A stretch of 64,000 bases of DNA from Cellulosilyticum lentocellum DSM 5427 (lineage in GTDB: Bacteria; Bacillota; Clostridia; Lachnospirales; Cellulosilyticaceae), in assembly GCF_000178835.2 (NCBI RefSeq), contig NC_015275.1:3307001-3371000 (forward strand), given 5' to 3'. A program made the position numbers and the translations under genes. Below the pieces are notes generated by a model. The model was not told the origin of the DNA. It saw nothing but the letters and a program-made list of their open reading frames with translations, and did not search any database. Shown one piece after another: positions 1-64,000 of the stretch (position 1 is the first letter of the stretch; each line of letters starts with the position of its first letter).

Positions 1-393
1 GACAACTGGTACACCTGCAGCAATCATCATTTCTCTTGCTTTGGCTTTATCTCCCATGAGGCGAATCATCTCACCTGTAGGTCCAATAAAGGTAATCCCA
101 CACTTCTCACAGATTTCTGCAAACTTAGCATTCTCTGATAAAAATCCAAAGCCCGGATGAAGTGCATCACAACCTGTTAAAACGGCTGCACTAATAATGT
201 TTTCTATATTAAGGTAACTATTCTTAGGAAGAGGACTTCCTATACATACTGCTTCATCTGCTAGTTGTACATGGAGTGCTTCTTCATCAGCTGTTGAGTA
301 CACCGCTACAGTTGCAATACCCATTTCTTTACACGCCCTAATAATACGAACAGCAATTTCTCCTCTATTAGCAACAAGTACTTTTTCTATCAT
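1..393 (-). CDS. accC: Biotin carboxylase subunit of acetyl-CoA carboxylase, N-terminal part
   Basis: Only the first 131 codons lie in the window; the gene continues past the left edge. The translation begins [20 protein letters not shown] and continues with the [10 protein letters not shown] segment, both hallmarks of the biotin carboxylase N-terminal domain. The enzyme carboxylates the biotin on AccB with ATP and bicarbonate, the first step of malonyl-CoA synthesis in the cytosol. The ATG at 393 is supported by AGGAGGTG seven bases upstream; a second AAGGAGG abuts the ATG and is too close to act. It lies 16 bp after fabZ in the same operon. Identification is secure, but the catalytic ATP-grasp domain is outside the window. 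Confidence 0.95.
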
Positions 394-409
394 CCTCCTT
401 CACCTCCTA

Positions 410-832
410 TTAGCCGATAGCAAAAATAAGTTCTGCTTCACATACCTTTTTACCTTCTACACTAGCAACTGCCTTACCTACACCCATAGGGCCTTTTTGC
501 TTAATAATGGCGCACTCTAGCTTTAAGGTATCACCTGGTACTACTTTACCTCTAAATTTAGCATCTTTAATCCCACCAAAGTAAGCAATCTTACCTTTAA
601 AGGCTTCCTGTGACAAAAGTGCAATAGCACCTACTTGAGCTAGTGCTTCTACTATTAAAACGCCTGGCATAACAGGCTCCTGTGGAAAATGTCCTTGAAA
701 AAAAGGTTCATTAATGGTTACATTTTTATAGCCTACAGCTGCCCCGCCATCTTCCAGTAATTCTGCTTTATCAACCAGTAAAAAAGGATATCTATGGGGA
801 ATAATCTCCATAATCTGCTTTGTATTTAACAT
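410..832 (-). CDS. fabZ: 3-hydroxyacyl-ACP dehydratase FabZ
   Basis: This 140-residue protein has the usual FabZ length. It carries the HRYPFLLVD motif near residue 13 and the hot-dog-fold catalytic stretch [20 protein letters not shown] with His48 and Glu62. FabZ dehydrates 3-hydroxyacyl-ACP to trans-2-enoyl-ACP in each elongation cycle. It lies between accB and accC, as in the streptococcal fab cluster. In that cluster a separate isomerase (FabM) supplies unsaturated chains. No fabM is seen here, so how unsaturated fatty acids arise cannot be told from this window. Confidence 0.96.
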
Positions 833-846
833 GGTTTACTCCTTCT

Positions 847-1308
847 CTATTTTAAAATAAAGAGAGGCTGGCCAAATTCCACCATAGACTCATTAGCTGC
901 TAAAATCTCTACTACTTCGCCTTCTATCTCTGCCTCTACTTCATTCATTAGTTTCATAGCTTCAATCACACATACCACATCGCCCTTTTTCACTTTAGAA
1001 CCAACTTCTACAAAAGGCTTTGCTTTAGGACTGCTAGCTGCATAGAAAGTTCCTACCATAGGTGATGTAATGGCCTTTGCTGGTACTTCTGCCGCAGGTG
1101 TCATCTTTGGTTCACTCATAACAACATCATTATTGTAAGCAGGACTTTGCACACTTGGTGCTAGGGGTGCTGTTTCTGTCATGACTGTTTGATAAATGGT
1201 TTGTTCTTTGCCTAGCTTTAGCTCAAAATCTTCGCATTTAAGAGAAAGCTTGGTAAGCTCTGCTTCACTAAAAGCTTTAATAAGTTCTTTTATTGTTTCG
1301 ATTTCCAT
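847..1308 (-). CDS. accB: Biotin carboxyl carrier protein of acetyl-CoA carboxylase
   Basis: The 153-residue protein has a variable N-terminal region, a Pro/Ala-rich linker (about residues 45-80) and a C-terminal biotinyl domain. That domain carries the EAMKLMNEVE motif, in which Lys119 is the expected biotinylation site. It carries the carboxyl group between AccC and the carboxyltransferase. Its ATG directly abuts the fabF stop codon, and its ribosome binding site (GGAGG) lies inside the end of fabF, so translation is probably coupled. Length and motif are normal. Confidence 0.96.
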   Translation of the reverse strand: MEIETIKELIKAFSEAELTKLSLKCEDFELKLGKEQTIYQTVMTETAPLAPSVQSPAYNNDVVMSEPKMTPAAEVPAKAITSPMVGTFYAASSPKAKPFVEVGSKVKKGDVVCVIEAMKLMNEVEAEIEGEVVEILAANESMVEFGQPLFILK

Positions 1309-2550
1309 TTAAGCTTCCTCCCATTTCTTAAAGATTAAAGTGGCATTATGGCCACCAAAACCAAGAGAATTACTCATGGCATATTGGACTTTTTCATCTC
1401 TTCCCTCACCTGGCACATAATCAAGTGGGCAAGCTTCATCTCTCACCTGATAGTTAGCTGTCGGTGGGATAAAGTCTTCTTCTACTGCCTTAGCAATGGC
1501 AATGGCTTCAATGGCACCAGCTGCACCTAGGAGATGGCCTGTCATTGATTTAGTAGAGCTAACAGCTACTTTAGTAGCTTCACCAAATACACTTTGAATT
1601 GCCATAGTTTCATAAAGGTCATTGTACTGTGTACTTGTACCATGAGCATTAATATAATTCACAGCTTCTGAAGCAATACCTGCTTCTCTTAAAGCTTCTT
1701 CCATAGCCCTAGCCGCACCTACCCCTCCTGGAGCTGGTGTCGTAATATGATGTGCATCACCTGTTGCACCATAGCCAACCACTTCTGCTATAATAGAAGC
1801 GCCTCTTTTCTTTGCATGCTCTAAAGTTTCCATGACTAGTACACCTGCGCCTTCACCCATAACAAAACCACTACGTTCTTTATCAAAAGGAATAGATGCT
1901 CTCATAGGATCTTCACTCGTCGTTAATGCTGTTAAAGCATTAAACCCAGCAATCCCTAAAGGCGTAATACAAGCTTCACTGCCGCCTGCTAGCATCACCT
2001 CTTGAAAACCTTGTTTTAAATATCTGAAGGCTTCTCCAATAGAGTGTGTACCAGAAGCACAGGCTGTAACCACCGTAGAGCAAACACCTTTTGCACCTGT
2101 ATGAATAGCTACATTACCTGCTGCCATATTGACAATTGCCATAGGTACAAATAAAGGAGATACTCTTTTTGCGCCTTTTTCATGAAGTTTAAGCGTCTCT
2201 TGTTCAATAACATCTAAGGCTCCAATACCACTTCCAATCATAACACCCACCTTATGGGCATCTTCCTCTTCCATATTGAGCTTTGCATTTTCAAGAGCTT
2301 GTTTGCTAGCATAAATAGCAAATTGAGAAAATCTAGCTAGTCTTCTTGCTTCTCTTTTATCGATGTATTTTTCTACTTCAAAGTCTGTTACTGTTCCTGC
2401 TACATGCACATTAGTGCCTTCAATTTGTAATTCTTCTGGAAGTACTTTAATACCACATTTTCCTTCCTTTAAGCTATTCCAATAAGTGTCTACGTCATTT
2501 CCTATCGGTGATACTACGCCCATTCCAGTAATAACAACTCTATTATTCAT
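1309..2550 (-). CDS. fabF: 3-oxoacyl-ACP synthase II FabF
   Basis: This is a condensing enzyme of 413 residues that elongates acyl-ACP with malonyl-ACP. The thiolase-fold triad is visible as Cys164 in TACASGTHS, His303 in NAHGTSTQYND and His339 in GHLLGAAGA. An in-frame GTG six bases upstream would sit only two bases from the AAGGAG site, whereas the ATG at 2550 has eight-base spacing and gives the normal start MNNRVVITGMG, so I chose the ATG. The gene lies 21 bp after fabG and immediately before accB in the fab operon. Confidence 0.96.
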   Translation of the reverse strand: MNNRVVITGMGVVSPIGNDVDTYWNSLKEGKCGIKVLPEELQIEGTNVHVAGTVTDFEVEKYIDKREARRLARFSQFAIYASKQALENAKLNMEEEDAHKVGVMIGSGIGALDVIEQETLKLHEKGAKRVSPLFVPMAIVNMAAGNVAIHTGAKGVCSTVVTACASGTHSIGEAFRYLKQGFQEVMLAGGSEACITPLGIAGFNALTALTTSEDPMRASIPFDKERSGFVMGEGAGVLVMETLEHAKKRGASIIAEVVGYGATGDAHHITTPAPGGVGAARAMEEALREAGIASEAVNYINAHGTSTQYNDLYETMAIQSVFGEATKVAVSSTKSMTGHLLGAAGAIEAIAIAKAVEEDFIPPTANYQVRDEACPLDYVPGEGRDEKVQYAMSNSLGFGGHNATLIFKKWEEA

Positions 2551-2571
2551 CTTCACTTCTCCTTCTCGTTA

Positions 2572-3315
2572 TTACATGGCCATACCGCCATCTACTTTAA
2601 TAACCTCTCCTGTAATATAGCTTGAAAGATCACTTGCTAAAAATACTGCCACATTGGCTATTTCTTCACTCACTCCAAAACATTTCATAGGAATACTTGT
2701 CATTACACTCTCTTTAACACGCTCTGGAAGTATATCTGTCATATCTGTTGTAATAAAACCTGGTGCAATTGCATTTACACGAATATTCTTACCAGCAAAT
2801 TCTTTAGCTACTGATTTGGTAAATCCAATAACTCCCGCCTTGGAGGCTGCATAGTTGCTTTGTCCGGCATTACCATTGATGCCAACTACTGAAGTCATAT
2901 TAATAATACTTCCACCTGTTTTCATCATGGCTTTAGCCCCATGCTTTGAACAATTGAAAACACCTTTTAAATTCACATCTAATACCTCTTGGAACTCTTT
3001 TTCAGTCATTCTAAGAAGTAACATATCCTTAGTAATACCTGCATTATTAACTAAAATATCTATTTTACCAAAAGCAGCTATGGTTCCTTCAATAAGTCCT
3101 TTGGCTTCTTCACTATTGGCTACATTAGCGCAAAGGGCAATAGCTTTTCCCCCTAATGCCTTAATTTCTGTTACAACTTGATCAGCTTCTTCTTTCCTTT
3201 TCTCACTACTATAGTTAATTACAACATTTGCACCTTGTTTCGCAAAGCACATAGCAATAGCTCTTCCTATGCCTCGAACACTTCCTGTAATCACCGCTAC
3301 TTTATCTTTAAGCAT
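2572..3315 (-). CDS. fabG: 3-oxoacyl-ACP reductase FabG
   Basis: This short-chain dehydrogenase of 247 residues has the Rossmann motif near residue 11 (GSVRGIGRAI), the NNAG motif at about 90-93, and the catalytic set Asn114, Ser142, Tyr155 and Lys159. It reduces 3-oxoacyl-ACP with NADPH. Its start overlaps the end of fabD by 8 bp, pointing to translational coupling inside the operon. Length and motifs are as expected for FabG. Confidence 0.96.
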   Translation of the reverse strand: MLKDKVAVITGSVRGIGRAIAMCFAKQGANVVINYSSEKRKEEADQVVTEIKALGGKAIALCANVANSEEAKGLIEGTIAAFGKIDILVNNAGITKDMLLLRMTEKEFQEVLDVNLKGVFNCSKHGAKAMMKTGGSIINMTSVVGINGNAGQSNYAASKAGVIGFTKSVAKEFAGKNIRVNAIAPGFITTDMTDILPERVKESVMTSIPMKCFGVSEEIANVAVFLASDLSSYITGEVIKVDGGMAM

Positions 3316-4252
3316 TGCCTCTACCTACCTTTTCTAATACATTTCGTAAGGTATCACTATCCTCTACGTTTAAAATAGTGGCTTCTGGTGCCATCTTTTT
3401 AACTAAGTTACTTAGTGTACATTTAGGCCCCACCTCTATAAAGGTGTCAAAGCCTTGACTTACTAAATAATGAATACTTTCTCTAAAACGTACACCTTTA
3501 ACGACTTGAAGAGGAATATTCTCTATAATCTCTTCTCTATTCATAGGCCCTGCACTCACATTACTGATTACCTCTACTTGTGGCTCCTTGAAATCAAGAG
3601 TTACAAGCTCTTTAGCTAACTTTTCTTTAGCTTCTTCCATAAGTGAACTATGAAAAGCGCCACTTACTTTAAGAGGTAACACACGTTTAGCGCCTGCTTC
3701 CTTTAATTTTAAGCTAGCTAGCTCTAATGCTTCTTTCACGCCTGCTATGGTTACTTGTCCTTCACAGTTATCATTAGCTACTTCCACTGGTAAATGACTC
3801 TCCTCGCTAATAGCCTCACAAACTGCTTTGATTTCTTCTATGCCAAGACCAATAACTGCTGACATGCCACCTGGATTTTTATTGGCTGCTTCTTCCATAT
3901 AGGTTGCTCTTTTATCAACTAATGTTAAAGCTGTTTTAAAATCTAAAGCCCCACTGGCAGTAATAGCATCATATTCGCCAAGACTAAAACCAAGCATAGC
4001 ATCTGCTTTCAACCCATTGGCTTCTAGTACTTTATAAATCGCATAGTTAGTTGTAAAAAGGGCAGCTTGGGTATAACGTGTTTGATTAATAAGTGCATGA
4101 GAATCAGTGAAGCATACTTCTCTAACGTCCCAATCTAGAACGCTAGCTGCTTCGTCAAATAATTGTTTTACAATAATATAAGAATCGTATAAGTCCTTGC
4201 CCATACCAACGTACTGTGCACCTTGGCCTGGAAATAATAGGGCTGCTTTCAT
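3308..4252 (-). CDS. fabD: Malonyl-CoA:ACP transacylase FabD
   Basis: The 314-residue protein starts MKAALLFPGQGAQYVGMG and has the nucleophile elbow GFSLGE (Ser90) and catalytic His201 (GAFHSSLM), the serine/histidine dyad of malonyl transferases. It moves malonyl from CoA to ACP. A GTG three codons upstream falls inside the AGGAGGTG ribosome binding site, so the ATG at 4252 with six-base spacing is preferred. It lies 12 bp after fabK and overlaps fabG. Confidence 0.95.
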   Translation of the reverse strand: MKAALLFPGQGAQYVGMGKDLYDSYIIVKQLFDEAASVLDWDVREVCFTDSHALINQTRYTQAALFTTNYAIYKVLEANGLKADAMLGFSLGEYDAITASGALDFKTALTLVDKRATYMEEAANKNPGGMSAVIGLGIEEIKAVCEAISEESHLPVEVANDNCEGQVTIAGVKEALELASLKLKEAGAKRVLPLKVSGAFHSSLMEEAKEKLAKELVTLDFKEPQVEVISNVSAGPMNREEIIENIPLQVVKGVRFRESIHYLVSQGFDTFIEVGPKCTLSNLVKKMAPEATILNVEDSDTLRNVLEKVGRGNA

Positions 4253-4264
4253 TTTTACCACCTC

Positions 4265-5230
4265 CTATTTGTTTTTAATTTGGCTAACCATGGTTTCTAG
4301 CCCCTCTATTTTATCTGCTAATACTTGATTGAGCTCTAGTATTAATTCTTCTACCATCTCTTTAGCAGTTTGTTCTTTAGTAATCATCCCTGAGATTTGA
4401 CCAGCAAGTACTGATCCTCTCATCACATCACCTTCTACAGCAGCCCTTCTTAAAGCACCTGTACCAAATTTGTCCAGTTCCTCAGGTGTTGCACCTGATT
4501 TTTCTAACTGAGCAAACTCTCTAGTCAGTTGATTACGAAGGCTTCTCACTGGATGTCCTGTTGAGCGACCTGTCACTACTGCATCGATATCTGATGCTTT
4601 AAGCACTCTTTGTTTGTAGCTGTCTGGAATATCACATTCTTTAGCGACTAAGAATCTGGTACCCATTTGCACACCTTGGGCTCCTAACATAAAGGCAGCT
4701 GCAATACCTCTACCATCTCCAATACCGCCAGCTGCAGTAACTGGAATATCAACTGCATCTACAACTTGTGGTACAAGGGCCATTGTACTTAGTTCACCAA
4801 TATGGCCACCTGATTCACCACCTTCAGCGATGACGGCGTCAGCACCACACTTCTCCATACGTTTTGCAAGTGCTACAGAAGGTACTACTGGTATTACTTT
4901 AATGCCGGCACTTTTCCAAAGCTCCATATACTTACCTGGATTACCTGCTCCTGTTGTCACCATACTTACGCCTTCTTCTGCAACAACCTGAGCTACTTCA
5001 TCTACATAAGGACTAAGAAGCATAATGTTAACACCAAAAGGTTTATTAGTTAAAGCTTTGCAAGCTCTGATTTCCGCGCGGAGCCAATCACTAGGAGCGT
5101 GCCCCGCTGCAATAATACCTAATCCCCCTGCCTCAGAAACTGCTGCGGCAATACTATGAGTAGCCACCCATGCCATTCCACCTTGAATAATGGGGTAGGA
5201 AATCCCCAGTAAATCACATATTGTTTTCAT
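4265..5230 (-). CDS. fabK: Enoyl-ACP reductase II FabK (FMN enzyme)
   Basis: This 321-residue TIM-barrel flavoprotein of the nitronate monooxygenase/FabK family has the IIQGGMAWV start motif and the AEGGESGGHIGE motif with His143, matching the key histidine of streptococcal FabK. It catalyses the last reduction of the elongation cycle with NAD(P)H and FMN, in place of FabI. Its place between acpP and fabD is the same as in streptococci, which supports FabK rather than a nitronate monooxygenase. A diverged homologue lies at 7267-8319. Confidence 0.93.
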   Translation of the reverse strand: MKTICDLLGISYPIIQGGMAWVATHSIAAAVSEAGGLGIIAAGHAPSDWLRAEIRACKALTNKPFGVNIMLLSPYVDEVAQVVAEEGVSMVTTGAGNPGKYMELWKSAGIKVIPVVPSVALAKRMEKCGADAVIAEGGESGGHIGELSTMALVPQVVDAVDIPVTAAGGIGDGRGIAAAFMLGAQGVQMGTRFLVAKECDIPDSYKQRVLKASDIDAVVTGRSTGHPVRSLRNQLTREFAQLEKSGATPEELDKFGTGALRRAAVEGDVMRGSVLAGQISGMITKEQTAKEMVEELILELNQVLADKIEGLETMVSQIKNK

Positions 5231-5250
5231 TACTGTTATCTCCTTATGGT

Positions 5251-5475
5251 TTATTGTTTATCTGTAATATAGGCCAGTGCATCTCCTACAGTTTGAATTT
5301 TTTCTAAGTCTTCGTTTTCAATACTAATACCAAATTCTTCTTCAATTCCCATTACCACTTCAAATAAATCTAATGAATCTGCTCCTAAATCTTCACGGAA
5401 AGTAGCTTCTGGTGTAACTTCACTTACCTCTACACTTAATTTGTCTGCGATAACTGCTTGTAATCTTTCTAACAT
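5251..5475 (-). CDS. acpP: Acyl carrier protein
   Basis: This acidic 74-residue protein carries the GADSLDLFE motif, with Ser34 as the phosphopantetheine attachment site. It carries the growing acyl chain to every Fab enzyme encoded here. The start is supported by AGGAGG seven bases upstream. The gap to fabH upstream is 106 bp, large for this operon, and contains an AT-rich heptamer repeat, so an internal promoter or processing site cannot be excluded. Confidence 0.97.
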
Positions 5476-5547
5476 ATTGTATTCCTCCTAAAATGTTTTT
5501 TATTTATCCTAAAAGGCTAATAGCCTATGGATGCTATTTAATTCTTC

Positions 5548-5578
5548 ATTTTTAATTTTTAATTTTTAATTTTTAATT
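5548..5578. repeat. AT-rich heptamer tandem repeat between acpP and fabH
   Basis: About four and a half copies of the heptamer ATTTTTA lie in the fabH-acpP gap, followed on the minus strand by ATGAAGAATTAA. Short tandem ATTAAAA-type runs of this form recur between genes in many bacterial genomes. Function is unknown; slippage could vary the spacing between fabH and acpP. Confidence 0.7.
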
Positions 5579-5581
5579 GTT

Positions 5582-6550
5582 TTACTTACTCCACTCAAAT
5601 AGCATAGTGCCCCAAGTAAGGCCTGCCCCAAAGCCTGAAGCAATGAGCTTATCCCCTGCTTTTAGCTTAGGACTTAGATCATATAAAGCCATAGGGATAC
5701 TAGCTGCTGATGTATTACCATGTTCATCTAAATTCTTGAAAAATTTCTCCTTTGATATTTTAAGATGACTAGCTACGCGGTCCATAATACGTGAATTAGC
5801 TTGGTGTAAAATATACCAGTCAACATCATCTGCACTATAACTAGCTACACTTAAAACTTCTTCTATACTTCTAGGTACTGTTGTTGTGGCAAAGCTATAC
5901 ACGCCTTTGCCATCCATCTTAATGGCTGGTTTTACTTCTTCCCTTTCGTAAAAGGTATGGTCAAAGCCCGCTGTTTCTAAGGTAATTTGTTCAGCACCAT
6001 CTGGTCTTGAACCTGTTACGATATGATAGATTTTATTATCCTCTGTTCCTTCATAAACGACGGCTCCTGCCCCATCTGCGAATAAAACACAGGTACCTCT
6101 ATCTTTCCAATCTACTACCTTGCTTAAGACCTCTGCTCCAATAACAAGTGCATTGTGTGCTATGCCTGTCTTAATTAAGCTATCAGCTAATTGAGTGGCA
6201 TAAACAAAACCACTGCAAGCAGCTGTTACATCAAAGCAAGTAGCCTTTTCTATACCAAGTGCTTCTGCCACCTTACAGGCTGTACTAGGCATCATGGTAT
6301 CTGGTGAAACCGTAGCCACGATTACAAGGTCTATAGCCTCTTTGCTCAGCTCACTGGTTACTACGGCTTCCCTAGCTGCTTCTATTGCTAAAGTGGTAGT
6401 CGTTTCAGTCGTAGCGATATGCCTAGATCTAATACCTGTGCGACTGGTAATCCACTCATCTGATGTGTCTACTAACTGACTAAGTTCATCATTGGATACG
6501 GTTCTTTTTGGTACTGCTTTCCCTAATCCTTTTATCCTCATTCCAATCAT
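5582..6550 (-). CDS. fabH: 3-oxoacyl-ACP synthase III FabH
   Basis: This is the 322-residue initiating condensing enzyme. The catalytic triad is visible as Cys112 (TAACSGF), His249 (LHQANSRI) and Asn279 (GNTSAAS). It condenses a starter acyl-CoA with malonyl-ACP and commits the cell to fatty-acid synthesis. The start ATG overlaps the fabT stop in an ATGA tetranucleotide, so translation is coupled to the regulator. A second ATG three codons on (MRIKG) is also possible. Confidence 0.96.
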   Translation of the reverse strand: MIGMRIKGLGKAVPKRTVSNDELSQLVDTSDEWITSRTGIRSRHIATTETTTTLAIEAAREAVVTSELSKEAIDLVIVATVSPDTMMPSTACKVAEALGIEKATCFDVTAACSGFVYATQLADSLIKTGIAHNALVIGAEVLSKVVDWKDRGTCVLFADGAGAVVYEGTEDNKIYHIVTGSRPDGAEQITLETAGFDHTFYEREEVKPAIKMDGKGVYSFATTTVPRSIEEVLSVASYSADDVDWYILHQANSRIMDRVASHLKISKEKFFKNLDEHGNTSAASIPMALYDLSPKLKAGDKLIASGFGAGLTWGTMLFEWSK

Positions 6551-7023
6551 AACTTGTTCTCCTCAAATTGTTTGGCCTTAAAATAGGCTTGTTGCTCTTC
6601 TACAAAGTGTACTAAACTTTCTAGAGATTGAATTAAAACTTGGTGTTCCTCTTCCTTTAGTCCTTGTAGCATACGTCTTACCATATGTCTATGAAAGTGG
6701 TCATGCAATCTCCAAGCTAATTTTCCCTTTTTAGTGAGCGTTAGTTGAACAAGACGCCTATCCCCTTCCTTGTCACTTCTTACGACATATTCTTTTTTTA
6801 CAAGGCGATTAATCGTTACTGTGAGGCTCCCTACTGTAATACCTAACTTATGAGCTGTTTCAGTCATGGTTTTACCTTTCAGTTCAATGGCCTCAATAGC
6901 ATGTAACTCTGTAATGGTTAATTCACTAAAAGGACCTTCTTTTAACACATCTTTCTCAAGTGTAAGAATTTTATTAAAGGAATTCACAAGCAAGGTATTT
7001 ACAATTTCAATTGAGTCCTCCAA
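6547..7023 (-). CDS. fabT: MarR-family regulator of fatty-acid synthesis, FabT type
   Basis: The 158-residue winged-helix protein has a MarR-type recognition region (MTETAHKLGITVGSLTVTIN) and the wing DKEGDRRLVQLTLT. FabT is the known repressor of the fab cluster in streptococci and lactococci, acting with acyl-ACP as corepressor. First place in the cluster and matching operators in the adjacent promoters support the same role here. The start appears to be TTG at 7023, behind GGAGGAAGG. It overlaps fabH by 4 bp and should be autoregulated. Confidence 0.9.
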   Translation of the reverse strand: MEDSIEIVNTLLVNSFNKILTLEKDVLKEGPFSELTITELHAIEAIELKGKTMTETAHKLGITVGSLTVTINRLVKKEYVVRSDKEGDRRLVQLTLTKKGKLAWRLHDHFHRHMVRRMLQGLKEEEHQVLIQSLESLVHFVEEQQAYFKAKQFEENKL

Positions 7024-7065
7024 TTTTCCTTCCTCCCTTCAAGTGAAATAAACAAAAATACTTTT

Positions 7066-7124
7066 ATTTTGCAATTCAAAGTATTTTATTTTCAAAGTAT
7101 ATGACGATAGCTTCATTTTGTCAA
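7066..7124 (-). promoter_or_regulatory. fab operon promoter with two FabT boxes
   Basis: Read on the minus strand, TTGACA (7119-7124) and TATACT (7096-7101) are 17 bp apart, a near-consensus sigma-A promoter. FabT-type boxes follow: a degenerate ACTTTGAAAATAAAAT (7083-7098) overlapping the -10, then ACTTTGAATTGCAAAAT (7066-7082). The known FabT palindrome in Lactobacillales has a TTTGA-N-TCAAA core. Binding here would block RNA polymerase and the transcript start. Confidence 0.85.
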
Positions 7125-7158
7125 TACAATTTTTTACATTTATAAGTTGATTTCTTTA

Positions 7159-7222
7159 TTGACAATTTTGTGCTTTATTCATATACTTTGATTATCAAAG
7201 TCTTTACTTTGAATATCAAAAT
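7159..7222 (+). promoter_or_regulatory. Promoter of the fabK-like gene with two FabT boxes
   Basis: TTGACA (7159-7164) and TATACT (7182-7187) are separated by 17 bp. The perfect palindrome ACTTTGATTATCAAAGT (7185-7201) overlaps the -10, and a second box, ACTTTGAATATCAAAAT (7206-7222), follows 21 bp later, that is on the same face of the helix. This fits co-repression of the divergent flavoprotein gene by FabT. Confidence 0.88.
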
Positions 7223-7266
7223 ATATGTTTACTATTCTATTTAATCTAATACATGGAGTTGATCAA

Positions 7267-8319
7267 ATGAACTTAATTCACTTGCCTTTTGGCAATTTAA
7301 AAGCAAAATTTCCTATTATTCAAGGTGGTATGGGTGTAGGTATTTCCTTGCATCAGTTAGCAGGTCATGTGGCAAAAAATGGAGGGATTGGTGTTATTTC
7401 TGCTGCTCAAGTAGGTTACCGCGAACCTGACTTTCTAACTAATACCTTAGCAGCTAATCTGCGTAGCTTAAAAGACGAGCTACTAAAAGCTAAAGCTATT
7501 GCCCCACAAGGTATTATAGGGGTTAATATCATGGTAGCTTTAAAACATTATGGTGAATATGCTAAAAAAGCTGTGGAAGCTGGCGCTGATCTTATTATTT
7601 CTGGTGCAGGTCTCCCTTTAGATTTACCACTTTTCACCAAAGGTAGTGCTACTAAAATAGCCCCTATTGTTTCTTCCGGAAAAGCTGCAAGTGTGATCTG
7701 CCGTATGTGGGATAGAAAGCATCAAGTAGCACCTGACTGCATTGTTGTAGAAGGACCTTTAGCTGGTGGACATTTAGGTTTTTCTCATGAAACGATTGCT
7801 GAAAATCCTGATGTTCTAGATATTATGAAAGAGGTTAAAGAGGTTGTTAAAGACTATGAAAATAAATACGAAAAAGCTATTCCTGTTATCGTAGCAGGAG
7901 GCTTTTACACCGGTGAAGACGTACGCCTAGCTTTAGAGCGCGGTGCAGATGGTGTGCAGATGGGTACACGCTTTGTAACAACGTATGAATGTGATGCTGC
8001 ATCAGCCTATAAAGAAGCTTATATTAAAGCTGAAAAGGAAGATATTCAAATTATTAAAAGCCCTGTTGGTATGCCTGGTCGTGCTATATTAAATGACTAT
8101 ATCAAAAATACGCCTGGTAATAACGCTTGCTTTTATCATTGTATTGAAAAATGCGGCGTGACTACTATTCCTTATTGTATTTCAAAAGTACTTATAGCTG
8201 CGGCCAAGGGAGATATTGAACATGCACTTCTTTTCTGTGGTAGTAACGCTTATAAAGCTACCCACTTAGAAACAGTGGCTGACATTTTTGATGAAATCAA
8301 AGGAGCTCTTGAAAAGTAA
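7267..8319 (+). CDS. FabK/nitronate monooxygenase-family flavoprotein
   Basis: This 350-residue TIM-barrel flavin oxidoreductase has FPIIQGGMGVG near the start and the motif VEGPLAGGHLGF with His169, diverged from the FabK motif GGESGGHIGE. It is longer than FabK, with a Cys-containing insertion near the C-terminus (CFYHCIEKCG). An upstream in-frame ATG at 7225 lacks a ribosome binding site and lies just after an operator; the ATG at 7267 follows TGGAG by eight bases and is preferred. Divergence from fabT with shared operators suggests a role in lipid metabolism, for example a second enoyl reductase or a flavin reductase acting on fatty acids. The exact substrate is not evident. Confidence 0.8.
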   Translation: MNLIHLPFGNLKAKFPIIQGGMGVGISLHQLAGHVAKNGGIGVISAAQVGYREPDFLTNTLAANLRSLKDELLKAKAIAPQGIIGVNIMVALKHYGEYAKKAVEAGADLIISGAGLPLDLPLFTKGSATKIAPIVSSGKAASVICRMWDRKHQVAPDCIVVEGPLAGGHLGFSHETIAENPDVLDIMKEVKEVVKDYENKYEKAIPVIVAGGFYTGEDVRLALERGADGVQMGTRFVTTYECDAASAYKEAYIKAEKEDIQIIKSPVGMPGRAILNDYIKNTPGNNACFYHCIEKCGVTTIPYCISKVLIAAAKGDIEHALLFCGSNAYKATHLETVADIFDEIKGALEK

Positions 8320-8344
8320 AAGCCGCAATCATCTTAGTAAAATA

Positions 8345-8388
8345 AAACGGTCATTTGGCAACCCTCACTGCCAAATGACCGTTTTTTT
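8345..8388. terminator. Rho-independent terminator after the fabK-like gene
   Basis: A 16-bp perfect stem (8345-8360 with 8369-8384), an 8-base loop and a run of seven T follow the plus-strand gene. The minus strand is also T-rich beyond the stem, so it may serve the convergent gene at 8443 too. Confidence 0.93.
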
Positions 8389-8442
8389 ACTATAGATGGG
8401 AGTCTATCTATAGTTCGACATAAAACCTTTAGTCCCTTATTA

Positions 8443-9183
8443 TTATTTACAAAATTGTTTTACTTTAATCAACAACTGCTGTTTTTCTTCTTCAAATTGC
8501 TTTTTTCTATTCACATTAGCCCCTGAAGGGTGTGGGAAACCCAGTAGGCATTTATTTCCATCCACTTTGCCCTTAGCAATTAAGCCCTTAATCACTTCTT
8601 CTACACATCTGCCTAATGGTATAATAAGTGCTTCTTGCATTACTTCTATTTGTGGGTAGAAATGTGCTTCTACATAGCTCATTAAAAAGTCACTTTTTAA
8701 TAGCTGCGGGCTATGCCCTGTATAATTTTTACCTTTTACAAACGCTGCAAAAGGAATCATAGATGTGGTATGCAATAAGTCTTCTCTTTCATCAAAAAGT
8801 ACCTTGGCACTTTCAACTCCCAAGCCATTTGGTAAGTCTAACGCTTCTAGCATTTCACCTACATTTTTTCTAAGTACTCCTGCTAGGCGTCCTTCCTTTT
8901 TACACAAATGGACCATTTCCTCTAAAGGCTTATTTTCTTCTATACATGCTCTAGCCGTGCTAATAGACTTACTCATCTGAGTAAAGCCTGGTGTAATACC
9001 TATAATAAATACTTTTGCTCTTGGATTCATGTATTCATTGTGCGTGCAATAATAAAGCTCTATCTCTTTTTCGGCTTCTACTAAAAGCTCCGGTATCATC
9101 AATTCTTCTCTCGTATAACTTGCTTTTAAGGGAAGCTTATTCATTATTTCATAGTAGTCTTTTATATTAGGTAAATGCTTCAT
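8443..9183 (-). CDS. Uracil-DNA glycosylase-like family protein
   Basis: The 246-residue protein shows the two signature segments of the UDG superfamily: a GITPG motif at residues 62-66 (motif 1, GxxPG) and GFPHPSGAN near residue 220 (motif 2, HPSxxN). Members remove uracil or other damaged bases, or bind such sites. The overall sequence is not a canonical family 1 Ung, so substrate is uncertain. It faces the plus-strand gene through a shared terminator. The next plus-strand transcription unit encodes a radical SAM pair also linked to UDG-like proteins, which makes DNA maintenance a sensible guess. Confidence 0.7.
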   Translation of the reverse strand: MKHLPNIKDYYEIMNKLPLKASYTREELMIPELLVEAEKEIELYYCTHNEYMNPRAKVFIIGITPGFTQMSKSISTARACIEENKPLEEMVHLCKKEGRLAGVLRKNVGEMLEALDLPNGLGVESAKVLFDEREDLLHTTSMIPFAAFVKGKNYTGHSPQLLKSDFLMSYVEAHFYPQIEVMQEALIIPLGRCVEEVIKGLIAKGKVDGNKCLLGFPHPSGANVNRKKQFEEEKQQLLIKVKQFCK

Positions 9184-9233
9184 CTCATCTCTACCATCTC
9201 TTTCAAAAATTGCTTTTCCCTCAATGCTTAGTT

Positions 9234-9635
9234 TTATACTTCCGGTGTTAGTTTAACTAATAATATACCTTCATCTGGAATCATTAATCTCAAAATATCT
9301 TCAGAAATATCAATTTCTTCTGCGGTTAAAACACAATAAGCACTATATTTCTCTTCTAACGCCAAAGCTGAAAGAGGTATTTCTAATTTGATTTCTTCTT
9401 CTGTTTTATTAAAACAACTTAAGTAAGTGCCTGTTTGATCCTCACTAGATAGTACTGTTAATTCTTTAGAATCATAAACCATCTTTGTTGTGTCAGTAAT
9501 CTCATAAGCTTTTAAAATAAGCTGCTCTTTAATTGAAGGATATTTTCCTCCCTTTTCAAAAATAGCTTCTAGCTCTTCCTTATTAATACGGCCTTCTACT
9601 ATTGCAAGTGTCTTTGGTAATGTAATATGAATCAT
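9234..9635 (-). CDS. Small protein resembling a glycosidase C-terminal beta-sandwich
   Basis: The product is a 133-residue cytosolic protein without signal or membrane segments. The second half (CFNKTEEEIKLEI ... EGILLVKLTPEV) resembles the beta-sandwich that ends GH27/GH36 alpha-galactosidases, which typically finish with a hydrophobic 'G..LLRL' strand. The catalytic barrel is absent. The start is well supported by AGGGAGGTC. It may be a stand-alone domain or a decayed end of a longer enzyme; I cannot assign a function. Confidence 0.55.
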   Translation of the reverse strand: MIHITLPKTLAIVEGRINKEELEAIFEKGGKYPSIKEQLILKAYEITDTTKMVYDSKELTVLSSEDQTGTYLSCFNKTEEEIKLEIPLSALALEEKYSAYCVLTAEEIDISEDILRLMIPDEGILLVKLTPEV

Positions 9636-9854
9636 ATTCTGACCTCCCTTCTAGTCATGTTAAGTTTAGTATTTAAATTAATGATAATACAATTCTTGCT
9701 TTAAGTAAACATATGAGCCCTTATTCTAAAAATTCATGTCAAAATATCCCTTATTTAATCGTATAAGGTTAATTATCTACAATTATGCTATAACCTTATT
9801 TTTACCCACTAAGACCAATCTATACCTCCTCCTCTTACTTATTTCACTGGCCCC

Positions 9855-9897
9855 TTGTTTATTTGCTTATCTTGGGATATAATAGAACAAATGTTCG
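9855..9897 (+). promoter_or_regulatory. SOS promoter: sigma-A elements with a LexA box
   Basis: TTGTTT (9855-9860) and a perfect TATAAT (9878-9883) are 17 bp apart. GAACAAATGTTC (9885-9896, followed by G) lies directly downstream, over the expected transcript start. It fits the Firmicute LexA/DinR consensus CGAAC-N4-GTTCG except for the first base. Repression by LexA and induction by DNA damage are inferred for the gene at 9925. Confidence 0.87.
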
Positions 9898-9924
9898 ATT
9901 TAATTTTAAAGGTAAGGTGAAATC

Positions 9925-11301
9925 ATGGATATTAAAGAAAAATTAGAAATCCTATCTGATGCAGCAAAATATGATGTCTCTTGCTCCTCTTCTGGCTCTA
10001 ATCGTTCTCCTAAAAAAGGACAACTCGGTTCTACAGAAGCTGCCGGCATTTGCCATAGTTATACCCCTGATGGCCGCTGTATCTCCCTTCTTAAAATTCT
10101 ATTAACCAATTATTGTATTTACGACTGTGCTTATTGCATTAATAAGCGTTCTAATAATGTACGTAGAGCAGCCTTTACAGTAGAGGAGGTGGTATCTCTT
10201 ACTATTAATTTTTATAGACGTAATTATATAGAAGGACTTTTTTTAAGCTCCGCTATTATCAAAGATGCTAATCATACTATGGAAATGCTCACTAGCATTG
10301 TTAAAAAGCTTCGCACCGAACACCACTTCGGCGGTTATATTCACTTAAAAGCTATTCCTGGCGCTAGTGATGAGTTAATTCACGAGGCCGGCCTTCATGT
10401 GGACCGTATGAGTGTTAATATCGAGTTACCTTCTGCCGATTCTTTAAAACTTTTAGCCCCAGACAAGAAAAAAGAAGCTATTTTTAAACCAATGCATGAT
10501 ATACATCAAAATAGCTTAATTCATCTAGAAGAACGTAAAAAGTCTCGCAAAGCTCCTCTTTATGTCCCTGGTGGTCAAAGTACCCAGCTTATTATCGGCG
10601 CTACTCCAGATACAGATTATAATATATTAAATCTAAGTGAGAAGCTTTATAATAAATATGGTTTAAAAAGAGTTTACTATTCGGCTTATACACCGGTTAA
10701 TAAGGGAAAGAACTTACCAGAACTAACCCAGCCACCTACACTTAGAGAACATAGGCTTTATCAAGGAGATTGGTTACTTAGACTTTATGGTTTTAAGGCG
10801 ACGGAGCTATTAGACGAAGCACATCCTCAATTTGATACTCACCTAGATCCTAAAACCTCTTGGGCCCTTAATCATTTAGAACAGTTTCCTGTAGAGATTA
10901 ATAGTGCGCCTTATCAAATGCTATTACGAGTTCCTGGTATTGGCATTCGTGGTGCACAAAAAATTATGAGTAGTAGGCGTATTGCACCTCTGCATTATGA
11001 AGACTTACGCAAATTGGGGATTGTTCTTAAAAGGGCTCAGTACTTTATTACTTGTAACACTAAATATTATGGCAAGGTGGATATGCAGGAAGATAAGATT
11101 AAACGACTATTAATTCCTCAAGATGCTTATTATGATGAAACAGCACCTTATGAGCAGCTCAGTTTATTTAACTTCCAAACACCACCGCCAGATAAAATGA
11201 TCACATCACCTACCTCAGCTCTTTTACTACCTAAAACAGTCGGTATCAAACAGCATATTTTACTATCTGATACGCCCACAGCTTTAACTGGTGAATTATA
11301 A
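9925..11301 (+). CDS. Putative DNA modification/repair radical SAM protein
   Basis: The 458-residue protein has a CX3CX2C cluster (Cys64, Cys68, Cys71) that binds the radical SAM 4Fe-4S centre, and a C-terminal helix-hairpin-helix (LLRVPGIGIRGAQKI) of the kind that binds DNA. It fits the TIGR03916 family, typically found next to a TIGR03915 protein, as here 22 bp downstream. The family is thought to act in DNA repair or modification; the reaction is unknown. The ATG follows AAGGTG. The LexA box in the promoter supports a damage-response role. Confidence 0.88.
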   Translation: MDIKEKLEILSDAAKYDVSCSSSGSNRSPKKGQLGSTEAAGICHSYTPDGRCISLLKILLTNYCIYDCAYCINKRSNNVRRAAFTVEEVVSLTINFYRRNYIEGLFLSSAIIKDANHTMEMLTSIVKKLRTEHHFGGYIHLKAIPGASDELIHEAGLHVDRMSVNIELPSADSLKLLAPDKKKEAIFKPMHDIHQNSLIHLEERKKSRKAPLYVPGGQSTQLIIGATPDTDYNILNLSEKLYNKYGLKRVYYSAYTPVNKGKNLPELTQPPTLREHRLYQGDWLLRLYGFKATELLDEAHPQFDTHLDPKTSWALNHLEQFPVEINSAPYQMLLRVPGIGIRGAQKIMSSRRIAPLHYEDLRKLGIVLKRAQYFITCNTKYYGKVDMQEDKIKRLLIPQDAYYDETAPYEQLSLFNFQTPPPDKMITSPTSALLLPKTVGIKQHILLSDTPTALTGEL

Positions 11302-11323
11302 TGATTATTTTTAGGAGGTCTTT

Positions 11324-12064
11324 ATGATTGATTATTTATATGATGGCACCTTTGATGGCTTACTAACTGCCATTTTTTATGGTTATGGAGAACGTGAAGA
11401 AGTCCATATTTATAAATCTCAGCTTTATGCTCCTTCTTTTTTTACTTCTCCCAAAACTATTGTAACGGAAGCTGAAAAAGCTGATCGGGTTTATACTAGC
11501 ATTCATGATAAGCTTTCTACTTCTACTTTAGAAAATGTTTATTGTGCCTACTTAAGTGAAGAAGAAGGCGTTGAAACGCTTATCTTAAACTACCTTAAAC
11601 TCTGCTATCGTTATACAGACAGGATCAATTTAGCCAAAAACAATGACATTATTCGTGCTATGGATCTGGCTGTAAAACACGTCCGCTTTGAAGCCCATCG
11701 CTATGTTGGTTTTGTTCGCTTTAAAGAAATACGTCCTATGCTATTTTATGCTCAGATTGAACCTGACCATCATATTTTACCTTTATTAATAGAGCATTTT
11801 GAAAAGCGCTTTTCTGATCAATGCTTTATGATTCACGATGTAAAGCGCTCAGAAGTGATTGTTTATAACCAAAAGGAAATCTTTATCCAACAGCTTACGC
11901 CTCATGAGGCCGAGGTACTTCTAAGGACACAAATAGATGATCCATTTGAAAAACTCTTTAAAGCTTACTATACTTCTACTACTATTCCTGAGCGTATTAA
12001 TATCAAAAGACGTAATGCTTATATGCCTAGACGCTATTTTAAACATTTAGTTGAATTACAATAA
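11324..12064 (+). CDS. TIGR03915-type DNA metabolism protein
   Basis: This 246-residue partner of the upstream radical SAM protein begins IDYLYDGTFDGLLTAIFYGY and ends RRNAYMPRRYFKHL. Both ends match the family of putative DNA metabolism proteins that co-occur with TIGR03916 and in some bacteria are fused to a UdgX-type uracil-DNA-binding domain. That fused domain is missing here. AGGAGG precedes the start, and it is probably co-transcribed from the SOS promoter. Biochemical activity is unknown. Confidence 0.85.
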   Translation: MIDYLYDGTFDGLLTAIFYGYGEREEVHIYKSQLYAPSFFTSPKTIVTEAEKADRVYTSIHDKLSTSTLENVYCAYLSEEEGVETLILNYLKLCYRYTDRINLAKNNDIIRAMDLAVKHVRFEAHRYVGFVRFKEIRPMLFYAQIEPDHHILPLLIEHFEKRFSDQCFMIHDVKRSEVIVYNQKEIFIQQLTPHEAEVLLRTQIDDPFEKLFKAYYTSTTIPERINIKRRNAYMPRRYFKHLVELQ

Positions 12065-12068
12065 AAAG

Positions 12069-12102
12069 AGAGAGGGCATTGCAGATTAATAGTTCCCTCT
12101 CT
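12069..12102 (+). terminator. Possible terminator after the radical SAM pair
   Basis: An 8-bp stem (AGAGAGGG with CCCTCTCT) and an 18-base loop are followed by TTCTTATCTT. The loop is long and the T tract broken, so this is only a weak candidate. Confidence 0.4.
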
Positions 12103-12129
12103 TTCTTATCTTACCCCTTCATGGTCCTT

Positions 12130-12618
12130 TTAAAGAATATTATCTTTTCCTATGTTATGTGATAAAATCTCTAATGTACTTTGCTTCATTGACTCACCTT
12201 TTACTGAGCCACAAAGCTGAGATAATATGATGGGCTTAATATCCCTATCAAATAAATTAAAAGCTGTAGCCATGATGCTACCTTCCATATTGAGTCCAGC
12301 AATATACACCTGCTTTAACTCATTTTTCTTTAAAAGCTTTTTGACATCTTCTGTTAAAGCTGTATAAGTAGATTTCATAATCACAATATCTGCTAATTCT
12401 CCTATGCCCTCCACTAACTTGGTTTTTGGACTAAGCATGGTCATTTCCTTCATATTTAATTCTGTTTGATATAAAGAATCAACCTTATTGATAAAACGCG
12501 TTGCTATAATTAAATCATAGTCGTAATTCTTAACATGTTTTATAATATCTTCTGGAATTTGCTTGGTGTTTTCATTGATAAAACCACCTTGTACATCAAT
12601 AATTAAAAGTAACTTCAT
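12130..12618 (-). CDS. Isochorismatase-like protein with serine in place of the nucleophile
   Basis: The 162-residue protein has the isochorismatase-family fold signature, with LLIIDVQGGF at the start (acidic member of the triad) and a lysine in IMKSTYTA. In the segment that normally reads GxxTDxCVxATA, the protein has GLNMEGSIMATA, so the usual catalytic cysteine aligns with serine. It may be a binding protein or use different chemistry. The neighbour 15 bp upstream is a secreted protein with no evident link. Start and ribosome binding site (GAGGAG) are normal. Confidence 0.75.
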   Translation of the reverse strand: MKLLLIIDVQGGFINENTKQIPEDIIKHVKNYDYDLIIATRFINKVDSLYQTELNMKEMTMLSPKTKLVEGIGELADIVIMKSTYTALTEDVKKLLKKNELKQVYIAGLNMEGSIMATAFNLFDRDIKPIILSQLCGSVKGESMKQSTLEILSHNIGKDNIL

Positions 12619-12633
12619 TGTTGTCTCCTCCTC

Positions 12634-14268
12634 TTATTTCCAAAGTGAACTTGGAATAAAGCCAAATAATACAGGTGCTGAAGAACCATTTGGCAATGTG
12701 TATACTATTTCTGCACCTTCGCCTTGTGGAATTTTTCCAATAAGGGCGGCTAACTTTTTAGAACTTAGAATCTCTTCGTCTGGTACGTTAAACACTTTTG
12801 TTTTATTCCATTTAACTGCACCTAAATAAGCGCCTCCTCTGGCATTTAAAATAACACCTATATCCTCTGTATTTTTAACTTCAATGGTAATAGGTAAACC
12901 ATAATTCCCTTGATTTCTAATAGTCTCTCCTGTTAAAGCATCTACGCCTTCTAACCATTCTTCTTTTTCTCTGCCTACCACAAGCTTCGTTGGATCTTTG
13001 ATGCCACTTACATCTACGACATACTTTCTCTCAATAATATTGAAAGTACCTCTTACATGATTATCTCTTGGTAATACTTGAAGCTTAGAAACATTGCTTA
13101 AATCTGACTTTTCATCCATGATCACAACAGTCCAAGTGACTTTACCTGTACTATTAAAATCAAATAAACCAGAAATAATTTCTCCATTTTCCCAAGCTTT
13201 CTTCGCCCCGCTATCATAAACACATACAGTCTCACCTGGTTTAAGTACATAATCTTTATTAGCTTTTCCTTTAAAATACTGATTAACTGAGCTTTGCCCT
13301 GTTTTTAAAATATTGCTATGAGGTCCTAAGATAGCTTCATTGCTAATGGTCAAAGTAAGGTCCGTTGTTTCTTTCGAAGTCGCTAAAATGACTAGCTTTT
13401 TGGGTAATCCAGTTGCATTCTTATGATGAACTGTCATAATCCCTTTGCCACTACTTGTATCTCTATAAAGAATACCACTCGAAGGAACACTTTCTGGTGA
13501 GTTACTCATGATTAAGGTCCCTGGTATATCCTGCACTTCTACCTTTAAGGCTTCATCAAAGGTATTGTAATCCTTGTCAATATAGCCTTCTATTAAATCA
13601 CCCTGTCTGCCCTTATTGAAAAGATAATAACCATTTCTCACTATCTCTTCTTGCCCAATGGTAATATAGCAAGTTTTCTTATTTGACCAATGCCCCCATT
13701 CATCCTGCATTTCTAAAGTAATCTCATATTTACCTGGCTTTTTCAAATAATTAGGTTTCCCAGAGGTTAAATAACCATTTGTGGTTAAGTTTCTATATCG
13801 CCACCTTTGACTTTTTAAATTAATGTCATTGGGATTATCATACTCATATATGAATTGTATTTTTTCACCTATTGCATATGTACTTTTTTCTGTTGTAAAG
13901 GTTTTTAGTATAAATGGCCTTGGTGCTGTGATTTTTACTTTCTTTCCTATAAAGTCACTCCACACACCATTGACATCTTTAACTCTTAAGTAAAGCGTAT
14001 ATTCTCCTTGTTTTATATTATTCATTAAACTTTTGGCATTACTACTTGTTTTTTGTTTACCATCAATAATGATTTTCCATTCCTTTTTAACAATCTTTAG
14101 TCCACTAGGACTATAGCTCGATTCAATTACCTCTATAGGTTCACCCTCTTGATAAGTTGTTTTGCCTAAAGCAAATTGAGCGACTGGTTTTTGAATTTCC
14201 CCGTAAAGTAATAAGGGAAATAACATACTTATTATAAGTACTATGGTTATTGTTTTAATCTTATTCAT
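12634..14268 (-). CDS. Secreted protein with Ig/PKD-like domains
   Basis: The 544-residue protein has an N-terminal signal peptide (residues 1-23) and no later membrane segment or LPXTG motif. Two similar segments (about 28-115 and 120-205) each hold a 'YQEGE/YAIGEKI' strand and a late 'GVWSDF/GHWSNK' strand, typical of PKD or Ig-like beta-sandwiches. The remainder is beta-rich without a recognised catalytic motif. It may be a surface or matrix protein. I know no named family for the C-terminal half. Confidence 0.65.
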   Translation of the reverse strand: MNKIKTITIVLIISMLFPLLLYGEIQKPVAQFALGKTTYQEGEPIEVIESSYSPSGLKIVKKEWKIIIDGKQKTSSNAKSLMNNIKQGEYTLYLRVKDVNGVWSDFIGKKVKITAPRPFILKTFTTEKSTYAIGEKIQFIYEYDNPNDINLKSQRWRYRNLTTNGYLTSGKPNYLKKPGKYEITLEMQDEWGHWSNKKTCYITIGQEEIVRNGYYLFNKGRQGDLIEGYIDKDYNTFDEALKVEVQDIPGTLIMSNSPESVPSSGILYRDTSSGKGIMTVHHKNATGLPKKLVILATSKETTDLTLTISNEAILGPHSNILKTGQSSVNQYFKGKANKDYVLKPGETVCVYDSGAKKAWENGEIISGLFDFNSTGKVTWTVVIMDEKSDLSNVSKLQVLPRDNHVRGTFNIIERKYVVDVSGIKDPTKLVVGREKEEWLEGVDALTGETIRNQGNYGLPITIEVKNTEDIGVILNARGGAYLGAVKWNKTKVFNVPDEEILSSKKLAALIGKIPQGEGAEIVYTLPNGSSAPVLFGFIPSSLWK

Positions 14269-14521
14269 AGAATCCTCGTTATCGTATCATTCATAATAGA
14301 TTTTTATATTTTATGAGATGTCCTCTTTTATTATACACTATATCGGCTAGCTTGTTATATAAATCAACCTAAATCTTCCTTTTTTCTACCTTTACTAAAA
14401 ATAAAATGAGAATTATATTTGATAGGTTGCATTTAAGAATCATTTAAGGTTACTATGTTATCATAAATAAAATGAAATCATCTATTCTAATATGGATACA
14501 GACGAAAGGAGCTTACAGATT

Positions 14522-15196
14522 ATGAATCTATTAGTTATAGAAGATGAGGTCCGCTTAGCAGAAGCCTTAGTTCAGATTTTACAAAAAAACAAATATGCAG
14601 CCTTAGCAGCTTATGATGGTATTACTGGCCTTGATCATGCTTTAACAGGTATCTATGATGTCATTATACTAGATATTATGCTCCCTAAATTAAATGGTTT
14701 AGAAGTCCTTAAACAACTTAGAGAACAAAAGATTCAAACACCTGTTATTTTACTTACTGCCAAAGATGAAGTATCTGATAGGGTTAAGGGCCTTGACCAT
14801 GGTGCTGATGATTATCTCACCAAACCCTTTGCTACTGATGAACTTTTAGCACGTATAAGAGCACTCGGTAGAAGACGTGGTGAACTTATTTGTGACGATA
14901 CGCTTCATTTTGAAGATATTTCATTAAACCTTTCTACTTATGAACTCAGCTGTGGAAGTAAAACCGTTCGTTTAGGACTCAAAGAATTTCGCATCTTAGA
15001 GTTTCTTATTCGCCATGGCCAACATATTGTAAGCAAAGAAGAACTACTTGAAAAAATATGGGGCTTTGATTCAGAAGCTGAATATAATCATGTAGAGGTT
15101 TATATTTCTTTTCTTCGCAAAAAACTTTCTCATATTCATTCAAAGGTAGGTATTCAAACAGTTCGTGGTGTCGGCTATCGTTTAGGAGGTGAATAA
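14522..15196 (+). CDS. OmpR/PhoB-family response regulator
   Basis: The receiver domain (about 1-115) has the acidic pair in IEDEV, phospho-acceptor Asp51 (IILDIMLP) and the KPF switch lysine. A winged-helix DNA-binding domain follows, ending VRGVGYRLGG. The upstream in-frame ATG at 14492 would add ten residues; the ATG at 14522 lies ten bases after AAAGGAG and gives the standard MNLLVIEDEV start. The kinase gene follows with no gap (TAAATG), so the two form a two-component pair. The regulated genes are not known. Confidence 0.93.
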   Translation: MNLLVIEDEVRLAEALVQILQKNKYAALAAYDGITGLDHALTGIYDVIILDIMLPKLNGLEVLKQLREQKIQTPVILLTAKDEVSDRVKGLDHGADDYLTKPFATDELLARIRALGRRRGELICDDTLHFEDISLNLSTYELSCGSKTVRLGLKEFRILEFLIRHGQHIVSKEELLEKIWGFDSEAEYNHVEVYISFLRKKLSHIHSKVGIQTVRGVGYRLGGE

Positions 15197-16459
15197 ATGC
15201 TTAAGAAACTAAAAGCTCGCTTTTTACTCATTACGATGTCGCTTATTGCAGTGGTATTGCTTGTTATTTTTAGCGGCATTTATTTTTTCATGGCACAAAG
15301 TGAAAAAAATTCTTCTCTTAATAACATGCGCAATCTAGCAAAAGCTGATCAATTTTCTTTTCGTCATGAACCTCCTATGTTTCAAGATCCTAATTATCGG
15401 CCTAAACCTGAAATGCCTCGTTTAGGAGATGATAGCTTTCTTGTACGCATTTCAAGTAGCGATGAAGTCATTCAAATCGTGCCGCCTTTTGAATCTCAAG
15501 AGCAACTAGCACAAATTCCTACTTTCGTGGAACTAGCAGAAGCACAAGATACTATGGAAGGTATTATTCTTGTTAACTCAACAGAAGTACGATTTTTAAA
15601 ACAAATGACAGATACCGGTAAGGTTATTGTTTTCTCTGATCGCAGCCAGGAATTAAACACCTTAAATCGTCTCCTCATGATCTGTTTACTTATTGGCTTT
15701 TTAAGCTTTACCCTTCTTTTTGTCATTACGCTTTACTTAGCACAATGGGCCATTAAGCCTGTTGCTAAAGCTTGGGAAAAGCAAAAGCAGTTTGTGGCAG
15801 ATGCTTCTCATGAGCTCAAAACACCCCTTACTGTCATTGCTACTAATACAGATGTTGTTCTCAGTAATCCTTTTGACTACGTAGAAAATCAAAGTAAATG
15901 GCTCCACTACATTAAAACTGAAACAGAACGTATGACTAAACTTGTTAATGACCTACTTTATTTAGCTAAAGTGGATGATGATGAAGCGCTTCTCCATCAA
16001 TCTGAATTTAATATCAGTGAAGCTTTTACTAATGTTTGCTTACCTTTTGAGTCTATTATCTTTGAATCTAATAAGCATTTTCATATGGATATCACACCTG
16101 ACCTTCTTGTTTATGGAGATGAAAATCGTTTAAAACAACTAGCCATTATTTTACTGGATAATGCCATTAAGAATGCCAATGAAGCTGGTGATATTTACTT
16201 TTCTCTGAGGCGTGATGCTTCGAAAAACAAACTTGTTTTTTCTGTAACTAATACAGGCCCTGGTATTCCTGTAGAACATCACAATAAAATCTTTGAGCGC
16301 TTTTACCGTGTAGACCCTTCTAGGGCCCGCGAAACTGGCGGGTATGGACTAGGCTTATCTATTGCTAAATCTATTGTTACCCAACATGCAGGTAGCATTG
16401 AAGTACAAAGTACCTTAGAAGGTCCTACTACTTTCTTAGTGATTCTTCCTATGAAGTAA
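15197..16459 (+). CDS. Sensor histidine kinase, partner of the upstream regulator
   Basis: This 420-residue membrane kinase has transmembrane segments at about 11-32 and 158-183 that frame an extracellular domain of roughly 125 residues. The H-box is ASHELKTPL (His205), the N-box DNAIKNA, and the G-boxes NTGPGIP and GLGLSIAKS. No clear HAMP domain is seen. Its ATG abuts the regulator stop codon, and GGAGGTG lies inside the regulator's last codons. The extracellular Pro-rich stretch (PMFQDPNYRPKPEMP) is unusual, and the ligand is unknown. Confidence 0.92.
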   Translation: MLKKLKARFLLITMSLIAVVLLVIFSGIYFFMAQSEKNSSLNNMRNLAKADQFSFRHEPPMFQDPNYRPKPEMPRLGDDSFLVRISSSDEVIQIVPPFESQEQLAQIPTFVELAEAQDTMEGIILVNSTEVRFLKQMTDTGKVIVFSDRSQELNTLNRLLMICLLIGFLSFTLLFVITLYLAQWAIKPVAKAWEKQKQFVADASHELKTPLTVIATNTDVVLSNPFDYVENQSKWLHYIKTETERMTKLVNDLLYLAKVDDDEALLHQSEFNISEAFTNVCLPFESIIFESNKHFHMDITPDLLVYGDENRLKQLAIILLDNAIKNANEAGDIYFSLRRDASKNKLVFSVTNTGPGIPVEHHNKIFERFYRVDPSRARETGGYGLGLSIAKSIVTQHAGSIEVQSTLEGPTTFLVILPMK

Positions 16460-16483
16460 AGCTTTCAAATAAACTGATTCATC

Positions 16484-16540
16484 ATAATAACCCCAAGTAA
16501 ACAATTGGCACCTTGCTTCTTGTATACTTGGGGTTATTAT
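16484..16540. terminator. Bidirectional terminator between two convergent kinase genes
   Basis: A 16-bp stem (ATAATAACCCCAAGTA at 16484-16499 with 16525-16540) encloses a 25-base loop, with T-rich sequence after it on the plus strand. It separates the convergent genes ending at 16459 and 16542. Confidence 0.8.
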
Positions 16541-16541
16541 T

Positions 16542-17795
16542 TTATTTCATCTTGATAGGTATATCTAATTTAAACGTTGTGCCTTTTTCATAAATAGACT
16601 CTACTTTTAATTTGATGCCCATGGTATAAGCTAAAGATTCTAATAAACTTAAGCCGATGCCACTTCCTTCAATGCCTGCTGCCCTTACTTCACCACTTCG
16701 ATAAAAGCGTTCAAAGATATGAGGGAGTTCTTCTTTTTTTATTCCTATTCCTGTATCGCTTACAACAATCTGAAGACTTTTATCACTTTTAGGTATCACA
16801 CTTAAATGAATTTCATCTCCAGCCTGAGTATATTTCAAGGCATTTTCAATGAGTATGCTGACACACCTTTTCACCTTTATCTGATCCCAATAAACTTGTA
16901 TCGGCTGCCCTGTCTCCGTAAAATGTAGTTTCTTTTCTTGCAATTCACCATAATCTTCATAAAAGCTGTAAATCCCCTTCAGAAAGGTGTTTACTTCAAA
17001 TGTTGATAGCTCCAGTTTACCGCCTACATCTTCCTTTGACATCAAAAATAAATCACTATTTAACTTTTCTAGTCCTCTGAGTTCCTCCATCATCTGTGAG
17101 AGCTCTTCGAAATGTGCCTCTATCGTTTCATTGTTATGTCTCGCTAATAACTCAAGTCTTCCTTTCATAATCGCTAGCGGTGTCCTCATTTCATGAGAAG
17201 CATGTTGAATAAACATCACTTGTTTATCATAAGCTCTTTTAAGTGGCTTTAAAGTAATAGTTGCTAAATAGTACCCAAGCCCTAGTACAATAAAAATAAC
17301 AATCCCTCCAGCCATTAACAAAGCTAAACGTAGTTCTTTTGCTTTCATGACTTCTGTATCTACATTTAAAAGTAATTCTACTCTCAAATCTTGCGTAGAA
17401 AAGGTAATGCCTCTATAGGTATGTCCATCATCCTTAAGGGTTACTATCTTATCTTGTGAGCCTGCTGGAAACTGTGGGTATGGATTGGAACCTACATAAG
17501 GGTGAGGACTCCCTTTTATCAAAACATCTTGTTTCCACACAAAGCTAATGAGATTTTGTGCAAGTGGAACTGGCATAACCACTTCCGTTACCTGATCTTC
17601 TTTTAAGATAACCTTTATATCATTGATTGTCATATTTTTATGAGTGAGTAATTGTTGATCTATACTTCGATAAAGATTTCTATCAAAAATGCTGCTAGTG
17701 ACAATAGCAAAGATTATAAGAACCCCTATAACAATCTCCAGACTTGTTACTACAATTCTTCTTCTCGTTTGACGAAAAATATTCTTTGTTTGCAT
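16542..17795 (-). CDS. Sensor histidine kinase without an adjacent regulator
   Basis: This 417-residue membrane kinase has transmembrane helices at about 13-34 and 156-180, H-box ASHEMRTPL (His201), N-box ENALKYT, and G-boxes DTGIGIK and GSGIGLSLLES. No response regulator gene adjoins it on its own strand. The gene upstream, 28 bp away, encodes a DHHW O-acetylation protein, so the kinase may be the last gene of that operon. It may use the regulator at 14522 or one elsewhere. Confidence 0.9.
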   Translation of the reverse strand: MQTKNIFRQTRRRIVVTSLEIVIGVLIIFAIVTSSIFDRNLYRSIDQQLLTHKNMTINDIKVILKEDQVTEVVMPVPLAQNLISFVWKQDVLIKGSPHPYVGSNPYPQFPAGSQDKIVTLKDDGHTYRGITFSTQDLRVELLLNVDTEVMKAKELRLALLMAGGIVIFIVLGLGYYLATITLKPLKRAYDKQVMFIQHASHEMRTPLAIMKGRLELLARHNNETIEAHFEELSQMMEELRGLEKLNSDLFLMSKEDVGGKLELSTFEVNTFLKGIYSFYEDYGELQEKKLHFTETGQPIQVYWDQIKVKRCVSILIENALKYTQAGDEIHLSVIPKSDKSLQIVVSDTGIGIKKEELPHIFERFYRSGEVRAAGIEGSGIGLSLLESLAYTMGIKLKVESIYEKGTTFKLDIPIKMK

Positions 17796-17823
17796 GGTTC
17801 TTATAATCTCCTACTTACTGAAC

Positions 17824-19020
17824 TTATTTTTGTGTATTAATAGATTTATACACATATAGCACTAAATCGGGATTGTAGCTATTAATATAATCTGTTACTT
17901 CACCCTCATAGTATCTTGTATCTAACATTCTCGTTTCACTTACCATGGTTGAGAAAAAGGCTGAAAAAGGTAGTGCAAAAGAATCTTTTACAATAAGCAC
18001 TTTAAAGTCATTTTCTGCATTTTTATTTTTAATAGCCACCTCTGGGAAGTCTCCGCCAAAATAAGAAGCATAACGATTCGTAAATACACTAGTCGCATTG
18101 AGTAAATTTTTCTTAATGATAGCTTCTTCAAAGGTTCCTTCTGCTACTGTAGACCCATTTGTTTTAGTAATCTTTACCTCATAGCTCGTATCAAAGTTAG
18201 GTGTCATTAAGGTATAGTCATCTAATCCGCCATAGTACTTACCTACTCTTCTTCCTTGTGAACCTAAAAAGTTTTGTTTATAAAAGGTTTCTTCATAATT
18301 ACTGCTATCTGTATAGTAATGATTTGGATCTAGGTTAATTCCTGTACTTTCTTTTAAATACTGAACAACTTCTCCTACAGCCCAAAAAGCTGTCTGCGTA
18401 CGCCAGTGGTGATCTGTATTATAAAAAAGTGTACTATAATCTAAGCCTGCTGATTTAACATTTTCCCTTAGGTCTAATACATCCACATCTTTTTCTTCTA
18501 GCTGTTCTTTAAAGGTATCCGTATTGATTTCTGCATAGTCTATTACTGACGCAGGAAGCTGTGTATACCCCTCTATCACCTTTAATGGTGTTTGAACATA
18601 TATAAAAGGTACATTTTTTTCTTTTAATAATTCATTAACTTGTCCTATTTCTTCTGCATAAGGTGTTGTATCTACCTTATTAGTTGCAAATTGTAATTGC
18701 CCGTTATTATCTTTAATAACACTTTGTACTAGATTTGTATCTCTAATATAATGTTTCCCTAAAAGGCGCTCAGATAAGCCATATAAGTTAATATAAGCTT
18801 CTTTTCCAAAAACTGAATCAGATATACCGGCTTCTATGCCTCCTATGGTGCCTTTTAAAAGTCCCTCTATAGTAGCTTTTTCTGCATAGCCATTTTTCAT
18901 ACCTGATAAAGTTTGTTTCGCAATACTTTTGATATTGGGGCCTATTGTTAAAATGCCCCCTCCAATAAGAGTTACGCAAAATAAGCAAATGCCAACTCTT
19001 TGTAATGTCACTTTTTTCAT
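17824..19020 (-). CDS. DHHW-family (AlgJ/AlgX-like) protein
   Basis: The 398-residue protein has an N-terminal membrane anchor (about 8-27) and an extracellular SGNH-hydrolase-like domain. The name-giving DHHW motif is at residues 203-206 (FYNTDHHWRT). Family members pair with membrane-bound O-acyltransferases to acetylate extracellular polysaccharides. The MBOAT gene lies 12 bp upstream in the same operon, which supports this role. The target polymer is unknown. Confidence 0.87.
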   Translation of the reverse strand: MKKVTLQRVGICLFCVTLIGGGILTIGPNIKSIAKQTLSGMKNGYAEKATIEGLLKGTIGGIEAGISDSVFGKEAYINLYGLSERLLGKHYIRDTNLVQSVIKDNNGQLQFATNKVDTTPYAEEIGQVNELLKEKNVPFIYVQTPLKVIEGYTQLPASVIDYAEINTDTFKEQLEEKDVDVLDLRENVKSAGLDYSTLFYNTDHHWRTQTAFWAVGEVVQYLKESTGINLDPNHYYTDSSNYEETFYKQNFLGSQGRRVGKYYGGLDDYTLMTPNFDTSYEVKITKTNGSTVAEGTFEEAIIKKNLLNATSVFTNRYASYFGGDFPEVAIKNKNAENDFKVLIVKDSFALPFSAFFSTMVSETRMLDTRYYEGEVTDYINSYNPDLVLYVYKSINTQK

Positions 19021-19032
19021 TTTGCTTCCTCC

Positions 19033-20457
19033 TTAAAAATTAAAGTAAATAAAAGGATTATAGGTTCCTTTTACTAAATACGCTACTGCTACGAAGAAAA
19101 GTATACCAAGTACACTCATAGCTAATACACGATTACACTGCTGAATGATTTGGTTTTCTTGTACATAAAGCTTCTTCATCCATTTAGCTACGGGCATTGA
19201 AGCAATAACTCCTATAACAAGAAGCATAACGCTTTCACTGATATAAAAGCTTGCTAAATCACCTACTAAAATACCATTTTCCATACCAAACATAGCTTTA
19301 ATGAAGTTAATAGCTTCTCCAATATTAGCTGCTCTAAATAATACCCAGCTAATGATTACGAGTAATAAGGTATAAAGATGTCCAATAACCTTACTTTTCT
19401 CCATCCATTTATCTAAACCTGTAAATTTCTCAATGATTAAAATCACACCGAAATATAAGCCCCATACAATAAAGGTCCAGTTTGCTCCATGCCATATACC
19501 TGTTAAAAGCCATACAATCAAAAGATTTCTACCTAGTTTTAACTTACTATTAACACGGCTACCTCCCATAGGGAAATAAACATAATCTCTAAACCAAGTA
19601 CTTAAAGAGATATGCCATCTTCTCCAGAAGTCTGATACAGATTTCGCTGTATAAGGTAAATTAAAGTTCTCATTAAAGTGGAAACCAAACATTCTTCCTA
19701 ACCCAATGGCCATATCTGAGTACCCTGAAAAGTCAAAGTAAATTTGTAGCATGTAAGCAATAGCCCCTAGCCAAGCAAAGGCCACACTAATATTACCTGC
19801 ACCCGTGTTATAAACCTTATCTGCTATCAGTGCAAATTGATTGGCTAGTAAAACCTTCTTACTTAACCCAATAATAAATCTTACAATACCTGATGCAAAA
19901 TCAGATTCTGTTTCTTTTCTTCCATGAATCTCGTTAGCAATTGTTTCATATCTAACGATTGGTCCTGCAATAAGCTGTGGAAAAAGCGCCACATAAAGTC
20001 CTACATCTAGTGGGTTTTTAAGTGCTTTCCCTTTCTCACGGTAAACATCAATCACATAAGAAATACTTTGGAAAGTAAAGAATGAAATACCTATAGGGAG
20101 TGCAATTTTAGGTACTGGGAAAGTCGTATGTGCAAGATTATTTAGATTTTCTACAATAAAGCCTGCATATTTAAAAATCCCTAAAATACTCAAGTTAAAA
20201 ACTAACATTCCTACTAAAATAGGGGTCGTCTTACTTTGCTGCCCGCGGTACTTATCAATAAAATATCCAAATACATAGTTAGCACCTATACAAAGGAGCA
20301 TGACTAATACAAACTTAGGTTCGCCCCAAGCATAAAAAATCAAACTTGAAATAAGTAATAATAGATTCCTACTGTTTTGCTTTTTGGTTACTCCATAATA
20401 TAACAAGAGTACAACAGGCAAGAAAACAAATAAGAAAATAGTACTTGAAAATAACAT
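19033..20457 (-). CDS. MBOAT O-acyltransferase (AlgI/DltB-like)
   Basis: This 474-residue multi-pass membrane protein begins MLFSSTIFLFVFLPVV, the typical start of AlgI/PatA-like MBOATs. It contains WRRWHISLSTWFRDYVYFP and the catalytic histidine segment TGIWHGANWTF. It moves acetyl groups across the membrane for polymer acetylation, with the DHHW protein next door as likely partner. An in-frame ATG seven codons upstream is less likely, because AAGGAGG lies six bases before the ATG at 20457. No dlt genes are nearby, so it is not DltB by context. Confidence 0.9.
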   Translation of the reverse strand: MLFSSTIFLFVFLPVVLLLYYGVTKKQNSRNLLLLISSLIFYAWGEPKFVLVMLLCIGANYVFGYFIDKYRGQQSKTTPILVGMLVFNLSILGIFKYAGFIVENLNNLAHTTFPVPKIALPIGISFFTFQSISYVIDVYREKGKALKNPLDVGLYVALFPQLIAGPIVRYETIANEIHGRKETESDFASGIVRFIIGLSKKVLLANQFALIADKVYNTGAGNISVAFAWLGAIAYMLQIYFDFSGYSDMAIGLGRMFGFHFNENFNLPYTAKSVSDFWRRWHISLSTWFRDYVYFPMGGSRVNSKLKLGRNLLIVWLLTGIWHGANWTFIVWGLYFGVILIIEKFTGLDKWMEKSKVIGHLYTLLLVIISWVLFRAANIGEAINFIKAMFGMENGILVGDLASFYISESVMLLVIGVIASMPVAKWMKKLYVQENQIIQQCNRVLAMSVLGILFFVAVAYLVKGTYNPFIYFNF

Positions 20458-20714
20458 ACTCGTCCTCCTTGCTATCATCTATCAACTGTTTTTATTTATA
20501 TCTGTAGTATATCTGAGTAATCTTAATACTTCCTTAATAGTTATATGTGACAATTTGAATAATTTTTTTAGTAAAAAACCGTTAATTACTCTATATAATT
20601 ACCAATTACAAATATGGTAAAATAATACTGATTTATCTAGTGACATTTATTTTTTTTAAATAGAATCACTCTCTCCCAAGGACTAAGTGTAATAGCCATT
20701 TAGTCCTTTTCGCT

Positions 20715-21245
20715 TTATAGGGCTTTCACCAGTACATATCTTCTAAGTCCACCGTATTTTAGCTTTTCCTTTTCGATGGTATAACCTAATTTTAAGAAAT
20801 TAGCTACACTATATTCATTTAAAGGTGATGCTGTAGCACATAAAAGTTCATTTCCTCGTTTGCGTGCTTCTTCTTCTAAAGCGGTACATAGCTTTCTTTG
20901 TAAGCCTAACCCTCTATAAGCTTCTGTAACTACTGTCGCTTCTATTTGTCCTACTTTCAGTAATGCTTCAGCTGTTAAATCAATATCATAACCATAATTT
21001 CTCTCATCATAACCAAAATTTAAATAGGCTCCCATGGCAATAAGCTGATGATCAGCTGTTACATAACCTAGAATACAGCCTTTTTCTTCTATAGCTTCTT
21101 CGAACTCTTCTTGCTTTGACACCGCAAATAGTTCAGGATTTCCTATATGTTTTACAATCTCACTTTGCAAATTCATAATTTGCTTTATGTAGCTTTTATC
21201 TAATACTTTTAAAACTAAATCGTTTTCACTTAAATGTGACTTCAT
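20715..21245 (-). CDS. GNAT-family N-acetyltransferase
   Basis: The 176-residue protein has the acetyl-CoA-binding motif A region VTEAYRGLGLQRKLCTALEE and the following helix with N-x-x-S-x-x-F-x-x-x-GY (YSVANFLKLGYTIE), typical of GNAT enzymes. Substrate is not evident. It appears monocistronic, in its own space between the MBOAT operon and a divergent membrane protein gene. Confidence 0.85.
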   Translation of the reverse strand: MKSHLSENDLVLKVLDKSYIKQIMNLQSEIVKHIGNPELFAVSKQEEFEEAIEEKGCILGYVTADHQLIAMGAYLNFGYDERNYGYDIDLTAEALLKVGQIEATVVTEAYRGLGLQRKLCTALEEEARKRGNELLCATASPLNEYSVANFLKLGYTIEKEKLKYGGLRRYVLVKAL

Positions 21246-21434
21246 TTTGCCCTCCTCTTTTTATACTTCCCCTATATATCATAATGATTTTATGGCTTTT
21301 CGTCTATGGTTGTTAAGAAATTGTGATATTCTTTAATATTATTCTCATCTATATCTCACTTAAATCTAATAATTTTATATAATTTCTAACATTATAATAT
21401 ATACATAAAATTCAATAACAAGGAGGTTTATTCA

Positions 21435-22094
21435 ATGAAAAATAAAATTTCTACTTGGGATTACTTGTGGTATGCACTATATGCTTTTGGTGGATTAGGA
21501 TTAGAAATAGTTTTAATGAGTTTGATCGAACCTATGATGTTCGGTGGCATTAGTACTAGCAATTATACACCAGCACAAACTATTATTCATTGGTTACTCA
21601 CTATGCTATGTTGGGGCGTAACTGCAACTTTGATCATTCGTAGTTCTAAAAAGAGTTTGGATTTCGACGTATTATCAGATTCAAAACCCACAAGAAATGG
21701 ACAGGTAATAAGTGCTGTCCTAGTTATTACTTGTATTGTGCTAAACGCCTTTGATTGGGGTATATTAAAAATCATTGGTGAATTTCAGAAAAAGGGACTA
21801 CTCTTGTTCATATTTCAGTACATGTATTATTTCTTTGAAGTCGTTTTGGTTTATCTGATTGTAGCATTTGGGCAGAAATTCGCTGAATCTTTACTACAAA
21901 AGAAAACTCAAATTCCGTGGGGTGGTCTAGTACTGTGCTGCACATGGGGAGCAGTCCACATTCTAAGTAAAGGCAGCATTTATACAGGTATTGGCGTTAT
22001 GACATTTGCCCTATTATATGGCGTAATATACCTGTTGCTTAAACGTAACTCAAAATGGTCTTATTTAGCAATGGTAATTGCATTTACCATTTAA
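21435..22094 (+). CDS. Membrane protein resembling CPBP-family proteases
   Basis: The 219-residue protein has about six hydrophobic segments. The C-terminal stretch (GAVHILSKGSIYTGIGV followed by TFALLYGVIY) resembles the histidine-bearing motif region of CPBP (Abi) proteins, but the EExxxR motif expected upstream is not found. It may be a diverged, non-proteolytic member. AAGGAGG precedes the start. It is followed by a large non-coding repeat region that may hold its 3' end signals. Confidence 0.55.
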   Translation: MKNKISTWDYLWYALYAFGGLGLEIVLMSLIEPMMFGGISTSNYTPAQTIIHWLLTMLCWGVTATLIIRSSKKSLDFDVLSDSKPTRNGQVISAVLVITCIVLNAFDWGILKIIGEFQKKGLLLFIFQYMYYFFEVVLVYLIVAFGQKFAESLLQKKTQIPWGGLVLCCTWGAVHILSKGSIYTGIGVMTFALLYGVIYLLLKRNSKWSYLAMVIAFTI

Positions 22095-22172
22095 AAATGA
22101 AAGCACGTATTAAGCAGTGCATGACCTACCGATATGCTTTTTCCTTAAAATAAAGCTGACAGCCATACAAAG

Positions 22173-22822
22173 AGAAATTTGCCTTGATATTTATGAGAAT
22201 TACATCTGAGAGAAAATAAATATAAACATTATAAACGTTCAAGACCCTAATCGAGGCGTGCAAAAAAATAATAACAATGCGTCATTTTTTATTAGGGATT
22301 CGGCTTCTTGAATATATATACATAAGTGTAAAAACAAACAAATAAATAAACAAAGTTTTAAACTAGAGTCTTAAGGTCTTAGCTTCCTAGCCTAGGGTGC
22401 ACCGGCCGAGACTTTTAGGAGCTCCTCACTCATTGGTTTAACTTTCATAGCTAGTCTTAGTAGGCACTAAGCAATAACGCATACGTGCTGAGGAGCCATT
22501 TTGCGCCTTGCTTAAGGTCTATTTAGCTAGCTGTGAAAATTCATTTCAAGAGTCTGGAGTCAAAAATAGCTCTTCAAGTAGTGATACTGCTTGAAGAGCT
22601 ATTTTTGTTGTCTTTAACTACTATCAATAAAATAACTAAGCTTTGTTTTTTTGGAAGATACATCAAGCCAGTAGCTTTATGCATGACTGTTGATCTCTCT
22701 TTTCTGCTCCTCTCGTTTAGGAGCATGAACGTTTATGAGCTTAATAACGCTTGTAAGAAATGAGAGGATAAGGTAGTCCTTATCCTCTCATTTCCGCCCA
22801 GTGGCATGCCTCATAAACGTTA
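22173..22822. repeat. Palindromic intergenic element, copy 1
   Basis: The stretch 22095-22819 holds no convincing gene. It starts with AGAAATTTGCCTTG, like the other copy at 44209, then shares ATCTGAGAGAAAAT. It also contains nested inverted repeats. By eye, 22700-22773 matches 44659-44732 at 64 of 74 positions without gaps. A 16-bp stem (AAATGAGAGGATAAGG, 22758-22773 with 22778-22793) ends the element. Its right edge runs into the stop codon of the DUF3021 gene. It may be a non-autonomous mobile element or a structured RNA region. Confidence 0.65.
22561..22607. terminator. Perfect 18-bp hairpin inside repeat copy 1
   Basis: CAAAAATAGCTCTTCAAG (22561-22578) pairs perfectly with 22590-22607 around an 11-base loop, with T-rich arms on both strands. 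It would act as a bidirectional terminator. No gene ends immediately before it, so it may end a non-coding transcript. Confidence 0.7.
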
Positions 22823-23260
22823 CTCCTCCTGCTGTTTTTTATCTCTATAAACTTTTAGCTTCTCATTGAGCCTGTCAGTTGTTTTTCTATCATTAAGGTA
22901 CACAATTGTGCAAACAAAAACATATACCGCTACTATAATCAAACTAAACGTTATGATTTGCTTGATATCCTTTCCTTCAACCCATTCAAAACTAAGGCCT
23001 CCTACCATTAAAATAATGAATACGACTATAAAATGTACGCCTTGCCTAAATATCATTTGTTTCTTCGTTAACTCCTTAGCAGAATGAAAAATAATATTCA
23101 TGCATGCAGTTAGGAATGAAAGGACTAATATTTGCCATAAAATGCTTTGAGATATATCTCCCTCGTTATAAAAAAATGCTGTGAACAAAGTTGCTCCACC
23201 TACAGTACCAGTGGTGATAATAAAAAATTGATTCATAATCCGTCTTATTTCTTCCTTCAT
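22820..23260 (-). CDS. DUF3021 membrane protein
   Basis: The 146-residue protein has four predicted transmembrane helices and a charged C-terminal tail (DRKTTDRLNEKLKVYRDKKQ), as usual for DUF3021. These proteins are typically encoded just after a LytTR DNA-binding protein, as here (9 bp gap). They are thought to modulate it at the membrane. The stop codon lies in the border of a palindromic repeat element. Confidence 0.85.
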   Translation of the reverse strand: MKEEIRRIMNQFFIITTGTVGGATLFTAFFYNEGDISQSILWQILVLSFLTACMNIIFHSAKELTKKQMIFRQGVHFIVVFIILMVGGLSFEWVEGKDIKQIITFSLIIVAVYVFVCTIVYLNDRKTTDRLNEKLKVYRDKKQQEE

Positions 23261-23269
23261 AAGCTCCCC

Positions 23270-23707
23270 CTATAACCCTAATTTCCTTTTTAGTTCTGGT
23301 ACAAACTGCCTAGAGATAATAACCTTTTCGTCATTATCTAATAAAGCTTCAAACCTTCCATTAAAAGCAGGACTTAAATGCTTAATCTTAGTTAAATTTA
23401 AAATAATTGATTTAGAAGCTCTAAAAAAGTCTGTATGTGCATACATATTTTCAATCTCATAAAGCTTTAGTTTAGATTCATAGACCTTTTCCTTACAGTA
23501 AATAAATATTTTATTATCAACTGCTTCAAAATAATAAATCTCGTTAGGAATAATCATATGAATGATCCCTTTATCAAAACCTACTATTTTTTGATGTTGC
23601 ATTTTAATGCCATAAATGGTCTGTAACAAAGCTTCATCTAATTCATGACATCTAATAATAATGGTTTCCTCTTCTCCCTCTACTACATCCTCAATAATAA
23701 TTTTCAT
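23270..23707 (-). CDS. LytTR-domain transcriptional regulator
   Basis: The 145-residue protein has a C-terminal LytTR DNA-binding domain (about 45-143), with characteristic IYYFEAVDNKIFIYCKEK and FFRASKSIILNLTKI segments. It lacks a receiver domain, so it is not a classical response regulator. It lies between an ABC transporter and DUF3021, a common arrangement in which such regulators control the adjacent transporter. A short N-terminal region may serve dimerisation. Confidence 0.9.
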   Translation of the reverse strand: MKIIIEDVVEGEEETIIIRCHELDEALLQTIYGIKMQHQKIVGFDKGIIHMIIPNEIYYFEAVDNKIFIYCKEKVYESKLKLYEIENMYAHTDFFRASKSIILNLTKIKHLSPAFNGRFEALLDNDEKVIISRQFVPELKRKLGL

Positions 23708-23725
23708 ACCTTTCCCCTTTATTCA

Positions 23726-24613
23726 TTATCGATCGGAAATTCTTCTTTTTTTAGCAATCACTCCTGCTAATATTGTGAATATTATAGCACTTCCTAATAA
23801 AATAAGTAAACTCATACCATTACTCATTTGTGTATCTCCCCAAGTTATACTAACGCCCATATATTCTTTATAAAGTGAAATAGCTTCTGTAGGGGCTCCT
23901 TCAAATACAGTATTGATAGCTGGGGCAGTATAAAGTTCTCTCATCATAGCAGTGCCATATAAAATAGGAAAGCCCTTTAGTACACTTTGCACACTCTCTG
24001 GCAGACTTCCCATAGGCAAGTAAATAGCTGAGACAAAACCTATTAAAGTTCCTAAAGTTGTTGTTAAAGCCCCATAACTATTCATCGTATGAACAAAAGA
24101 TGTGATGCAAAATAACATAGCCACACTAGAAACAATGTTGACTAACATCACTCCCATAACTGCTAACATCCTCAAAGGGCTTAATAGGCTTCCTCCTACT
24201 CCTAAAATATAAAACTGAGAGAATATAAAGGTGGCTATTCCAAAAGCAAAGGCTGTAATAGTGGCTGCAATAATATAACTTAATACTAATTTAAAACGAC
24301 TAATAGGGGCTACTAAAAAACCTTGCAATTTATGGTCTTCTTCATCTTTTATCATAATGCCTAGCATAGTGCAGCTGATCATAACAGCATTAACAATCAT
24401 AATTCCTGCCATTAACCAACTATTAGTTACATAGAGTGCTTTGGCTTTTTCTATATTGGCGAACTCTTGAAGATATTTAATATTCACATCTCCTAAAAAA
24501 ACGGTATTTAATGCTAAAATAATAAGCATGGATAAAAAAGAGAAAAAAACATTCTGCTTGTCTTTTAAATACATTAACATATGACGTTTCACTAATACAC
24601 CTAATATTTTCAC
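23726..24613 (-). CDS. ABC-2 type transporter permease
   Basis: This 295-residue permease has about six membrane segments and the ABC-2 fold (LGGDV-type exoplasmic loop, then helices at about 60-90, 110-205 and 270-290). A GTG at 24613, two bases after the ATPase stop and seven bases after GGGAGG, is preferred over the overlapping upstream start at 24634. With the upstream ATPase it forms an exporter, probably for a drug, peptide or lipid. Substrate is unknown. Confidence 0.85.
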   Translation of the reverse strand: MKILGVLVKRHMLMYLKDKQNVFFSFLSMLIILALNTVFLGDVNIKYLQEFANIEKAKALYVTNSWLMAGIMIVNAVMISCTMLGIMIKDEEDHKLQGFLVAPISRFKLVLSYIIAATITAFAFGIATFIFSQFYILGVGGSLLSPLRMLAVMGVMLVNIVSSVAMLFCITSFVHTMNSYGALTTTLGTLIGFVSAIYLPMGSLPESVQSVLKGFPILYGTAMMRELYTAPAINTVFEGAPTEAISLYKEYMGVSITWGDTQMSNGMSLLILLGSAIIFTILAGVIAKKRRISDR

Positions 24614-24615
24614 TT

Positions 24616-25530
24616 CTATGCCTCCCTCAAACATTTTCCTGTAATATTCAAAAATGCATCTTCCATAGTGCCTTGAACCATTTCAAAGCTTGTAATAAAC
24701 TGTTTCAAATCCTGGAGTACTTCTATAGCACTTAAGCTATTAGGTAATTCTACATTGATACTTGCTCCTTCTTCTTCAAAAGCAAAATGACCTGCCTTTA
24801 AGTAGTTAAGTATCTCTGTTTTGTGATTGGGTACTAATTTCAACTGGTCACTAGCATACTTTTCTTTAAGCTGCTGTGGTGTATCAAAAGCTACTATTTT
24901 ACCGGCATCCATGACTGCTACATGATGAGCTCTTACAGCTTCCTCCATATAATGAGTCGTTAAAAAGACTGTCATTCCCCTTGTTTTCTGTAAGTCCTCA
25001 ATAAGCTCCCATACAACCTTTCTTGTATGAGGATCAAGTCCCGTAGTTGGTTCATCTAAAAACAAAATATCCGGTTCATTCAATAAAGCTCTTGCAATTT
25101 CACAACGTCTCTTTTGTCCTCCCGAAAGTTCTTTAAAGCTTTTATTTAACAGTTCACCAATATCAAAAATATCACATACCTTATTAATATTAGCTTTAAC
25201 CTTTTCACCATTGCTTTCATACAAATAAGCTCTTGTATATAAGTTTTGACGGATTGTTAAGCGTTCATCTAAAGTATTTCCTTGAAAGACAACTCCTATT
25301 TTATGTCTAATACGCTTATCTTCCCTTCCTAAACTTAACCCACTAATATAAACATCTCCCGATGTTTTTTTTAAAAGCGTACAAAGCATATTAATCGTAG
25401 TAGATTTTCCAGCTCCATTAATACCAAGAAATCCAAAGAGTTCCCCTTGTTCTACTTTAAAACTAATATCATCTACAGCATTAACCTCTCCAAACTGTTT
25501 AACTAAATGATTCACTTCTATACAGTACAT
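24616..25530 (-). CDS. ABC transporter ATP-binding protein
   Basis: The 304-residue ATPase has Walker A GINGAGKST, signature LSGGQ, Walker B ILFLDEPTTGLD and the switch histidine in LTTHYMEEA. The C-terminal tail of about 80 residues is typical of DrrA/CcmA-type drug or lipid exporters. It is the first gene of an ABC-permease-LytTR-DUF3021 operon on the minus strand. Confidence 0.93.
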   Translation of the reverse strand: MYCIEVNHLVKQFGEVNAVDDISFKVEQGELFGFLGINGAGKSTTINMLCTLLKKTSGDVYISGLSLGREDKRIRHKIGVVFQGNTLDERLTIRQNLYTRAYLYESNGEKVKANINKVCDIFDIGELLNKSFKELSGGQKRRCEIARALLNEPDILFLDEPTTGLDPHTRKVVWELIEDLQKTRGMTVFLTTHYMEEAVRAHHVAVMDAGKIVAFDTPQQLKEKYASDQLKLVPNHKTEILNYLKAGHFAFEEEGASINVELPNSLSAIEVLQDLKQFITSFEMVQGTMEDAFLNITGKCLREA

Positions 25531-25787
25531 CTTATTTCCCCTTCCCTTTTATGATCTTTATACTATGACTATAGGTAATAGTAGCTCATTCAGCAATAAC
25601 TTACCCATTAAGTTACTTTTTCGACCTATTAAGTTGAAGTTTTTGGGGTATGAAATGCACGCTCCATCTAAAAAAGCATCACAGGCTTGTAGCACTGTGA
25701 CGCTTACATTGGTATTTTAAATTTGGCTCATATCATTGATTTAAATAGCTATTGCTTATTCCCTAGCCAACATTCTACTACTTGCTA

Positions 25788-26825
25788 TTAATGAGTTAGG
25801 TATAGATATAACAGTTTAATGGTATTTTCTAGGGCTGTATAATGGGTACGCTCCATCCCATGAGATGCATGCACACCAGGTCCAATTAATGCACCTCTTA
25901 TATTATTGCCACCACGAAGGGCAGCACCTACATCAGAACCATACATAGGATAAATATCTACTACATACTTTAAGTTGTTTGCTTTAGCTAGTTCTACTAA
26001 TTTTGTAGTCATTTCATAGTCGTAGGGTCCACCTGAATCCTTTGCACAAATAGAAACATCATATTCACTACAATTCAAGTCTTCACCTATACATCCCATA
26101 TCCACTGCTATCATTTCTGTAATATCTTCTGGAATATAACTAGAACCATGTCCTACTTCTTCATAAACTGAAATAAAAATTTTAGTTGTAAAGTGTGGCT
26201 GTATATTTTCTCGGTGTAAAAGCTCTAATAGTCCCATGAGCGCTGCTACACTTCCTTTATCATCTATAAAACGTGATTTGATAAAGCCACTTTCTGTAAT
26301 AACTGTTTTAGGTTCAATAAAAACAAAATCCCCTGACTCAATACCTAAGGCTAATACATCTTCCTTTGTACGAACTACTTCATCAATACGGATTTCCATT
26401 TTTTCTGGTGTACGTTCTTTACTTTTGCTATCTTCATAAACATGAGCAGCTGGACTTGTGCTTAAAAAGGTCCCTGTGTAAACTTTCCCTTCTCTAGTAC
26501 GTATCTGACAGTATTCACTATCTAAAGTAGCAGGAATAGGTCCACCAATTAAAGTAAACTTTAAAGTGCCAGCACTAGTAATCGAACGTACCATGGCCCC
26601 TAAAGTATCTACATGAGCAGATAAGCCAATCACTTGTTCTTTACTTTTCCCTGGAATGGTAATAATACCACAACCTTTTCTGGTTGTTTCAAAGGCATAA
26701 TCAAACGCTTTTGCTTTTTGCTTAATAAGATCTATTACTTCATAACAAAAGCCGCTAGGACTATGCAGTGCTAATATTTCCTTAGCTGTATTTAAGACGT
26801 AGTCTTTGTTAATGTCTAAATTCAT
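25788..26825 (-). CDS. M42-family metallo-aminopeptidase
   Basis: The 345-residue protein has the expected metal-ligand segments: LSAHVDTLG, FIDDKGSVAAL, the catalytic YEEVGHG, AVDMG and the late HASHGMERTH. M42 enzymes (FrvX/YsdC/PepA-like) trim peptides from the N-terminus as large cytosolic dodecamers with two metal ions. It appears to be a single-gene unit. The 257-bp gap before the ABC operon contains only a weak inverted repeat near 25670-25700. Confidence 0.92.
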   Translation of the reverse strand: MNLDINKDYVLNTAKEILALHSPSGFCYEVIDLIKQKAKAFDYAFETTRKGCGIITIPGKSKEQVIGLSAHVDTLGAMVRSITSAGTLKFTLIGGPIPATLDSEYCQIRTREGKVYTGTFLSTSPAAHVYEDSKSKERTPEKMEIRIDEVVRTKEDVLALGIESGDFVFIEPKTVITESGFIKSRFIDDKGSVAALMGLLELLHRENIQPHFTTKIFISVYEEVGHGSSYIPEDITEMIAVDMGCIGEDLNCSEYDVSICAKDSGGPYDYEMTTKLVELAKANNLKYVVDIYPMYGSDVGAALRGGNNIRGALIGPGVHASHGMERTHYTALENTIKLLYLYLTH

Positions 26826-26881
26826 GTCTCACTCACCCTTTCTTTCCTCTATAGTATACAACTATTTTAGGATGAATACAC

Positions 26882-27400
26882 CTAACATTGATCCATAACC
26901 AGACAATTAGTAGCTTTATTAAGTTCCATATATCTTACGCCATATGGCAAGGCATTTACCATTAAGTCGGTCGTTACTTTATAGCCCCTCTCCTTATAAA
27001 AAGTTTCAAATTCCTTACAATCTTTAATAAAACAAATTTCTATACGCTTCACACCTCGAGCATATAACGCATTTTCAGCATGTTTCAATAGGAGTGAGCC
27101 CCCTCCCTTATTACAAAATGTAGGTAACACTGCCAGACGACTAATATACCCTTTTTCTTTATTATTCCTATCTATCCAGTAGCGTATGGTTCCTATCGCT
27201 TGCTTTTCCTCATAAAGCAAACAAACTTTGAAGCCCTTTGAAAGTGCTTCTTCTATATCCGTTTTACTTTCAAACCCTGCATAACTAGGATAATTCTCCT
27301 TTGTTATGTCAAGCAATCTAGCTTGTTCTTTATAGGCTTCCCTAATAATCTCAGCTACAAGCCCTACTTGTTCTCTTTGTATTTGTTTTATTACAAACAT
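26882..27400 (-). CDS. GNAT-family N-acetyltransferase
   Basis: The 172-residue protein has a GNAT core with strand ISRLAVLP, then a CoA loop variant CNKGGGSLLLKHAE and the ETFYKERGYKV region. The start is ATG at 27400 behind GGGG, one codon inside an alternative TTG. Substrate is not evident; it lies 56 bp upstream of the M42 peptidase on the same strand. Confidence 0.8.
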   Translation of the reverse strand: MFVIKQIQREQVGLVAEIIREAYKEQARLLDITKENYPSYAGFESKTDIEEALSKGFKVCLLYEEKQAIGTIRYWIDRNNKEKGYISRLAVLPTFCNKGGGSLLLKHAENALYARGVKRIEICFIKDCKEFETFYKERGYKVTTDLMVNALPYGVRYMELNKATNCLVMDQC

Positions 27401-27587
27401 CAAGGTCCCCTCTCCTATCAGTTGATTTTATATTTTCCCAAAACTTTGTAAACTTTTACAATAAATATACAATATTCAAATTAATTTTTCAACCCTAAAT
27501 ACAATATTGACAAAATAAGCCGCTTAAGGTTAACATAATTCTATTGATAATGATTTAAATTAAACTAGATTGAAAAGGATTATTTTT

Positions 27588-28100
27588 ATGCAATTACCTG
27601 ATTTACCCAAGATTGGTTTACGTACAACTAAAACGGCATTAGCTGTTTTTTTATGCTTATCACTTTTTCCAGCTGAGCCTTTTTTTGCTTGTATGACTAC
27701 TATTTTCTGCTTGCAAGATACTTCTAGCAACTCTCGCAAGATGGCTTTTATTCGTGGTTTTGGTACAATACTTGGAGGTGCTATAGGTCTATGTTTTCTT
27801 TATGTATGCCGCTTTGTTAAACAAACGATTCCCATATCCTACTTAGGTACTTTATGTACTTACCTTATTATTGCATTAGGTATTATCACCATCATTTATC
27901 TTCTTAACCTACTTAAACGACAAGGATGCATCCCTATTGCTTGTATTGTGTTTTTAGCTGTAACAACAGCCAATGCCTATAAGGCACCTGTTCACTATAC
28001 TTTAAACCGTATTATTGAAACTTTATTTGGCATTATAATTGGTTTATTAGTTAATCATTTTGTCACTCCCCCAAAAGATTTTCATAAAAAGGTAGGCTAG
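27588..28100 (+). CDS. Aromatic acid exporter-family membrane protein (ArAE/DUF939)
   Basis: The 170-residue protein has about four membrane helices and the typical LPKIGLRTTKTALAVFL start followed by DTSSNSRKMAFIRGFGTILGG, matching the ArAE_1 membrane domain. The usual cytosolic C-terminal domain is absent, so this is a short form. An in-frame TTG at 27570 is possible, but the ATG at 27588 follows AAAGGA by nine bases. The downstream terminator of this gene is interrupted by an insertion sequence. Confidence 0.8.
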   Translation: MQLPDLPKIGLRTTKTALAVFLCLSLFPAEPFFACMTTIFCLQDTSSNSRKMAFIRGFGTILGGAIGLCFLYVCRFVKQTIPISYLGTLCTYLIIALGIITIIYLLNLLKRQGCIPIACIVFLAVTTANAYKAPVHYTLNRIIETLFGIIIGLLVNHFVTPPKDFHKKVG

Positions 28101-28227
28101 TGTTTATATTTAGCAGTGAAACAAATACTTTTTCTATCTTGCAAAAATGACTTCACGTAAAAATAAGTTAGCTTGTTAAATAACCAATGTCATTAAGTTA
28201 ACATTGTGATAGAAACGCATCCCTAGG

Positions 28228-28264
28228 AAAAGAAGTTGAAGATTTATTTCTTCAGCTTCTTTTT
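28228..28264 (-). terminator. Terminator after the transposase gene
   Basis: AAAAGAAGTTGAAGA pairs with TCTTCAGCTTCTTTT (one G-T pair) around a short loop, with T-rich flanks. It lies inside the left end of the element, downstream of the transposase on the minus strand. Confidence 0.75.
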
Positions 28265-28331
28265 CTATTTCCAGGTACCACAAATAGACAGATTTGCATC
28301 TGCCTCAAAATTTATATTCTTTTACAAAGAT

Positions 28332-29648
28332 TTATGCTACTCTATAAAGGAAGCCATGAAAAAGCTTGATAGTTAAGTTTCGTTCCCTATGCCTATTAGG
28401 CCGTACAGGAATGAGATTTCTTGCGATTATGACTTCTAAATCAGGTGATGTTGCTTTTCCATGATAGAATAACCTACACATATGCACTGCAACTGAGAAA
28501 TTTGCTTTATATGTATGCTTTCTTTGCTTTTTTTCAATGACTACGTGCCATGTAATCATTTCTGCAAAGTTATACATTATCATATGTGCATAGATTTCTT
28601 GTTGGATACACATCACCTTTTTTGAATGAAAATCTAACATTCCAATCGTATATTTCAAATCTCGAAAAGATGTTTCAATCCCCCAACGAGAAGCATACAG
28701 TTTTTTTACCTCATCAGGAGGATACTTTTCACTGTTTAGATTTGTAACTATTGTTTCATAGGAAGTTTCTGAAATAGGAAATCTCACTATTCGGAAGTGT
28801 AATTCATAGAATTTAGCAGGTTCAGATTTCTTGTTTTTAAGTGGTAAATAATCAAACGGTTGGGCTGAAGAAACACTTCGATAATGATTTTTGTCTTTGA
28901 AAAGTTCTTTGACTGCATTCGTTTTCTTTCTTGTAAGTTTTAAAGAAATATCAATATCAAAACAGTCTGTTTTGGGTAAATCCAATCCATTCTTTATACC
29001 ATTAATTCCATCTTTGACACGAATAAGAAAGAACCATCCTTTTTCTTGAATGTGAGCCATGCTGTTGAAAGATTCATAACCTCTATCAGCTATCACGAGT
29101 GCTTTAGGAATTTCAGAACGATCAACCATTTCTTGTAGAGCGTTATGTTCATTCTTTTCTTTAGATTTTTGTATTATCACATCATGATAAATAGAATAAT
29201 TTATATTATACAACGCATTTATATGCAGAAGATTATATGATTTTCTTCCATCTTTTCCAGAATGAAATGAATTTAAATCATCAGGATTGGTAGGAATCTG
29301 TACATCAGACCCATCAACAGCAAGTATGGGCATATCTTCATTAAAGTTATCTATAAGTTTACTTGAAAAGCCGTCAAATATCTTCTTAAACGCTTCAGGC
29401 TTTATCTTTTTTCTCTGCTGAACAAACGCAGAAGAAGTTGGTGTATCTGCAGATGCACCAAATAGATCTAATAATTCGTTTGTAAGGCTCCCACTTCCCA
29501 TTCCAATAATTCCAGCTAAAATTTTATTCATGGGCAATTTCCTTTTGCGTAAAAAATCACTACCTGGATTGGTACAATAATCTTGCGGATTGTCAGCTAT
29601 CTTTTGGATTTCATCTACTAAAAGCTTTTTAATTTGTTTGGGTTTCAT
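28332..29648 (-). CDS. IS4-family transposase
   Basis: The 438-residue DDE transposase carries the YREK signature Y(2)R(3)E(6)K as YASRWGIETSFRDLK. The first catalytic Asp is in LAVDGSDV and the second in VIADRGYES. It catalyses cut-and-paste movement of the surrounding element. A frame open up to 29714 would start inside a hairpin; the ATG at 29648, six bases after AAGGAGG, is the real start. No frameshift is seen, so it may be active. Confidence 0.94.
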   Translation of the reverse strand: MKPKQIKKLLVDEIQKIADNPQDYCTNPGSDFLRKRKLPMNKILAGIIGMGSGSLTNELLDLFGASADTPTSSAFVQQRKKIKPEAFKKIFDGFSSKLIDNFNEDMPILAVDGSDVQIPTNPDDLNSFHSGKDGRKSYNLLHINALYNINYSIYHDVIIQKSKEKNEHNALQEMVDRSEIPKALVIADRGYESFNSMAHIQEKGWFFLIRVKDGINGIKNGLDLPKTDCFDIDISLKLTRKKTNAVKELFKDKNHYRSVSSAQPFDYLPLKNKKSEPAKFYELHFRIVRFPISETSYETIVTNLNSEKYPPDEVKKLYASRWGIETSFRDLKYTIGMLDFHSKKVMCIQQEIYAHMIMYNFAEMITWHVVIEKKQRKHTYKANFSVAVHMCRLFYHGKATSPDLEVIIARNLIPVRPNRHRERNLTIKLFHGFLYRVA

Positions 29649-29687
29649 ATGTGTCCTCCTTGTAACTAAGTTTCCTTTAATTACAAG

Positions 29688-29732
29688 GGCCGCTCTCACT
29701 ACCTCTTTATTCAATCAGTAGTGAGAGCGGCC
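29688..29732. promoter_or_regulatory. Hairpin upstream of the transposase start
   Basis: GGCCGCTCTCACTAC (29688-29702) pairs perfectly with 29718-29732 around a 15-base loop. Hairpins in this place in IS4-type elements are known to form in transcripts read in from outside and to limit transposase translation. That role is inferred. Confidence 0.6.
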
Positions 29733-29766
29733 GCACATTTTCTTTGTCTTGTCAACTACTTTTTCA

Positions 29767-29810
29767 AAAAAAGATCCCTATACCATTTGATTGGTATAGA
29801 GATCTTTTTT
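29767..29810. terminator. Hairpin near the right end of the insertion sequence
   Basis: GATCCCTATACC pairs with GGTATAGAGATC (one mismatch), extended by A6/T6. It could stop transcription entering the element from the right. Confidence 0.7.
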
Positions 29811-29869
29811 CGTCATCTTAACTTAATGACATTGGTTAAATAACAAGCTAACTTATTTTTTACACTACT

Positions 29870-31792
29870 TTATTCTAAACAAGCATTAGGCCTGTTTTTC
29901 TTAATTACCTGTGAGATCCCTAATTCACGAATGCGATCGAAATAAGCATCACCAGAATGCTTTAATATAAAGTCAATTTCTTCTGTATAAAGAGGCATAA
30001 CATTATAAATGTAAGTTGTTTTTTCTCCCTCTTTAAAGGTATAAAACTTCATATCCTCTTGAACAACAGGTGGATAAATCAGCATACCACATAAATCACT
30101 ACCGCTATAATAAGGCGTTCTCTCTTCTCCATTTCCAACTGCATGTCCCCAGCCTAAATAGCTATTAGTCAGTCTTGGATACATTGCTAAATCTCTTAGG
30201 CTTTGTAGTAACCAACTATTTTCTTCTTTTAAAAATCCTTCATCTGAAATATCAAAGCTTTTATCTATAAACATAACAAGCTCTGCATAAGCATTTCCTT
30301 TAAGATACTCTGGTACATTCATAGGCAGATAACGCATGCCATTGGTCACTAGGGCATTAAACTTTTCCCCTTGGAAAGATAAGATATCTATAGGAGGATC
30401 AGTTGGCGTTATTTGTTTATAAATGCTTTCAAATTCTCCTAAGGAACGTTCTAAGTGATTCATATAGCTTGGTTCTTCTTTAAACTTCGTTACAACCCCT
30501 TCTTTTGAGTCTACTACTTTTTTCGCGGGCTTAGAATTGCTATCAGCAGCTTCTAAATCCGCAACTTTAATAATAGCCGTCTTACTTAGATCTTCTTGCT
30601 CCTCTGTAGCTTCTAAATCTTTTAAATTAATAATAGCTGTTTGATTTAAATCGACTTGGTTACTTTCTTGTTCTATCTTTTCTATAGGAAATCTAGTTGT
30701 TTTACTTAAGTCTTCTTTTTGATGTGCTAAGGACATAATAGCTGCTTCACTCAAGTCTTTATTTTGTTCCTCCATAGGAATAATAGCTGTCTTGTTTAAA
30801 TCCTCTGAAAAACTAGCTTTTTCATCTAGCTTAGTCGTTTTACTACTAATCTCAGTTTCTACTTCTTTTTCTTCTAGTTCTTCTATCCCTTGTATCATCT
30901 GATATGCTAAACCACCCTCTGATTCTTCAGTAGCTGGTAACTTACTTATCGATTCTTCTACGACTTGTTCCAGATCATCATCATCTTCTTCTTCGTCTTC
31001 TATTACCTCACCTTTCATATAATGAATACCTGCATATAAAAGATAAATAATCGCTCCAAAAATATAAACAACTTTGAAAACAGGTTGTAACAAGCCATCT
31101 GCTACTACATTAATACAGTTATAAGTCCCGTGTATAATGATGCAAATCCATAAATTATTAGTCCAATAATAAAGTAAGCTTAAATAAAGACCTATCCCAA
31201 ATGATACCATGGCTACCTGACTTATATTACCTGCAAATAAACTTTCAAAATTAGTTTCTAGCATGGTAAGGGGCACATGAATCAACATAAAAAGCAAAGT
31301 AGCTCCTAAAATCGATAGAAAGGCTTTTCTTCCCGTTAGCTTTAAAAAGTCATTCAAGATACATCCTCTATAAATCACTTCTTGTAAAAAAGCAGTACTT
31401 ACAAAAAAGATTAAAACATGAGTTATGATATAAGTGACACTATAAGCACTTTTTCCTCCTGAGATATAATTGAGTGCATAAGTAATACCAGCTGCTATAC
31501 CTAGGTAGCATAAACTGCTTAATAATGAAAAAATATTTTCTTTAAAACTTATAATACCCATTTCTTTATAAGCATTTTTAAAAATAAGATGATTGACTAA
31601 TATAATAATTAAGAAACCTTCTATGACCATATAAATGACTTCACTAATAAGCCATTGGTATTCTCCGCGTAACCCACCTATAGTAGCGCCTATAGGTACT
31701 GCTATTCTAAATAACAGCATAAGGATTTCTAATGCGAATAAGGTCACAAGCTGTCCTATGTATTTCATTCGAGATTCTCTTTCTTCTGCCAA
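29870..31792 (-). CDS. CPBP intramembrane protease fused to a SUFU-like domain
   Basis: The 640-residue protein has three parts. Residues 1-260 are a multi-pass CPBP (Abi) domain with Glu138/Arg142 (QEVIYRG, a variant of EExxxR), His172 (FMLIHVP) and His221/Asn225 (HGTYN). Residues 262-445 are an acidic, disordered linker with five DL(S/N)-type repeats at about 331, 346, 361, 381 and 401 (for example DLNKTAII). Residues 447-640 resemble the suppressor-of-fused fold, ending in NVMPLYTEEIDFIL and a KKNRPNA tail. SUFU proteins in bacteria are known as immunity proteins of polymorphic toxins. Translation starts at TTG behind AAGGAGG. The fusion is unfamiliar to me. Confidence 0.75.
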   Translation of the reverse strand: MAEERESRMKYIGQLVTLFALEILMLLFRIAVPIGATIGGLRGEYQWLISEVIYMVIEGFLIIILVNHLIFKNAYKEMGIISFKENIFSLLSSLCYLGIAAGITYALNYISGGKSAYSVTYIITHVLIFFVSTAFLQEVIYRGCILNDFLKLTGRKAFLSILGATLLFMLIHVPLTMLETNFESLFAGNISQVAMVSFGIGLYLSLLYYWTNNLWICIIIHGTYNCINVVADGLLQPVFKVVYIFGAIIYLLYAGIHYMKGEVIEDEEEDDDDLEQVVEESISKLPATEESEGGLAYQMIQGIEELEEKEVETEISSKTTKLDEKASFSEDLNKTAIIPMEEQNKDLSEAAIMSLAHQKEDLSKTTRFPIEKIEQESNQVDLNQTAIINLKDLEATEEQEDLSKTAIIKVADLEAADSNSKPAKKVVDSKEGVVTKFKEEPSYMNHLERSLGEFESIYKQITPTDPPIDILSFQGEKFNALVTNGMRYLPMNVPEYLKGNAYAELVMFIDKSFDISDEGFLKEENSWLLQSLRDLAMYPRLTNSYLGWGHAVGNGEERTPYYSGSDLCGMLIYPPVVQEDMKFYTFKEGEKTTYIYNVMPLYTEEIDFILKHSGDAYFDRIRELGISQVIKKNRPNACLE

Positions 31793-31872
31793 TTTTCTTC
31801 CTCCTTATCCTACTATCTTTTCTTATTATACGACAAACAAAAGAAATTAAGCTAGAGGATTTTTATCATTAT

Positions 31873-32235
31873 TTAGTGGCGAAGAAGTGCCTTTGCTATT
31901 AAACCTAACCCGCCAAAAGTACCACCAAACATTAAGATATAATCTATCAAACTGGTTGCATGAAAAATAATATTTAAACTAAGTATGATTTGAATCATAA
32001 TGACAATAGCACCAATAGCAGTAATAATCCAACCTATAGGTGATTTATGATTAAAAAAGATAATAGCAATACCTACTAATAACGGAATCGTTACTGCTCC
32101 TCCTGGCAAATTGAACCCAAATAACTGCTTAATCCATATAACTCCAATAGTAGTATTTTTAAAAATGTTATAAAGCCCTATAATAACTAGTACAACTCCA
32201 ATTCCAAAATCACGTATAGATGTATCCTTAGACAT
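31873..32235 (-). CDS. Small four-helix membrane protein
   Basis: The 120-residue protein has four hydrophobic helices and begins with a soluble segment followed by FGIGVVLVIIGLYNIF, a pattern like the LiaI/LiaF-type transmembrane region found in envelope-stress systems. No other domain is present. It lies 80 bp upstream of the CPBP-SUFU gene on the same strand and may be co-transcribed. Function is unknown. Confidence 0.6.
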   Translation of the reverse strand: MSKDTSIRDFGIGVVLVIIGLYNIFKNTTIGVIWIKQLFGFNLPGGAVTIPLLVGIAIIFFNHKSPIGWIITAIGAIVIMIQIILSLNIIFHATSLIDYILMFGGTFGGLGLIAKALLRH

Positions 32236-32380
32236 ATACTCTCCCCACTTTCATTTATTGAAGATTAGAACGATTGGGCTAGTATTACAACCCAATAGTT
32301 TAAATATTTATAATTATTTTACTATAAATATAAATATTCATCAATGCAATAATACTATGACAAGTATTCTGCTTAAAACA

Positions 32381-32414
32381 AAAAGCCAAAAGGACCTTTA
32401 TCCTTTTGGCTTTT
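32381..32414 (-). terminator. Terminator after the gene at 32429
   Basis: A 14-bp perfect stem (AAAAGCCAAAAGGA with TCCTTTTGGCTTTT) and a 6-base loop are followed on the minus strand by TTGTTTT. Confidence 0.9.
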
Positions 32415-32428
32415 CAATTTAACTTACT

Positions 32429-32716
32429 TTATAACATAATAGCGTAATCATAGGCTTTATCTTCTTTTATCATTTGCTCTATTACCTTAGCTGCATCTTG
32501 GTTTTTCTCTAAGACACATTCGTTCAGCCAATAAGCGATTGCATCACCACGATAACAAACGCCACAATGTGTATCATCTATCCAAAAAGGATGATTAATA
32601 CTTTCATCATAAATCCAGTTATTAAACCTTCTAATAAGCGTATCCATATCTAATGATACACCATCCGGACAATAAATATAATCTGCATCATAATCAAAAT
32701 CTACTTTGATAACCAT
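32429..32716 (-). CDS. Small hypothetical cytosolic protein
   Basis: This 95-residue acidic protein is rich in Asp, Tyr and Trp (VDFDYDADYIYCPDG ... FWIDDTHCGVCYRGDAIAYW), without signal or membrane segments. AGGAGG lies nine bases before the ATG at 32716; a longer frame starting at 32740 would begin upstream of that site. I do not recognise the family. Confidence 0.65.
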   Translation of the reverse strand: MVIKVDFDYDADYIYCPDGVSLDMDTLIRRFNNWIYDESINHPFWIDDTHCGVCYRGDAIAYWLNECVLEKNQDAAKVIEQMIKEDKAYDYAIML

Positions 32717-32792
32717 CTGTTTGTTCCTCCTTATTTTCATTATCCATTTCCGTCTTCATTGCCTATTGGCACTTATTCTTAGCTTTCCCATT

Positions 32793-33989
32793 TTATATAC
32801 GCACATACGTTTTATCACCTTTATAACTTAGGAAATACTTACTTATTTTATATCCAATACCAACACAGATTACTAAAACAAGTCCTAGTAAAACAAAGGT
32901 CACTTTCAATCCAACTAAATCACCTATTACTCCTGATAGTGGAAAAAATAAAATCATCATAATAGAAAACGCCATGCTTTGTACTGAAATTAAAGTAGCT
33001 CGTTGTTTTGAAGGTATGAGTTTGTTCATAGCTCCACTACTAATCGGTTGTAAAACAGCTGTTAATCCACCTATAAAGCAAAATAGCACTATACTAAACC
33101 ACTGCTCACTCCAATAAAAGCCTACCATACATACCGCTATGAGTAAAGCTACTATAGTTGTAGTATGGTGCCTTAATTTCTTAACTAAGTAATTAGAGGC
33201 CAAAGCCCCTCCTCCAGCTAAAACACTATTGAGTAAGAAAATAATGGCAATGCCTACTTTACTCACTCCTTGTTCTGCAAAATACTGCTGTCCATAGAAA
33301 TAAATAATAGCTGAAATCGCTAAAATGATTGGATAATAGACTAGCAAAAAGGCTAGTTCCATATTAGCTTTAATAAGCTGCATAGTTAACTTAAAGTGCA
33401 CTCTAAAACTAACTTTTTCCTCTTTTTCATAAATAAGAGCTTCTTCAAAACCTAAAGCTAATAACAGTGCCACTATAGTAAAAATAATAGCAATACTATA
33501 GCTTAACAGGTACGATCTTTCAGCTAGTAATGCGCCTAAAAAAGCACCTATACCTTGAGTCACTTCTATAATAAAATTCAAACGACCATTTACTTTAACA
33601 TACTGTTCTTCTTTTCCAAGTTGCTTTAAGCTATCATAAACCAGTGCTTCTTCTGAGCCTGAGCTTAGATTGAAAGAAGCGGCTGAAAAAATGAAGCTTA
33701 TCGCAAAACCCCAAAAACCATTAGCACTAATCATTAGAAGGGTGGCTATTAAAGCACTTATCCTACTTAATACAATTGTTTTCTTTCTACCTAATAAATC
33801 CGCTATAGCACCTGTTGGAATCTCGAAGAGCATACTAGTCAAATGAAATATGCCTTCTAAAAGTCCAATCTCAGCTAAATTCATCCCTCTATAAGCTAAA
33901 TATAACACCCAAATGGAACTCGTCATATCCATGCACTTAATGCCAGTATAAATATAATTAATAAAAATATTTCTTTGTATACGTTTCAT
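32793..33989 (-). CDS. MFS transporter, multidrug-efflux type
   Basis: The 398-residue protein has twelve predicted helices, with the MFS motif A between helices 2 and 3 (GAIADLLGRKKTIVLSR). Such short MFS proteins in Firmicutes export antibiotics or metabolites. The gene is preceded by a 37-codon leader peptide gene and a hairpin (34039-34069), suggesting translation-coupled attenuation, as known for antibiotic resistance exporters. Start and ribosome binding site (AGGAG, six-base spacing) are clear. Confidence 0.88.
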   Translation of the reverse strand: MKRIQRNIFINYIYTGIKCMDMTSSIWVLYLAYRGMNLAEIGLLEGIFHLTSMLFEIPTGAIADLLGRKKTIVLSRISALIATLLMISANGFWGFAISFIFSAASFNLSSGSEEALVYDSLKQLGKEEQYVKVNGRLNFIIEVTQGIGAFLGALLAERSYLLSYSIAIIFTIVALLLALGFEEALIYEKEEKVSFRVHFKLTMQLIKANMELAFLLVYYPIILAISAIIYFYGQQYFAEQGVSKVGIAIIFLLNSVLAGGGALASNYLVKKLRHHTTTIVALLIAVCMVGFYWSEQWFSIVLFCFIGGLTAVLQPISSGAMNKLIPSKQRATLISVQSMAFSIMMILFFPLSGVIGDLVGLKVTFVLLGLVLVICVGIGYKISKYFLSYKGDKTYVRI

Positions 33990-34038
33990 ATTTCGCTCCT
34001 ATTTTTCTCTGTTTTATTGGTTTCTTTTTTGCACAATA

Positions 34039-34069
34039 AAAGAGGTCCTTCTTTTGAAGAAACCTCTTT
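34039..34069 (-). promoter_or_regulatory. Possible attenuator hairpin before the MFS gene
   Basis: On the minus strand AAAGAGGT...CTTC pairs with GAAG...ACCTCTTT (8 + 4 bp with a small internal bulge), followed by TATTG, a poor T tract. An upstream segment overlapping the leader codons (34133-34143) can pair with 34073-34083 just before this hairpin (9 of 11 positions plus G-T), so alternative folds depending on leader translation are possible. Confidence 0.5.
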
Positions 34070-34107
34070 AGAGTTGGAGCTACTTACCTAAAAAAAGCTT
34101 AATGTCA

Positions 34108-34221
34108 TCACTTTTTTCTAAAAAAAGGCATAGTATCCCCAACCCACAGTAACATACCTGTTTTTGACATACTGCTACTTGCCATTGGGGTGTATCCTTG
34201 TTTGATAGCAAAAAGTTTCAT
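34108..34221 (-). CDS. 37-residue leader peptide upstream of the MFS exporter
   Basis: The peptide begins MKLFAIKQGYTPMASSSMSK and ends GDTMPFFRKK. It has no signal peptide and no cysteine. An AAAGGAG ribosome binding site lies eight bases upstream and a promoter (TACAAT with TTGTAT, 17 bp apart) just before it. Position and size fit a regulatory leader whose translation controls the downstream hairpin and exporter. A small functional peptide substrate of the transporter is the alternative. Confidence 0.65.
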   Translation of the reverse strand: MKLFAIKQGYTPMASSSMSKTGMLLWVGDTMPFFRKK

Positions 34222-34257
34222 AACATAAGCTCCTTTCTTTTTTATCACTATGTTTGC

Positions 34258-34286
34258 ATTGTACTATATCACATTGTCAAATACAA
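34258..34286 (-). promoter_or_regulatory. Promoter of the MFS leader unit
   Basis: On the minus strand TTGTAT (34281-34286) and TACAAT (34258-34263) are 17 bp apart, just past the stop codon of the upstream phosphoglycerol transferase gene. This gives the leader-MFS unit its own transcript. Confidence 0.6.
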
Positions 34287-34289
34287 TGC

Positions 34290-36263
34290 TTATTCTTTTA
34301 TAGCTGATAAAATCTTTTCGTAATAATTTTCTTCCAGTACCTTGGCTGAATAGTAAAACTTAGCATCTACTGTATCAATCATATCTCTTACATAATCTTC
34401 ATCTACATCAGCACCTATAGCTGTGGTAAACTCCTTGGTTAAGGCATTATAACGCCCTTTACCTGTAATAAAGTTACGACTATAAAGCATCACTAATGGC
34501 TCTGAAGAAGAGAAAATATCTGTTCCTACAAATAATCTAGAATCATACTCAAGGCCCATTAAGTTAGATAAGGTTGGTAATACATCTAGGCTAGAACAAG
34601 GCTTATCGATTACTGTAGGTGTCATGCCAGGTGTATAAAGAAGAAAAGTACTTTTATAAATACCAAAATCTTCATCTACTGTTTTACCAGCTAGTTCGCT
34701 AATATACTCATTATTAAGACCATAAGGATAATGATCTGGTGTAATTGCAATTAAAGTATGGTCTAATACGCCAGCTTCTTCTAATTGCTTTAATAAACTT
34801 TCTATAGCCCTATCTAATTCAATCTGACAAGCTAAATAAGCTTTGGCTGTCTCTGATAAGTCTAAGTCTTTGACTAAATCCTCATTTTTCTTAGACATGT
34901 CATTTTCTGAGAAGGAATAATTCATATGACCACTTACTGTCATATAGTACGTATGAAAAGGTGCATCATGAACATACTCGGCTGCAGATTCATCCATCAT
35001 TTCTACATCAGACTCTGGCCAAGCTTCTTCTATATCTAACCCTTTTCCCTTAGCTCTATAATCATAGCCAAGGTTAGGATGAGAAATATCTCTATCATAA
35101 TAATCATAGTCATGGTCATGGAACGCCATAGTCTTATAGCCTTCCTTTGCAAGCTGATTTCCTAAAGTAAATGGCATTGCGTTAGCTCCAGAACTTGCCA
35201 TACTCCATATACCACTCTTTGGAATTTGCCCTGTACATAGAGCATATTCACCATCTGAAGTGCTTAATTCCCATAATGGCGTATAGAAATTTGTAAACTG
35301 ATAGCCTTCTTTGGAAAGCTTATAAAGTGTTGGTGTTAAATCTTCTCTGATAGCATAAGGTGAGAAGCCTTCCGCTGTAATCGTAATCAAATTATAACCT
35401 TTGTATTTCCCCGTATATTCATTTTTAGCTGTAGGCTTTACGTTTTTAAAGTAAGTATGCATAGCTTTCATCTCTTCTGAATCTGCTTCTGCAATAAGTT
35501 TATCAAAATCAATATCTAACTCATTATAATCAACATTTTCTTCTACATTCTCGCTCATAGCTGGTACGCTACTATCTGGAAAATCCATATCATCATCAGG
35601 TGCTTGTGAAAGCAGAACAACTTCTTGATTGCTTTCTGTTAGACCTGGGTTCCAGTCAAATAAAGTACGCTTAGCATCTAATCTTAAAGTCGTCATAAGG
35701 CCAAGCTTTTCTGCTGCAATAATAGGATAATGATGCTGATAATATAAATCATAAGGAGAATAAGCATCCTTCGCTCCTAAATGAAGGAACCCTACAGCAA
35801 TCAATTGTGCTAGTATTGCTATACCTCCTAAAGCAAATCTTTCTTTAGTCTTTACTACTTTAAATGGTTTAATCCACTTTTTAACAATAAGTAATAATAC
35901 AAATGGTACAAGCATTAATGAGATTGGTCCTATATCATTCTTTAATTTAATCATGATAATTTCCCAGAATTCAAAAACCTGACCTGCATTAGATGCTGAA
36001 TATAAGGTATAAAACATCCTAAAAATCTTATAGTAAATGAACTGTGATATAAAAACAAAAGTAATCACACCTAATAAAGTGCAACCTACCGTATTCCTTT
36101 TTTCTTCTTTGAAAGCCGTACAAATCAAATAGCATAATACACCTACTGGCACAGCAAATAATAAGCTATAAAACAGTCCTGAACTTAAAAATTTGCCACT
36201 AAACACTATTCGAAAAACACTTTCTAAATAGTAAAGTGCTGCAATTAAATAAATGAGTAACAT
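34290..36263 (-). CDS. LtaS-like phosphoglycerol transferase/sulfatase-family protein
   Basis: The 657-residue protein has about five N-terminal helices (residues 1-190), then an extracellular alkaline-phosphatase-fold domain. The nucleophile region reads WELSTSDGEYALCTG (threonine as in LtaS) and metal-site segments include FHDHDYDYYDRD and TVSGHMNYS. LtaS-type enzymes polymerise glycerol phosphate on lipid anchors outside the membrane. The upstream TTG at 36311 would add 16 charged residues before the first helix; ATG at 36263 is preferred, though its ribosome binding site is weak. Confidence 0.87.
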   Translation of the reverse strand: MLLIYLIAALYYLESVFRIVFSGKFLSSGLFYSLLFAVPVGVLCYLICTAFKEEKRNTVGCTLLGVITFVFISQFIYYKIFRMFYTLYSASNAGQVFEFWEIIMIKLKNDIGPISLMLVPFVLLLIVKKWIKPFKVVKTKERFALGGIAILAQLIAVGFLHLGAKDAYSPYDLYYQHHYPIIAAEKLGLMTTLRLDAKRTLFDWNPGLTESNQEVVLLSQAPDDDMDFPDSSVPAMSENVEENVDYNELDIDFDKLIAEADSEEMKAMHTYFKNVKPTAKNEYTGKYKGYNLITITAEGFSPYAIREDLTPTLYKLSKEGYQFTNFYTPLWELSTSDGEYALCTGQIPKSGIWSMASSGANAMPFTLGNQLAKEGYKTMAFHDHDYDYYDRDISHPNLGYDYRAKGKGLDIEEAWPESDVEMMDESAAEYVHDAPFHTYYMTVSGHMNYSFSENDMSKKNEDLVKDLDLSETAKAYLACQIELDRAIESLLKQLEEAGVLDHTLIAITPDHYPYGLNNEYISELAGKTVDEDFGIYKSTFLLYTPGMTPTVIDKPCSSLDVLPTLSNLMGLEYDSRLFVGTDIFSSSEPLVMLYSRNFITGKGRYNALTKEFTTAIGADVDEDYVRDMIDTVDAKFYYSAKVLEENYYEKILSAIKE

Positions 36264-36456
36264 CCTACCGTCCCTCTCTTTTTCCCCATAGCATTCTATT
36301 TTAAATATCAAATTCTAATATATCATAAATTCTGTTGCAATCAACCATTTAAATGACTAAACTTCCTGGCAATTTTTATAAGTTATTAGCTATTTTAACA
36401 AGAAAATTTTCTACTGGTACATTCTTAATCAAATTTTAACAATTAAAATTTTAACA

Positions 36457-36486
36457 TTGACTTAATATTATACTTATGTATATAAT
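36457..36486 (+). promoter_or_regulatory. Promoter of the ABC exporter leader region
   Basis: TTGACT (36457-36462) and TATAAT (36481-36486) are 18 bp apart. The transcript would begin near 36493 and read through the leader peptide gene and attenuator. Confidence 0.75.
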
Positions 36487-36525
36487 AATCACAGATTTCA
36501 AATTTTAAAGAAGGAGGTAGGACTA

Positions 36526-36609
36526 ATGTTTAATAATCGTAAAAATGTTCGTATGTATGGCTTTACAAAATTAAATAATGTTATTAGTCCTATCTCTATT
36601 TCCGGATAG
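36526..36609 (+). CDS. 27-residue leader peptide, BmrB-like position
   Basis: The peptide begins MFNNRKNVRMYGFTKLNNVI and ends SPISISG. A strong GGAGG lies eight bases before the ATG. Its last codons contain CCTATC, which can pair with GATAGG spanning the stop codon. The order leader, terminator, two half-size ABC genes is that of Bacillus bmrB-bmrC-bmrD. There, slowed translation of the leader by ribosome-targeting drugs prevents termination. The peptide sequence itself is not evidently related. Confidence 0.75.
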   Translation: MFNNRKNVRMYGFTKLNNVISPISISG

Positions 36610-36663
36610 GCTATTCACCATGAATATCCTTTTTGATTAATTTTTTAATATTTTATTGCGTCC

Positions 36664-36694
36664 AAAAGGTCATGGTTTAACATGGCCTTTTTTT
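36664..36694 (+). promoter_or_regulatory. Attenuator terminator before the ABC exporter genes
   Basis: AAAAGGTCATG (36664-36674) pairs with CATGGCCTTTT (36681-36691, one G-T pair) around a 6-base loop and runs into an unbroken T tract. It stands 55 bp after the leader stop and 40 bp before the first ABC gene, so it must be bypassed to express the exporter. Confidence 0.85.
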
Positions 36695-36733
36695 GTACGC
36701 CAAAAATATATTTTCTAGGGGAGGTTACGTTTT

Positions 36734-38482
36734 ATGCTTCGTGTTTTTAAGTATGTTTTTAAATATCCCGCCATGATTGGTATTGCCACTTTAGCCATGT
36801 TTACGGTTATTGGTATTGATCAGATTGTACCACTCATTCAGAAATCTTTTATTGATGATGCTATCTTGGGCGGTAAAAGCAATTTGGTCGTATCTTTAGT
36901 GATTTGGCTTTTGGTTTTAGCTTTGTTTAAAGCTATCTTGGGTTACACCAAGGAATTTCTTTATGATTTGATGAGCACTAAAGTACATCTCAATTTAAAA
37001 AATCAGCTTTTTAATCATATTCAATCCTTTGAATTTGCTTATTTCGATCATATGAATACAGGTGAGCTTATGGCTCGTATCGGTGAAGATTTAGAAAACA
37101 TTTGGCAAACCTTAGGATTTGGGCTGAGATTACTTATTGAAAATATCTTTTATATTGTATTAAGCACTATTATTCTATTTAGCTTAAATGCTAAATTAGC
37201 TTTTATTTGTTTAATCCTTTTAATACCCATTGGCTTTATCACCCTTAAGCTAGAAAAGCTTTTTGGTGCTTGCTATGGAGAACTCAGTGATCAAACAGCA
37301 GTGATTAATACCACTGCTCAGGAAAATATTGCAGGTGTTCGCTTAATTAAAGCTTTTGCTCGTGAAAAATATGAAGTCAAAAAATTCTTAAAGCTAAATA
37401 AGCGTTACTACGAACTTAACATGAGGCAAGCAAGCTATATGTCTAAGTATTTTCCAATTATTGACTTTCTCACTAATACCGCTTTGGTAGCCATGATTAT
37501 CTTCGGTGGTTATATGGTTCTCAAAGAAGAAATGACTTTAGGTACCTTAACAGCCTTTAATACTTACATTTGGTATATCGTCTGGCCACTTCGTCAACTA
37601 GGGTGGCTTACCGATATGCTTTCTCGTACTTCTGCTTCTGCTAAGAAAATCTTTGCCATACTAGATCGACCAGCAGAAATCACAAGTCCTGATGATGCTT
37701 ACTGTCCAGATACCCTTAACGGACATATTAGCTTTAAGGATGTAAGCTTTCATTATAACGAGGGTGAAGAAGTTTTATCACATATTAACCTAGACATTCC
37801 AGCAGGCAGTACTGTAGCCATTATGGGAACTACCGGTTCTGGTAAGAGCTCACTTTTAAATTTAATTGGACGCTATTACGAGCCCTCTAGTGGTGAAATC
37901 CTCATTGATGGCGTACCACTTTCAAAGTGGCATTTACATACACTCAGACAAAATATGTCCATCGTCATGCAAGATACTTTCTTATTTTCAGATACTATTG
38001 CTGACAATGTACGCTTTGGAAAACCAAACGCTTCTATGGAAGAAGTTGCAACTGCCTGTGATTTAGCTTGTGCAACACCTTTTATTGCAGAATTAGAAGA
38101 AGGTTATCGTACACAAATAGGAGAAAGAGGCGTTGGCTTATCCGGAGGCCAAAAACAACGTCTCGCTATTGCTAGAGCTATTTTAAGGAAAGCACCTATT
38201 CTAATTTTAGATGACGCTACCTCAGCTTTAGATACTGAAACTGAATATGAGCTTCTCACTCATCTTAAAGAAAAAAATTATCAAACAACTACCTTTATGA
38301 TTGCTCACCGTATCTCTGCTGTAAAAAATGCTGATATCATTCTTTATTTAGAAAACGGTAAAATCGTAGAACAAGGTAACCATGAAACATTGCTCAAAAA
38401 GCGTGGTCGTTATTACGCCATTTATCAAAAGCAATTTGAAAGCTTTGAGGAGCAGTTAAAGGAGGCGACTTATGTCTGCTAA
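36734..38482 (+). CDS. Heterodimeric ABC exporter subunit, BmrC-like
   Basis: The 582-residue half-transporter has six N-terminal helices (about 1-305) and a C-terminal ATPase domain. Walker A is GTTGSGKSS, the signature is LSGGQ, and Walker B is ILILDDATSALD. The catalytic Glu after Walker B is replaced by Asp, the mark of the degenerate subunit in heterodimeric exporters such as BmrC. It overlaps the next gene by 11 bp. Drug efflux is inferred from family and leader context. Confidence 0.9.
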   Translation: MLRVFKYVFKYPAMIGIATLAMFTVIGIDQIVPLIQKSFIDDAILGGKSNLVVSLVIWLLVLALFKAILGYTKEFLYDLMSTKVHLNLKNQLFNHIQSFEFAYFDHMNTGELMARIGEDLENIWQTLGFGLRLLIENIFYIVLSTIILFSLNAKLAFICLILLIPIGFITLKLEKLFGACYGELSDQTAVINTTAQENIAGVRLIKAFAREKYEVKKFLKLNKRYYELNMRQASYMSKYFPIIDFLTNTALVAMIIFGGYMVLKEEMTLGTLTAFNTYIWYIVWPLRQLGWLTDMLSRTSASAKKIFAILDRPAEITSPDDAYCPDTLNGHISFKDVSFHYNEGEEVLSHINLDIPAGSTVAIMGTTGSGKSSLLNLIGRYYEPSSGEILIDGVPLSKWHLHTLRQNMSIVMQDTFLFSDTIADNVRFGKPNASMEEVATACDLACATPFIAELEEGYRTQIGERGVGLSGGQKQRLAIARAILRKAPILILDDATSALDTETEYELLTHLKEKNYQTTTFMIAHRISAVKNADIILYLENGKIVEQGNHETLLKKRGRYYAIYQKQFESFEEQLKEATYVC

Positions 38483-40259
38483 TAACATTAGAAAAGAAGA
38501 AAAGGTTTTATCTAGAAGCAAGTCTCAGCTCATTAAACGATTGTTAGGCTATTTAAAACCTTATAAAAGAAAAAGTGCAATTGTTATTTCACTCATGATC
38601 TTAGTGATGCTTTGTAATTTAATTAATCCCCTCCTTTTAGGAAGGGCTATAGATACTTATGTAGCTGATAAAAATGTAAACGGTCTTCTGATTATGGGAC
38701 TTTTCTTATGCGCCTGTAACTTAGCTGCTTGGGGCTTTTCTAAAATACGATATATTTTAGTAGCAGAGGTAAGTAATAAAATTTTAGTAGAGATCCGTCA
38801 TCAACTTTATACCCACATTCAAGGCTTATCTTTTAATTTCTTTGATTCAAGGCCTGTGGGTAAAATACTGGCTCGCATTATGGGTGATGTAAATGCACTT
38901 CAGAATTTATTTACTCAAAGTATTCAGTCCCTCATTCCAGAACTTCTTACACTAGTGGGCATCTCCTGTTTTATGCTAGCTTTAAATGTAAAATTGGCTT
39001 TAGGTTGCTTAATCATTTTGCCATTTTTAATAGGTGCCATGTTTTATATTGAAGTTTTCTCAAGACGTAGATGGGATGCTTACCGTAGCAAACGTTCTGT
39101 TATGAATGCTTTTACTCACGAAGACTTTTCTGGTATTAAGGTCGTAGAAGCTTATGCAGAAGAAAAGCAAACAGCAGGTAACTTCAAAGAAATCATTAGT
39201 GAACTTTCTTCTTCTTTTATTCATGCTGTCAAGCTTAATGATTTATTTTGGCCATTAGTTGATATTTCTGCTGGTCTAGGTGCTGTCTTAGTTTATATGT
39301 TTGGTTACCGATTGGTTACTTCTGGAGAAATTCAGATTGGTACTCTGCTGGCCTTTTCTATGTACGTAGGAATGTTTTGGAATCCTATTATGAATCTATG
39401 TAACTTTTATAATACGCTGATTTCTAACTTTTCAGCAGCTGACCGTATTTTTGATATTTTAGATGTAGAACCTACCATTTATAGTAAAACAGATGCACCT
39501 TCACTTTCTTCTATCGAAGGTGAAGTACGTTTTGAGCAAGTTTCCTTTGCTTATGATGAAAAAACGGAAGTGCTACGCAACGTGAATTTTATGATTAAAC
39601 CTGGTGAAAGAATTGCTTTAGTAGGTCCTACTGGGGCTGGTAAAACAACTATTATATCTTTGATTAGCCGTTTTTATGATCCTACCGAGGGACGTATCTT
39701 AATTGACGGACATGATATTAAAGAAGTAGAGCTTGGTTCTTTAAGAGAGCAAATGGGCATTATGCTTCAAGATACCTTCCTGTTTTCTGATACCATTATG
39801 GAGAATATTCGCTATGGTAAGCTAGATGCTACGGACGAAGAGGTCATAGCTGCTGCTAAAGCTGTTCATGCTCATGACTTTATTATGCGCCTAGAAGATG
39901 GGTATCAAACGAAGATTAATGAAAGAGGTTCTAGACTTTCATTAGGGCAAAGACAACTATTAGCTTTTGCTAGAGCATTACTGGCTAATCCTCGTATTTT
40001 GATATTAGATGAAGCAACTTCTAATATTGATACACAAACAGAAACCTTAGTAGAAGAAGGAACAAAGGAACTTCTTAAAGGACGAACTTCCTTTATTATT
40101 GCTCACCGTTTATCTACCATTCGTGACTGCGATAAGATTATGGTGATTAACGACCTTAATATTGCTGAATGTGGGACACATGAGGAACTCATAGCGCAGA
40201 AGGGACTTTATTACAATTTATATAAAGCACAGTATCGCTTTTTAAGTGAAGGTGCATAA
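38472..40259 (+). CDS. Heterodimeric ABC exporter subunit, BmrD-like
   Basis: The 595-residue half-transporter has six helices, then an ATPase domain with Walker A GPTGAGKTT and intact Walker B ILILDEATSNID, but a degenerate signature (LSLGQ instead of LSGGQ). The degeneracies of the two subunits fit one consensus and one degenerate ATP site in the heterodimer. Translation is coupled to the first subunit by overlap. GGAGG lies just before the ATG, inside the end of the first gene. Confidence 0.9.
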   Translation: MSANNIRKEEKVLSRSKSQLIKRLLGYLKPYKRKSAIVISLMILVMLCNLINPLLLGRAIDTYVADKNVNGLLIMGLFLCACNLAAWGFSKIRYILVAEVSNKILVEIRHQLYTHIQGLSFNFFDSRPVGKILARIMGDVNALQNLFTQSIQSLIPELLTLVGISCFMLALNVKLALGCLIILPFLIGAMFYIEVFSRRRWDAYRSKRSVMNAFTHEDFSGIKVVEAYAEEKQTAGNFKEIISELSSSFIHAVKLNDLFWPLVDISAGLGAVLVYMFGYRLVTSGEIQIGTLLAFSMYVGMFWNPIMNLCNFYNTLISNFSAADRIFDILDVEPTIYSKTDAPSLSSIEGEVRFEQVSFAYDEKTEVLRNVNFMIKPGERIALVGPTGAGKTTIISLISRFYDPTEGRILIDGHDIKEVELGSLREQMGIMLQDTFLFSDTIMENIRYGKLDATDEEVIAAAKAVHAHDFIMRLEDGYQTKINERGSRLSLGQRQLLAFARALLANPRILILDEATSNIDTQTETLVEEGTKELLKGRTSFIIAHRLSTIRDCDKIMVINDLNIAECGTHEELIAQKGLYYNLYKAQYRFLSEGA

Positions 40260-40295
40260 TAAAGAGAAGCTATCGTAAAATAGTTCTTAGATACT

Positions 40296-40345
40296 AAAAA
40301 ACATGTCTTCATTAAGCTTTAATGCTTCTTTGAAGACATGTTTTT
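40296..40345. terminator. Terminator after the ABC exporter genes
   Basis: AAAAACATGTCTTC pairs with GAAGACATGTTTTT (14 bp) around a 21-base loop, and a T run ends it. It lies between convergent genes. Confidence 0.85.
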
Positions 40346-40369
40346 GTATTTATTAATATATAGGGCATT

Positions 40370-40732
40370 TTACCCCTGAAGTAGCTCTTGCTGCTTCTTC
40401 TTACTTAGCTTAGACAATATTAAGTGGTATGACTTATCTAGGATGTTTTTCATCAATTCATCAGGAACATTCCCATCTGGTTTAATGGAATTCCAATGCT
40501 CTTTATTCATATAATAACCTGGAATAATATCAGCATACTGTTGCCTTAAAAAATCCCCCTCTAATGGATCTAATTTTAAAGTAATATAACAAGGTTTATC
40601 GCATTCATCCAAACAAATAGCTGCAAACATTTTATCCCCTAACAAATAACGTATCCAATTCCATTCCTTCTTCAAATCCTTAGTAACACCCTTTTTTTCT
40701 AGAAGATATTGATCAATCCATTCATATTTCAT
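40370..40732 (-). CDS. MmcQ/YjbR-family protein
   Basis: The 120-residue protein has the CyaY-like YjbR fold signatures: YITLKLDPLEGDFLR, DIIPGYYMNKEHWNSI and LDKSYHLILSKL. YjbR proteins are single-domain, probably DNA-binding, of unknown role. A longer frame to 40840 lacks a ribosome binding site; AAAGGAG lies nine bases before the ATG at 40732, giving the normal family length. Confidence 0.88.
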   Translation of the reverse strand: MKYEWIDQYLLEKKGVTKDLKKEWNWIRYLLGDKMFAAICLDECDKPCYITLKLDPLEGDFLRQQYADIIPGYYMNKEHWNSIKPDGNVPDELMKNILDKSYHLILSKLSKKKQQELLQG

Positions 40733-40876
40733 TTTCTTACACTCCTTTAAGTAAAAGATTTTACTTCGTATTACGAATATTGATATAAGTTCGACGATGA
40801 ACTTCTTCTTTGATATACGACTTTCTCTAATTCCATACACTCTTCCCTCACTAATAATAGAAGTTCCCCAAATATG

Positions 40877-41386
40877 TTATTCCATGATATGTATTCTTTT
40901 TTTATCATATTGACTTCTTTGCTCGGGTTCTTGAGCCGTATAACCTAAATGAATTAAACCTAGTGGTACAATGTGTTTTTCTATACCTAAAATAGTTTGA
41001 ACCTTTTTTACTGGTCTTACTTGTGGTTTTAACCCACACCAACAAGAACCAATACCTAAGGATGTTGCCCCGAGTAGAATATTCTCTATTGCTGCAGAGC
41101 AGTCTTGTATCCAAAAATCATTGAGCTGCAAAGCAAGTGCCCTTTTTGTGTTACCAGCAACAATAATAATAAGTGGTGACACATAGTCTGTATATTTTGT
41201 TACCTTCCTTAACTCTCCTCTAATACCTGCATTTTTAATAATGTAAAACTCCCACGGCCTTTTATTACAAGCACTTGGTCCACTCATAGCGTAGTGCGTT
41301 AAAGTATCTATGTCTTCATCTGCTATTTCCTTTGTTAGAAATTCTCTTGAACTCCTTCTTTTGTACATCACTTCCTCTAATTCCAT
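40877..41386 (-). CDS. Nitroreductase-family flavoprotein
   Basis: The 169-residue FMN-dependent oxidoreductase starts MELEEVMYKRRSSREF, typical of nitroreductases, with SGPSACNKRPWEFYII for cofactor binding and GIGSCWCGLKP near the flavin. An in-frame extension to 41512, overlapping the upstream gene's stop, adds 42 residues unlike this family; AAGGGGG before the ATG at 41386 supports the shorter form. Substrate is unknown. Confidence 0.88.
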   Translation of the reverse strand: MELEEVMYKRRSSREFLTKEIADEDIDTLTHYAMSGPSACNKRPWEFYIIKNAGIRGELRKVTKYTDYVSPLIIIVAGNTKRALALQLNDFWIQDCSAAIENILLGATSLGIGSCWCGLKPQVRPVKKVQTILGIEKHIVPLGLIHLGYTAQEPEQRSQYDKKRIHIME

Positions 41387-41511
41387 ACGTTTCCCCCTTA
41401 CTAAGTGTAAATCATAAGCTTCTTTATTATAATTGTTTTCCCAACAGTCTTGTTCCACTATATGACTTAAGACCTTATGTATATTAAACCATATGTAAGC
41501 TAATTGTCGCA

Positions 41512-41994
41512 TTACTGCCCTGATAGTTTCTTTAAAGTATCACCTGTTACACGATAGGTGGTCCATTCTTCCATAGGTGTTGCCCCTAATGATAAATAAA
41601 AGTCAATACTTGGTTTATTCCAGTCTAGACATGACCATTCTAGGCGACCACAGCCACGCTCTATAGTAATCTTTGCTAATTGCTTTAAAATCGCTTTCCC
41701 GTAGCCTTTACCACGATATTCTGGAAGCACAAATAAATCTTCTAAATAAATACCTGCTTGTCCAAGAAAAGTAGAAAAATGATAAAAGAATAAAGCAAAT
41801 CCTACCTCTTTTTCGTCTTCCATAACAAAAAACACTTCTGCCTTCTTCTCTTTAAATAGCCAGTATTGGAGCACTTCTTCTGTAGCAACTACTTCCTTTA
41901 ACATTTTCTCGTATTCTGCTAAATCTTTAATAAAGCTCAGAATTAAAGCTACATCCTTTTCTTCTGCATATCTAAATCTTGGTCCACTATTCAT
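41512..41994 (-). CDS. Spermidine/diamine acetyltransferase-like GNAT protein
   Basis: The 160-residue GNAT enzyme looks like the SSAT/thialysine acetyltransferase branch: LAEYEKM near residue 26, FLGQAGIYLEDLFVLPEYRGKGYGKAIL for acetyl-CoA binding and NKPSIDFYLSLGA after it. It would acetylate small polyamines or similar amines. Two starts are possible; ATG at 41994 is ten bases from AAAGGAGG, the one at 42003 only two. Confidence 0.83.
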   Translation of the reverse strand: MNSGPRFRYAEEKDVALILSFIKDLAEYEKMLKEVVATEEVLQYWLFKEKKAEVFFVMEDEKEVGFALFFYHFSTFLGQAGIYLEDLFVLPEYRGKGYGKAILKQLAKITIERGCGRLEWSCLDWNKPSIDFYLSLGATPMEEWTTYRVTGDTLKKLSGQ

Positions 41995-42010
41995 CTTGAG
42001 CATTCCTCCT

Positions 42011-43063
42011 TTAATCAGCCACTTCTAAATGACTATGAGATAGTGTTTCATCAATAATAATTTGCTTATTTGTATTCCAGACTTTTAATTTTTCTTTTGA
42101 ATAACGTGCCTCGCACCAAGTAATGATCTTTTTCATTTCTTCTATGAAAAAGGCTGCATCATCTTGATCTGAAAATTTAAAAACGTATTTACTTCCTTTT
42201 CTAGAATACAACGATGCCCTTATTTCCTCTCTAGAAACCCCCTCATTATGTCTTAAATAAAACCACACGATATCTGATAACTTAATGATACGTTTCTTTT
42301 TAATATCTATTAGCCATTCTTTACTAAAATAGCATCCTTTATTAGAATAGATCCATACCTCTTTTTCAATCTGCTGAAATAAATCTTCTAAATCACCATA
42401 CTGCTTACAAGCTTCTCTTATCCCCTTATACCATTTTAAATTGATAAATACTATAAGTTGCTTTAACCACATTAAAAAAATGCCTGTAAATATTATACCT
42501 GCTAAGTAAAGGAAGTATCTTTTTATCTGTATGTCATCTTCATCTGTAATGATTAACATAGTGGGTGTAAAATCATCTCGGGTAAGTTCTACACCTTGAG
42601 TCTTTAAGTATTGTATGTAATCATCTAACATTTCATCAGCCAAACCACCCTTACTTTTTTCTATTCTATTAGCAATACGATTAGTTGTATCAAACTCTTC
42701 TGGGTCATATGTTAAACTTGGGCATAAACAAATCACAACTTGATTGCCTACATATCCCCAATACATACTGATAACTTTATGCCTTCCAATAAAAGTCCCA
42801 TTCCTGTACCATTGGTTTTCAATATATCCACCTGTCCTATATAAAGTTAATTCTTCTATATTGCAGACCGGTGGAAATACTCTTGTAAAATAGTTCTCAT
42901 TATCTCCATTTTCTCTTAAAACAAAGGGTTTATCCAATATTGACTCTGCATAGTCCTTTCCTAAAAACATGATAACAACCATGCTACTAACAATAATTCC
43001 CCCTACTATTACTTTTAAAAGCATACCTTTCTTCATTAAGGCTTTTATTGTACCCTGTGGCAT
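42011..43063 (-). CDS. Membrane protein of unknown function
   Basis: The 350-residue protein has a membrane helix at about 14-35, an extracellular domain to about 185, a second helix at about 186-210 and a cytosolic C-terminal region. The C-terminal part (WLIDIKKKRIIKLSDIVWFYLR ... YVFKFSDQDDAAFFIEEM, in two pieces) has the rhythm of a PH-like beta-sheet domain. No catalytic motif is visible. The start has a strong GGAGG. It lies 7 bp from the acetyltransferase downstream and may be in one operon with it. Confidence 0.6.
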   Translation of the reverse strand: MPQGTIKALMKKGMLLKVIVGGIIVSSMVVIMFLGKDYAESILDKPFVLRENGDNENYFTRVFPPVCNIEELTLYRTGGYIENQWYRNGTFIGRHKVISMYWGYVGNQVVICLCPSLTYDPEEFDTTNRIANRIEKSKGGLADEMLDDYIQYLKTQGVELTRDDFTPTMLIITDEDDIQIKRYFLYLAGIIFTGIFLMWLKQLIVFINLKWYKGIREACKQYGDLEDLFQQIEKEVWIYSNKGCYFSKEWLIDIKKKRIIKLSDIVWFYLRHNEGVSREEIRASLYSRKGSKYVFKFSDQDDAAFFIEEMKKIITWCEARYSKEKLKVWNTNKQIIIDETLSHSHLEVAD

Positions 43064-43109
43064 TGCTCCCCCTCCTTAATTTAACCCCTAAATTCATCTT
43101 AAACTCCCT

Positions 43110-44192
43110 CTACTTACTCCTAAATAGTGGTTCTTTACAGCTAATCATTTTATTTTGCATATCTACTTCAACTTCAATCCCATAGGGAATAATGCATTTA
43201 GGGTGTGCATGCCCAAAATTCACATTGTAAACAATTGGTAAATTAGCATTATCTACTACCTTACAATACACCGACTTGTATGCTTCATAATAAGTTTCAT
43301 CTTGTGGTTTTCCTACAAGAATGCCATTAATCACCTGAAAGATGCCTTTTTCCTTAAATGCTATAAGTACTTTCTCTAGTTCTTCTGGAGATGGCTTTTC
43401 CTCTGAAGTCTCAAGAAATAATATTTTATCCTGCCATTCTTCTAAACTAGGGAAAATACCATACTTCTCACATACTGCTTTTTCATCTTCATAACGATTA
43501 TTAGATATGGTATCGTAAAGACTTTCTATACATCCTCCCAATAATCTCCCTTGAAACTTTTTGGGTCCTTGCAAAAGTTCATAGCCTCTTGTCTCAACAT
43601 GAGCCTTTCTTTCTTTTCCTATTGCATCTACAGAAAAATCTGTACGTTCTTCATACCAGAGGGCACTTGATTGTATAATAGGAGGTTCATCTGTCTCTTT
43701 TAAATATAGCTCAAAAGCTGTTTTTGTATAAGGTAACATCTGTTCTCCTAGCTCTGCTAAGTCACACAGAAAATTAGGACCATAGAAGGTTACCATCCCT
43801 AACTTATAAAACATTAAATGATCAATGGTCGTATCAGAATACCCTGTAAAAAGTTTTGGGCTTTCTTTTACCTTCTTAATAAAGAGCTGATCCTCCATTA
43901 AATAAGGTAATAAACGATAAGTATCATCTCCTCCAATTACACAAACAATCCCCTTTATTGAATCATCTAAAAACGCTGCTTTTAAATCTTCTGCTCTTGC
44001 CTCAGGATGATTTTTTATATATTCTATTCCTTTTAACGCATTGGGCATAAAAACAGGTTCTAGCCCAAACTCCTTTAAGCGCTTTTTCCCTAATTCAATC
44101 TGATGCTTACAAAATGCTTCTCCAAGTATGCCACTGGATAAACTTACAATGGCTACTTTGTCTCCTGCTACTAATTGATATGGCTTATTCAT
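43110..44192 (-). CDS. S66-family serine peptidase (LD-carboxypeptidase/MccF-like)
   Basis: The 360-residue protein begins with the S66 motif KVAIVSLSSG and has GGDDTYRLLPYL, the nucleophile segment FTGYSDTT (Ser), a later glutamate (FLETSEEKPSPEE) and NFGHAHPKCIIPYG with the catalytic His. S66 enzymes cut L,D bonds in muropeptides or inactivate microcin C-type compounds. Length and internal motifs favour the MccF-like branch. Its upstream region abuts a palindromic repeat element 16 bp before the start codon. Confidence 0.9.
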   Translation of the reverse strand: MNKPYQLVAGDKVAIVSLSSGILGEAFCKHQIELGKKRLKEFGLEPVFMPNALKGIEYIKNHPEARAEDLKAAFLDDSIKGIVCVIGGDDTYRLLPYLMEDQLFIKKVKESPKLFTGYSDTTIDHLMFYKLGMVTFYGPNFLCDLAELGEQMLPYTKTAFELYLKETDEPPIIQSSALWYEERTDFSVDAIGKERKAHVETRGYELLQGPKKFQGRLLGGCIESLYDTISNNRYEDEKAVCEKYGIFPSLEEWQDKILFLETSEEKPSPEELEKVLIAFKEKGIFQVINGILVGKPQDETYYEAYKSVYCKVVDNANLPIVYNVNFGHAHPKCIIPYGIEVEVDMQNKMISCKEPLFRSK

Positions 44193-44208
44193 ACTATTCC
44201 TCCCTTTA

Positions 44209-44955
44209 AAATAGAAATTTGTCTTGGAGTTTATGAGAAGTACGTCTGAGAGAAAATGAGTGGGTATGGGTGCCTTCCGTTGTTCCGGTTCACATTTTTT
44301 TGAAGCACTAAGTTCACTTATTTAGATGAACGGCAGAACTCACTTCGTTCAAACAGTTGCCTAAAACCCATCTAAAACGTTCACTAAGTGCTTCTGAAAA
44401 ATGCTCCCAAGTCACTACTCCATGCACCCATACCCACTCATTTTCATAAACGTTGTTGACCTCATAAACATCCAAGACAGTGAAGAAGCGTGGAAAGAAG
44501 GCGTAATGACAGTTAAAAAATATTCAGAATTGGGGCAGGCACCCATAGCAATAATGTATCAAGCTTTACGCATTATTGTTTGTAGAACTGAGAGAGTGTG
44601 CCTGTCCTAGTGGGATGACTTTTGAGTACTTTTAGTAGGCACTTATTGTTATTATTTCTTTTCTGTACTTCTCGTTTAGGGTCTTGAACGTTTATGAGGT
44701 CAATGATGCTTGTAAGAAATGAGAGGATAAGGACTGCCTGGAGGAATGACTTCGTAGTATTTTTTAGAAGCACTTGGCGAACTTTTTTGATGGGTTTTAG
44801 TGCGAGTGTTTGACTGAAAGGAGTTCTCGCACGTTCATCAAAAAAGTGAGCCTTAGTGCTTCAAAAAATACGAAGCGGAATTCCGGAAGGTAGCCCTTAT
44901 CCTCTCATTTCTGCTCAGCAGCATTCTTCATAAGCACTCAGACAAATTTCTATTT
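44209..44955. repeat. Palindromic intergenic element, copy 2
   Basis: This 747-bp non-coding stretch is bounded by perfect 16-bp inverted repeats AAATAGAAATTTGTCT (44209-44224 and 44940-44955). Inside are three hairpin modules. One has arms with ATGAGTGGGTATGGGTGC (about 44221-44486), one is a small stem with GGGGCAGGCAC/GTGTGCCTGTCC (about 44533-44608), and one is long with AAATGAGAGGATAAGG arms (44717-44910). It is related to 22173-22822. No transposase and no credible gene were seen; short open frames on both strands only mirror the palindromes. Confidence 0.75.
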
Positions 44956-45037
44956 GTTTGCCTCTCCTATATTACTGATTTTACCTATATTGTGGATAAG
45001 CTTTATCATTTATTTTATCACTCCAAATCTATTCTTT

Positions 45038-45205
45038 CTATATCAATACCTTTTCCATTAAGTAAAATAACCCTTTTCTCCAGTGAGTTTCCCCAACTAC
45101 AGTATATCCTAGTGCTATATACATTTTTAGTGCAAAGGGATTTTTTGAAAAAGCATCTAATCTAATAGCTCTTTTACCCTCTTCATTTAGCAACCATTTT
45201 ATTAT
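45038..45205 (-). pseudogene. C-terminal fragment of a GNAT acetyltransferase
   Basis: An open frame of 55 codons after an in-frame stop translates to a typical GNAT ending, including RLDAFSKNPFALKMYIALGY and then WRKGLFYLMEKV. The N-terminal two thirds, including the acetyl-CoA loop, are missing and no start codon with a ribosome binding site is present. It lies between the repeat element and the flavodoxin gene. Loss may be linked to insertion or deletion at the element. Confidence 0.75.
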
Positions 45206-45214
45206 CTACAATTC

Positions 45215-45910
45215 TTATTGTATATGTTTAAAATTAATTTGCTTATTTTCCCAATGCTTAAATACACCATCAAATATTCCTGTATATTTTGCTGCTTTTT
45301 TATATACAAATTGCTTAATACCCATTTCAAATATTATTTTCTGCTTTACCCATTGAAAAGGATGTATTTTCCTTTTTTCTATATCTAGGTAAAATCTTCT
45401 CACTTCCCTCTGTAATTTCTTCTTTGTTACTGCATCTAAAGGGTTTTCATTAAAAAGGATTTTTTTCTTGATACTTGCACTTAATGTTGCTCCTGAGTAG
45501 GTCATTAGATTATTTAAAATTCTTGAAGCTGCTCCTCCACCATAATTTTCAAATGTGGTGACTGTCAATGCATATTGCTGATGTAACAACTGTTCAAAAA
45601 CAAAATGTCCTCTATCTGCTAGCACCTTTAGTTGTCCTGATATATTACTTTCATAAGTTGGCGTTCCTATTATGGTGCCATCGGCTTTTGAAATAAGCTC
45701 TATGATCTGCTCAACATCGTCTTGAATAAAACATGTTCCCGTCTTGTAGCAAGAATAACATCCATTACAAAATTCCATCTTTATATCCGACAAATGTATC
45801 AACTGAATATTCATGTTACTATATGTATTTAATACATTTGATATCTCTTTTAATATTTTTGCTGTAGCACCATTTTTTCTACTACTTCCATTAATAATAA
45901 CAATATTCAT
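45215..45910 (-). CDS. Flavodoxin-family NAD(P)H-dependent oxidoreductase
   Basis: The 231-residue protein starts NIVIINGSSRKNGATAKIL (FMN phosphate loop). It has the cysteine-rich FCNGCYSCYKTGTCFIQDD, typical of iron-sulfur-flavoprotein-like members, and GTPTYESNISGQLKVLADR. The spaced cysteines may be redox-active. A 60-residue basic C-terminal extension (QWVKQKIIFEMGIKQFVYKK) could contact membrane or another protein. Partner unknown. Confidence 0.85.
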   Translation of the reverse strand: MNIVIINGSSRKNGATAKILKEISNVLNTYSNMNIQLIHLSDIKMEFCNGCYSCYKTGTCFIQDDVEQIIELISKADGTIIGTPTYESNISGQLKVLADRGHFVFEQLLHQQYALTVTTFENYGGGAASRILNNLMTYSGATLSASIKKKILFNENPLDAVTKKKLQREVRRFYLDIEKRKIHPFQWVKQKIIFEMGIKQFVYKKAAKYTGIFDGVFKHWENKQINFKHIQ

Positions 45911-46016
45911 CTATTCTATTCCTTTCCATGAGTCTTCTTATATTACATAATTATTTCATAGGCACTTCCATATTCTATGAAGTAATAGAACTGATTCCTA
46001 TGTTTATTTCTACCTC

Positions 46017-46589
46017 TTACTCGTTAAAGTAATCATATACATTTTCACTTACCTTACTATCCCAATAGGATTTTAGTAACAGTATAGATTGCCACTTTGC
46101 TATAGTGGTTTCTTTAAATCCAAATTTGAGAACAGAGCTAACCATCTTTTGTTCAGCAATACAATATCCCTTAACTAGAGAAACTGCATCACAAAATTGA
46201 ATAAGCTTGTCATAATCATCGTATGTAATATGCTCTAGGTAATCTTTAACCATTTCTATCTCTTCCTTCGCACAATCCCATGTATCATATATACCCATCA
46301 CATTTTTGTATTGAAAGGTATGGGTTAAGCAAATCCTAGCTACCTCTTCACATCTATCCACCATGTATTTATACCCTTCAATGGCATGTCTTGCTTGCAC
46401 TATTCCATTTCTTCTTCCAATATCATGAAGTAGACCTAAAATATAGGCTTTTTCTGAATTCAAACCAGATTTTATAGCTATTTTTCTTGCTAGATTAGCA
46501 ACATTCTGGGAATGTTCTATCCAATCACCTTTATTCAACTCGCAAGCTTCCTTAAAAATTTGATTAGCTTCAGTTAAACTTATCATCAT
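46017..46589 (-). CDS. HD-domain phosphohydrolase
   Basis: The 190-residue protein has the HD metal-binding motifs: H in WIEHSQNVA, HD in LGLLHDIGRRNG, H in ARHAIEGYKY and D later in IQFCDAVSL. Such proteins hydrolyse nucleotides or phosphoesters; substrate is unknown. Several starts are possible; the ATG at 46589 or 46586 follows GGAGGAGG. Confidence 0.85.
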   Translation of the reverse strand: MMISLTEANQIFKEACELNKGDWIEHSQNVANLARKIAIKSGLNSEKAYILGLLHDIGRRNGIVQARHAIEGYKYMVDRCEEVARICLTHTFQYKNVMGIYDTWDCAKEEIEMVKDYLEHITYDDYDKLIQFCDAVSLVKGYCIAEQKMVSSVLKFGFKETTIAKWQSILLLKSYWDSKVSENVYDYFNE

Positions 46590-46879
46590 TTCCTCCTCCA
46601 CTCATTTAATCTTCTTTATTATAACCTTAATACACTCAATTAACATTATATTTAGAATTCTTTAATCATTATTAGAGAGTTAATTTATCCACTCCATAGA
46701 CATAAATGTAAAAGTGAAGTCTCCTTTTCATAATGTGAACTTAGGATAACAACTAGATAACTTTATGTCTAAAAAATTTTAAACTTGTCACAACAAATAA
46801 ATACGAGTCATATAATGTACCATGACTACAATATATCCATATATATTCTAGTTAAATCATATTATTAGGAGATGGTATT

Positions 46880-47164
46880 ATGAGTTGTTTAAGATCAGAT
46901 TCATGTAGAGGGCATAATCATTTCAAAGTAAGTCGCTCTAATAGTAGTTCAAGTGACTCTTCTAGAAGATCTAGTCGTAGGTCAAGACGTTGCAGAAGGT
47001 GTCGTCGCCGTTCAAGTGATTGTTTTAATCGTTGTGGTTGCAATTCATGGGGCCGTAGAAATTGCCGTTGCCGTTCAAGACGTTCTTCTAGCCGTTCTTT
47101 TAGCCGTAGCCGTTCTTTCAGTCGTAGTCGTTCTTTTAGTCGTAGCCGTTCTTTTAGCAGATAA
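46880..47164 (+). CDS. Small Arg/Ser-repeat protein, likely kinase substrate
   Basis: This 94-residue, very basic protein is made almost only of Arg, Ser, Cys and a few Phe, Asn and His. Residues 1-20 (MSCLRSDSCRGHNHFKVSRS) lead into RS/RR/CR runs. The last 25 residues are four copies of SFSRSR-type repeats, also visible as DNA repeats. AGGAGATGG precedes the ATG. A Ser/Thr kinase gene begins 35 bp downstream. Bacterial proteins of this composition (for example CotG-like spore coat proteins) are phosphorylated on many serines. Codon use follows the gene's frame, so it is not an artefact of repeats. Function is inferred. Confidence 0.75.
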   Translation: MSCLRSDSCRGHNHFKVSRSNSSSSDSSRRSSRRSRRCRRCRRRSSDCFNRCGCNSWGRRNCRCRSRRSSSRSFSRSRSFSRSRSFSRSRSFSR

Positions 47165-47199
47165 TCGTAAAAAATTAATTAAAAGTAGATGTTGTGTAT

Positions 47200-47919
47200 A
47201 TGGATAAATATTATAAACCCGGAGAACAAATAAATGGATACTCTATTACTGAGATGTTGGCTGAAGGGCGATATGGCATAGTTTATCTAGCTGAAAGTCA
47301 TGAGTCCAAAAAATATATTATTAAACAACTCAAAAAAAATATGCTTAGGGAAACAAAAGAAAAATTATTTTACGAGGAAGTACTATTAAAAAAATTAGAC
47401 TCCCCTTGTTTTCCTAAGTTTATAGGAAAATTTAATCTTCCTAATGCAAAAGGCTATATATTAGAATATATGGAAGGTCAAGTTTTTGAAGATTTACTCA
47501 TGGAAGATGGCCATCAGTTTACCAAAAAAGAAATCTATGAAATTGCCTTTAAAATGTTAGACATTATTGCCATACTACAAAAAAACAATATTGTTCACCG
47601 TGATATTAGACCTCCCAATGTTATCTTAACAGATAGTAATGAACTCATATTAATAGATTTTGGATTAGCTCGCTATATAGACAATAAAAAATATGTAAAA
47701 AAAATGGATTACTGGTATCTAGGGGATTTTTTAATTCATTTATATTACACCTCCTATTATTTTGATGAAACCGAAGAAGAAAGACCTTGGTACGAAGAAC
47801 TGGACTTAACAGAAAAAGAAAAGGTATTTCTTCAGCGACTATTGGAGATTAAAGAAAGCTATGTAGAACTTGACGAGATAAGAAGTGATCTCAAAGAACT
47901 CGAAGAAAGCTTCTTATAG
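47200..47919 (+). CDS. Small eukaryotic-like Ser/Thr protein kinase
   Basis: The 240-residue protein is only a kinase domain: glycine loop LAEGRYGIVYLAE (20-32), Lys42 in IIKQL, catalytic HRDIRPPN (His133-Asn140, Arg replacing the usual Lys) and DFG at 153-155. There is no membrane helix and no PASTA repeats, unlike PknB. It resembles small sporulation kinases such as YabT in type. A GTG two codons upstream is possible. The gene follows an Arg/Ser-repeat protein gene and is probably in the same transcript, so that protein is the obvious substrate. Confidence 0.88.
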   Translation: MDKYYKPGEQINGYSITEMLAEGRYGIVYLAESHESKKYIIKQLKKNMLRETKEKLFYEEVLLKKLDSPCFPKFIGKFNLPNAKGYILEYMEGQVFEDLLMEDGHQFTKKEIYEIAFKMLDIIAILQKNNIVHRDIRPPNVILTDSNELILIDFGLARYIDNKKYVKKMDYWYLGDFLIHLYYTSYYFDETEEERPWYEELDLTEKEKVFLQRLLEIKESYVELDEIRSDLKELEESFL

Positions 47920-48024
47920 TTTGCATAAACCTTAACTTTAAAGATAAACCATATAGTTACGCCCTCCATAACTATATGGTTTATCTCTTTATTACATTTT
48001 ATAAATTTGATTCAGGTGATAATG

Positions 48025-48606
48025 ATGTCAAACTCAAGTGAAATAATTAGAATATATCAAGATAGTTTTAAAGTCAATGTTTATACGGTATCGCCATTTA
48101 GGATGATAGGCTTAATTAATGTAGACATTAAATACCCTTATGGCATAGAAAAGGTAACTCTTGCTTTTTATAGCTCTTCTGGGACCAATAGTGGGAAAAT
48201 CAAAGACCTATGGTATCCTATTGTTGGTATAAAAACCACCACTGGTCCATTTACAGAGTTTACTGATTACCTTAACTTTGTTCTATCCTATACGACTAAA
48301 GATGGCTTTGCTAAACATGGGTGGCTAGCTAAGTCACTTTTCTTTTATGCAAAAACCCATGATGCCTCAAAACTTAGGGGCTTTGCTAATGGCAAATACT
48401 ATGACTCACTTCTAAAAATCAGTAAAACACTTAGAAATTTATACGACATAGGCAGATTTCATCATTTAACCTCATTAACACCTACTCTTTTAAATAGCGC
48501 CGTTACTTCACATAAAATTTATTCCGGAAATAAACACACACAAAAAGAAAACTATGAAAAATACATTGAGGATATATTCACTCATGCCAAACCTAATCAG
48601 GTTTAA
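48025..48606 (+). CDS. Hypothetical protein
   Basis: The 193-residue protein has no signal or membrane segments. It contains a beta-rich N-terminal half (FKVNVYTVSPFRMIGLINVD) and a helical C-terminal half. I do not recognise the family. The start at ATG 48025 follows AGGTG by six bases; TTG at 48007 is an alternative. A small inverted repeat near 47950-47985 (ATAAACCATATAG with CTATATGGTTTAT) separates it from the kinase gene and may be a terminator. Confidence 0.6.
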   Translation: MSNSSEIIRIYQDSFKVNVYTVSPFRMIGLINVDIKYPYGIEKVTLAFYSSSGTNSGKIKDLWYPIVGIKTTTGPFTEFTDYLNFVLSYTTKDGFAKHGWLAKSLFFYAKTHDASKLRGFANGKYYDSLLKISKTLRNLYDIGRFHHLTSLTPTLLNSAVTSHKIYSGNKHTQKENYEKYIEDIFTHAKPNQV

Positions 48607-48697
48607 CCCATCAAAATGTTCTAATGATTATTATCCCTTGGAAGAATCTGATTTTTGTGCTAATATATTGCTAAAACTTTGCCAAAGGGAAATTATC

Positions 48698-50023
48698 ATG
48701 GAAAATGAATTTCAATTAATTGCCAATATCGTACTTTTATTAATGATTATTTATAGTATTATTTACATTCGTACTTACAAACAATTTACTTTATTAAGTA
48801 CTAATCAAAGGACTTCTTCTAAAACAAAGCTAGCCCTTCTGCTCATATCAGGTATCTGCTTACGCATTTTTTTGGCTTTCTTTTATACCGGACATCCTAC
48901 AGATATGACCTGTTGGTCCGGATGGGCTTTGGGCATGGCTAATTACGGTCCCGGAAGTTTTTATGAGTCCATGCAATTTGCTGATTATCCTCCTGGCTAT
49001 TTACTTATTTTATGGCCTATTGGTATTTTATTAAGACTTACCGAATTACCTTATACTCATATACTTCACTCTATGCTTTTAAAACTTCCTATTATCATCT
49101 TCGATTTATTAACAACACTTCTTATTTATTATTATGCTGAAAAAGGACAACATAAAAACCCCTTGCTACTAGCCGCTTTCTTTTTCTTTAATCCGGCTGT
49201 CTTATTAACCTCTAGTATCTGGGGACAGGTAGATATTGTTTTTTCTTTTTTTGTTATTTTAATGCTTATAAGCTTATACAACGAAAGACTCCTTTATGCA
49301 AGTATAGCCTTTGTTTTAGGTTTACTTATTAAGCCACAGATGTTTTTATTTGGTCCTATCTTTGTTATTGGTTACTATTACTATTGTAAAGAAAAGCCAG
49401 CTCAAACAGTGATTAAGCAAACTCTTATTTCTGGACTGATTGCTCTTGGAGTCTTCATCCTTATTTGCTTACCTTTCCTTATTACCAAAAAGGACCCTTT
49501 ATGGCTCTTTAAACTTTATTTTTCAACTATGGGATCTTATCCTTATGGTTCTTTAAATGCCACAAACTTTATAGCTATCATTAATGGTCTTTGGGCACCT
49601 GATACAGCTACCTTCCTAGGTTTAAGCTATAAGCTTATTGGTCTCATAGGTATCCTATTTTCCATTGGCTATACTGCTTTTTTAGCCATTAAAGATAGTA
49701 CTAAAAATAACTTAGCACTTTATGGAGCCTTAATGATTATAGGTATTTTCACTTTGGGTCATCATATGCATGAACGCTACATTTTTCCTGCACTTGTTTG
49801 CCTCATCCTTGCTTATTTATATAGGCCACATAAAAATACACTACATTTCTTTGTTTATTTTAGCATTTTAGAAACGCTAAATATGAGTTTAGTCCTAACA
49901 GATAGCTACTTATTCTCTTACCAACTTATGCCACTCATTTTATCTTATCTTCAAGTTATTGGATATATCTTATTATGTATTTATAGCTATCAAGCATGTA
50001 AACTCTCAAAAGAAGCTATTTGA
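48698..50023 (+). CDS. Membrane glycosyltransferase, GT-C fold
   Basis: The 441-residue protein has about eleven helices. The first extracellular loop carries HPTDMTCWSGWALGMANYGP, with the acidic residue that marks GT-C polyprenyl-phosphate-sugar-dependent transferases, and HHMHERYIFPAL lies in a later loop. It likely transfers mannose or another sugar to a lipid or surface polymer. A longer frame starting at 48554 overlaps the previous gene; ATG 48698 after AAAGGGAA is preferred. Confidence 0.8.
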   Translation: MENEFQLIANIVLLLMIIYSIIYIRTYKQFTLLSTNQRTSSKTKLALLLISGICLRIFLAFFYTGHPTDMTCWSGWALGMANYGPGSFYESMQFADYPPGYLLILWPIGILLRLTELPYTHILHSMLLKLPIIIFDLLTTLLIYYYAEKGQHKNPLLLAAFFFFNPAVLLTSSIWGQVDIVFSFFVILMLISLYNERLLYASIAFVLGLLIKPQMFLFGPIFVIGYYYYCKEKPAQTVIKQTLISGLIALGVFILICLPFLITKKDPLWLFKLYFSTMGSYPYGSLNATNFIAIINGLWAPDTATFLGLSYKLIGLIGILFSIGYTAFLAIKDSTKNNLALYGALMIIGIFTLGHHMHERYIFPALVCLILAYLYRPHKNTLHFFVYFSILETLNMSLVLTDSYLFSYQLMPLILSYLQVIGYILLCIYSYQACKLSKEAI

Positions 50024-50062
50024 TTAATCTACCTATAGTAACCTCATACCCTATTATTATTA

Positions 50063-50111
50063 AAAAAGGAGACGAAGAGAAGCCCCTAGGGCTTCTCTTC
50101 GTCTCCTTTTT
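50063..50111. terminator. Long bidirectional terminator
   Basis: A 23-bp perfect stem (50063-50085 with 50089-50111) has a 3-base loop and A/T runs at both outer ends. It separates the convergent genes ending at 50023 and 50152. Confidence 0.93.
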
Positions 50112-50151
50112 AATGAGAGGATACTGTAAAATACTTATTCATATTTTTATC

Positions 50152-51174
50152 TTATTGATTAATAAAAGCTATAAAGCGTTCTACTTCTTCTGGCTTAGTA
50201 GCCCATGAAGTTACTAGACGTATAACCGTATGTGTTTCGTCTTTTCTCTCCCAGAAAGAAAAATCAAATTCCTCTTTAAGCTGCTCTAAAAGCACATCTG
50301 GAAAAATGGGAAATACTTGATTTGTTACTGACTCTGTTAAGAAGCTATAACCTGCCGCTCTTATACCTTCAGCTAATTGGTTAGCCATTTGATTAGCATG
50401 GGCAGCTAAGTCAAAGAATAGGTCTTCTTTAAATAACTCAATAAATTGAATGGCTAATAATCTTCCCTTAGCAAGTAGTGCTCCTTTTTGTTTAATATGG
50501 AATCTAAAATCAGCTTTAAGCTCTTCTTTAGTAATCACTAAAGCCTCACCCATTAATGCACCATTTTTAGTACCACCAATATAAAAAGCATCCGTTAATC
50601 TTGCACAATCTGCTAAGGTGATTTCATTGTCATGGGCTGTTAAAGCAGAACCTAATCGTGCACCATCCATAAATAAAATGAGGCCATGTGCCTTACAAAA
50701 CTCACTAAGTCCTTCTAATTCTTTTAAGTTATAATGTGTACCAATCTCTGTTGAATTAGAAATATACACGAGCTTGGGTTTTACCATATGCTCATCTGTA
50801 TGTCTATCTAAAGCCTCTTCTATAAGTGCAGGTGTTAATTTTCCATCTTGAGCTTTCATTGCTACTACCTTATGGCCTGTAGCTTCAATCGCTCCTGTTT
50901 CATGAACATTAATATGCCCTATTTCTGCAGCAACAGCTGCCTCATGAGGTCTTAAAAAAGCTGAAATGGCGGTTAAGTTAACCTGTGTTCCACCTACAAA
51001 AAAGTGAATATCGGCTGTGCCATCTTCTATTTTTTCTTTTAATAGCTTTTTGGCTATTTCTGTATAAGTATCTTCTCCATAACCTGACGTTTGTTCTAAG
51101 TTAGAGTTTACCATTGCTTTTAATATGTTTTCGTGAGCACCTTCACTATAGTCATTTTTAAAACTATACATCAT
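50152..51174 (-). CDS. Low-specificity threonine aldolase-family enzyme
   Basis: This 340-residue PLP enzyme of fold type I has YISNSTEIGTHYNLKEL, FMDGARLGSAL (Asp binding the PLP nitrogen) and YIGGTKNGALMGE with the Schiff-base lysine. It splits threonine or allo-threonine to glycine and acetaldehyde. Two ATG codons in tandem begin the gene. It appears monocistronic. Confidence 0.9.
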   Translation of the reverse strand: MMYSFKNDYSEGAHENILKAMVNSNLEQTSGYGEDTYTEIAKKLLKEKIEDGTADIHFFVGGTQVNLTAISAFLRPHEAAVAAEIGHINVHETGAIEATGHKVVAMKAQDGKLTPALIEEALDRHTDEHMVKPKLVYISNSTEIGTHYNLKELEGLSEFCKAHGLILFMDGARLGSALTAHDNEITLADCARLTDAFYIGGTKNGALMGEALVITKEELKADFRFHIKQKGALLAKGRLLAIQFIELFKEDLFFDLAAHANQMANQLAEGIRAAGYSFLTESVTNQVFPIFPDVLLEQLKEEFDFSFWERKDETHTVIRLVTSWATKPEEVERFIAFINQ

Positions 51175-51244
51175 TTTTCTCCCTTTGATTCTTTAAGTTT
51201 GTCATTGTGTCATAGCATTGGACATTTAATATTAATCATATAAC

Positions 51245-51290
51245 AAAAGAAGTATCCTTTGCAACCTAACCTCCAAAAGATACTTCTTTT
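51245..51290 (-). terminator. Terminator after the MCP-like gene
   Basis: AAAAGAAGTATC pairs with GATACTTCTTTT around a 22-base loop. On the minus strand it is just downstream of the gene ending at 51297. Confidence 0.8.
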
Positions 51291-51296
51291 TATCTA

Positions 51297-52541
51297 TTAC
51301 ACTTTTACCCGCGATACACTTTTATTCAAGCTTTCTGATTCATGATTTAAACTTTCTGCCATAGCTGTAAATCCCTCTGATACAGCCATTTGTCTTTCTG
51401 TAACAGCTGCTAGATTAACGGTATGCTTATCAATAATCTCAAACACATGGTCTAACTCATATATTTTTTGCTTAATTGTACTTATATGAGTAGCCATTTG
51501 TTCAATAAATTCCTCACTCACTTTGCATTCTTTCTTTTCCTTATCTACTTCAGCCATAACAATTCTTATATCTTCCTCTAAATAGGTAATAGCCAATTTA
51601 GCACTTTCTCGTTTATCTACTTGTTCATATGAAATAAGAGAAATTTCTCTAGTTGAATTTGTAATCTCTTCCAAAGCAACTAACCCCCTCTTGGAAGTTT
51701 CTAAGATTCTTTCTGCAATCATTTTTAAGCTAGTAGATGAAATAGTAATATGCTCAAACATCTGGCTAATACGTTCACAACTTTCAGTTAGGTTTCTATT
51801 AATTTTGCCTATCTCATCTTTCCTATTGACATCTGCTTCTATTTTAAAATCACCTTTAGCTACCTTGTTCATAGTATTCATTAGCTTATCAACAGGTCTC
51901 AATACCCTTTTAAAGCTAAAATAGTTTAGTACTATACAAACCAATGCAGACACTACTGTACTTAATATAATGAGCCATCTAACCAAATATAAATCTAAAT
52001 AAAAGAGATCTCTTTCTATTTTATAGCCTACCATCCCCACTAGCTGTTGATCGGAATTAAATATTGGCATTAAAACGCCACATAGTATATTTTTATTATA
52101 TTCATCATAATAGTCTTTAAAATAGAAAGGTTCTCCTATTTTTAATTTATTTAACACGCTTATAAATCTTTCTTTTGGTAAACGCTCATAACTTAATACA
52201 AAATTCTCTTTTACGCTATCAGATAAATAAACAAGATTTTGTTCATAGGTATTTATAGCAAATATATCTCCCCTCTCTATTAAGTGTCCTAATGTTGTTA
52301 AAACACCCTTAACTTCCTTATAATCCTGATTTTCTTTATCCTTTAATTGTTCAATTCTTTGAAGAGCATCACCATTTATCATGGCTTGCCCTACTTGGCT
52401 AATACCTAAAGCTTGTTTATATACACTATGTGTAGCATAGCTGTGAATACTTTCATAATAAACAATTCCAGTCAATAAGAAAACGGCTACAATAATACAT
52501 GAAGTCATTGCCGTTACTTTTGTTCTCAAAGATACTGTCAA
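51297..52541 (-). CDS. MCP-like sensor with HAMP domain but no conserved signalling tip
   Basis: The 414-residue protein has a membrane helix at about 10-29, an extracellular sensory domain (about 30-185, single-Cache-like), a second helix at about 186-208 and a HAMP domain (RPVDKLMNTMNKVAKGDF). A coiled coil to the C-terminus follows. The hairpin-tip sequence that binds CheA/CheW in chemoreceptors (IANQTNLLALNAAIEAARA type) is absent, and the coiled coil is shorter than usual. Start is TTG. It may signal to a different partner or be a truncated receptor. Confidence 0.75.
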   Translation of the reverse strand: MTVSLRTKVTAMTSCIIVAVFLLTGIVYYESIHSYATHSVYKQALGISQVGQAMINGDALQRIEQLKDKENQDYKEVKGVLTTLGHLIERGDIFAINTYEQNLVYLSDSVKENFVLSYERLPKERFISVLNKLKIGEPFYFKDYYDEYNKNILCGVLMPIFNSDQQLVGMVGYKIERDLFYLDLYLVRWLIILSTVVSALVCIVLNYFSFKRVLRPVDKLMNTMNKVAKGDFKIEADVNRKDEIGKINRNLTESCERISQMFEHITISSTSLKMIAERILETSKRGLVALEEITNSTREISLISYEQVDKRESAKLAITYLEEDIRIVMAEVDKEKKECKVSEEFIEQMATHISTIKQKIYELDHVFEIIDKHTVNLAAVTERQMAVSEGFTAMAESLNHESESLNKSVSRVKV

Positions 52542-52702
52542 ACAATCACATCCTCTTTACTTTACAACTTCCTTTTACATCATTTCTATCGTATAGTAAA
52601 TCGAATTAGCTGTCAATTTTTGAGAATTTTTCAATTTAAATCTACTTTGTTAGACTATTATTAGATTTTAAAATAACAATTTTCAACTTAACTTCCTAGC
52701 TA

Positions 52703-53203
52703 CTAAATTTGTGTATTGGTCAGCGTAATTATAGTAATTCTCAAATCTTGTATTTGCTTATCAAAAGCTTCAAACACTTCATCTTCTAAATTTAAAGTAA
52801 AAGGATAATTACTAAACTGTTCCTCAAATTGACTTGGCGTATATGGATTAACATCCATTCGATGATTATCCTCAAAGGTGTAAATTAAATTTGTATCGTT
52901 AAAATAGAGTATATATAAATGATTTAAAGTATAAAAACGATAAAAGTTACAATAAACACCATACTTGAAAAATAACTTCTGCATTTGCTTAACTAACTGT
53001 AGCATCTCCTTAGCTGTATCACACTTTGTTTCATTCAACGCCCTAATTTCCTCTTTATAGCTCTCCAATTGGGAAATTTTTTCTTGATAAGTTGCAATAA
53101 GCGCATGCATCATCCCTTGTAAAAGCTGTTGATCCTCTGAATAGGTAGGTGCTTTATAGGAATTATAACGCTTATGTTCAGGGAATTGATAAAGTTTTCC
53201 CAT
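52703..53203 (-). CDS. Hypothetical coiled-coil protein
   Basis: The 166-residue protein has a predicted coiled coil at about 38-90 (TYQEKISQLESYKEEIRALN) followed by a tyrosine/phenylalanine-rich segment (YCNFYRFYTLNHLYILYFND). It has no signal peptide. A clear AGGAGG precedes the start. I do not recognise the family. Confidence 0.6.
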   Translation of the reverse strand: MGKLYQFPEHKRYNSYKAPTYSEDQQLLQGMMHALIATYQEKISQLESYKEEIRALNETKCDTAKEMLQLVKQMQKLFFKYGVYCNFYRFYTLNHLYILYFNDTNLIYTFEDNHRMDVNPYTPSQFEEQFSNYPFTLNLEDEVFEAFDKQIQDLRITIITLTNTQI

Positions 53204-53297
53204 TATACACCCTCCTTTAATAGTTTTATTCTAGTCCATTTTTTATTGCTAACGCTATATTACTTTTAATATCCATCTTCTTTATTTTTAGCTCTTA

Positions 53298-53900
53298 TCA
53301 ATATGTATTTTGTTTTAATTTAGTTTTATAAATCATTAACTTAATAAGACCATAAATCATGTAACCTATAAATTCAAATATTCCAACTAACATTAATACA
53401 CTGGCACCTACAGTAAATTGCAGTACTCTAACCATTTTTTCATTTTTAAGTCCTACAGATAATACAGCTTCCTTCATTTGCTCATTATCTATAGTCGTAA
53501 TAATAGTATAGCTCCCTGGCTCTTCGATAGTAAAATTAAAATACGATTCGCCTTTTTGACCATTTCTATTATAACTATAACTCAAATCTGCTGCTTCAAC
53601 CTTTATTTTAGTCTCATCCTTCATCACTTCACATTTTAGTCCCTCTATAACTTCAGGTGCTTCATAATGCTTACCTTCAAATAAAGTATCTAATTCTAAA
53701 TAAATCGTATATCGACCTGACTGTGTTAGATCAAGTATAGTAGTTCCCGGTACAAGAAAACTAGTTTTAGGTGGATCTATACTTCTTGCCTTGCCCTGAT
53801 AAAACAAAAAAATACTTGTTACCGCACATAAAATAAAAACAATAGTAGGAATAATAAATTGCTTCTTAAATGGTTTGTATTTCTTTTCAAATGCGTTCAT
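53298..53900 (-). CDS. Membrane protein with extracellular beta domain
   Basis: The 200-residue protein has helices at about 14-33 and 160-185, framing a beta-rich domain of about 120 residues outside the cell (TSGRYTIYLELD-like strands and SYNRNGQKGESYFNFTIEEPGSYTI, in pieces). The pattern suggests an Ig-like fold. Function is unknown. AGGAG precedes the start. Confidence 0.6.
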   Translation of the reverse strand: MNAFEKKYKPFKKQFIIPTIVFILCAVTSIFLFYQGKARSIDPPKTSFLVPGTTILDLTQSGRYTIYLELDTLFEGKHYEAPEVIEGLKCEVMKDETKIKVEAADLSYSYNRNGQKGESYFNFTIEEPGSYTIITTIDNEQMKEAVLSVGLKNEKMVRVLQFTVGASVLMLVGIFEFIGYMIYGLIKLMIYKTKLKQNTY

Positions 53901-53994
53901 CTTACGCTCCTCTCTTCAACTACATTTATTATATATTATTTTCTTATTCTTTTCACTTATTTACACAAATGCTGTTAATATTCCTATTAACAAG

Positions 53995-54046
53995 GTGTTT
54001 GTCACCATTGAAGAAAACTAATTCCTTCTTCAATGGTGACAAACAC
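53995..54046. repeat. 21-bp perfect inverted repeat
   Basis: GTGTTTGTCACCATTGAAGAA (53995-54015) pairs perfectly with 54026-54046 around a 10-base loop, directly after the stop codon of the minus-strand gene at 54052. No T tract follows on either strand, so it is not a typical rho-independent terminator; it may stabilise the 3' end of the mRNA. Confidence 0.75.
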
Positions 54047-54051
54047 GCATT

Positions 54052-55863
54052 CTAGTTTTCTAATTTGTATTTTACCTCTAAGTCAAATTGATACTGTTCT
54101 ATAGGCTGTAACAGTTGAAGCTTTTCTAATTGTATATTACTTCCTGTGATATAAGCGAGTTGATTCTCATTTCCTTTTAAAATAACTAGGAGTTCTGATT
54201 CCGTATAAAAACTACACCTCTTTCCTTCTTTGTAGATACTTCCTCCTATGACTAAAGTCCCCTGCTTCATACGCCCCGCTTTTTCATAACCTGTTTTAAT
54301 CTCTAAATTACCCTCTACTTCTAATCTACTTTTTGAACCCTCCATACTTAAAGTAGCATTAGGTTCAATGATTAGATTTTCTCCTATCTTTAGATAAGTA
54401 TCTATACAAGTAAGTGTACCTATCCGCTGAATATAATTTTCTTTAACCTCTATTTGCTTATTGACTAAAGTAACGCTTGTGTCTGCTATTAAATCACCTT
54501 GAATCACAACTGGCTTATGCAATGCGATGTTATCAATTCTTAAATCACCTTGCCATATCCCATTTTCTAATAATACATTTTCAATTATCTTTAGATTTTT
54601 GCCATCACGAATTTTGGGGGTAACAACTGCTTTCAAATTTTGTACGCTAACAATTTGATTTGTATCAAAATAAAGTTCTCTCTCTGCATCACCTTCTATA
54701 ACAAGCCACTCAATACGGTTAATCGTATCAGGACAATTCACACTGATACATTGATTATCTTCACCCGCTAAAACGAGTATAAAGTCATTTCTCTTCGTAT
54801 AGCTTCCTAATAAACTAGTACACTGAATAAAGTCTCCCTTTATAATAAGTGTTCCTGCCTTCATTTGATCTGTTTGAGTTGCTTGTGTATCTATATAAAC
54901 ATCTCTACCTACCTCCATTATGCCGCTTCTATGCTTCATTATTAATTGTCCCTCACCCGTCTTTCCATCTACCCCTTTTAATAAATAATCACCTTCAATT
55001 CTCAAGTTGCCATCTGAAATTTTTAACTGCCCACCCCTATGATAAACACTACCTTCTACATGCAAGGTATGTCCCTCTAAATTGACTATACCATTTAAAA
55101 GATATAAGTCTCCCTTAATGTAAACATCCTCTATTAACTTCCAATCGCTTGTAACTTCTCGCTTAGCTACCTCTTCTTCCTTAATTGTTTCTTCTGCTGG
55201 TGGTGCCTCCTCATCCTTTGGTTTTTCTGATTCGATTGGTGATTCTTCTTGTGTATTACCTTGTTCTTCTGTTGATTCCTCTCCTTCCTCACCCTTCGTT
55301 TCTTCTTGTTCATTTGTTTTTTCTTCTTGCATATTGTCTACTTCTTTAGGTGACTCTATACCTTCTTCATCATTTGGTTCTTCTGATTCAGTTGGTGTTT
55401 CTTCTTGTGTATTACCTTCTTGTGTTGGTTCCTCTTCTTCCTCACCCTTCGTTTCTTCTTGTTCATTTGTTTTTTCTTCTTGCATATTGTCTACTTCTTT
55501 CGGTGACTCTACACCTTCTTCATCGTTTGGTTCTTCTGATTCAGTTGGTGTTTCTTCTTGTGTATTACCTTGTTCTTCTCTTGGTTCCTCTACTTCCTCA
55601 CCCTTCGTTTCTTCTTGTTCATTTGTTTTTTCTTCTTGAATATCCCCTGGGTTCTCTGTTGATACAACTTCTTCTATATAAGTTTTTACTGGCTCTTTTT
55701 TAGCTTGTAGCTCATGCCAATCTCTTATGTCTATTATCTTACTTTTAGTATACGACTTAGCTTCTTTTAAGATGTTTGATTGAGTATAGTTTATTTTCAG
55801 ACTAGGTAAAGGTAAGGTTGTTATTACTATTAATGCTATTTTAGCAACTACAACTGAAATCAC
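54052..55863 (-). CDS. Secreted repeat protein: Glu-rich linker and beta-helix-like domain
   Basis: The 603-residue protein begins at GTG with a short hydrophobic stretch (about 1-21), possibly a signal peptide or anchor. Residues 75-221 are nearly three copies of a 51-52-residue acidic repeat (with EEKTNEQEETKGEE and TQEETPTESEEPNDEE). Residues 240-603 are short strands of the type LEVEGNLEIK and GTLIIKGDF, as in clostridial surface proteins thought to form a beta-helix. No anchor motif is seen at the C-terminus. Likely a surface or matrix protein. Confidence 0.7.
   Translation of the reverse strand: MISVVVAKIALIVITTLPLPSLKINYTQSNILKEAKSYTKSKIIDIRDWHELQAKKEPVKTYIEEVVSTENPGDIQEEKTNEQEETKGEEVEEPREEQGNTQEETPTESEEPNDEEGVESPKEVDNMQEEKTNEQEETKGEEEEEPTQEGNTQEETPTESEEPNDEEGIESPKEVDNMQEEKTNEQEETKGEEGEESTEEQGNTQEESPIESEKPKDEEAPPAEETIKEEEVAKREVTSDWKLIEDVYIKGDLYLLNGIVNLEGHTLHVEGSVYHRGGQLKISDGNLRIEGDYLLKGVDGKTGEGQLIMKHRSGIMEVGRDVYIDTQATQTDQMKAGTLIIKGDFIQCTSLLGSYTKRNDFILVLAGEDNQCISVNCPDTINRIEWLVIEGDAERELYFDTNQIVSVQNLKAVVTPKIRDGKNLKIIENVLLENGIWQGDLRIDNIALHKPVVIQGDLIADTSVTLVNKQIEVKENYIQRIGTLTCIDTYLKIGENLIIEPNATLSMEGSKSRLEVEGNLEIKTGYEKAGRMKQGTLVIGGSIYKEGKRCSFYTESELLVILKGNENQLAYITGSNIQLEKLQLLQPIEQYQFDLEVKYKLEN
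55201..55641 (-). repeat. Tandem repeat of 153-156 bp within the gene at 54052
   Basis: Two full and one partial copies encode the acidic 51-52-residue unit (residues 75-126, 127-177, 178-221). Copies 1 and 2 differ by few residues, so the repeat is young and could vary in number between strains. Open frames on the opposite strand here are only a reflection of the repeat. Confidence 0.85.
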
Positions 55864-55946
55864 GGTTTCACTTCCCTTATAAATATTAAATTTTTTATCT
55901 CATTTAATTATTCCAAATAAACCAAACTATTAAACATGTAAAAATA

Positions 55947-55976
55947 AAAAAGATGCCCTTTAAAGAACATCTTTTT
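55947..55976 (-). terminator. Terminator after the gene at 56008
   Basis: AAAAAGATG pairs with CATCTTTTT (9 bp) around a 12-base loop, with T-rich flanks on the minus strand. Confidence 0.75.
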
Positions 55977-56007
55977 CATATTTTCTCATGATCTTAAATT
56001 TATTATT

Positions 56008-56322
56008 CTAATCAATAGCTTCTACTCTTACAATAAAATGGCCAGTGACATTTTTTACTTCTGATATATATAGGTTTCTATAAGCATAATACGGGGTAAT
56101 CGTACCATTTTGGATATTCTCAAATCTTAGATCATCCTCTTTGTACGTATGATGTTCTTTTACATTAAACCTAATTTCTGTGTCAGTATCCGTTTTCGTA
56201 ATGATATGCCAAAGTAATTTATCTTTATGCGGTAACTGATTAACACAAAAATTATTGCTATGACGACTTTCTTCACCTTGGAATGTCATTGGCTGGCAAG
56301 CAACTGTAGCAGCTTCACCCAT
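56008..56322 (-). CDS. Hypothetical small protein
   Basis: The 104-residue protein has no signal or membrane helix. Its composition (several His, Asn and Tyr, a mostly beta second half) could fit a spore-coat or exosporium-type protein, but I recognise no family. GAGGTGG lies six bases before the ATG at 56322; an ATG at 56340 would precede that site. Confidence 0.55.
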   Translation of the reverse strand: MGEAATVACQPMTFQGEESRHSNNFCVNQLPHKDKLLWHIITKTDTDTEIRFNVKEHHTYKEDDLRFENIQNGTITPYYAYRNLYISEVKNVTGHFIVRVEAID

Positions 56323-56524
56323 ATAACCACCTCTTCTCATCTATTTATTAATCATATTACACAAATTATTATATCATATTTTCTGTAACTTTTGAATATA
56401 TGGATAATGTTTTTTTGTATTTTTATGTTTTCTTCTAATTATCATTTTCCCTTCACTTAATCATCACATTAAACCTTTATGATGTAATCCTAGATACTTA
56501 AGTTATCTATTTTTAACCCCATAT

Positions 56525-56555
56525 AAAGGCCTTCCAACTCCCCTGGAAGGCCTTT
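56525..56555 (-). terminator. Terminator after yaaA
   Basis: AAAGGCCTTCCA pairs with TGGAAGGCCTTT (12 bp) around a 7-base loop just downstream of the minus-strand gene ending at 56577. Confidence 0.85.
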
Positions 56556-56576
56556 TCCCTTTTTATCTTTTTCATT

Positions 56577-57350
56577 TTATTTATTTCTTGTAAATACTAA
56601 ATGTTTCTCTGTAGATAGTGATTTATTCCAGCTATATCCAGATTCTGAAAACCGCTTTAACTCCTCTACTTCTTCTATTTTATTTTCACAAATAAAGCGT
56701 AACATTTGACCTCTAGCTTTTTTAGCATACATACCTACTACTCTATAATTTTCTCCACTAGCTTCTTTAAAGCTCATTTGAATAACTGGATATTGTTTAC
56801 TAATTGCTTTTAAGTCTAATACTTTACTATATTCTTCTGAAGCTAAATTGACCAAAAAGCCTTTTTCTTTTTGTCTTTCCAGCTGAGCTAAGACATATTT
56901 TGTTAAATCGTCTTTCCAAAACTCATATAAATTCTTCTTCTCTCCTACTGAAAGTATTGTCCCCATTTCTAGTCGATAGGCTTGTATCCTATCTAAAGGC
57001 TTAATTAAACCATACAAACCCGATAAAATGCCCATATGATTTTGCATAAAGCTTATAGCTTCATGATCTAAGCTTTCTACTTGGAGGGCTTTATAAACCT
57101 CACCATAAAAAGCATAGATAGCTTCATAGCTGTCTTGGCTTGGATTAAAAAATGCTTTATATCTGGCTTCATTTACTTCTGCTAAAGCCTCTGACATTTT
57201 CATGAGCTGCTTTAAGTCCTCTACGGTATATTGTGAAAGCTGCTTTACTAAAGTTCTAGTGGCCTCGTGAAAAGTGAGTGGTACATAAGGCTTATAAGAT
57301 GTATTCTCAGGTATTTTAAATGTTTTTGCTGGTGAAATAATAATATACAT
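56577..57350 (-). CDS. yaaA: YaaA peroxide-stress protein
   Basis: The 257-residue protein begins MYIIISPAKTF, the YaaA/DUF328 signature, and contains the conserved LSGLYGLIKPLDRIQAYRLEMG stretch (positions about 109-130). In E. coli YaaA limits free iron and protects DNA during peroxide stress. The neighbour on the other strand is a peroxiredoxin, a fitting link. ATG at 57350 lies five bases after AAGGAG; the upstream GTG at 57356 is too close. Confidence 0.93.
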   Translation of the reverse strand: MYIIISPAKTFKIPENTSYKPYVPLTFHEATRTLVKQLSQYTVEDLKQLMKMSEALAEVNEARYKAFFNPSQDSYEAIYAFYGEVYKALQVESLDHEAISFMQNHMGILSGLYGLIKPLDRIQAYRLEMGTILSVGEKKNLYEFWKDDLTKYVLAQLERQKEKGFLVNLASEEYSKVLDLKAISKQYPVIQMSFKEASGENYRVVGMYAKKARGQMLRFICENKIEEVEELKRFSESGYSWNKSLSTEKHLVFTRNK

Positions 57351-57461
57351 AGGCACTCCTTATACTTTTTCTTTTATTTTACACACGATTCTCTTTACAA
57401 ACAATACTTTTTATAGGATAATAATTATTAATTAGAACTTTATTACTAAGGAGGTTATATA

Positions 57462-57932
57462 ATGTCAGATGTGATTTTAACAGAAGGTATGGTTGCTCCT
57501 GATTTTACTTTAATGGGTTCGGACCAAAAGGAGCATCGTTTAAGTGATTATTTAGGTAAAAAAGTTATTTTGTATTTTTATCCTAAGGATAATACACCAG
57601 GTTGTTCCAGAGAAGCGGAAGCTTTTCGTGACCACTTTAATGCCTTTGCTGATGCAAATACTATTATTTTAGGTATAAGCCGTGACACCCTTGCTTCTCA
57701 TGATAAATTCATTGCTAAATACAATCTTCCTTTCGTGCTTCTTTCGGACAGCAATGAAGAGGTATGTAAACTTTATGATGTACTTAAAGAAAAAAATATG
57801 TATGGACGCATAAGTATGGGTATTGAAAGAAGTACTTTTATGATTGATGAAAAGGGAATTCTTACCAAAATTTATCGTAAAGTAAAGGTAGCAGGTCATG
57901 TGGAAGCTGTTGCTTGTGAGTTAGGACTATAA
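57462..57932 (+). CDS. bcp: Thioredoxin-dependent thiol peroxidase Bcp
   Basis: The 156-residue peroxiredoxin of the Bcp/PrxQ type has FYPKDNTPGCSREAEAFRD, with Cys48 as peroxidatic cysteine and Arg in the IERSTFMID strand. The usual resolving Cys five residues on is missing (Glu53), so Cys102 or an external thiol must resolve. It removes hydroperoxides in the cytosol. It diverges from yaaA with a 111-bp gap. Confidence 0.94.
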   Translation: MSDVILTEGMVAPDFTLMGSDQKEHRLSDYLGKKVILYFYPKDNTPGCSREAEAFRDHFNAFADANTIILGISRDTLASHDKFIAKYNLPFVLLSDSNEEVCKLYDVLKEKNMYGRISMGIERSTFMIDEKGILTKIYRKVKVAGHVEAVACELGL

Positions 57933-57934
57933 AT

Positions 57935-57962
57935 AAAAAGCCATGGGAATCCATGGCTTTTT
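57935..57962. terminator. Terminator after bcp
   Basis: AAAAAGCCATGG pairs with CCATGGCTTTTT (12 bp) around a GAAT loop. It lies between convergent genes and can act on both. Confidence 0.93.
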
Positions 57963-57983
57963 ATTATCTCTATTTTTTCTATA

Positions 57984-58574
57984 TTATTTTGCTGATTCAA
58001 ATTTTTGTACAATTTGATCTGCTTCTGGACTAATAACAAATAAGATCATATTATCTTTTTGTGCCGTTTTATAGTTCTCAACTAATTCAAGCTGTTCTGG
58101 TAAGTAACTTTTCCATTGATCTACTAAAGCTTTTTGTCTTTTTTCTATACCAGCCATTACTTTATCAGCATCTTTAGCATCCTTTAATTCAAATACAGCA
58201 ACCTCTGTTGCATGTACATTCATCATTGGCATTTGTACATAATAGCTGTTTAATAAGCTTGTATCAATACCATAAGTATCAGCAAACATAGTGCTATCCA
58301 TAGCCATTCCTGCTGGCATTTCAATACCATCAACTGCTACAAAATAAGTTTCTTGGGCTGGTGTTGGATCTGTTTCTCCTGTCACTTCTTCTCCTGCCAC
58401 TCCGCCTGTATTCTCATCTACCACTGGTGTTTCAGTTGGTGTAACTTCATCTACTGCTGGCGATTCAGTTGGCGTTACTGATGGTTGTTCTGTTTTTTGC
58501 CCACAACCTGTTAAAGCTGCACTTCCAATTACTAATGTCATGATTACTGCTAAAAGTTTTTTGTTTATTTTCAT
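57984..58574 (-). CDS. DUF4358-type lipoprotein
   Basis: The 196-residue protein has a lipoprotein signal ending in LTGCG (lipidation at Cys25), then a Thr/Pro/Glu-rich linker with two VTPTE(S/T)P-type repeats. A C-terminal domain of about 110 residues follows (PAGMAMDSTMFADTYGIDTS, then MAGIEKRQKALVDQWKSYLP), typical of DUF4358 in Clostridia. It sits on the outer face of the membrane; function is unknown. AGGAG supports ATG at 58574. Confidence 0.85.
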   Translation of the reverse strand: MKINKKLLAVIMTLVIGSAALTGCGQKTEQPSVTPTESPAVDEVTPTETPVVDENTGGVAGEEVTGETDPTPAQETYFVAVDGIEMPAGMAMDSTMFADTYGIDTSLLNSYYVQMPMMNVHATEVAVFELKDAKDADKVMAGIEKRQKALVDQWKSYLPEQLELVENYKTAQKDNMILFVISPEADQIVQKFESAK

Positions 58575-58672
58575 TTTTCTTTCTCCTAAAGTCAATTAAT
58601 AATCTGCTAAACTTAACTAGCCATTAGTTTAGACGTATCCTTTTCACTTTAGGTTCCCATAAATTTAATTTT

Positions 58673-59299
58673 TTATCCCTGAATAACCAAAAAGCTTTCT
58701 TCATTGTTTTTCTGACTGATAGGCACTACTACTTCATCTCCAATAATGCCACTTGCTTCAAAAATAAAAGCAGGATCGATAGCCTGTCCACCAATGTAGT
58801 ATTCAAAATGCAAATGTGGTGCACTACTGTCACCGGTGTTTCCTGTGAAACCAATAATATCACCAGCTTTTACATGATCACCTGCTTTTACCCCATAGGC
58901 ACTTAAATGCATATACCTTGCTTCTACACCATTGCCATAATCAATAAAAATCATATGTCCGCCGCCTTTAGTGACACCCTTTGAATCAGGTGCTGCTTTA
59001 GTCACTGTGCCATCAGCACTTGCAAAAATAGGGGTTCCTTCAGCTGCTCTAATATCTATTCCTTGATGAAAATAGCCAATCCTAGATTGATTAAAAGGTG
59101 CTAGTACCTCTCCTTTTTGTTGGAGAGGACTTACTAGAAAGCCCGGTATCTGTATATAATCTAACTTCATTTCACTTGTATCTCTATATACAGTTGTTTG
59201 GTCGTTAGTCACTACTGGTGTTATCTCTTCTGCTTGCACCACTGTACTACATACTAGAAGCATCAATAAAATACAACTTACTTTTTTAAACTGCTTCAT
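58673..59299 (-). CDS. M23-family peptidase (LytM/SpoIIQ type)
   Basis: The 208-residue secreted protein has a signal peptide (1-23) and an M23 domain with HQGIDIRAAEGTPIFA (first His and Asp), YMHLS and HLHFEYY zinc-binding motifs. All four expected metal or catalytic residues appear to be present, so it should be active on peptidoglycan cross-bridges. It lies upstream of the DUF4358 gene (about 100 bp) on the same strand. Confidence 0.9.
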   Translation of the reverse strand: MKQFKKVSCILLMLLVCSTVVQAEEITPVVTNDQTTVYRDTSEMKLDYIQIPGFLVSPLQQKGEVLAPFNQSRIGYFHQGIDIRAAEGTPIFASADGTVTKAAPDSKGVTKGGGHMIFIDYGNGVEARYMHLSAYGVKAGDHVKAGDIIGFTGNTGDSSAPHLHFEYYIGGQAIDPAFIFEASGIIGDEVVVPISQKNNEESFLVIQG

Positions 59300-59382
59300 G
59301 CTATAATTCCCCCTTTATTTCTACATAATTATACTATATCTTATATTTTTATATGAGTAAATATTTTGCAATGCAAAAAAAG

Positions 59383-59415
59383 AAGAATTTTAGAACTTAC
59401 TATTCTAAAATTCTT
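59383..59415 (-). terminator. Terminator after the symporter gene
   Basis: AAGAATTTTAGAA pairs with TTCTAAAATTCTT (13 bp) around a 7-base loop, then a run of seven T on the minus strand. Confidence 0.88.
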
Positions 59416-59454
59416 CCTTTTTAACTATTTCTATTTATCATTCTTTATATTCTT

Positions 59455-60849
59455 TTATTCATTCTTACCGAATATCTCTTTGTTTAATTTACCTTCTGTT
59501 TTTGCCACTGTAGTAGCACTAATAAGTGTCCCACTTACATTAACCATAGTACGTCCCATATCAATGATAGGGTCAACAGCAATAACCCCACCTACTAGTG
59601 GGAAATACGCACCCATTCCCATTCCTGATATAACCACAGATACCGCAATAGTAGCACTTCCTGGTAGACCAGCTATACCTAGGGAACTAATAGTGATAAT
59701 AATGACTAACATCACATAAAAACTAAAGTCCATTGGTGTACCTGTCATATTGGCTAACATCACTGTCATTAAAGCCGGATAAATACCAGCACAGCCATTC
59801 ATACCCATATTGGAGCCAAGACTTCCTACAAAGCTAGCCACTCCTTCATCCACTCCCACATTCTTATGAAGTGCTTCAATCGTTACAGGTAAAGTCCCTA
59901 AACTAGAGCGTGATGTAAAAGCAAGTACTAGCGGCTCTAATACATTCTTTGTATATTGAATAGGATTAAGACCATTCACTAGAGCTATTCCTAAATGAAT
60001 CACAAACATAATGGCTAAACTTAAATAAATAGCTACTATAAAGTGAAGTACTGAGCTTAGGGCTGCTACACCTCTTGCAGTAATTGTATTAGCTAAAAGT
60101 GCAATAACTGCATAAGGCATAAATTTAATAATCGTCATAGCTACACTTAAAATAATCTTGTAAAAGGCCTCTATCCATTTTACAAATGGCTCTATCACTT
60201 CCCCATGCTTTTTGCTCATCCTTCTAATAGCGATACCAATAAAAGCTGCAAAGATAACGACTGCAACAATATTAGCTTCTGCCATGGCTTTAACAGGATT
60301 AGCCGGAAGAAGTCCTCTAAAAGTTTCTACAATAGATGACATTTCACGTATTTCTGCGTCTTGGATAACCACAATATCTCCTGAACCTAATCCAAAGATT
60401 TGTCCTACAATAACACCAATAATAGCTGCAATAACAGTGGTTCCTAAAAGCATTCCTATAGTCTTGGCAGTGAGCTTCCCAATACCTTCTCCTTGCATAT
60501 TCATAATAACTCTCACAATAGATAAAAATACCAGTGGTACGACAAGCATCTTTAAAAGATCCATAAAACCATTCCCTACTAGCCCATACCAGCTAGATAC
60601 TTCACTTAACCACACAATATCTTTTGGTATCTCTGGAAATCCAGCTACCCATTGAATAATAAGTCCAAGTACAAGCCCAATTATTGTACTTATAATCATG
60701 CGAATAGAAAACTTAATTTTTCTTTTTTCCATTTGTCTAATACCAAAAAATAAAATGATTAATACACCAATAAATGCCACTGTTAGTGGATTACTTAACA
60801 ATAAAAACTGTGTCAAAAAAGTACTTTGTTCCATTTCTAGTTTCTCCAT
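59455..60849 (-). CDS. Dicarboxylate/amino acid:cation symporter, TcyP-like
   Basis: The 464-residue protein has about ten helices and the DAACS core: FMDLLKMLVVPLVFLSIVRVI, AFTSRSSLGTLPVTIEAL (serine-rich hairpin loop) and NMGMNGCAGIYPALMTVM. Sequence length and the helix-8 hairpin suit the cystine transporter TcyP more than a glutamate carrier, but substrate cannot be settled. ATG at 60849 has a weak site; the ATG at 60834 follows GGAG by nine bases. Confidence 0.88.
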   Translation of the reverse strand: MEKLEMEQSTFLTQFLLLSNPLTVAFIGVLIILFFGIRQMEKRKIKFSIRMIISTIIGLVLGLIIQWVAGFPEIPKDIVWLSEVSSWYGLVGNGFMDLLKMLVVPLVFLSIVRVIMNMQGEGIGKLTAKTIGMLLGTTVIAAIIGVIVGQIFGLGSGDIVVIQDAEIREMSSIVETFRGLLPANPVKAMAEANIVAVVIFAAFIGIAIRRMSKKHGEVIEPFVKWIEAFYKIILSVAMTIIKFMPYAVIALLANTITARGVAALSSVLHFIVAIYLSLAIMFVIHLGIALVNGLNPIQYTKNVLEPLVLAFTSRSSLGTLPVTIEALHKNVGVDEGVASFVGSLGSNMGMNGCAGIYPALMTVMLANMTGTPMDFSFYVMLVIIITISSLGIAGLPGSATIAVSVVISGMGMGAYFPLVGGVIAVDPIIDMGRTMVNVSGTLISATTVAKTEGKLNKEIFGKNE

Positions 60850-60965
60850 GTTGTCTCTGTTTTATTTATGTTTCACATATCCTTCTTTTATAACTTAAAC
60901 CTTAGTATAAGTCAATACCTCCCCGTTCATACTAACTTTAACATTTCTTTGGAAGGAAAATTGAT

Positions 60966-61382
60966 ATGAAAACTTTTTTTAAATATTTTACCCTATTTAG
61001 TCTAGGTGGACTCTTATATATGATGATTGAAATCCTTTTTAGTGGAAGTACTCACTGGACTATGGGCATTTTAGGAGGCCTTTGCTTCCTTCTAATTGGC
61101 CTTATTAATAGCACCTTTAGTTATGATTTTTCCTTAATTAAACAAATGGCCATGTCTGCCATTCTTATTACTGCCTTAGAATTTGTAGCTGGAGTCATTC
61201 TCAACTTAGGCCTACATCTTGCTATTTGGGATTATAGCCATCTTCCTTTTAACATATTAGGTCAAGTCTGCTTGCCCTTTAGCTTTATATGGTTCTTTTT
61301 ATCCTTGCCTGCTATTTTTCTAGATGATTTTATTCGCTGGCAGCTTTTTGGAGAAGGGAAACCTCATTATAAATTATTTTAA
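60966..61382 (+). CDS. Putative ABC-transporter type IV membrane protein
   Basis: The 138-residue protein has four helices and the family signature AIWDYSHLPFNILGQVCLPFS (in two pieces, about 94-113) followed by WFFLSLPAIFLDDFI. This matches the Firmicute family annotated as putative ABC-transporter type IV. No ATPase is nearby. Function is unknown. GGAAGG precedes the start. Confidence 0.8.
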   Translation: MKTFFKYFTLFSLGGLLYMMIEILFSGSTHWTMGILGGLCFLLIGLINSTFSYDFSLIKQMAMSAILITALEFVAGVILNLGLHLAIWDYSHLPFNILGQVCLPFSFIWFFLSLPAIFLDDFIRWQLFGEGKPHYKLF

Positions 61383-61510
61383 TTCTCGAATCTTATCATT
61401 TTTTTAAATATGTTGATATAAGATATTTAATATTATATAATATTGTATGACGTTAAATATCTTATTATTTTTATTAAGATTCTATTAAACAATGATGTAG
61501 AGGTACCTAA

Positions 61511-61705
61511 ATGCTCTTTTTTTATCTACTAATAGGGACATGCTCAACTGTAATAGTCATTAATGTTTTAATGTATTTCATTAATTGGTTATTACATTTT
61601 ATAGATTATAAATTAACCCGCAAGGCTTATTATATCTTATCCGCCTCTCTGATTCTTATAGGAGGCATCCTATTAAACACTTACATAATACATATCATAT
61701 TATAA
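61511..61705 (+). CDS. Small two-helix membrane protein
   Basis: The 64-residue protein has hydrophobic helices at about 1-27 and 41-62. GAGG lies seven bases before the ATG. It is 31 bp upstream of a coiled-coil protein gene on the same strand, possibly an operon with the VanW gene. Function is unknown. Confidence 0.6.
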   Translation: MLFFYLLIGTCSTVIVINVLMYFINWLLHFIDYKLTRKAYYILSASLILIGGILLNTYIIHIIL

Positions 61706-61736
61706 ATAAAATATTATAAGAGAAAGGGTCAACTAG

Positions 61737-62375
61737 ATGGGAAAAATGATGTCTATATTGGAAAAGTATAAATTTGTTGAAAAAGATACTTCCACTACCG
61801 ATGAAGAAGTTTCATCTTTCGCTACCTCTGAAGAAGCTGTAGAAGTAACGCCGGAAATTGAGACTGAAGAAACTATCAAAGTACAAGAAATAATAGAGGA
61901 GCCACCGACTATGCCAAACCCTATTTCTGAAGAAGATATCAAAAAAGCAGCTACTTATGACCGTCATTTAAGTATTAAAGAAATTTATACTCAATATGAC
62001 CTAGATACTGTTGCTGTTACAGATTCTGTTTACTTATTAGAAAACTTAATCAATGCTTTACCAGCAGAATTACCTGACTTTGTCAAGAAAACAACCGTCA
62101 ATAATATTATTAAAGCCTCAGCTATGAATATTGATAAACTATTAGATGATGGTCATACACGTTCAACTAAGTTAAAAGGGTTTATTGATGAATATACTAC
62201 TGCTAATCTTAATGATATTGAAAAGCTTAAACAAGAGATTGATCGCTTAAATGCCATCATTGCTGAGTATCATCAACAAGTCCGCTTAAAAGAAAAACTC
62301 ATTCAAGAAGAAACCACTTTAGTCGAAACTGAAGAAACTCGTATTCATAATATCTTAAATTTCTTCAAAAACTAG
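61737..62375 (+). CDS. Hypothetical acidic coiled-coil protein
   Basis: The 212-residue cytosolic protein has an acidic, disordered N-terminal third (STTDEEVSSFATSEEAVEV), a helical middle domain (about 65-140) and a C-terminal coiled coil (about 155-205, LNDIEKLKQEIDRLNAIIAE). A family is not recognised. It lies 6 bp upstream of the VanW gene, so the two are likely functionally linked at the envelope. Confidence 0.65.
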   Translation: MGKMMSILEKYKFVEKDTSTTDEEVSSFATSEEAVEVTPEIETEETIKVQEIIEEPPTMPNPISEEDIKKAATYDRHLSIKEIYTQYDLDTVAVTDSVYLLENLINALPAELPDFVKKTTVNNIIKASAMNIDKLLDDGHTRSTKLKGFIDEYTTANLNDIEKLKQEIDRLNAIIAEYHQQVRLKEKLIQEETTLVETEETRIHNILNFFKN

Positions 62376-62381
62376 CTGCCT

Positions 62382-63749
62382 ATGATAAAAAATAAAATTT
62401 ACATACTTAAACTTCTTGTTTTGCAACTTCTTTGTGGTGGATTAGCTATTATTATAAGTGGTATCCTAGGTTTTTCTTCTATTTTTGCACAGTACGATGT
62501 AAGACTTTATAAAAATATTTCTATTAATAATATAGATATAGGTAATCAAACAGCTGAAGAAGCCATCACTGTTGTTAACGAGTATTATCTAAACCCTATT
62601 TTAGATAAGCAATTAATCTTAACATTAGGTGATACTCGTCTTCAGCTTTCTTTAGGCGATTTATTAATTGATACAAACTTGACGGCCATTATTCAGGAAG
62701 CCTTACACTATCCTAATCAGTTATCTTTTTTAGATAAAACAGCTTTATTAGAAGGAGAGGCCCCTAAAAACTTTGAAATCTCATTAAATTTTGATGAGCA
62801 AAAATTACAAACAGCTGCAATTAATTTGATTACTAGTCAAACTGTTGATTCTAAAGATGCAGCTATTCACATTACACCAAGCGGTGATATTAAGCTAACA
62901 CCTCATGTTGCAACCATTTCTTTTGATAAGACTGCGCTTTTAGAAAAACTTCATCACTATCTAATGGACTATAAACAGTTGGCTGACATAACAACTATCG
63001 ATATGAATTCTTTTATTTCAACAAGCAATCCTGATATTACTACGGAAGTACTAAAAACTGTTGATACTCTTGTCACCTCTTATCACACGCGTTTTACTCC
63101 AGGTACAGGTAACGCTACCAACATTATTGTTTGTGCTGCTACCATTAATAATACCCTACTGATGCCTGGCGAAACCTTTAGTTTTAATGGTATAGTAGGT
63201 AATACAACGCTAGATAAAGGCTATACCTATGCACCTGTTATTGCCAACTATCAAATGGTACAGGGGGTTGGAGGCGGTGTATGCCAAGTTTCTTCTACCC
63301 TATATAATGCCATCTTGCAAATTGGCTTACTTCCTACAGAAAGACTGCCTCATTCTAGGCCTTCTTCTTATGTACCTATGGGACTAGATGCTACAATCAA
63401 TTGGGATTCTATTGATTTTAAGTTTACTAATACCTTAGAATATCCTCTTTATATCGTAGCTTATACAAAAGATAATGAGCTTTGTATTGATTTATATTCT
63501 AATCACAGTTTATTAGATACAACTTATGTCCTTAAAAGTGAAGTTTACAAAGTTATTCCTTCACCTGTTCGTTATAAAAAAGATAGTTCGCTACCTAAAG
63601 GAACACGTTCATTAGTTTCTTCTGGCTATAAAGGCTATAAAGTTAAAACTATTAGAGAAACCTATAATAAAGAACAGTTAACAGAATCTCTTATTATTTC
63701 TTGGGATACTTATGCAGCTGCACCTACGATATATAAAACAGGTAATTAA
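62382..63749 (+). CDS. VanW-family protein
   Basis: The 455-residue protein has an N-terminal anchor (about 9-33), a peptidoglycan-binding-like domain (about 45-200, as in YoaR) and a C-terminal VanW domain. The VanW part shows LMPGETFSFNGIVG, VQGVGGGVCQVSSTLYNA and ERLPHSRPSSYVPMGLDATI. VanW proteins occur with vancomycin-resistance loci but are widespread in Clostridia; their biochemical role is unknown. No van genes are nearby. No ribosome binding site is evident, so translation may depend on the gene upstream. Confidence 0.9.
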   Translation: MIKNKIYILKLLVLQLLCGGLAIIISGILGFSSIFAQYDVRLYKNISINNIDIGNQTAEEAITVVNEYYLNPILDKQLILTLGDTRLQLSLGDLLIDTNLTAIIQEALHYPNQLSFLDKTALLEGEAPKNFEISLNFDEQKLQTAAINLITSQTVDSKDAAIHITPSGDIKLTPHVATISFDKTALLEKLHHYLMDYKQLADITTIDMNSFISTSNPDITTEVLKTVDTLVTSYHTRFTPGTGNATNIIVCAATINNTLLMPGETFSFNGIVGNTTLDKGYTYAPVIANYQMVQGVGGGVCQVSSTLYNAILQIGLLPTERLPHSRPSSYVPMGLDATINWDSIDFKFTNTLEYPLYIVAYTKDNELCIDLYSNHSLLDTTYVLKSEVYKVIPSPVRYKKDSSLPKGTRSLVSSGYKGYKVKTIRETYNKEQLTESLIISWDTYAAAPTIYKTGN

Positions 63750-63762
63750 TTAGCGTTAATAA

Positions 63763-63792
63763 TAAAAGCAAGGACAATGGTCCTTGCTTTTA
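63763..63792. terminator. Terminator after the VanW gene
   Basis: TAAAAGCAAGGAC pairs with GTCCTTGCTTTTA (13 bp) around an AATG loop. It lies between convergent genes and can act on both. Confidence 0.92.
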
Positions 63793-63793
63793 T

Positions 63794-64000
63794 TTACTGT
63801 GCACTACTATTCTCACTTGGAGCTGTTGTAGTATCTAGATTGCCTTCAGTACTTGGTTTTTCTGGTGGTGTTCCATTTGCACCTTTTTCCCCAGTAGGCT
63901 TCTCTGGTGGTGTCATACCTTCCCCACCTTGTTTCATTGTTCCTTCTGAAGGCATTGTACCTTCTGGCAAAGCTGGTCTATTACTCTCATCTGGTATAGC
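63794..64000 (-). CDS. C-terminal end of a Pro/Glu/Gly-rich protein, partial
   Basis: An open frame of 68 codons enters from the right edge and ends with TAA just beyond the shared terminator. The translation is low-complexity: MPSEGTMKQGGEGMTPPEKP, then a second TPPEKP-type repeat, ending SENSSAQ. It looks like the tail of a secreted or surface protein, but the main body is outside the window. Confidence 0.65.
   Translation of the reverse strand, partial: AIPDESNRPALPEGTMPSEGTMKQGGEGMTPPEKPTGEKGANGTPPEKPSTEGNLDTTTAPSENSSAQ

Follow-up and report, generated by a model that had tools for sequence, protein, structure and literature searches.

CotH of Bacillus is the best-known example of an enzyme that phosphorylates spore-surface proteins; in Clostridia, to our knowledge, the subject is largely open. 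In the cotB-cotG-cotH cluster of Bacillus subtilis, CotH polyphosphorylates Ser-rich repeats and shapes the outer coat (excerpt of PMC7821199). The same excerpt describes ExsB, a repeat protein of the Bacillus cereus group exosporium, as phosphorylated on threonine, most likely by a CotH homologue. The eukaryotic system used here for comparison is that of the SRPK kinases and SR proteins (excerpts of PMC5293202 and PMC9818988); SRPK kinases have a large spacer insert in the kinase core (PMC5293202, in excerpt). The bacterial spore kinases CotS, YtaA and YutH are CAK kinases, and ytaA and cotS lie with glycosyltransferase genes (PMC2860764, in excerpt). Hanks-type kinases of spore-forming Firmicutes include YabT, which has a transmembrane segment (excerpt of PMC3708118), and Clostridium difficile CD2148 and PrkC, which have a transmembrane segment and PASTA domains, respectively (excerpt of PMC9674922). 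Here we describe a gene module of Clostridia that links a minimal Hanks-like kinase to a short Ser-rich protein; no paper on it was found in the open-licence literature, which lacks most subscription journals.

The module was recognised in a window of 64,000 nucleotides from Cellulosilyticum lentocellum DSM 5427 (contig NC_015275.1, positions 3,307,001 to 3,371,000), part of a single-contig genome of 4,714,237 bases. Positions below are those of the window, and all features lie on the forward strand. An earlier note on this DNA had reported a 94-residue protein rich in Arg, Ser and Cys, encoded next to a kinase, and the sequence confirms both genes: the Ser-rich protein, hereafter the partner, is encoded at 46880-47164, and the ATG of a kinase of 239 residues (47200-47919) follows 35 bp past its stop codon. 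The partner is the only one of the 195 open reading frames of at least 40 residues in the window with more than 20% Ser and more than 15% Arg. Beyond these two genes, the locus has an N-terminal motif in the partner, a third gene (48025-48606), a sigma-K type promoter and two hairpins.

The kinase assignment rests on Pfam, an alignment and a structural model. The HRD and DFG motifs and the catalytic Lys listed in the earlier note are present, and the match to PF00069 has an E value of 2.4e-25. All hallmarks of Hanks-type kinases can be located: the Gly loop, the VAIK Lys, the αC Glu, the HRD Asp with its Asn, DFG and the αF Asp. Alignment A3, from which L096 and L097 were left out, has 42 sequences, and all of them share Lys42, Glu59, Asp135 (HRD), Asn140, DFG 153-155 and Asp170. 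An AlphaFold2 model has a pLDDT of 93.3, and its top PDB match is PknB (E 2.6e-14, TM 0.77). The best Pfam family is Pkinase; APH covers 34 catalytic-loop residues at 23.3 bits, against a cut-off of 23.2. Of the 263 positions of the PF00069 profile, the match reaches only as far as position 152. Asp153 of DFG is only 17 residues from Asp170 of αF and there is no APE-like motif, which means that the kinase has neither an activation loop nor an APE motif nor a P+1 loop. Weak matches to Bud32, RIO and ABC1 models fit the missing activation segment. Judged from its sequence and model, the kinase is probably soluble. With the activation segment missing, the enzyme would not need loop phosphorylation, and would choose its substrate through docking.

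CotH has an atypical, Fam20C-related kinase-like fold, and the earlier note was right to separate the module kinase, which is Hanks-like with PknB as its top structural match, from it: no match to PF08757, the CotH domain, was found in a Pfam search at E 0.01. Among the kinase's 18 NCBIfam matches at E 0.01 there is no CotS-named model (TIGR02906 is presumably the CotS-type model in that library). With no CotH match and a best family that is not CotS-type, the module resembles these systems in function and not through common ancestry. The spore kinases CotS, YtaA and YutH share with the module kinase a spore association, which in our case is predicted, and some of them are under sigma-K; the module kinase differs from them in its nearest kin, which are Hanks kinases, and in its linkage to a Ser-rich protein. 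It is also unlike YabT, CD2148 and PrkC, as it consists of a kinase domain alone, lacks an activation segment and is encoded with a partner of its own. CD2148 was set aside as a relative by its description, as a protein with a transmembrane segment and without the catalytic Asp and Asn (excerpt of PMC9674922). The SRPK/SR system resembles the module in combining an enzyme of the protein kinase fold with an RS-dipeptide protein and, if our reading is correct, in a docking element apart from the tail. The large spacer of SRPKs is absent from the 239-residue kinase by alignment and model, SRPK is not named among the best 60 of 1888 PDB matches, and Arg is not needed in all relatives of the partner.

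The kinase and its partner are conserved together well outside this strain, the check that the earlier note had asked for. Searching 59 genomes (the window's own and relatives) with the kinase brought up the window's gene and seven clear orthologues, and in 8/8 of these loci a short Ser-rich protein is encoded directly upstream. We then scanned genome contigs with two peptide patterns, a procedure that may miss members, and obtained 51 loci; 42 of these (L031-L072, not all independent) contain kinase orthologues with 42-64% identity, all from Clostridia, and the other nine (L073-L081, 18-31% identity) were treated as other kinases. Two loci had been reached twice (L002/L031 and L003/L067), and one of each was counted. 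The hosts belong to several families and include Cellulosilyticum, Clostridium, Romboutsia, Paraclostridium, Faecalimicrobium, Anaerotignum, Anaerocolumna, Lacrimispora and Epulopiscium, among others; the nearest relative of the window's kinase is from a Cellulosilyticum. A partner gene is present in 42/42 loci: directly upstream of the kinase in 35, downstream of the third gene in six (L036, L042, L058, L061, L062 and L064) and interrupted in one. Of the 35 upstream partners, those of L054 and L060 were recognised by motif alone and that of L067 by tail alone. By tblastn, no such partner lies beside any of 22 other Hanks kinases from relatives. Presence in all 42 loci, in two gene orders, is hard to explain by passive linkage. 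The interrupted partner, in L065, is located upstream of the kinase (at 3465) and its frame is broken after about 19 codons; Arg/Ser coding continues in another frame after the early stop, and the break may stem from faulty assembly, the genome being derived from a metagenome.

The window's partner consists of 34% Ser, 31% Arg and 10% Cys. A GHNHF motif at residues 11-15 is followed by a tail in which Ser alternates with other residues and by C-terminal SFSR repeats, and the C-terminus reads SFSRSRSFSRSRSFSRSRSFSR. The SFSRSR repeats described in the earlier note correspond to an 18-bp unit present in 3.9 copies at 47089-47158 (Tandem Repeats Finder). Ser-rich basic repeats of this kind are also found in CotG-like Ser/Lys/Arg repeat coat proteins. 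CotB and CotG share the Ser/Lys/Arg-rich repeats with the module. Of 37 partners, whose start codons were set by a Shine-Dalgarno rule, 35 contain the motif G-x-x-[HYF]-[YF] (shuffled sequences: mean 1.7, maximum 6), and its Gly is residue 11 in 26. The partner of L062 has the form GHKDY, and those of L049 and L067 combine a Ser-rich tail with the lack of a strict motif. On sequence grounds, we infer that the motif is a docking motif for the kinase.

What is kept in the tail is a serine at about every second position; Arg and Cys vary. Alternation of Ser reaches z>3 in 20/37 partners, and the intervening residue is Arg in L033, L038 and L051, Lys in L040 and L044, Asn in L045 and L053, and Gly or Tyr in L046. 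Retention of the alternating serines while the residues between them change suggests selection on the serines. The Arg/Ser chemistry emphasised in the earlier note is not a constant feature, as 17/37 partners have tails with 20% Arg or more. Nor does cross-linking through Cys, also put forward there, generalise: 27/37 partners have no Cys in the tail or 1% at most, and the ten with at least 3% include three from Cellulosilyticum. ExsB, a multiply phosphorylated repeat protein of the spore surface, is comparable to what the partner is predicted to be.

The pair, which the earlier note took for the module, is not the whole of it. Outside Epulopiscium there are three genes, and the third adjoins the kinase in 38/38 loci as well as in the window, where it follows after a gap of 105 bp (48025-48606). 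It encodes a protein of about 190 residues (193 in the window), with β-strands followed by helices. No match to Pfam, NCBIfam, PADLOC or PHROG was found at E 0.01, and the lack of a Pfam or NCBIfam match sets the module apart from the CotH cluster. Foldseek gave no usable match (best E 0.084 in the PDB and 0.099 in viral models) and neither did VIA-align (best Z 4.0), a result that does not show a new fold. Since its invariant residues include no Asp, His or Cys, the idea of a metal-dependent phosphatase is argued against; possibly it is a phospho-reader or a structural coat protein.

The third gene is present in 0/22 genomes that lack a main-clade kinase, a set made up of four Cellulosilyticum, Epulopiscium with its genus mates, and outer clades. 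It is present in 5/391 genomes of a class-wide draw of Clostridia, always beside the kinase, and in 10/71 genomes of the family of Romboutsia, one of which has two copies. New loci found by way of the third protein (L158, L160-L165) have partner, kinase and third gene in 7/7 cases. Across 33 loci, distances between kinases are correlated with those between third proteins (r 0.72, against at most 0.32 in permutations). In a quick kinase tree, a branch with an SH-aLRT of 89 sets off the third-gene bearers (36 rows), with Epulopiscium as their neighbour. Given this patchy distribution, the module is accessory, and sporulation in general does without it. In G410, two third-gene copies (L160 and L166) lie beside partner genes of differing types.

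The window's promoter (46790-46816) consists of AC at 46790-46791, a 17-nt spacer and CATATAAT at 46809-46816, and ends 63 nt before the partner start codon. C. difficile sigma-K promoters have AC at -35 and CATATAAT at -10 (excerpt of PMC3789822), and AC-N17-CATATAAT before the operon agrees with these elements. We searched for the strict pattern AC-N16-18-CATAnnnT in the 140, 170 (downstream partners and the later set found via the third protein) or 500 nt upstream of genes. Within 140 nt it occurs before 26/37 partner genes (200 shuffles: mean 1.4, maximum 6), and at the same loci before 0/37 kinases and 2/34 third genes. It precedes one of 197 other genes, which turned out to be the partner of L063, hence 0/196. 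The aligned sites mostly read like GTAACA-N16/17-TCATAATATA. Where the partner is placed downstream, its gene has the strict promoter in 5/6 loci and a near match in the sixth, and the kinase, being first in the set, has a sigma-K type promoter in 4/6; in L065 the strict pattern lies 200 nt before the kinase, ahead of the interrupted partner gene. Altogether the strict promoter is found in 32/39 third-gene loci (26+5+1, window included), in 4/7 loci of the later set and in 0/5 Epulopiscium loci. This placement before partner genes suggests a role in sporulation, as the earlier note had surmised.

A sigma-E pattern precedes 15/37 partner genes (shuffles: mean 2.1), an excess expected from the -10 element common to sigma-E and sigma-K; from the promoter letters, the module might alternatively be under sigma-E. 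A sigma-K model scores above its curated cut-off in 33/45 genomes searched, a count in which G004/G392 and G005/G427 are apparently the same genomes counted twice and the genome of L036 is left out. At E 0.001 all 45 genomes match, but so do 11/14 control genomes, and matches at this level are thus uninformative. The sigma-K gene is in two parts 5.5 to 9 kb apart in G393, G417 and G421, as in skin-type insertions, and in two adjoining parts in G404 and G005, as with a frameshift.

Our favoured reading, held with moderate confidence, is that of a mother-cell kinase/substrate module of late sporulation, serving the spore coat or exosporium in the manner of CotH-CotB/CotG with an unrelated kinase. 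Kinase, client and third protein would be made together in the mother cell late in sporulation under sigma-K. The N-terminal G-x-x-[HYF]-[YF] motif would let the partner dock on the kinase, and the kinase, having no activation loop to switch, would probably be active as made and would phosphorylate the serines of the disordered alternating-Ser tail. The 94-residue protein of the window is thereby the predicted, and probable, substrate of the adjoining kinase. The charged, polyphosphorylated tail and the third protein would be built into a surface layer, coat or exosporium, in a role that parallels that of CotB/CotG phosphorylated by CotH in Bacillus subtilis.

Conservation of the motif with differing tails fits a docking motif joined to an exchangeable client tail, and keeps a second explanation alive as well. 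The small protein could be an activator, scaffold or localiser of the kinase, with the third protein or other coat proteins as the real substrate; function would then reside in the G-x-x-HY motif, and the Ser-rich tail would serve as a low-complexity tether or would self-assemble. The motif is indeed the best conserved part of the partner, the Arg, Lys and Asn content of the tails varies, and the third gene is closely linked. The partners of L054 (4680-4961, RRGNKYYS) and L060 (4680-4961, RRGHKYYS) keep the motif in front of non-repetitive tails of about 75 residues with only 14% Ser, and outgroup partners have apparent zinc ribbons instead. Against this stand the Ser alternation, which is kept in 20/37 partners at z>3 while the residues between change, and Epulopiscium, which keeps the pair without the third protein. 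On balance we consider the adaptor explanation unlikely, though worth carrying forward.

The composition of the window's partner (31% Arg, 34% Ser, 10% Cys) would also suit a protamine-like condenser of nucleic acid whose binding is tuned by phosphorylation, just as SRPK1 phosphorylation tunes protamine binding. Arg and Lys together reach at least 20% of the tail in 24/37 partners. The remaining 13 are of SN, SG, SY or SK types or not Ser-rich; they include L045, with 1% Arg and 4% Lys in its tail. Such partners make nucleic-acid packing, which the earlier note had offered beside a coat role, unlikely as a general function, and leave it conceivable for the window's protein. Moreover, sigma-K is active in the mother cell, apart from spore DNA. 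We rate condensation as very improbable. Still less credible is the idea that the kinase serves in anti-phage defence and targets the small protein, suggested by its PADLOC matches to mad6 (E 6e-29) and PD-T4-6 kinases, because the best matches fall on the general kinase domain (for mad6, residues 7-170), the partner and third protein match no defence model, and the promoter is of sporulation type.

Returning to the kinase/substrate reading, the layout is like that of CotH-CotB-CotG: three clustered genes, a kinase with Ser/Lys/Arg-rich repeat proteins, and a putative role at the spore surface. By analogy, the module is likely a second way of building a phosphorylated spore layer. The earlier note's view that a Hanks-type kinase is used here instead of CotH does not hold as a general rule: a CotH-domain protein is encoded in 21/47 genomes searched, and in 19 of the 43 that bear the module, which is therefore no simple stand-in for CotH. 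In some species it may stand in for it. The one CotH-domain gene of the window's genome (matches at 362154-363695) encodes a protein of 669 residues with a lipoprotein-like N-terminus by eye, and no Ser-rich gene was seen beside it in a 9-kb stretch. Confirmation of our reading would mean an independent invention of Ser-repeat polyphosphorylation. A compact set of three genes, for which a docking motif and a promoter are predicted, makes the idea directly testable, and the SR, SK, SN and SG tails beside related kinases provide a natural series.

A wider reading, to which we give an even chance, is that of an unnamed bacterial family of minimal kinases, each beside a tethered client with a G-x-x-[HYF]-[YF] docking motif. 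One branch would have gained the third protein and sigma-K control for a polyphosphorylated alternating-Ser spore layer, convergent with both CotH-CotG and, in eukaryotes, the SRPK-RS system. Other branches would have zinc-ribbon or poly-Ser clients, perhaps outside sporulation, and Epulopiscium would have kept the pair in a group of which one lineage, type B, produces live offspring in place of endospores. In the outer clades (L093-L097, L108-L114), the kinase is preceded by a small protein with the motif (GSRHYKR, GSNYYKR, GGKHYRK), whose tail is poly-Ser, ends in KSSWS or is an apparent zinc ribbon. The distant kinases of L093-L097, L111 and L113 are closely preceded by G-x-x-HY proteins with apparent C-terminal zinc ribbons that are not Ser-rich, a related kinase-client design. 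Four Epulopiscium genomes and the related G013 encode the pair and lack the third gene; read from their first start codons, the two frames share 10-13 bp. In type B Epulopiscium, offspring formed inside the cell take the place of division, and C. lentocellum is its closest endospore-forming relative with a complete genome (excerpt of PMC3416734). The module may have been reassigned in Epulopiscium; type B may or may not be among the five genomes. Matches of sigma-A type (TTGAAC, TATAAT) were noted by eye in L068 and L069, and over the whole set such matches are not above chance (5/37, shuffles mean 3.2).

Finally, the locus contains two hairpins. The first, in the 5' untranslated region (46823-46854, z -5.4), is located directly 3' of the promoter. 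In relatives, the stretch after the -10 element has z<-2 in 17/25 loci compared with 14/147 control stretches of 45 nt, with z from mononucleotide shuffles; the structure recurs, the sequence seemingly not. The second (47942-47986) has a CCAT/ATGG stem, is terminator-like and occupies the gap between kinase and third gene, the same place as in relatives. This gap hairpin has z<-2 in 29/32 gaps, seven loci with gaps under 40 nt not having been folded. Rfam gave sub-threshold microRNA matches only. In alignment A4, made from 29 hand-picked sequences with L033, L044 and L062 left out, the CCA/TGG pairs are invariant and 8/12 pairs change on both sides (shuffled mean 5.4). A module-specific RNA was considered and downgraded, as model R1 also matches terminator-like hairpins at gene ends elsewhere; these similar hairpins are mostly intergenic, like ordinary terminators.
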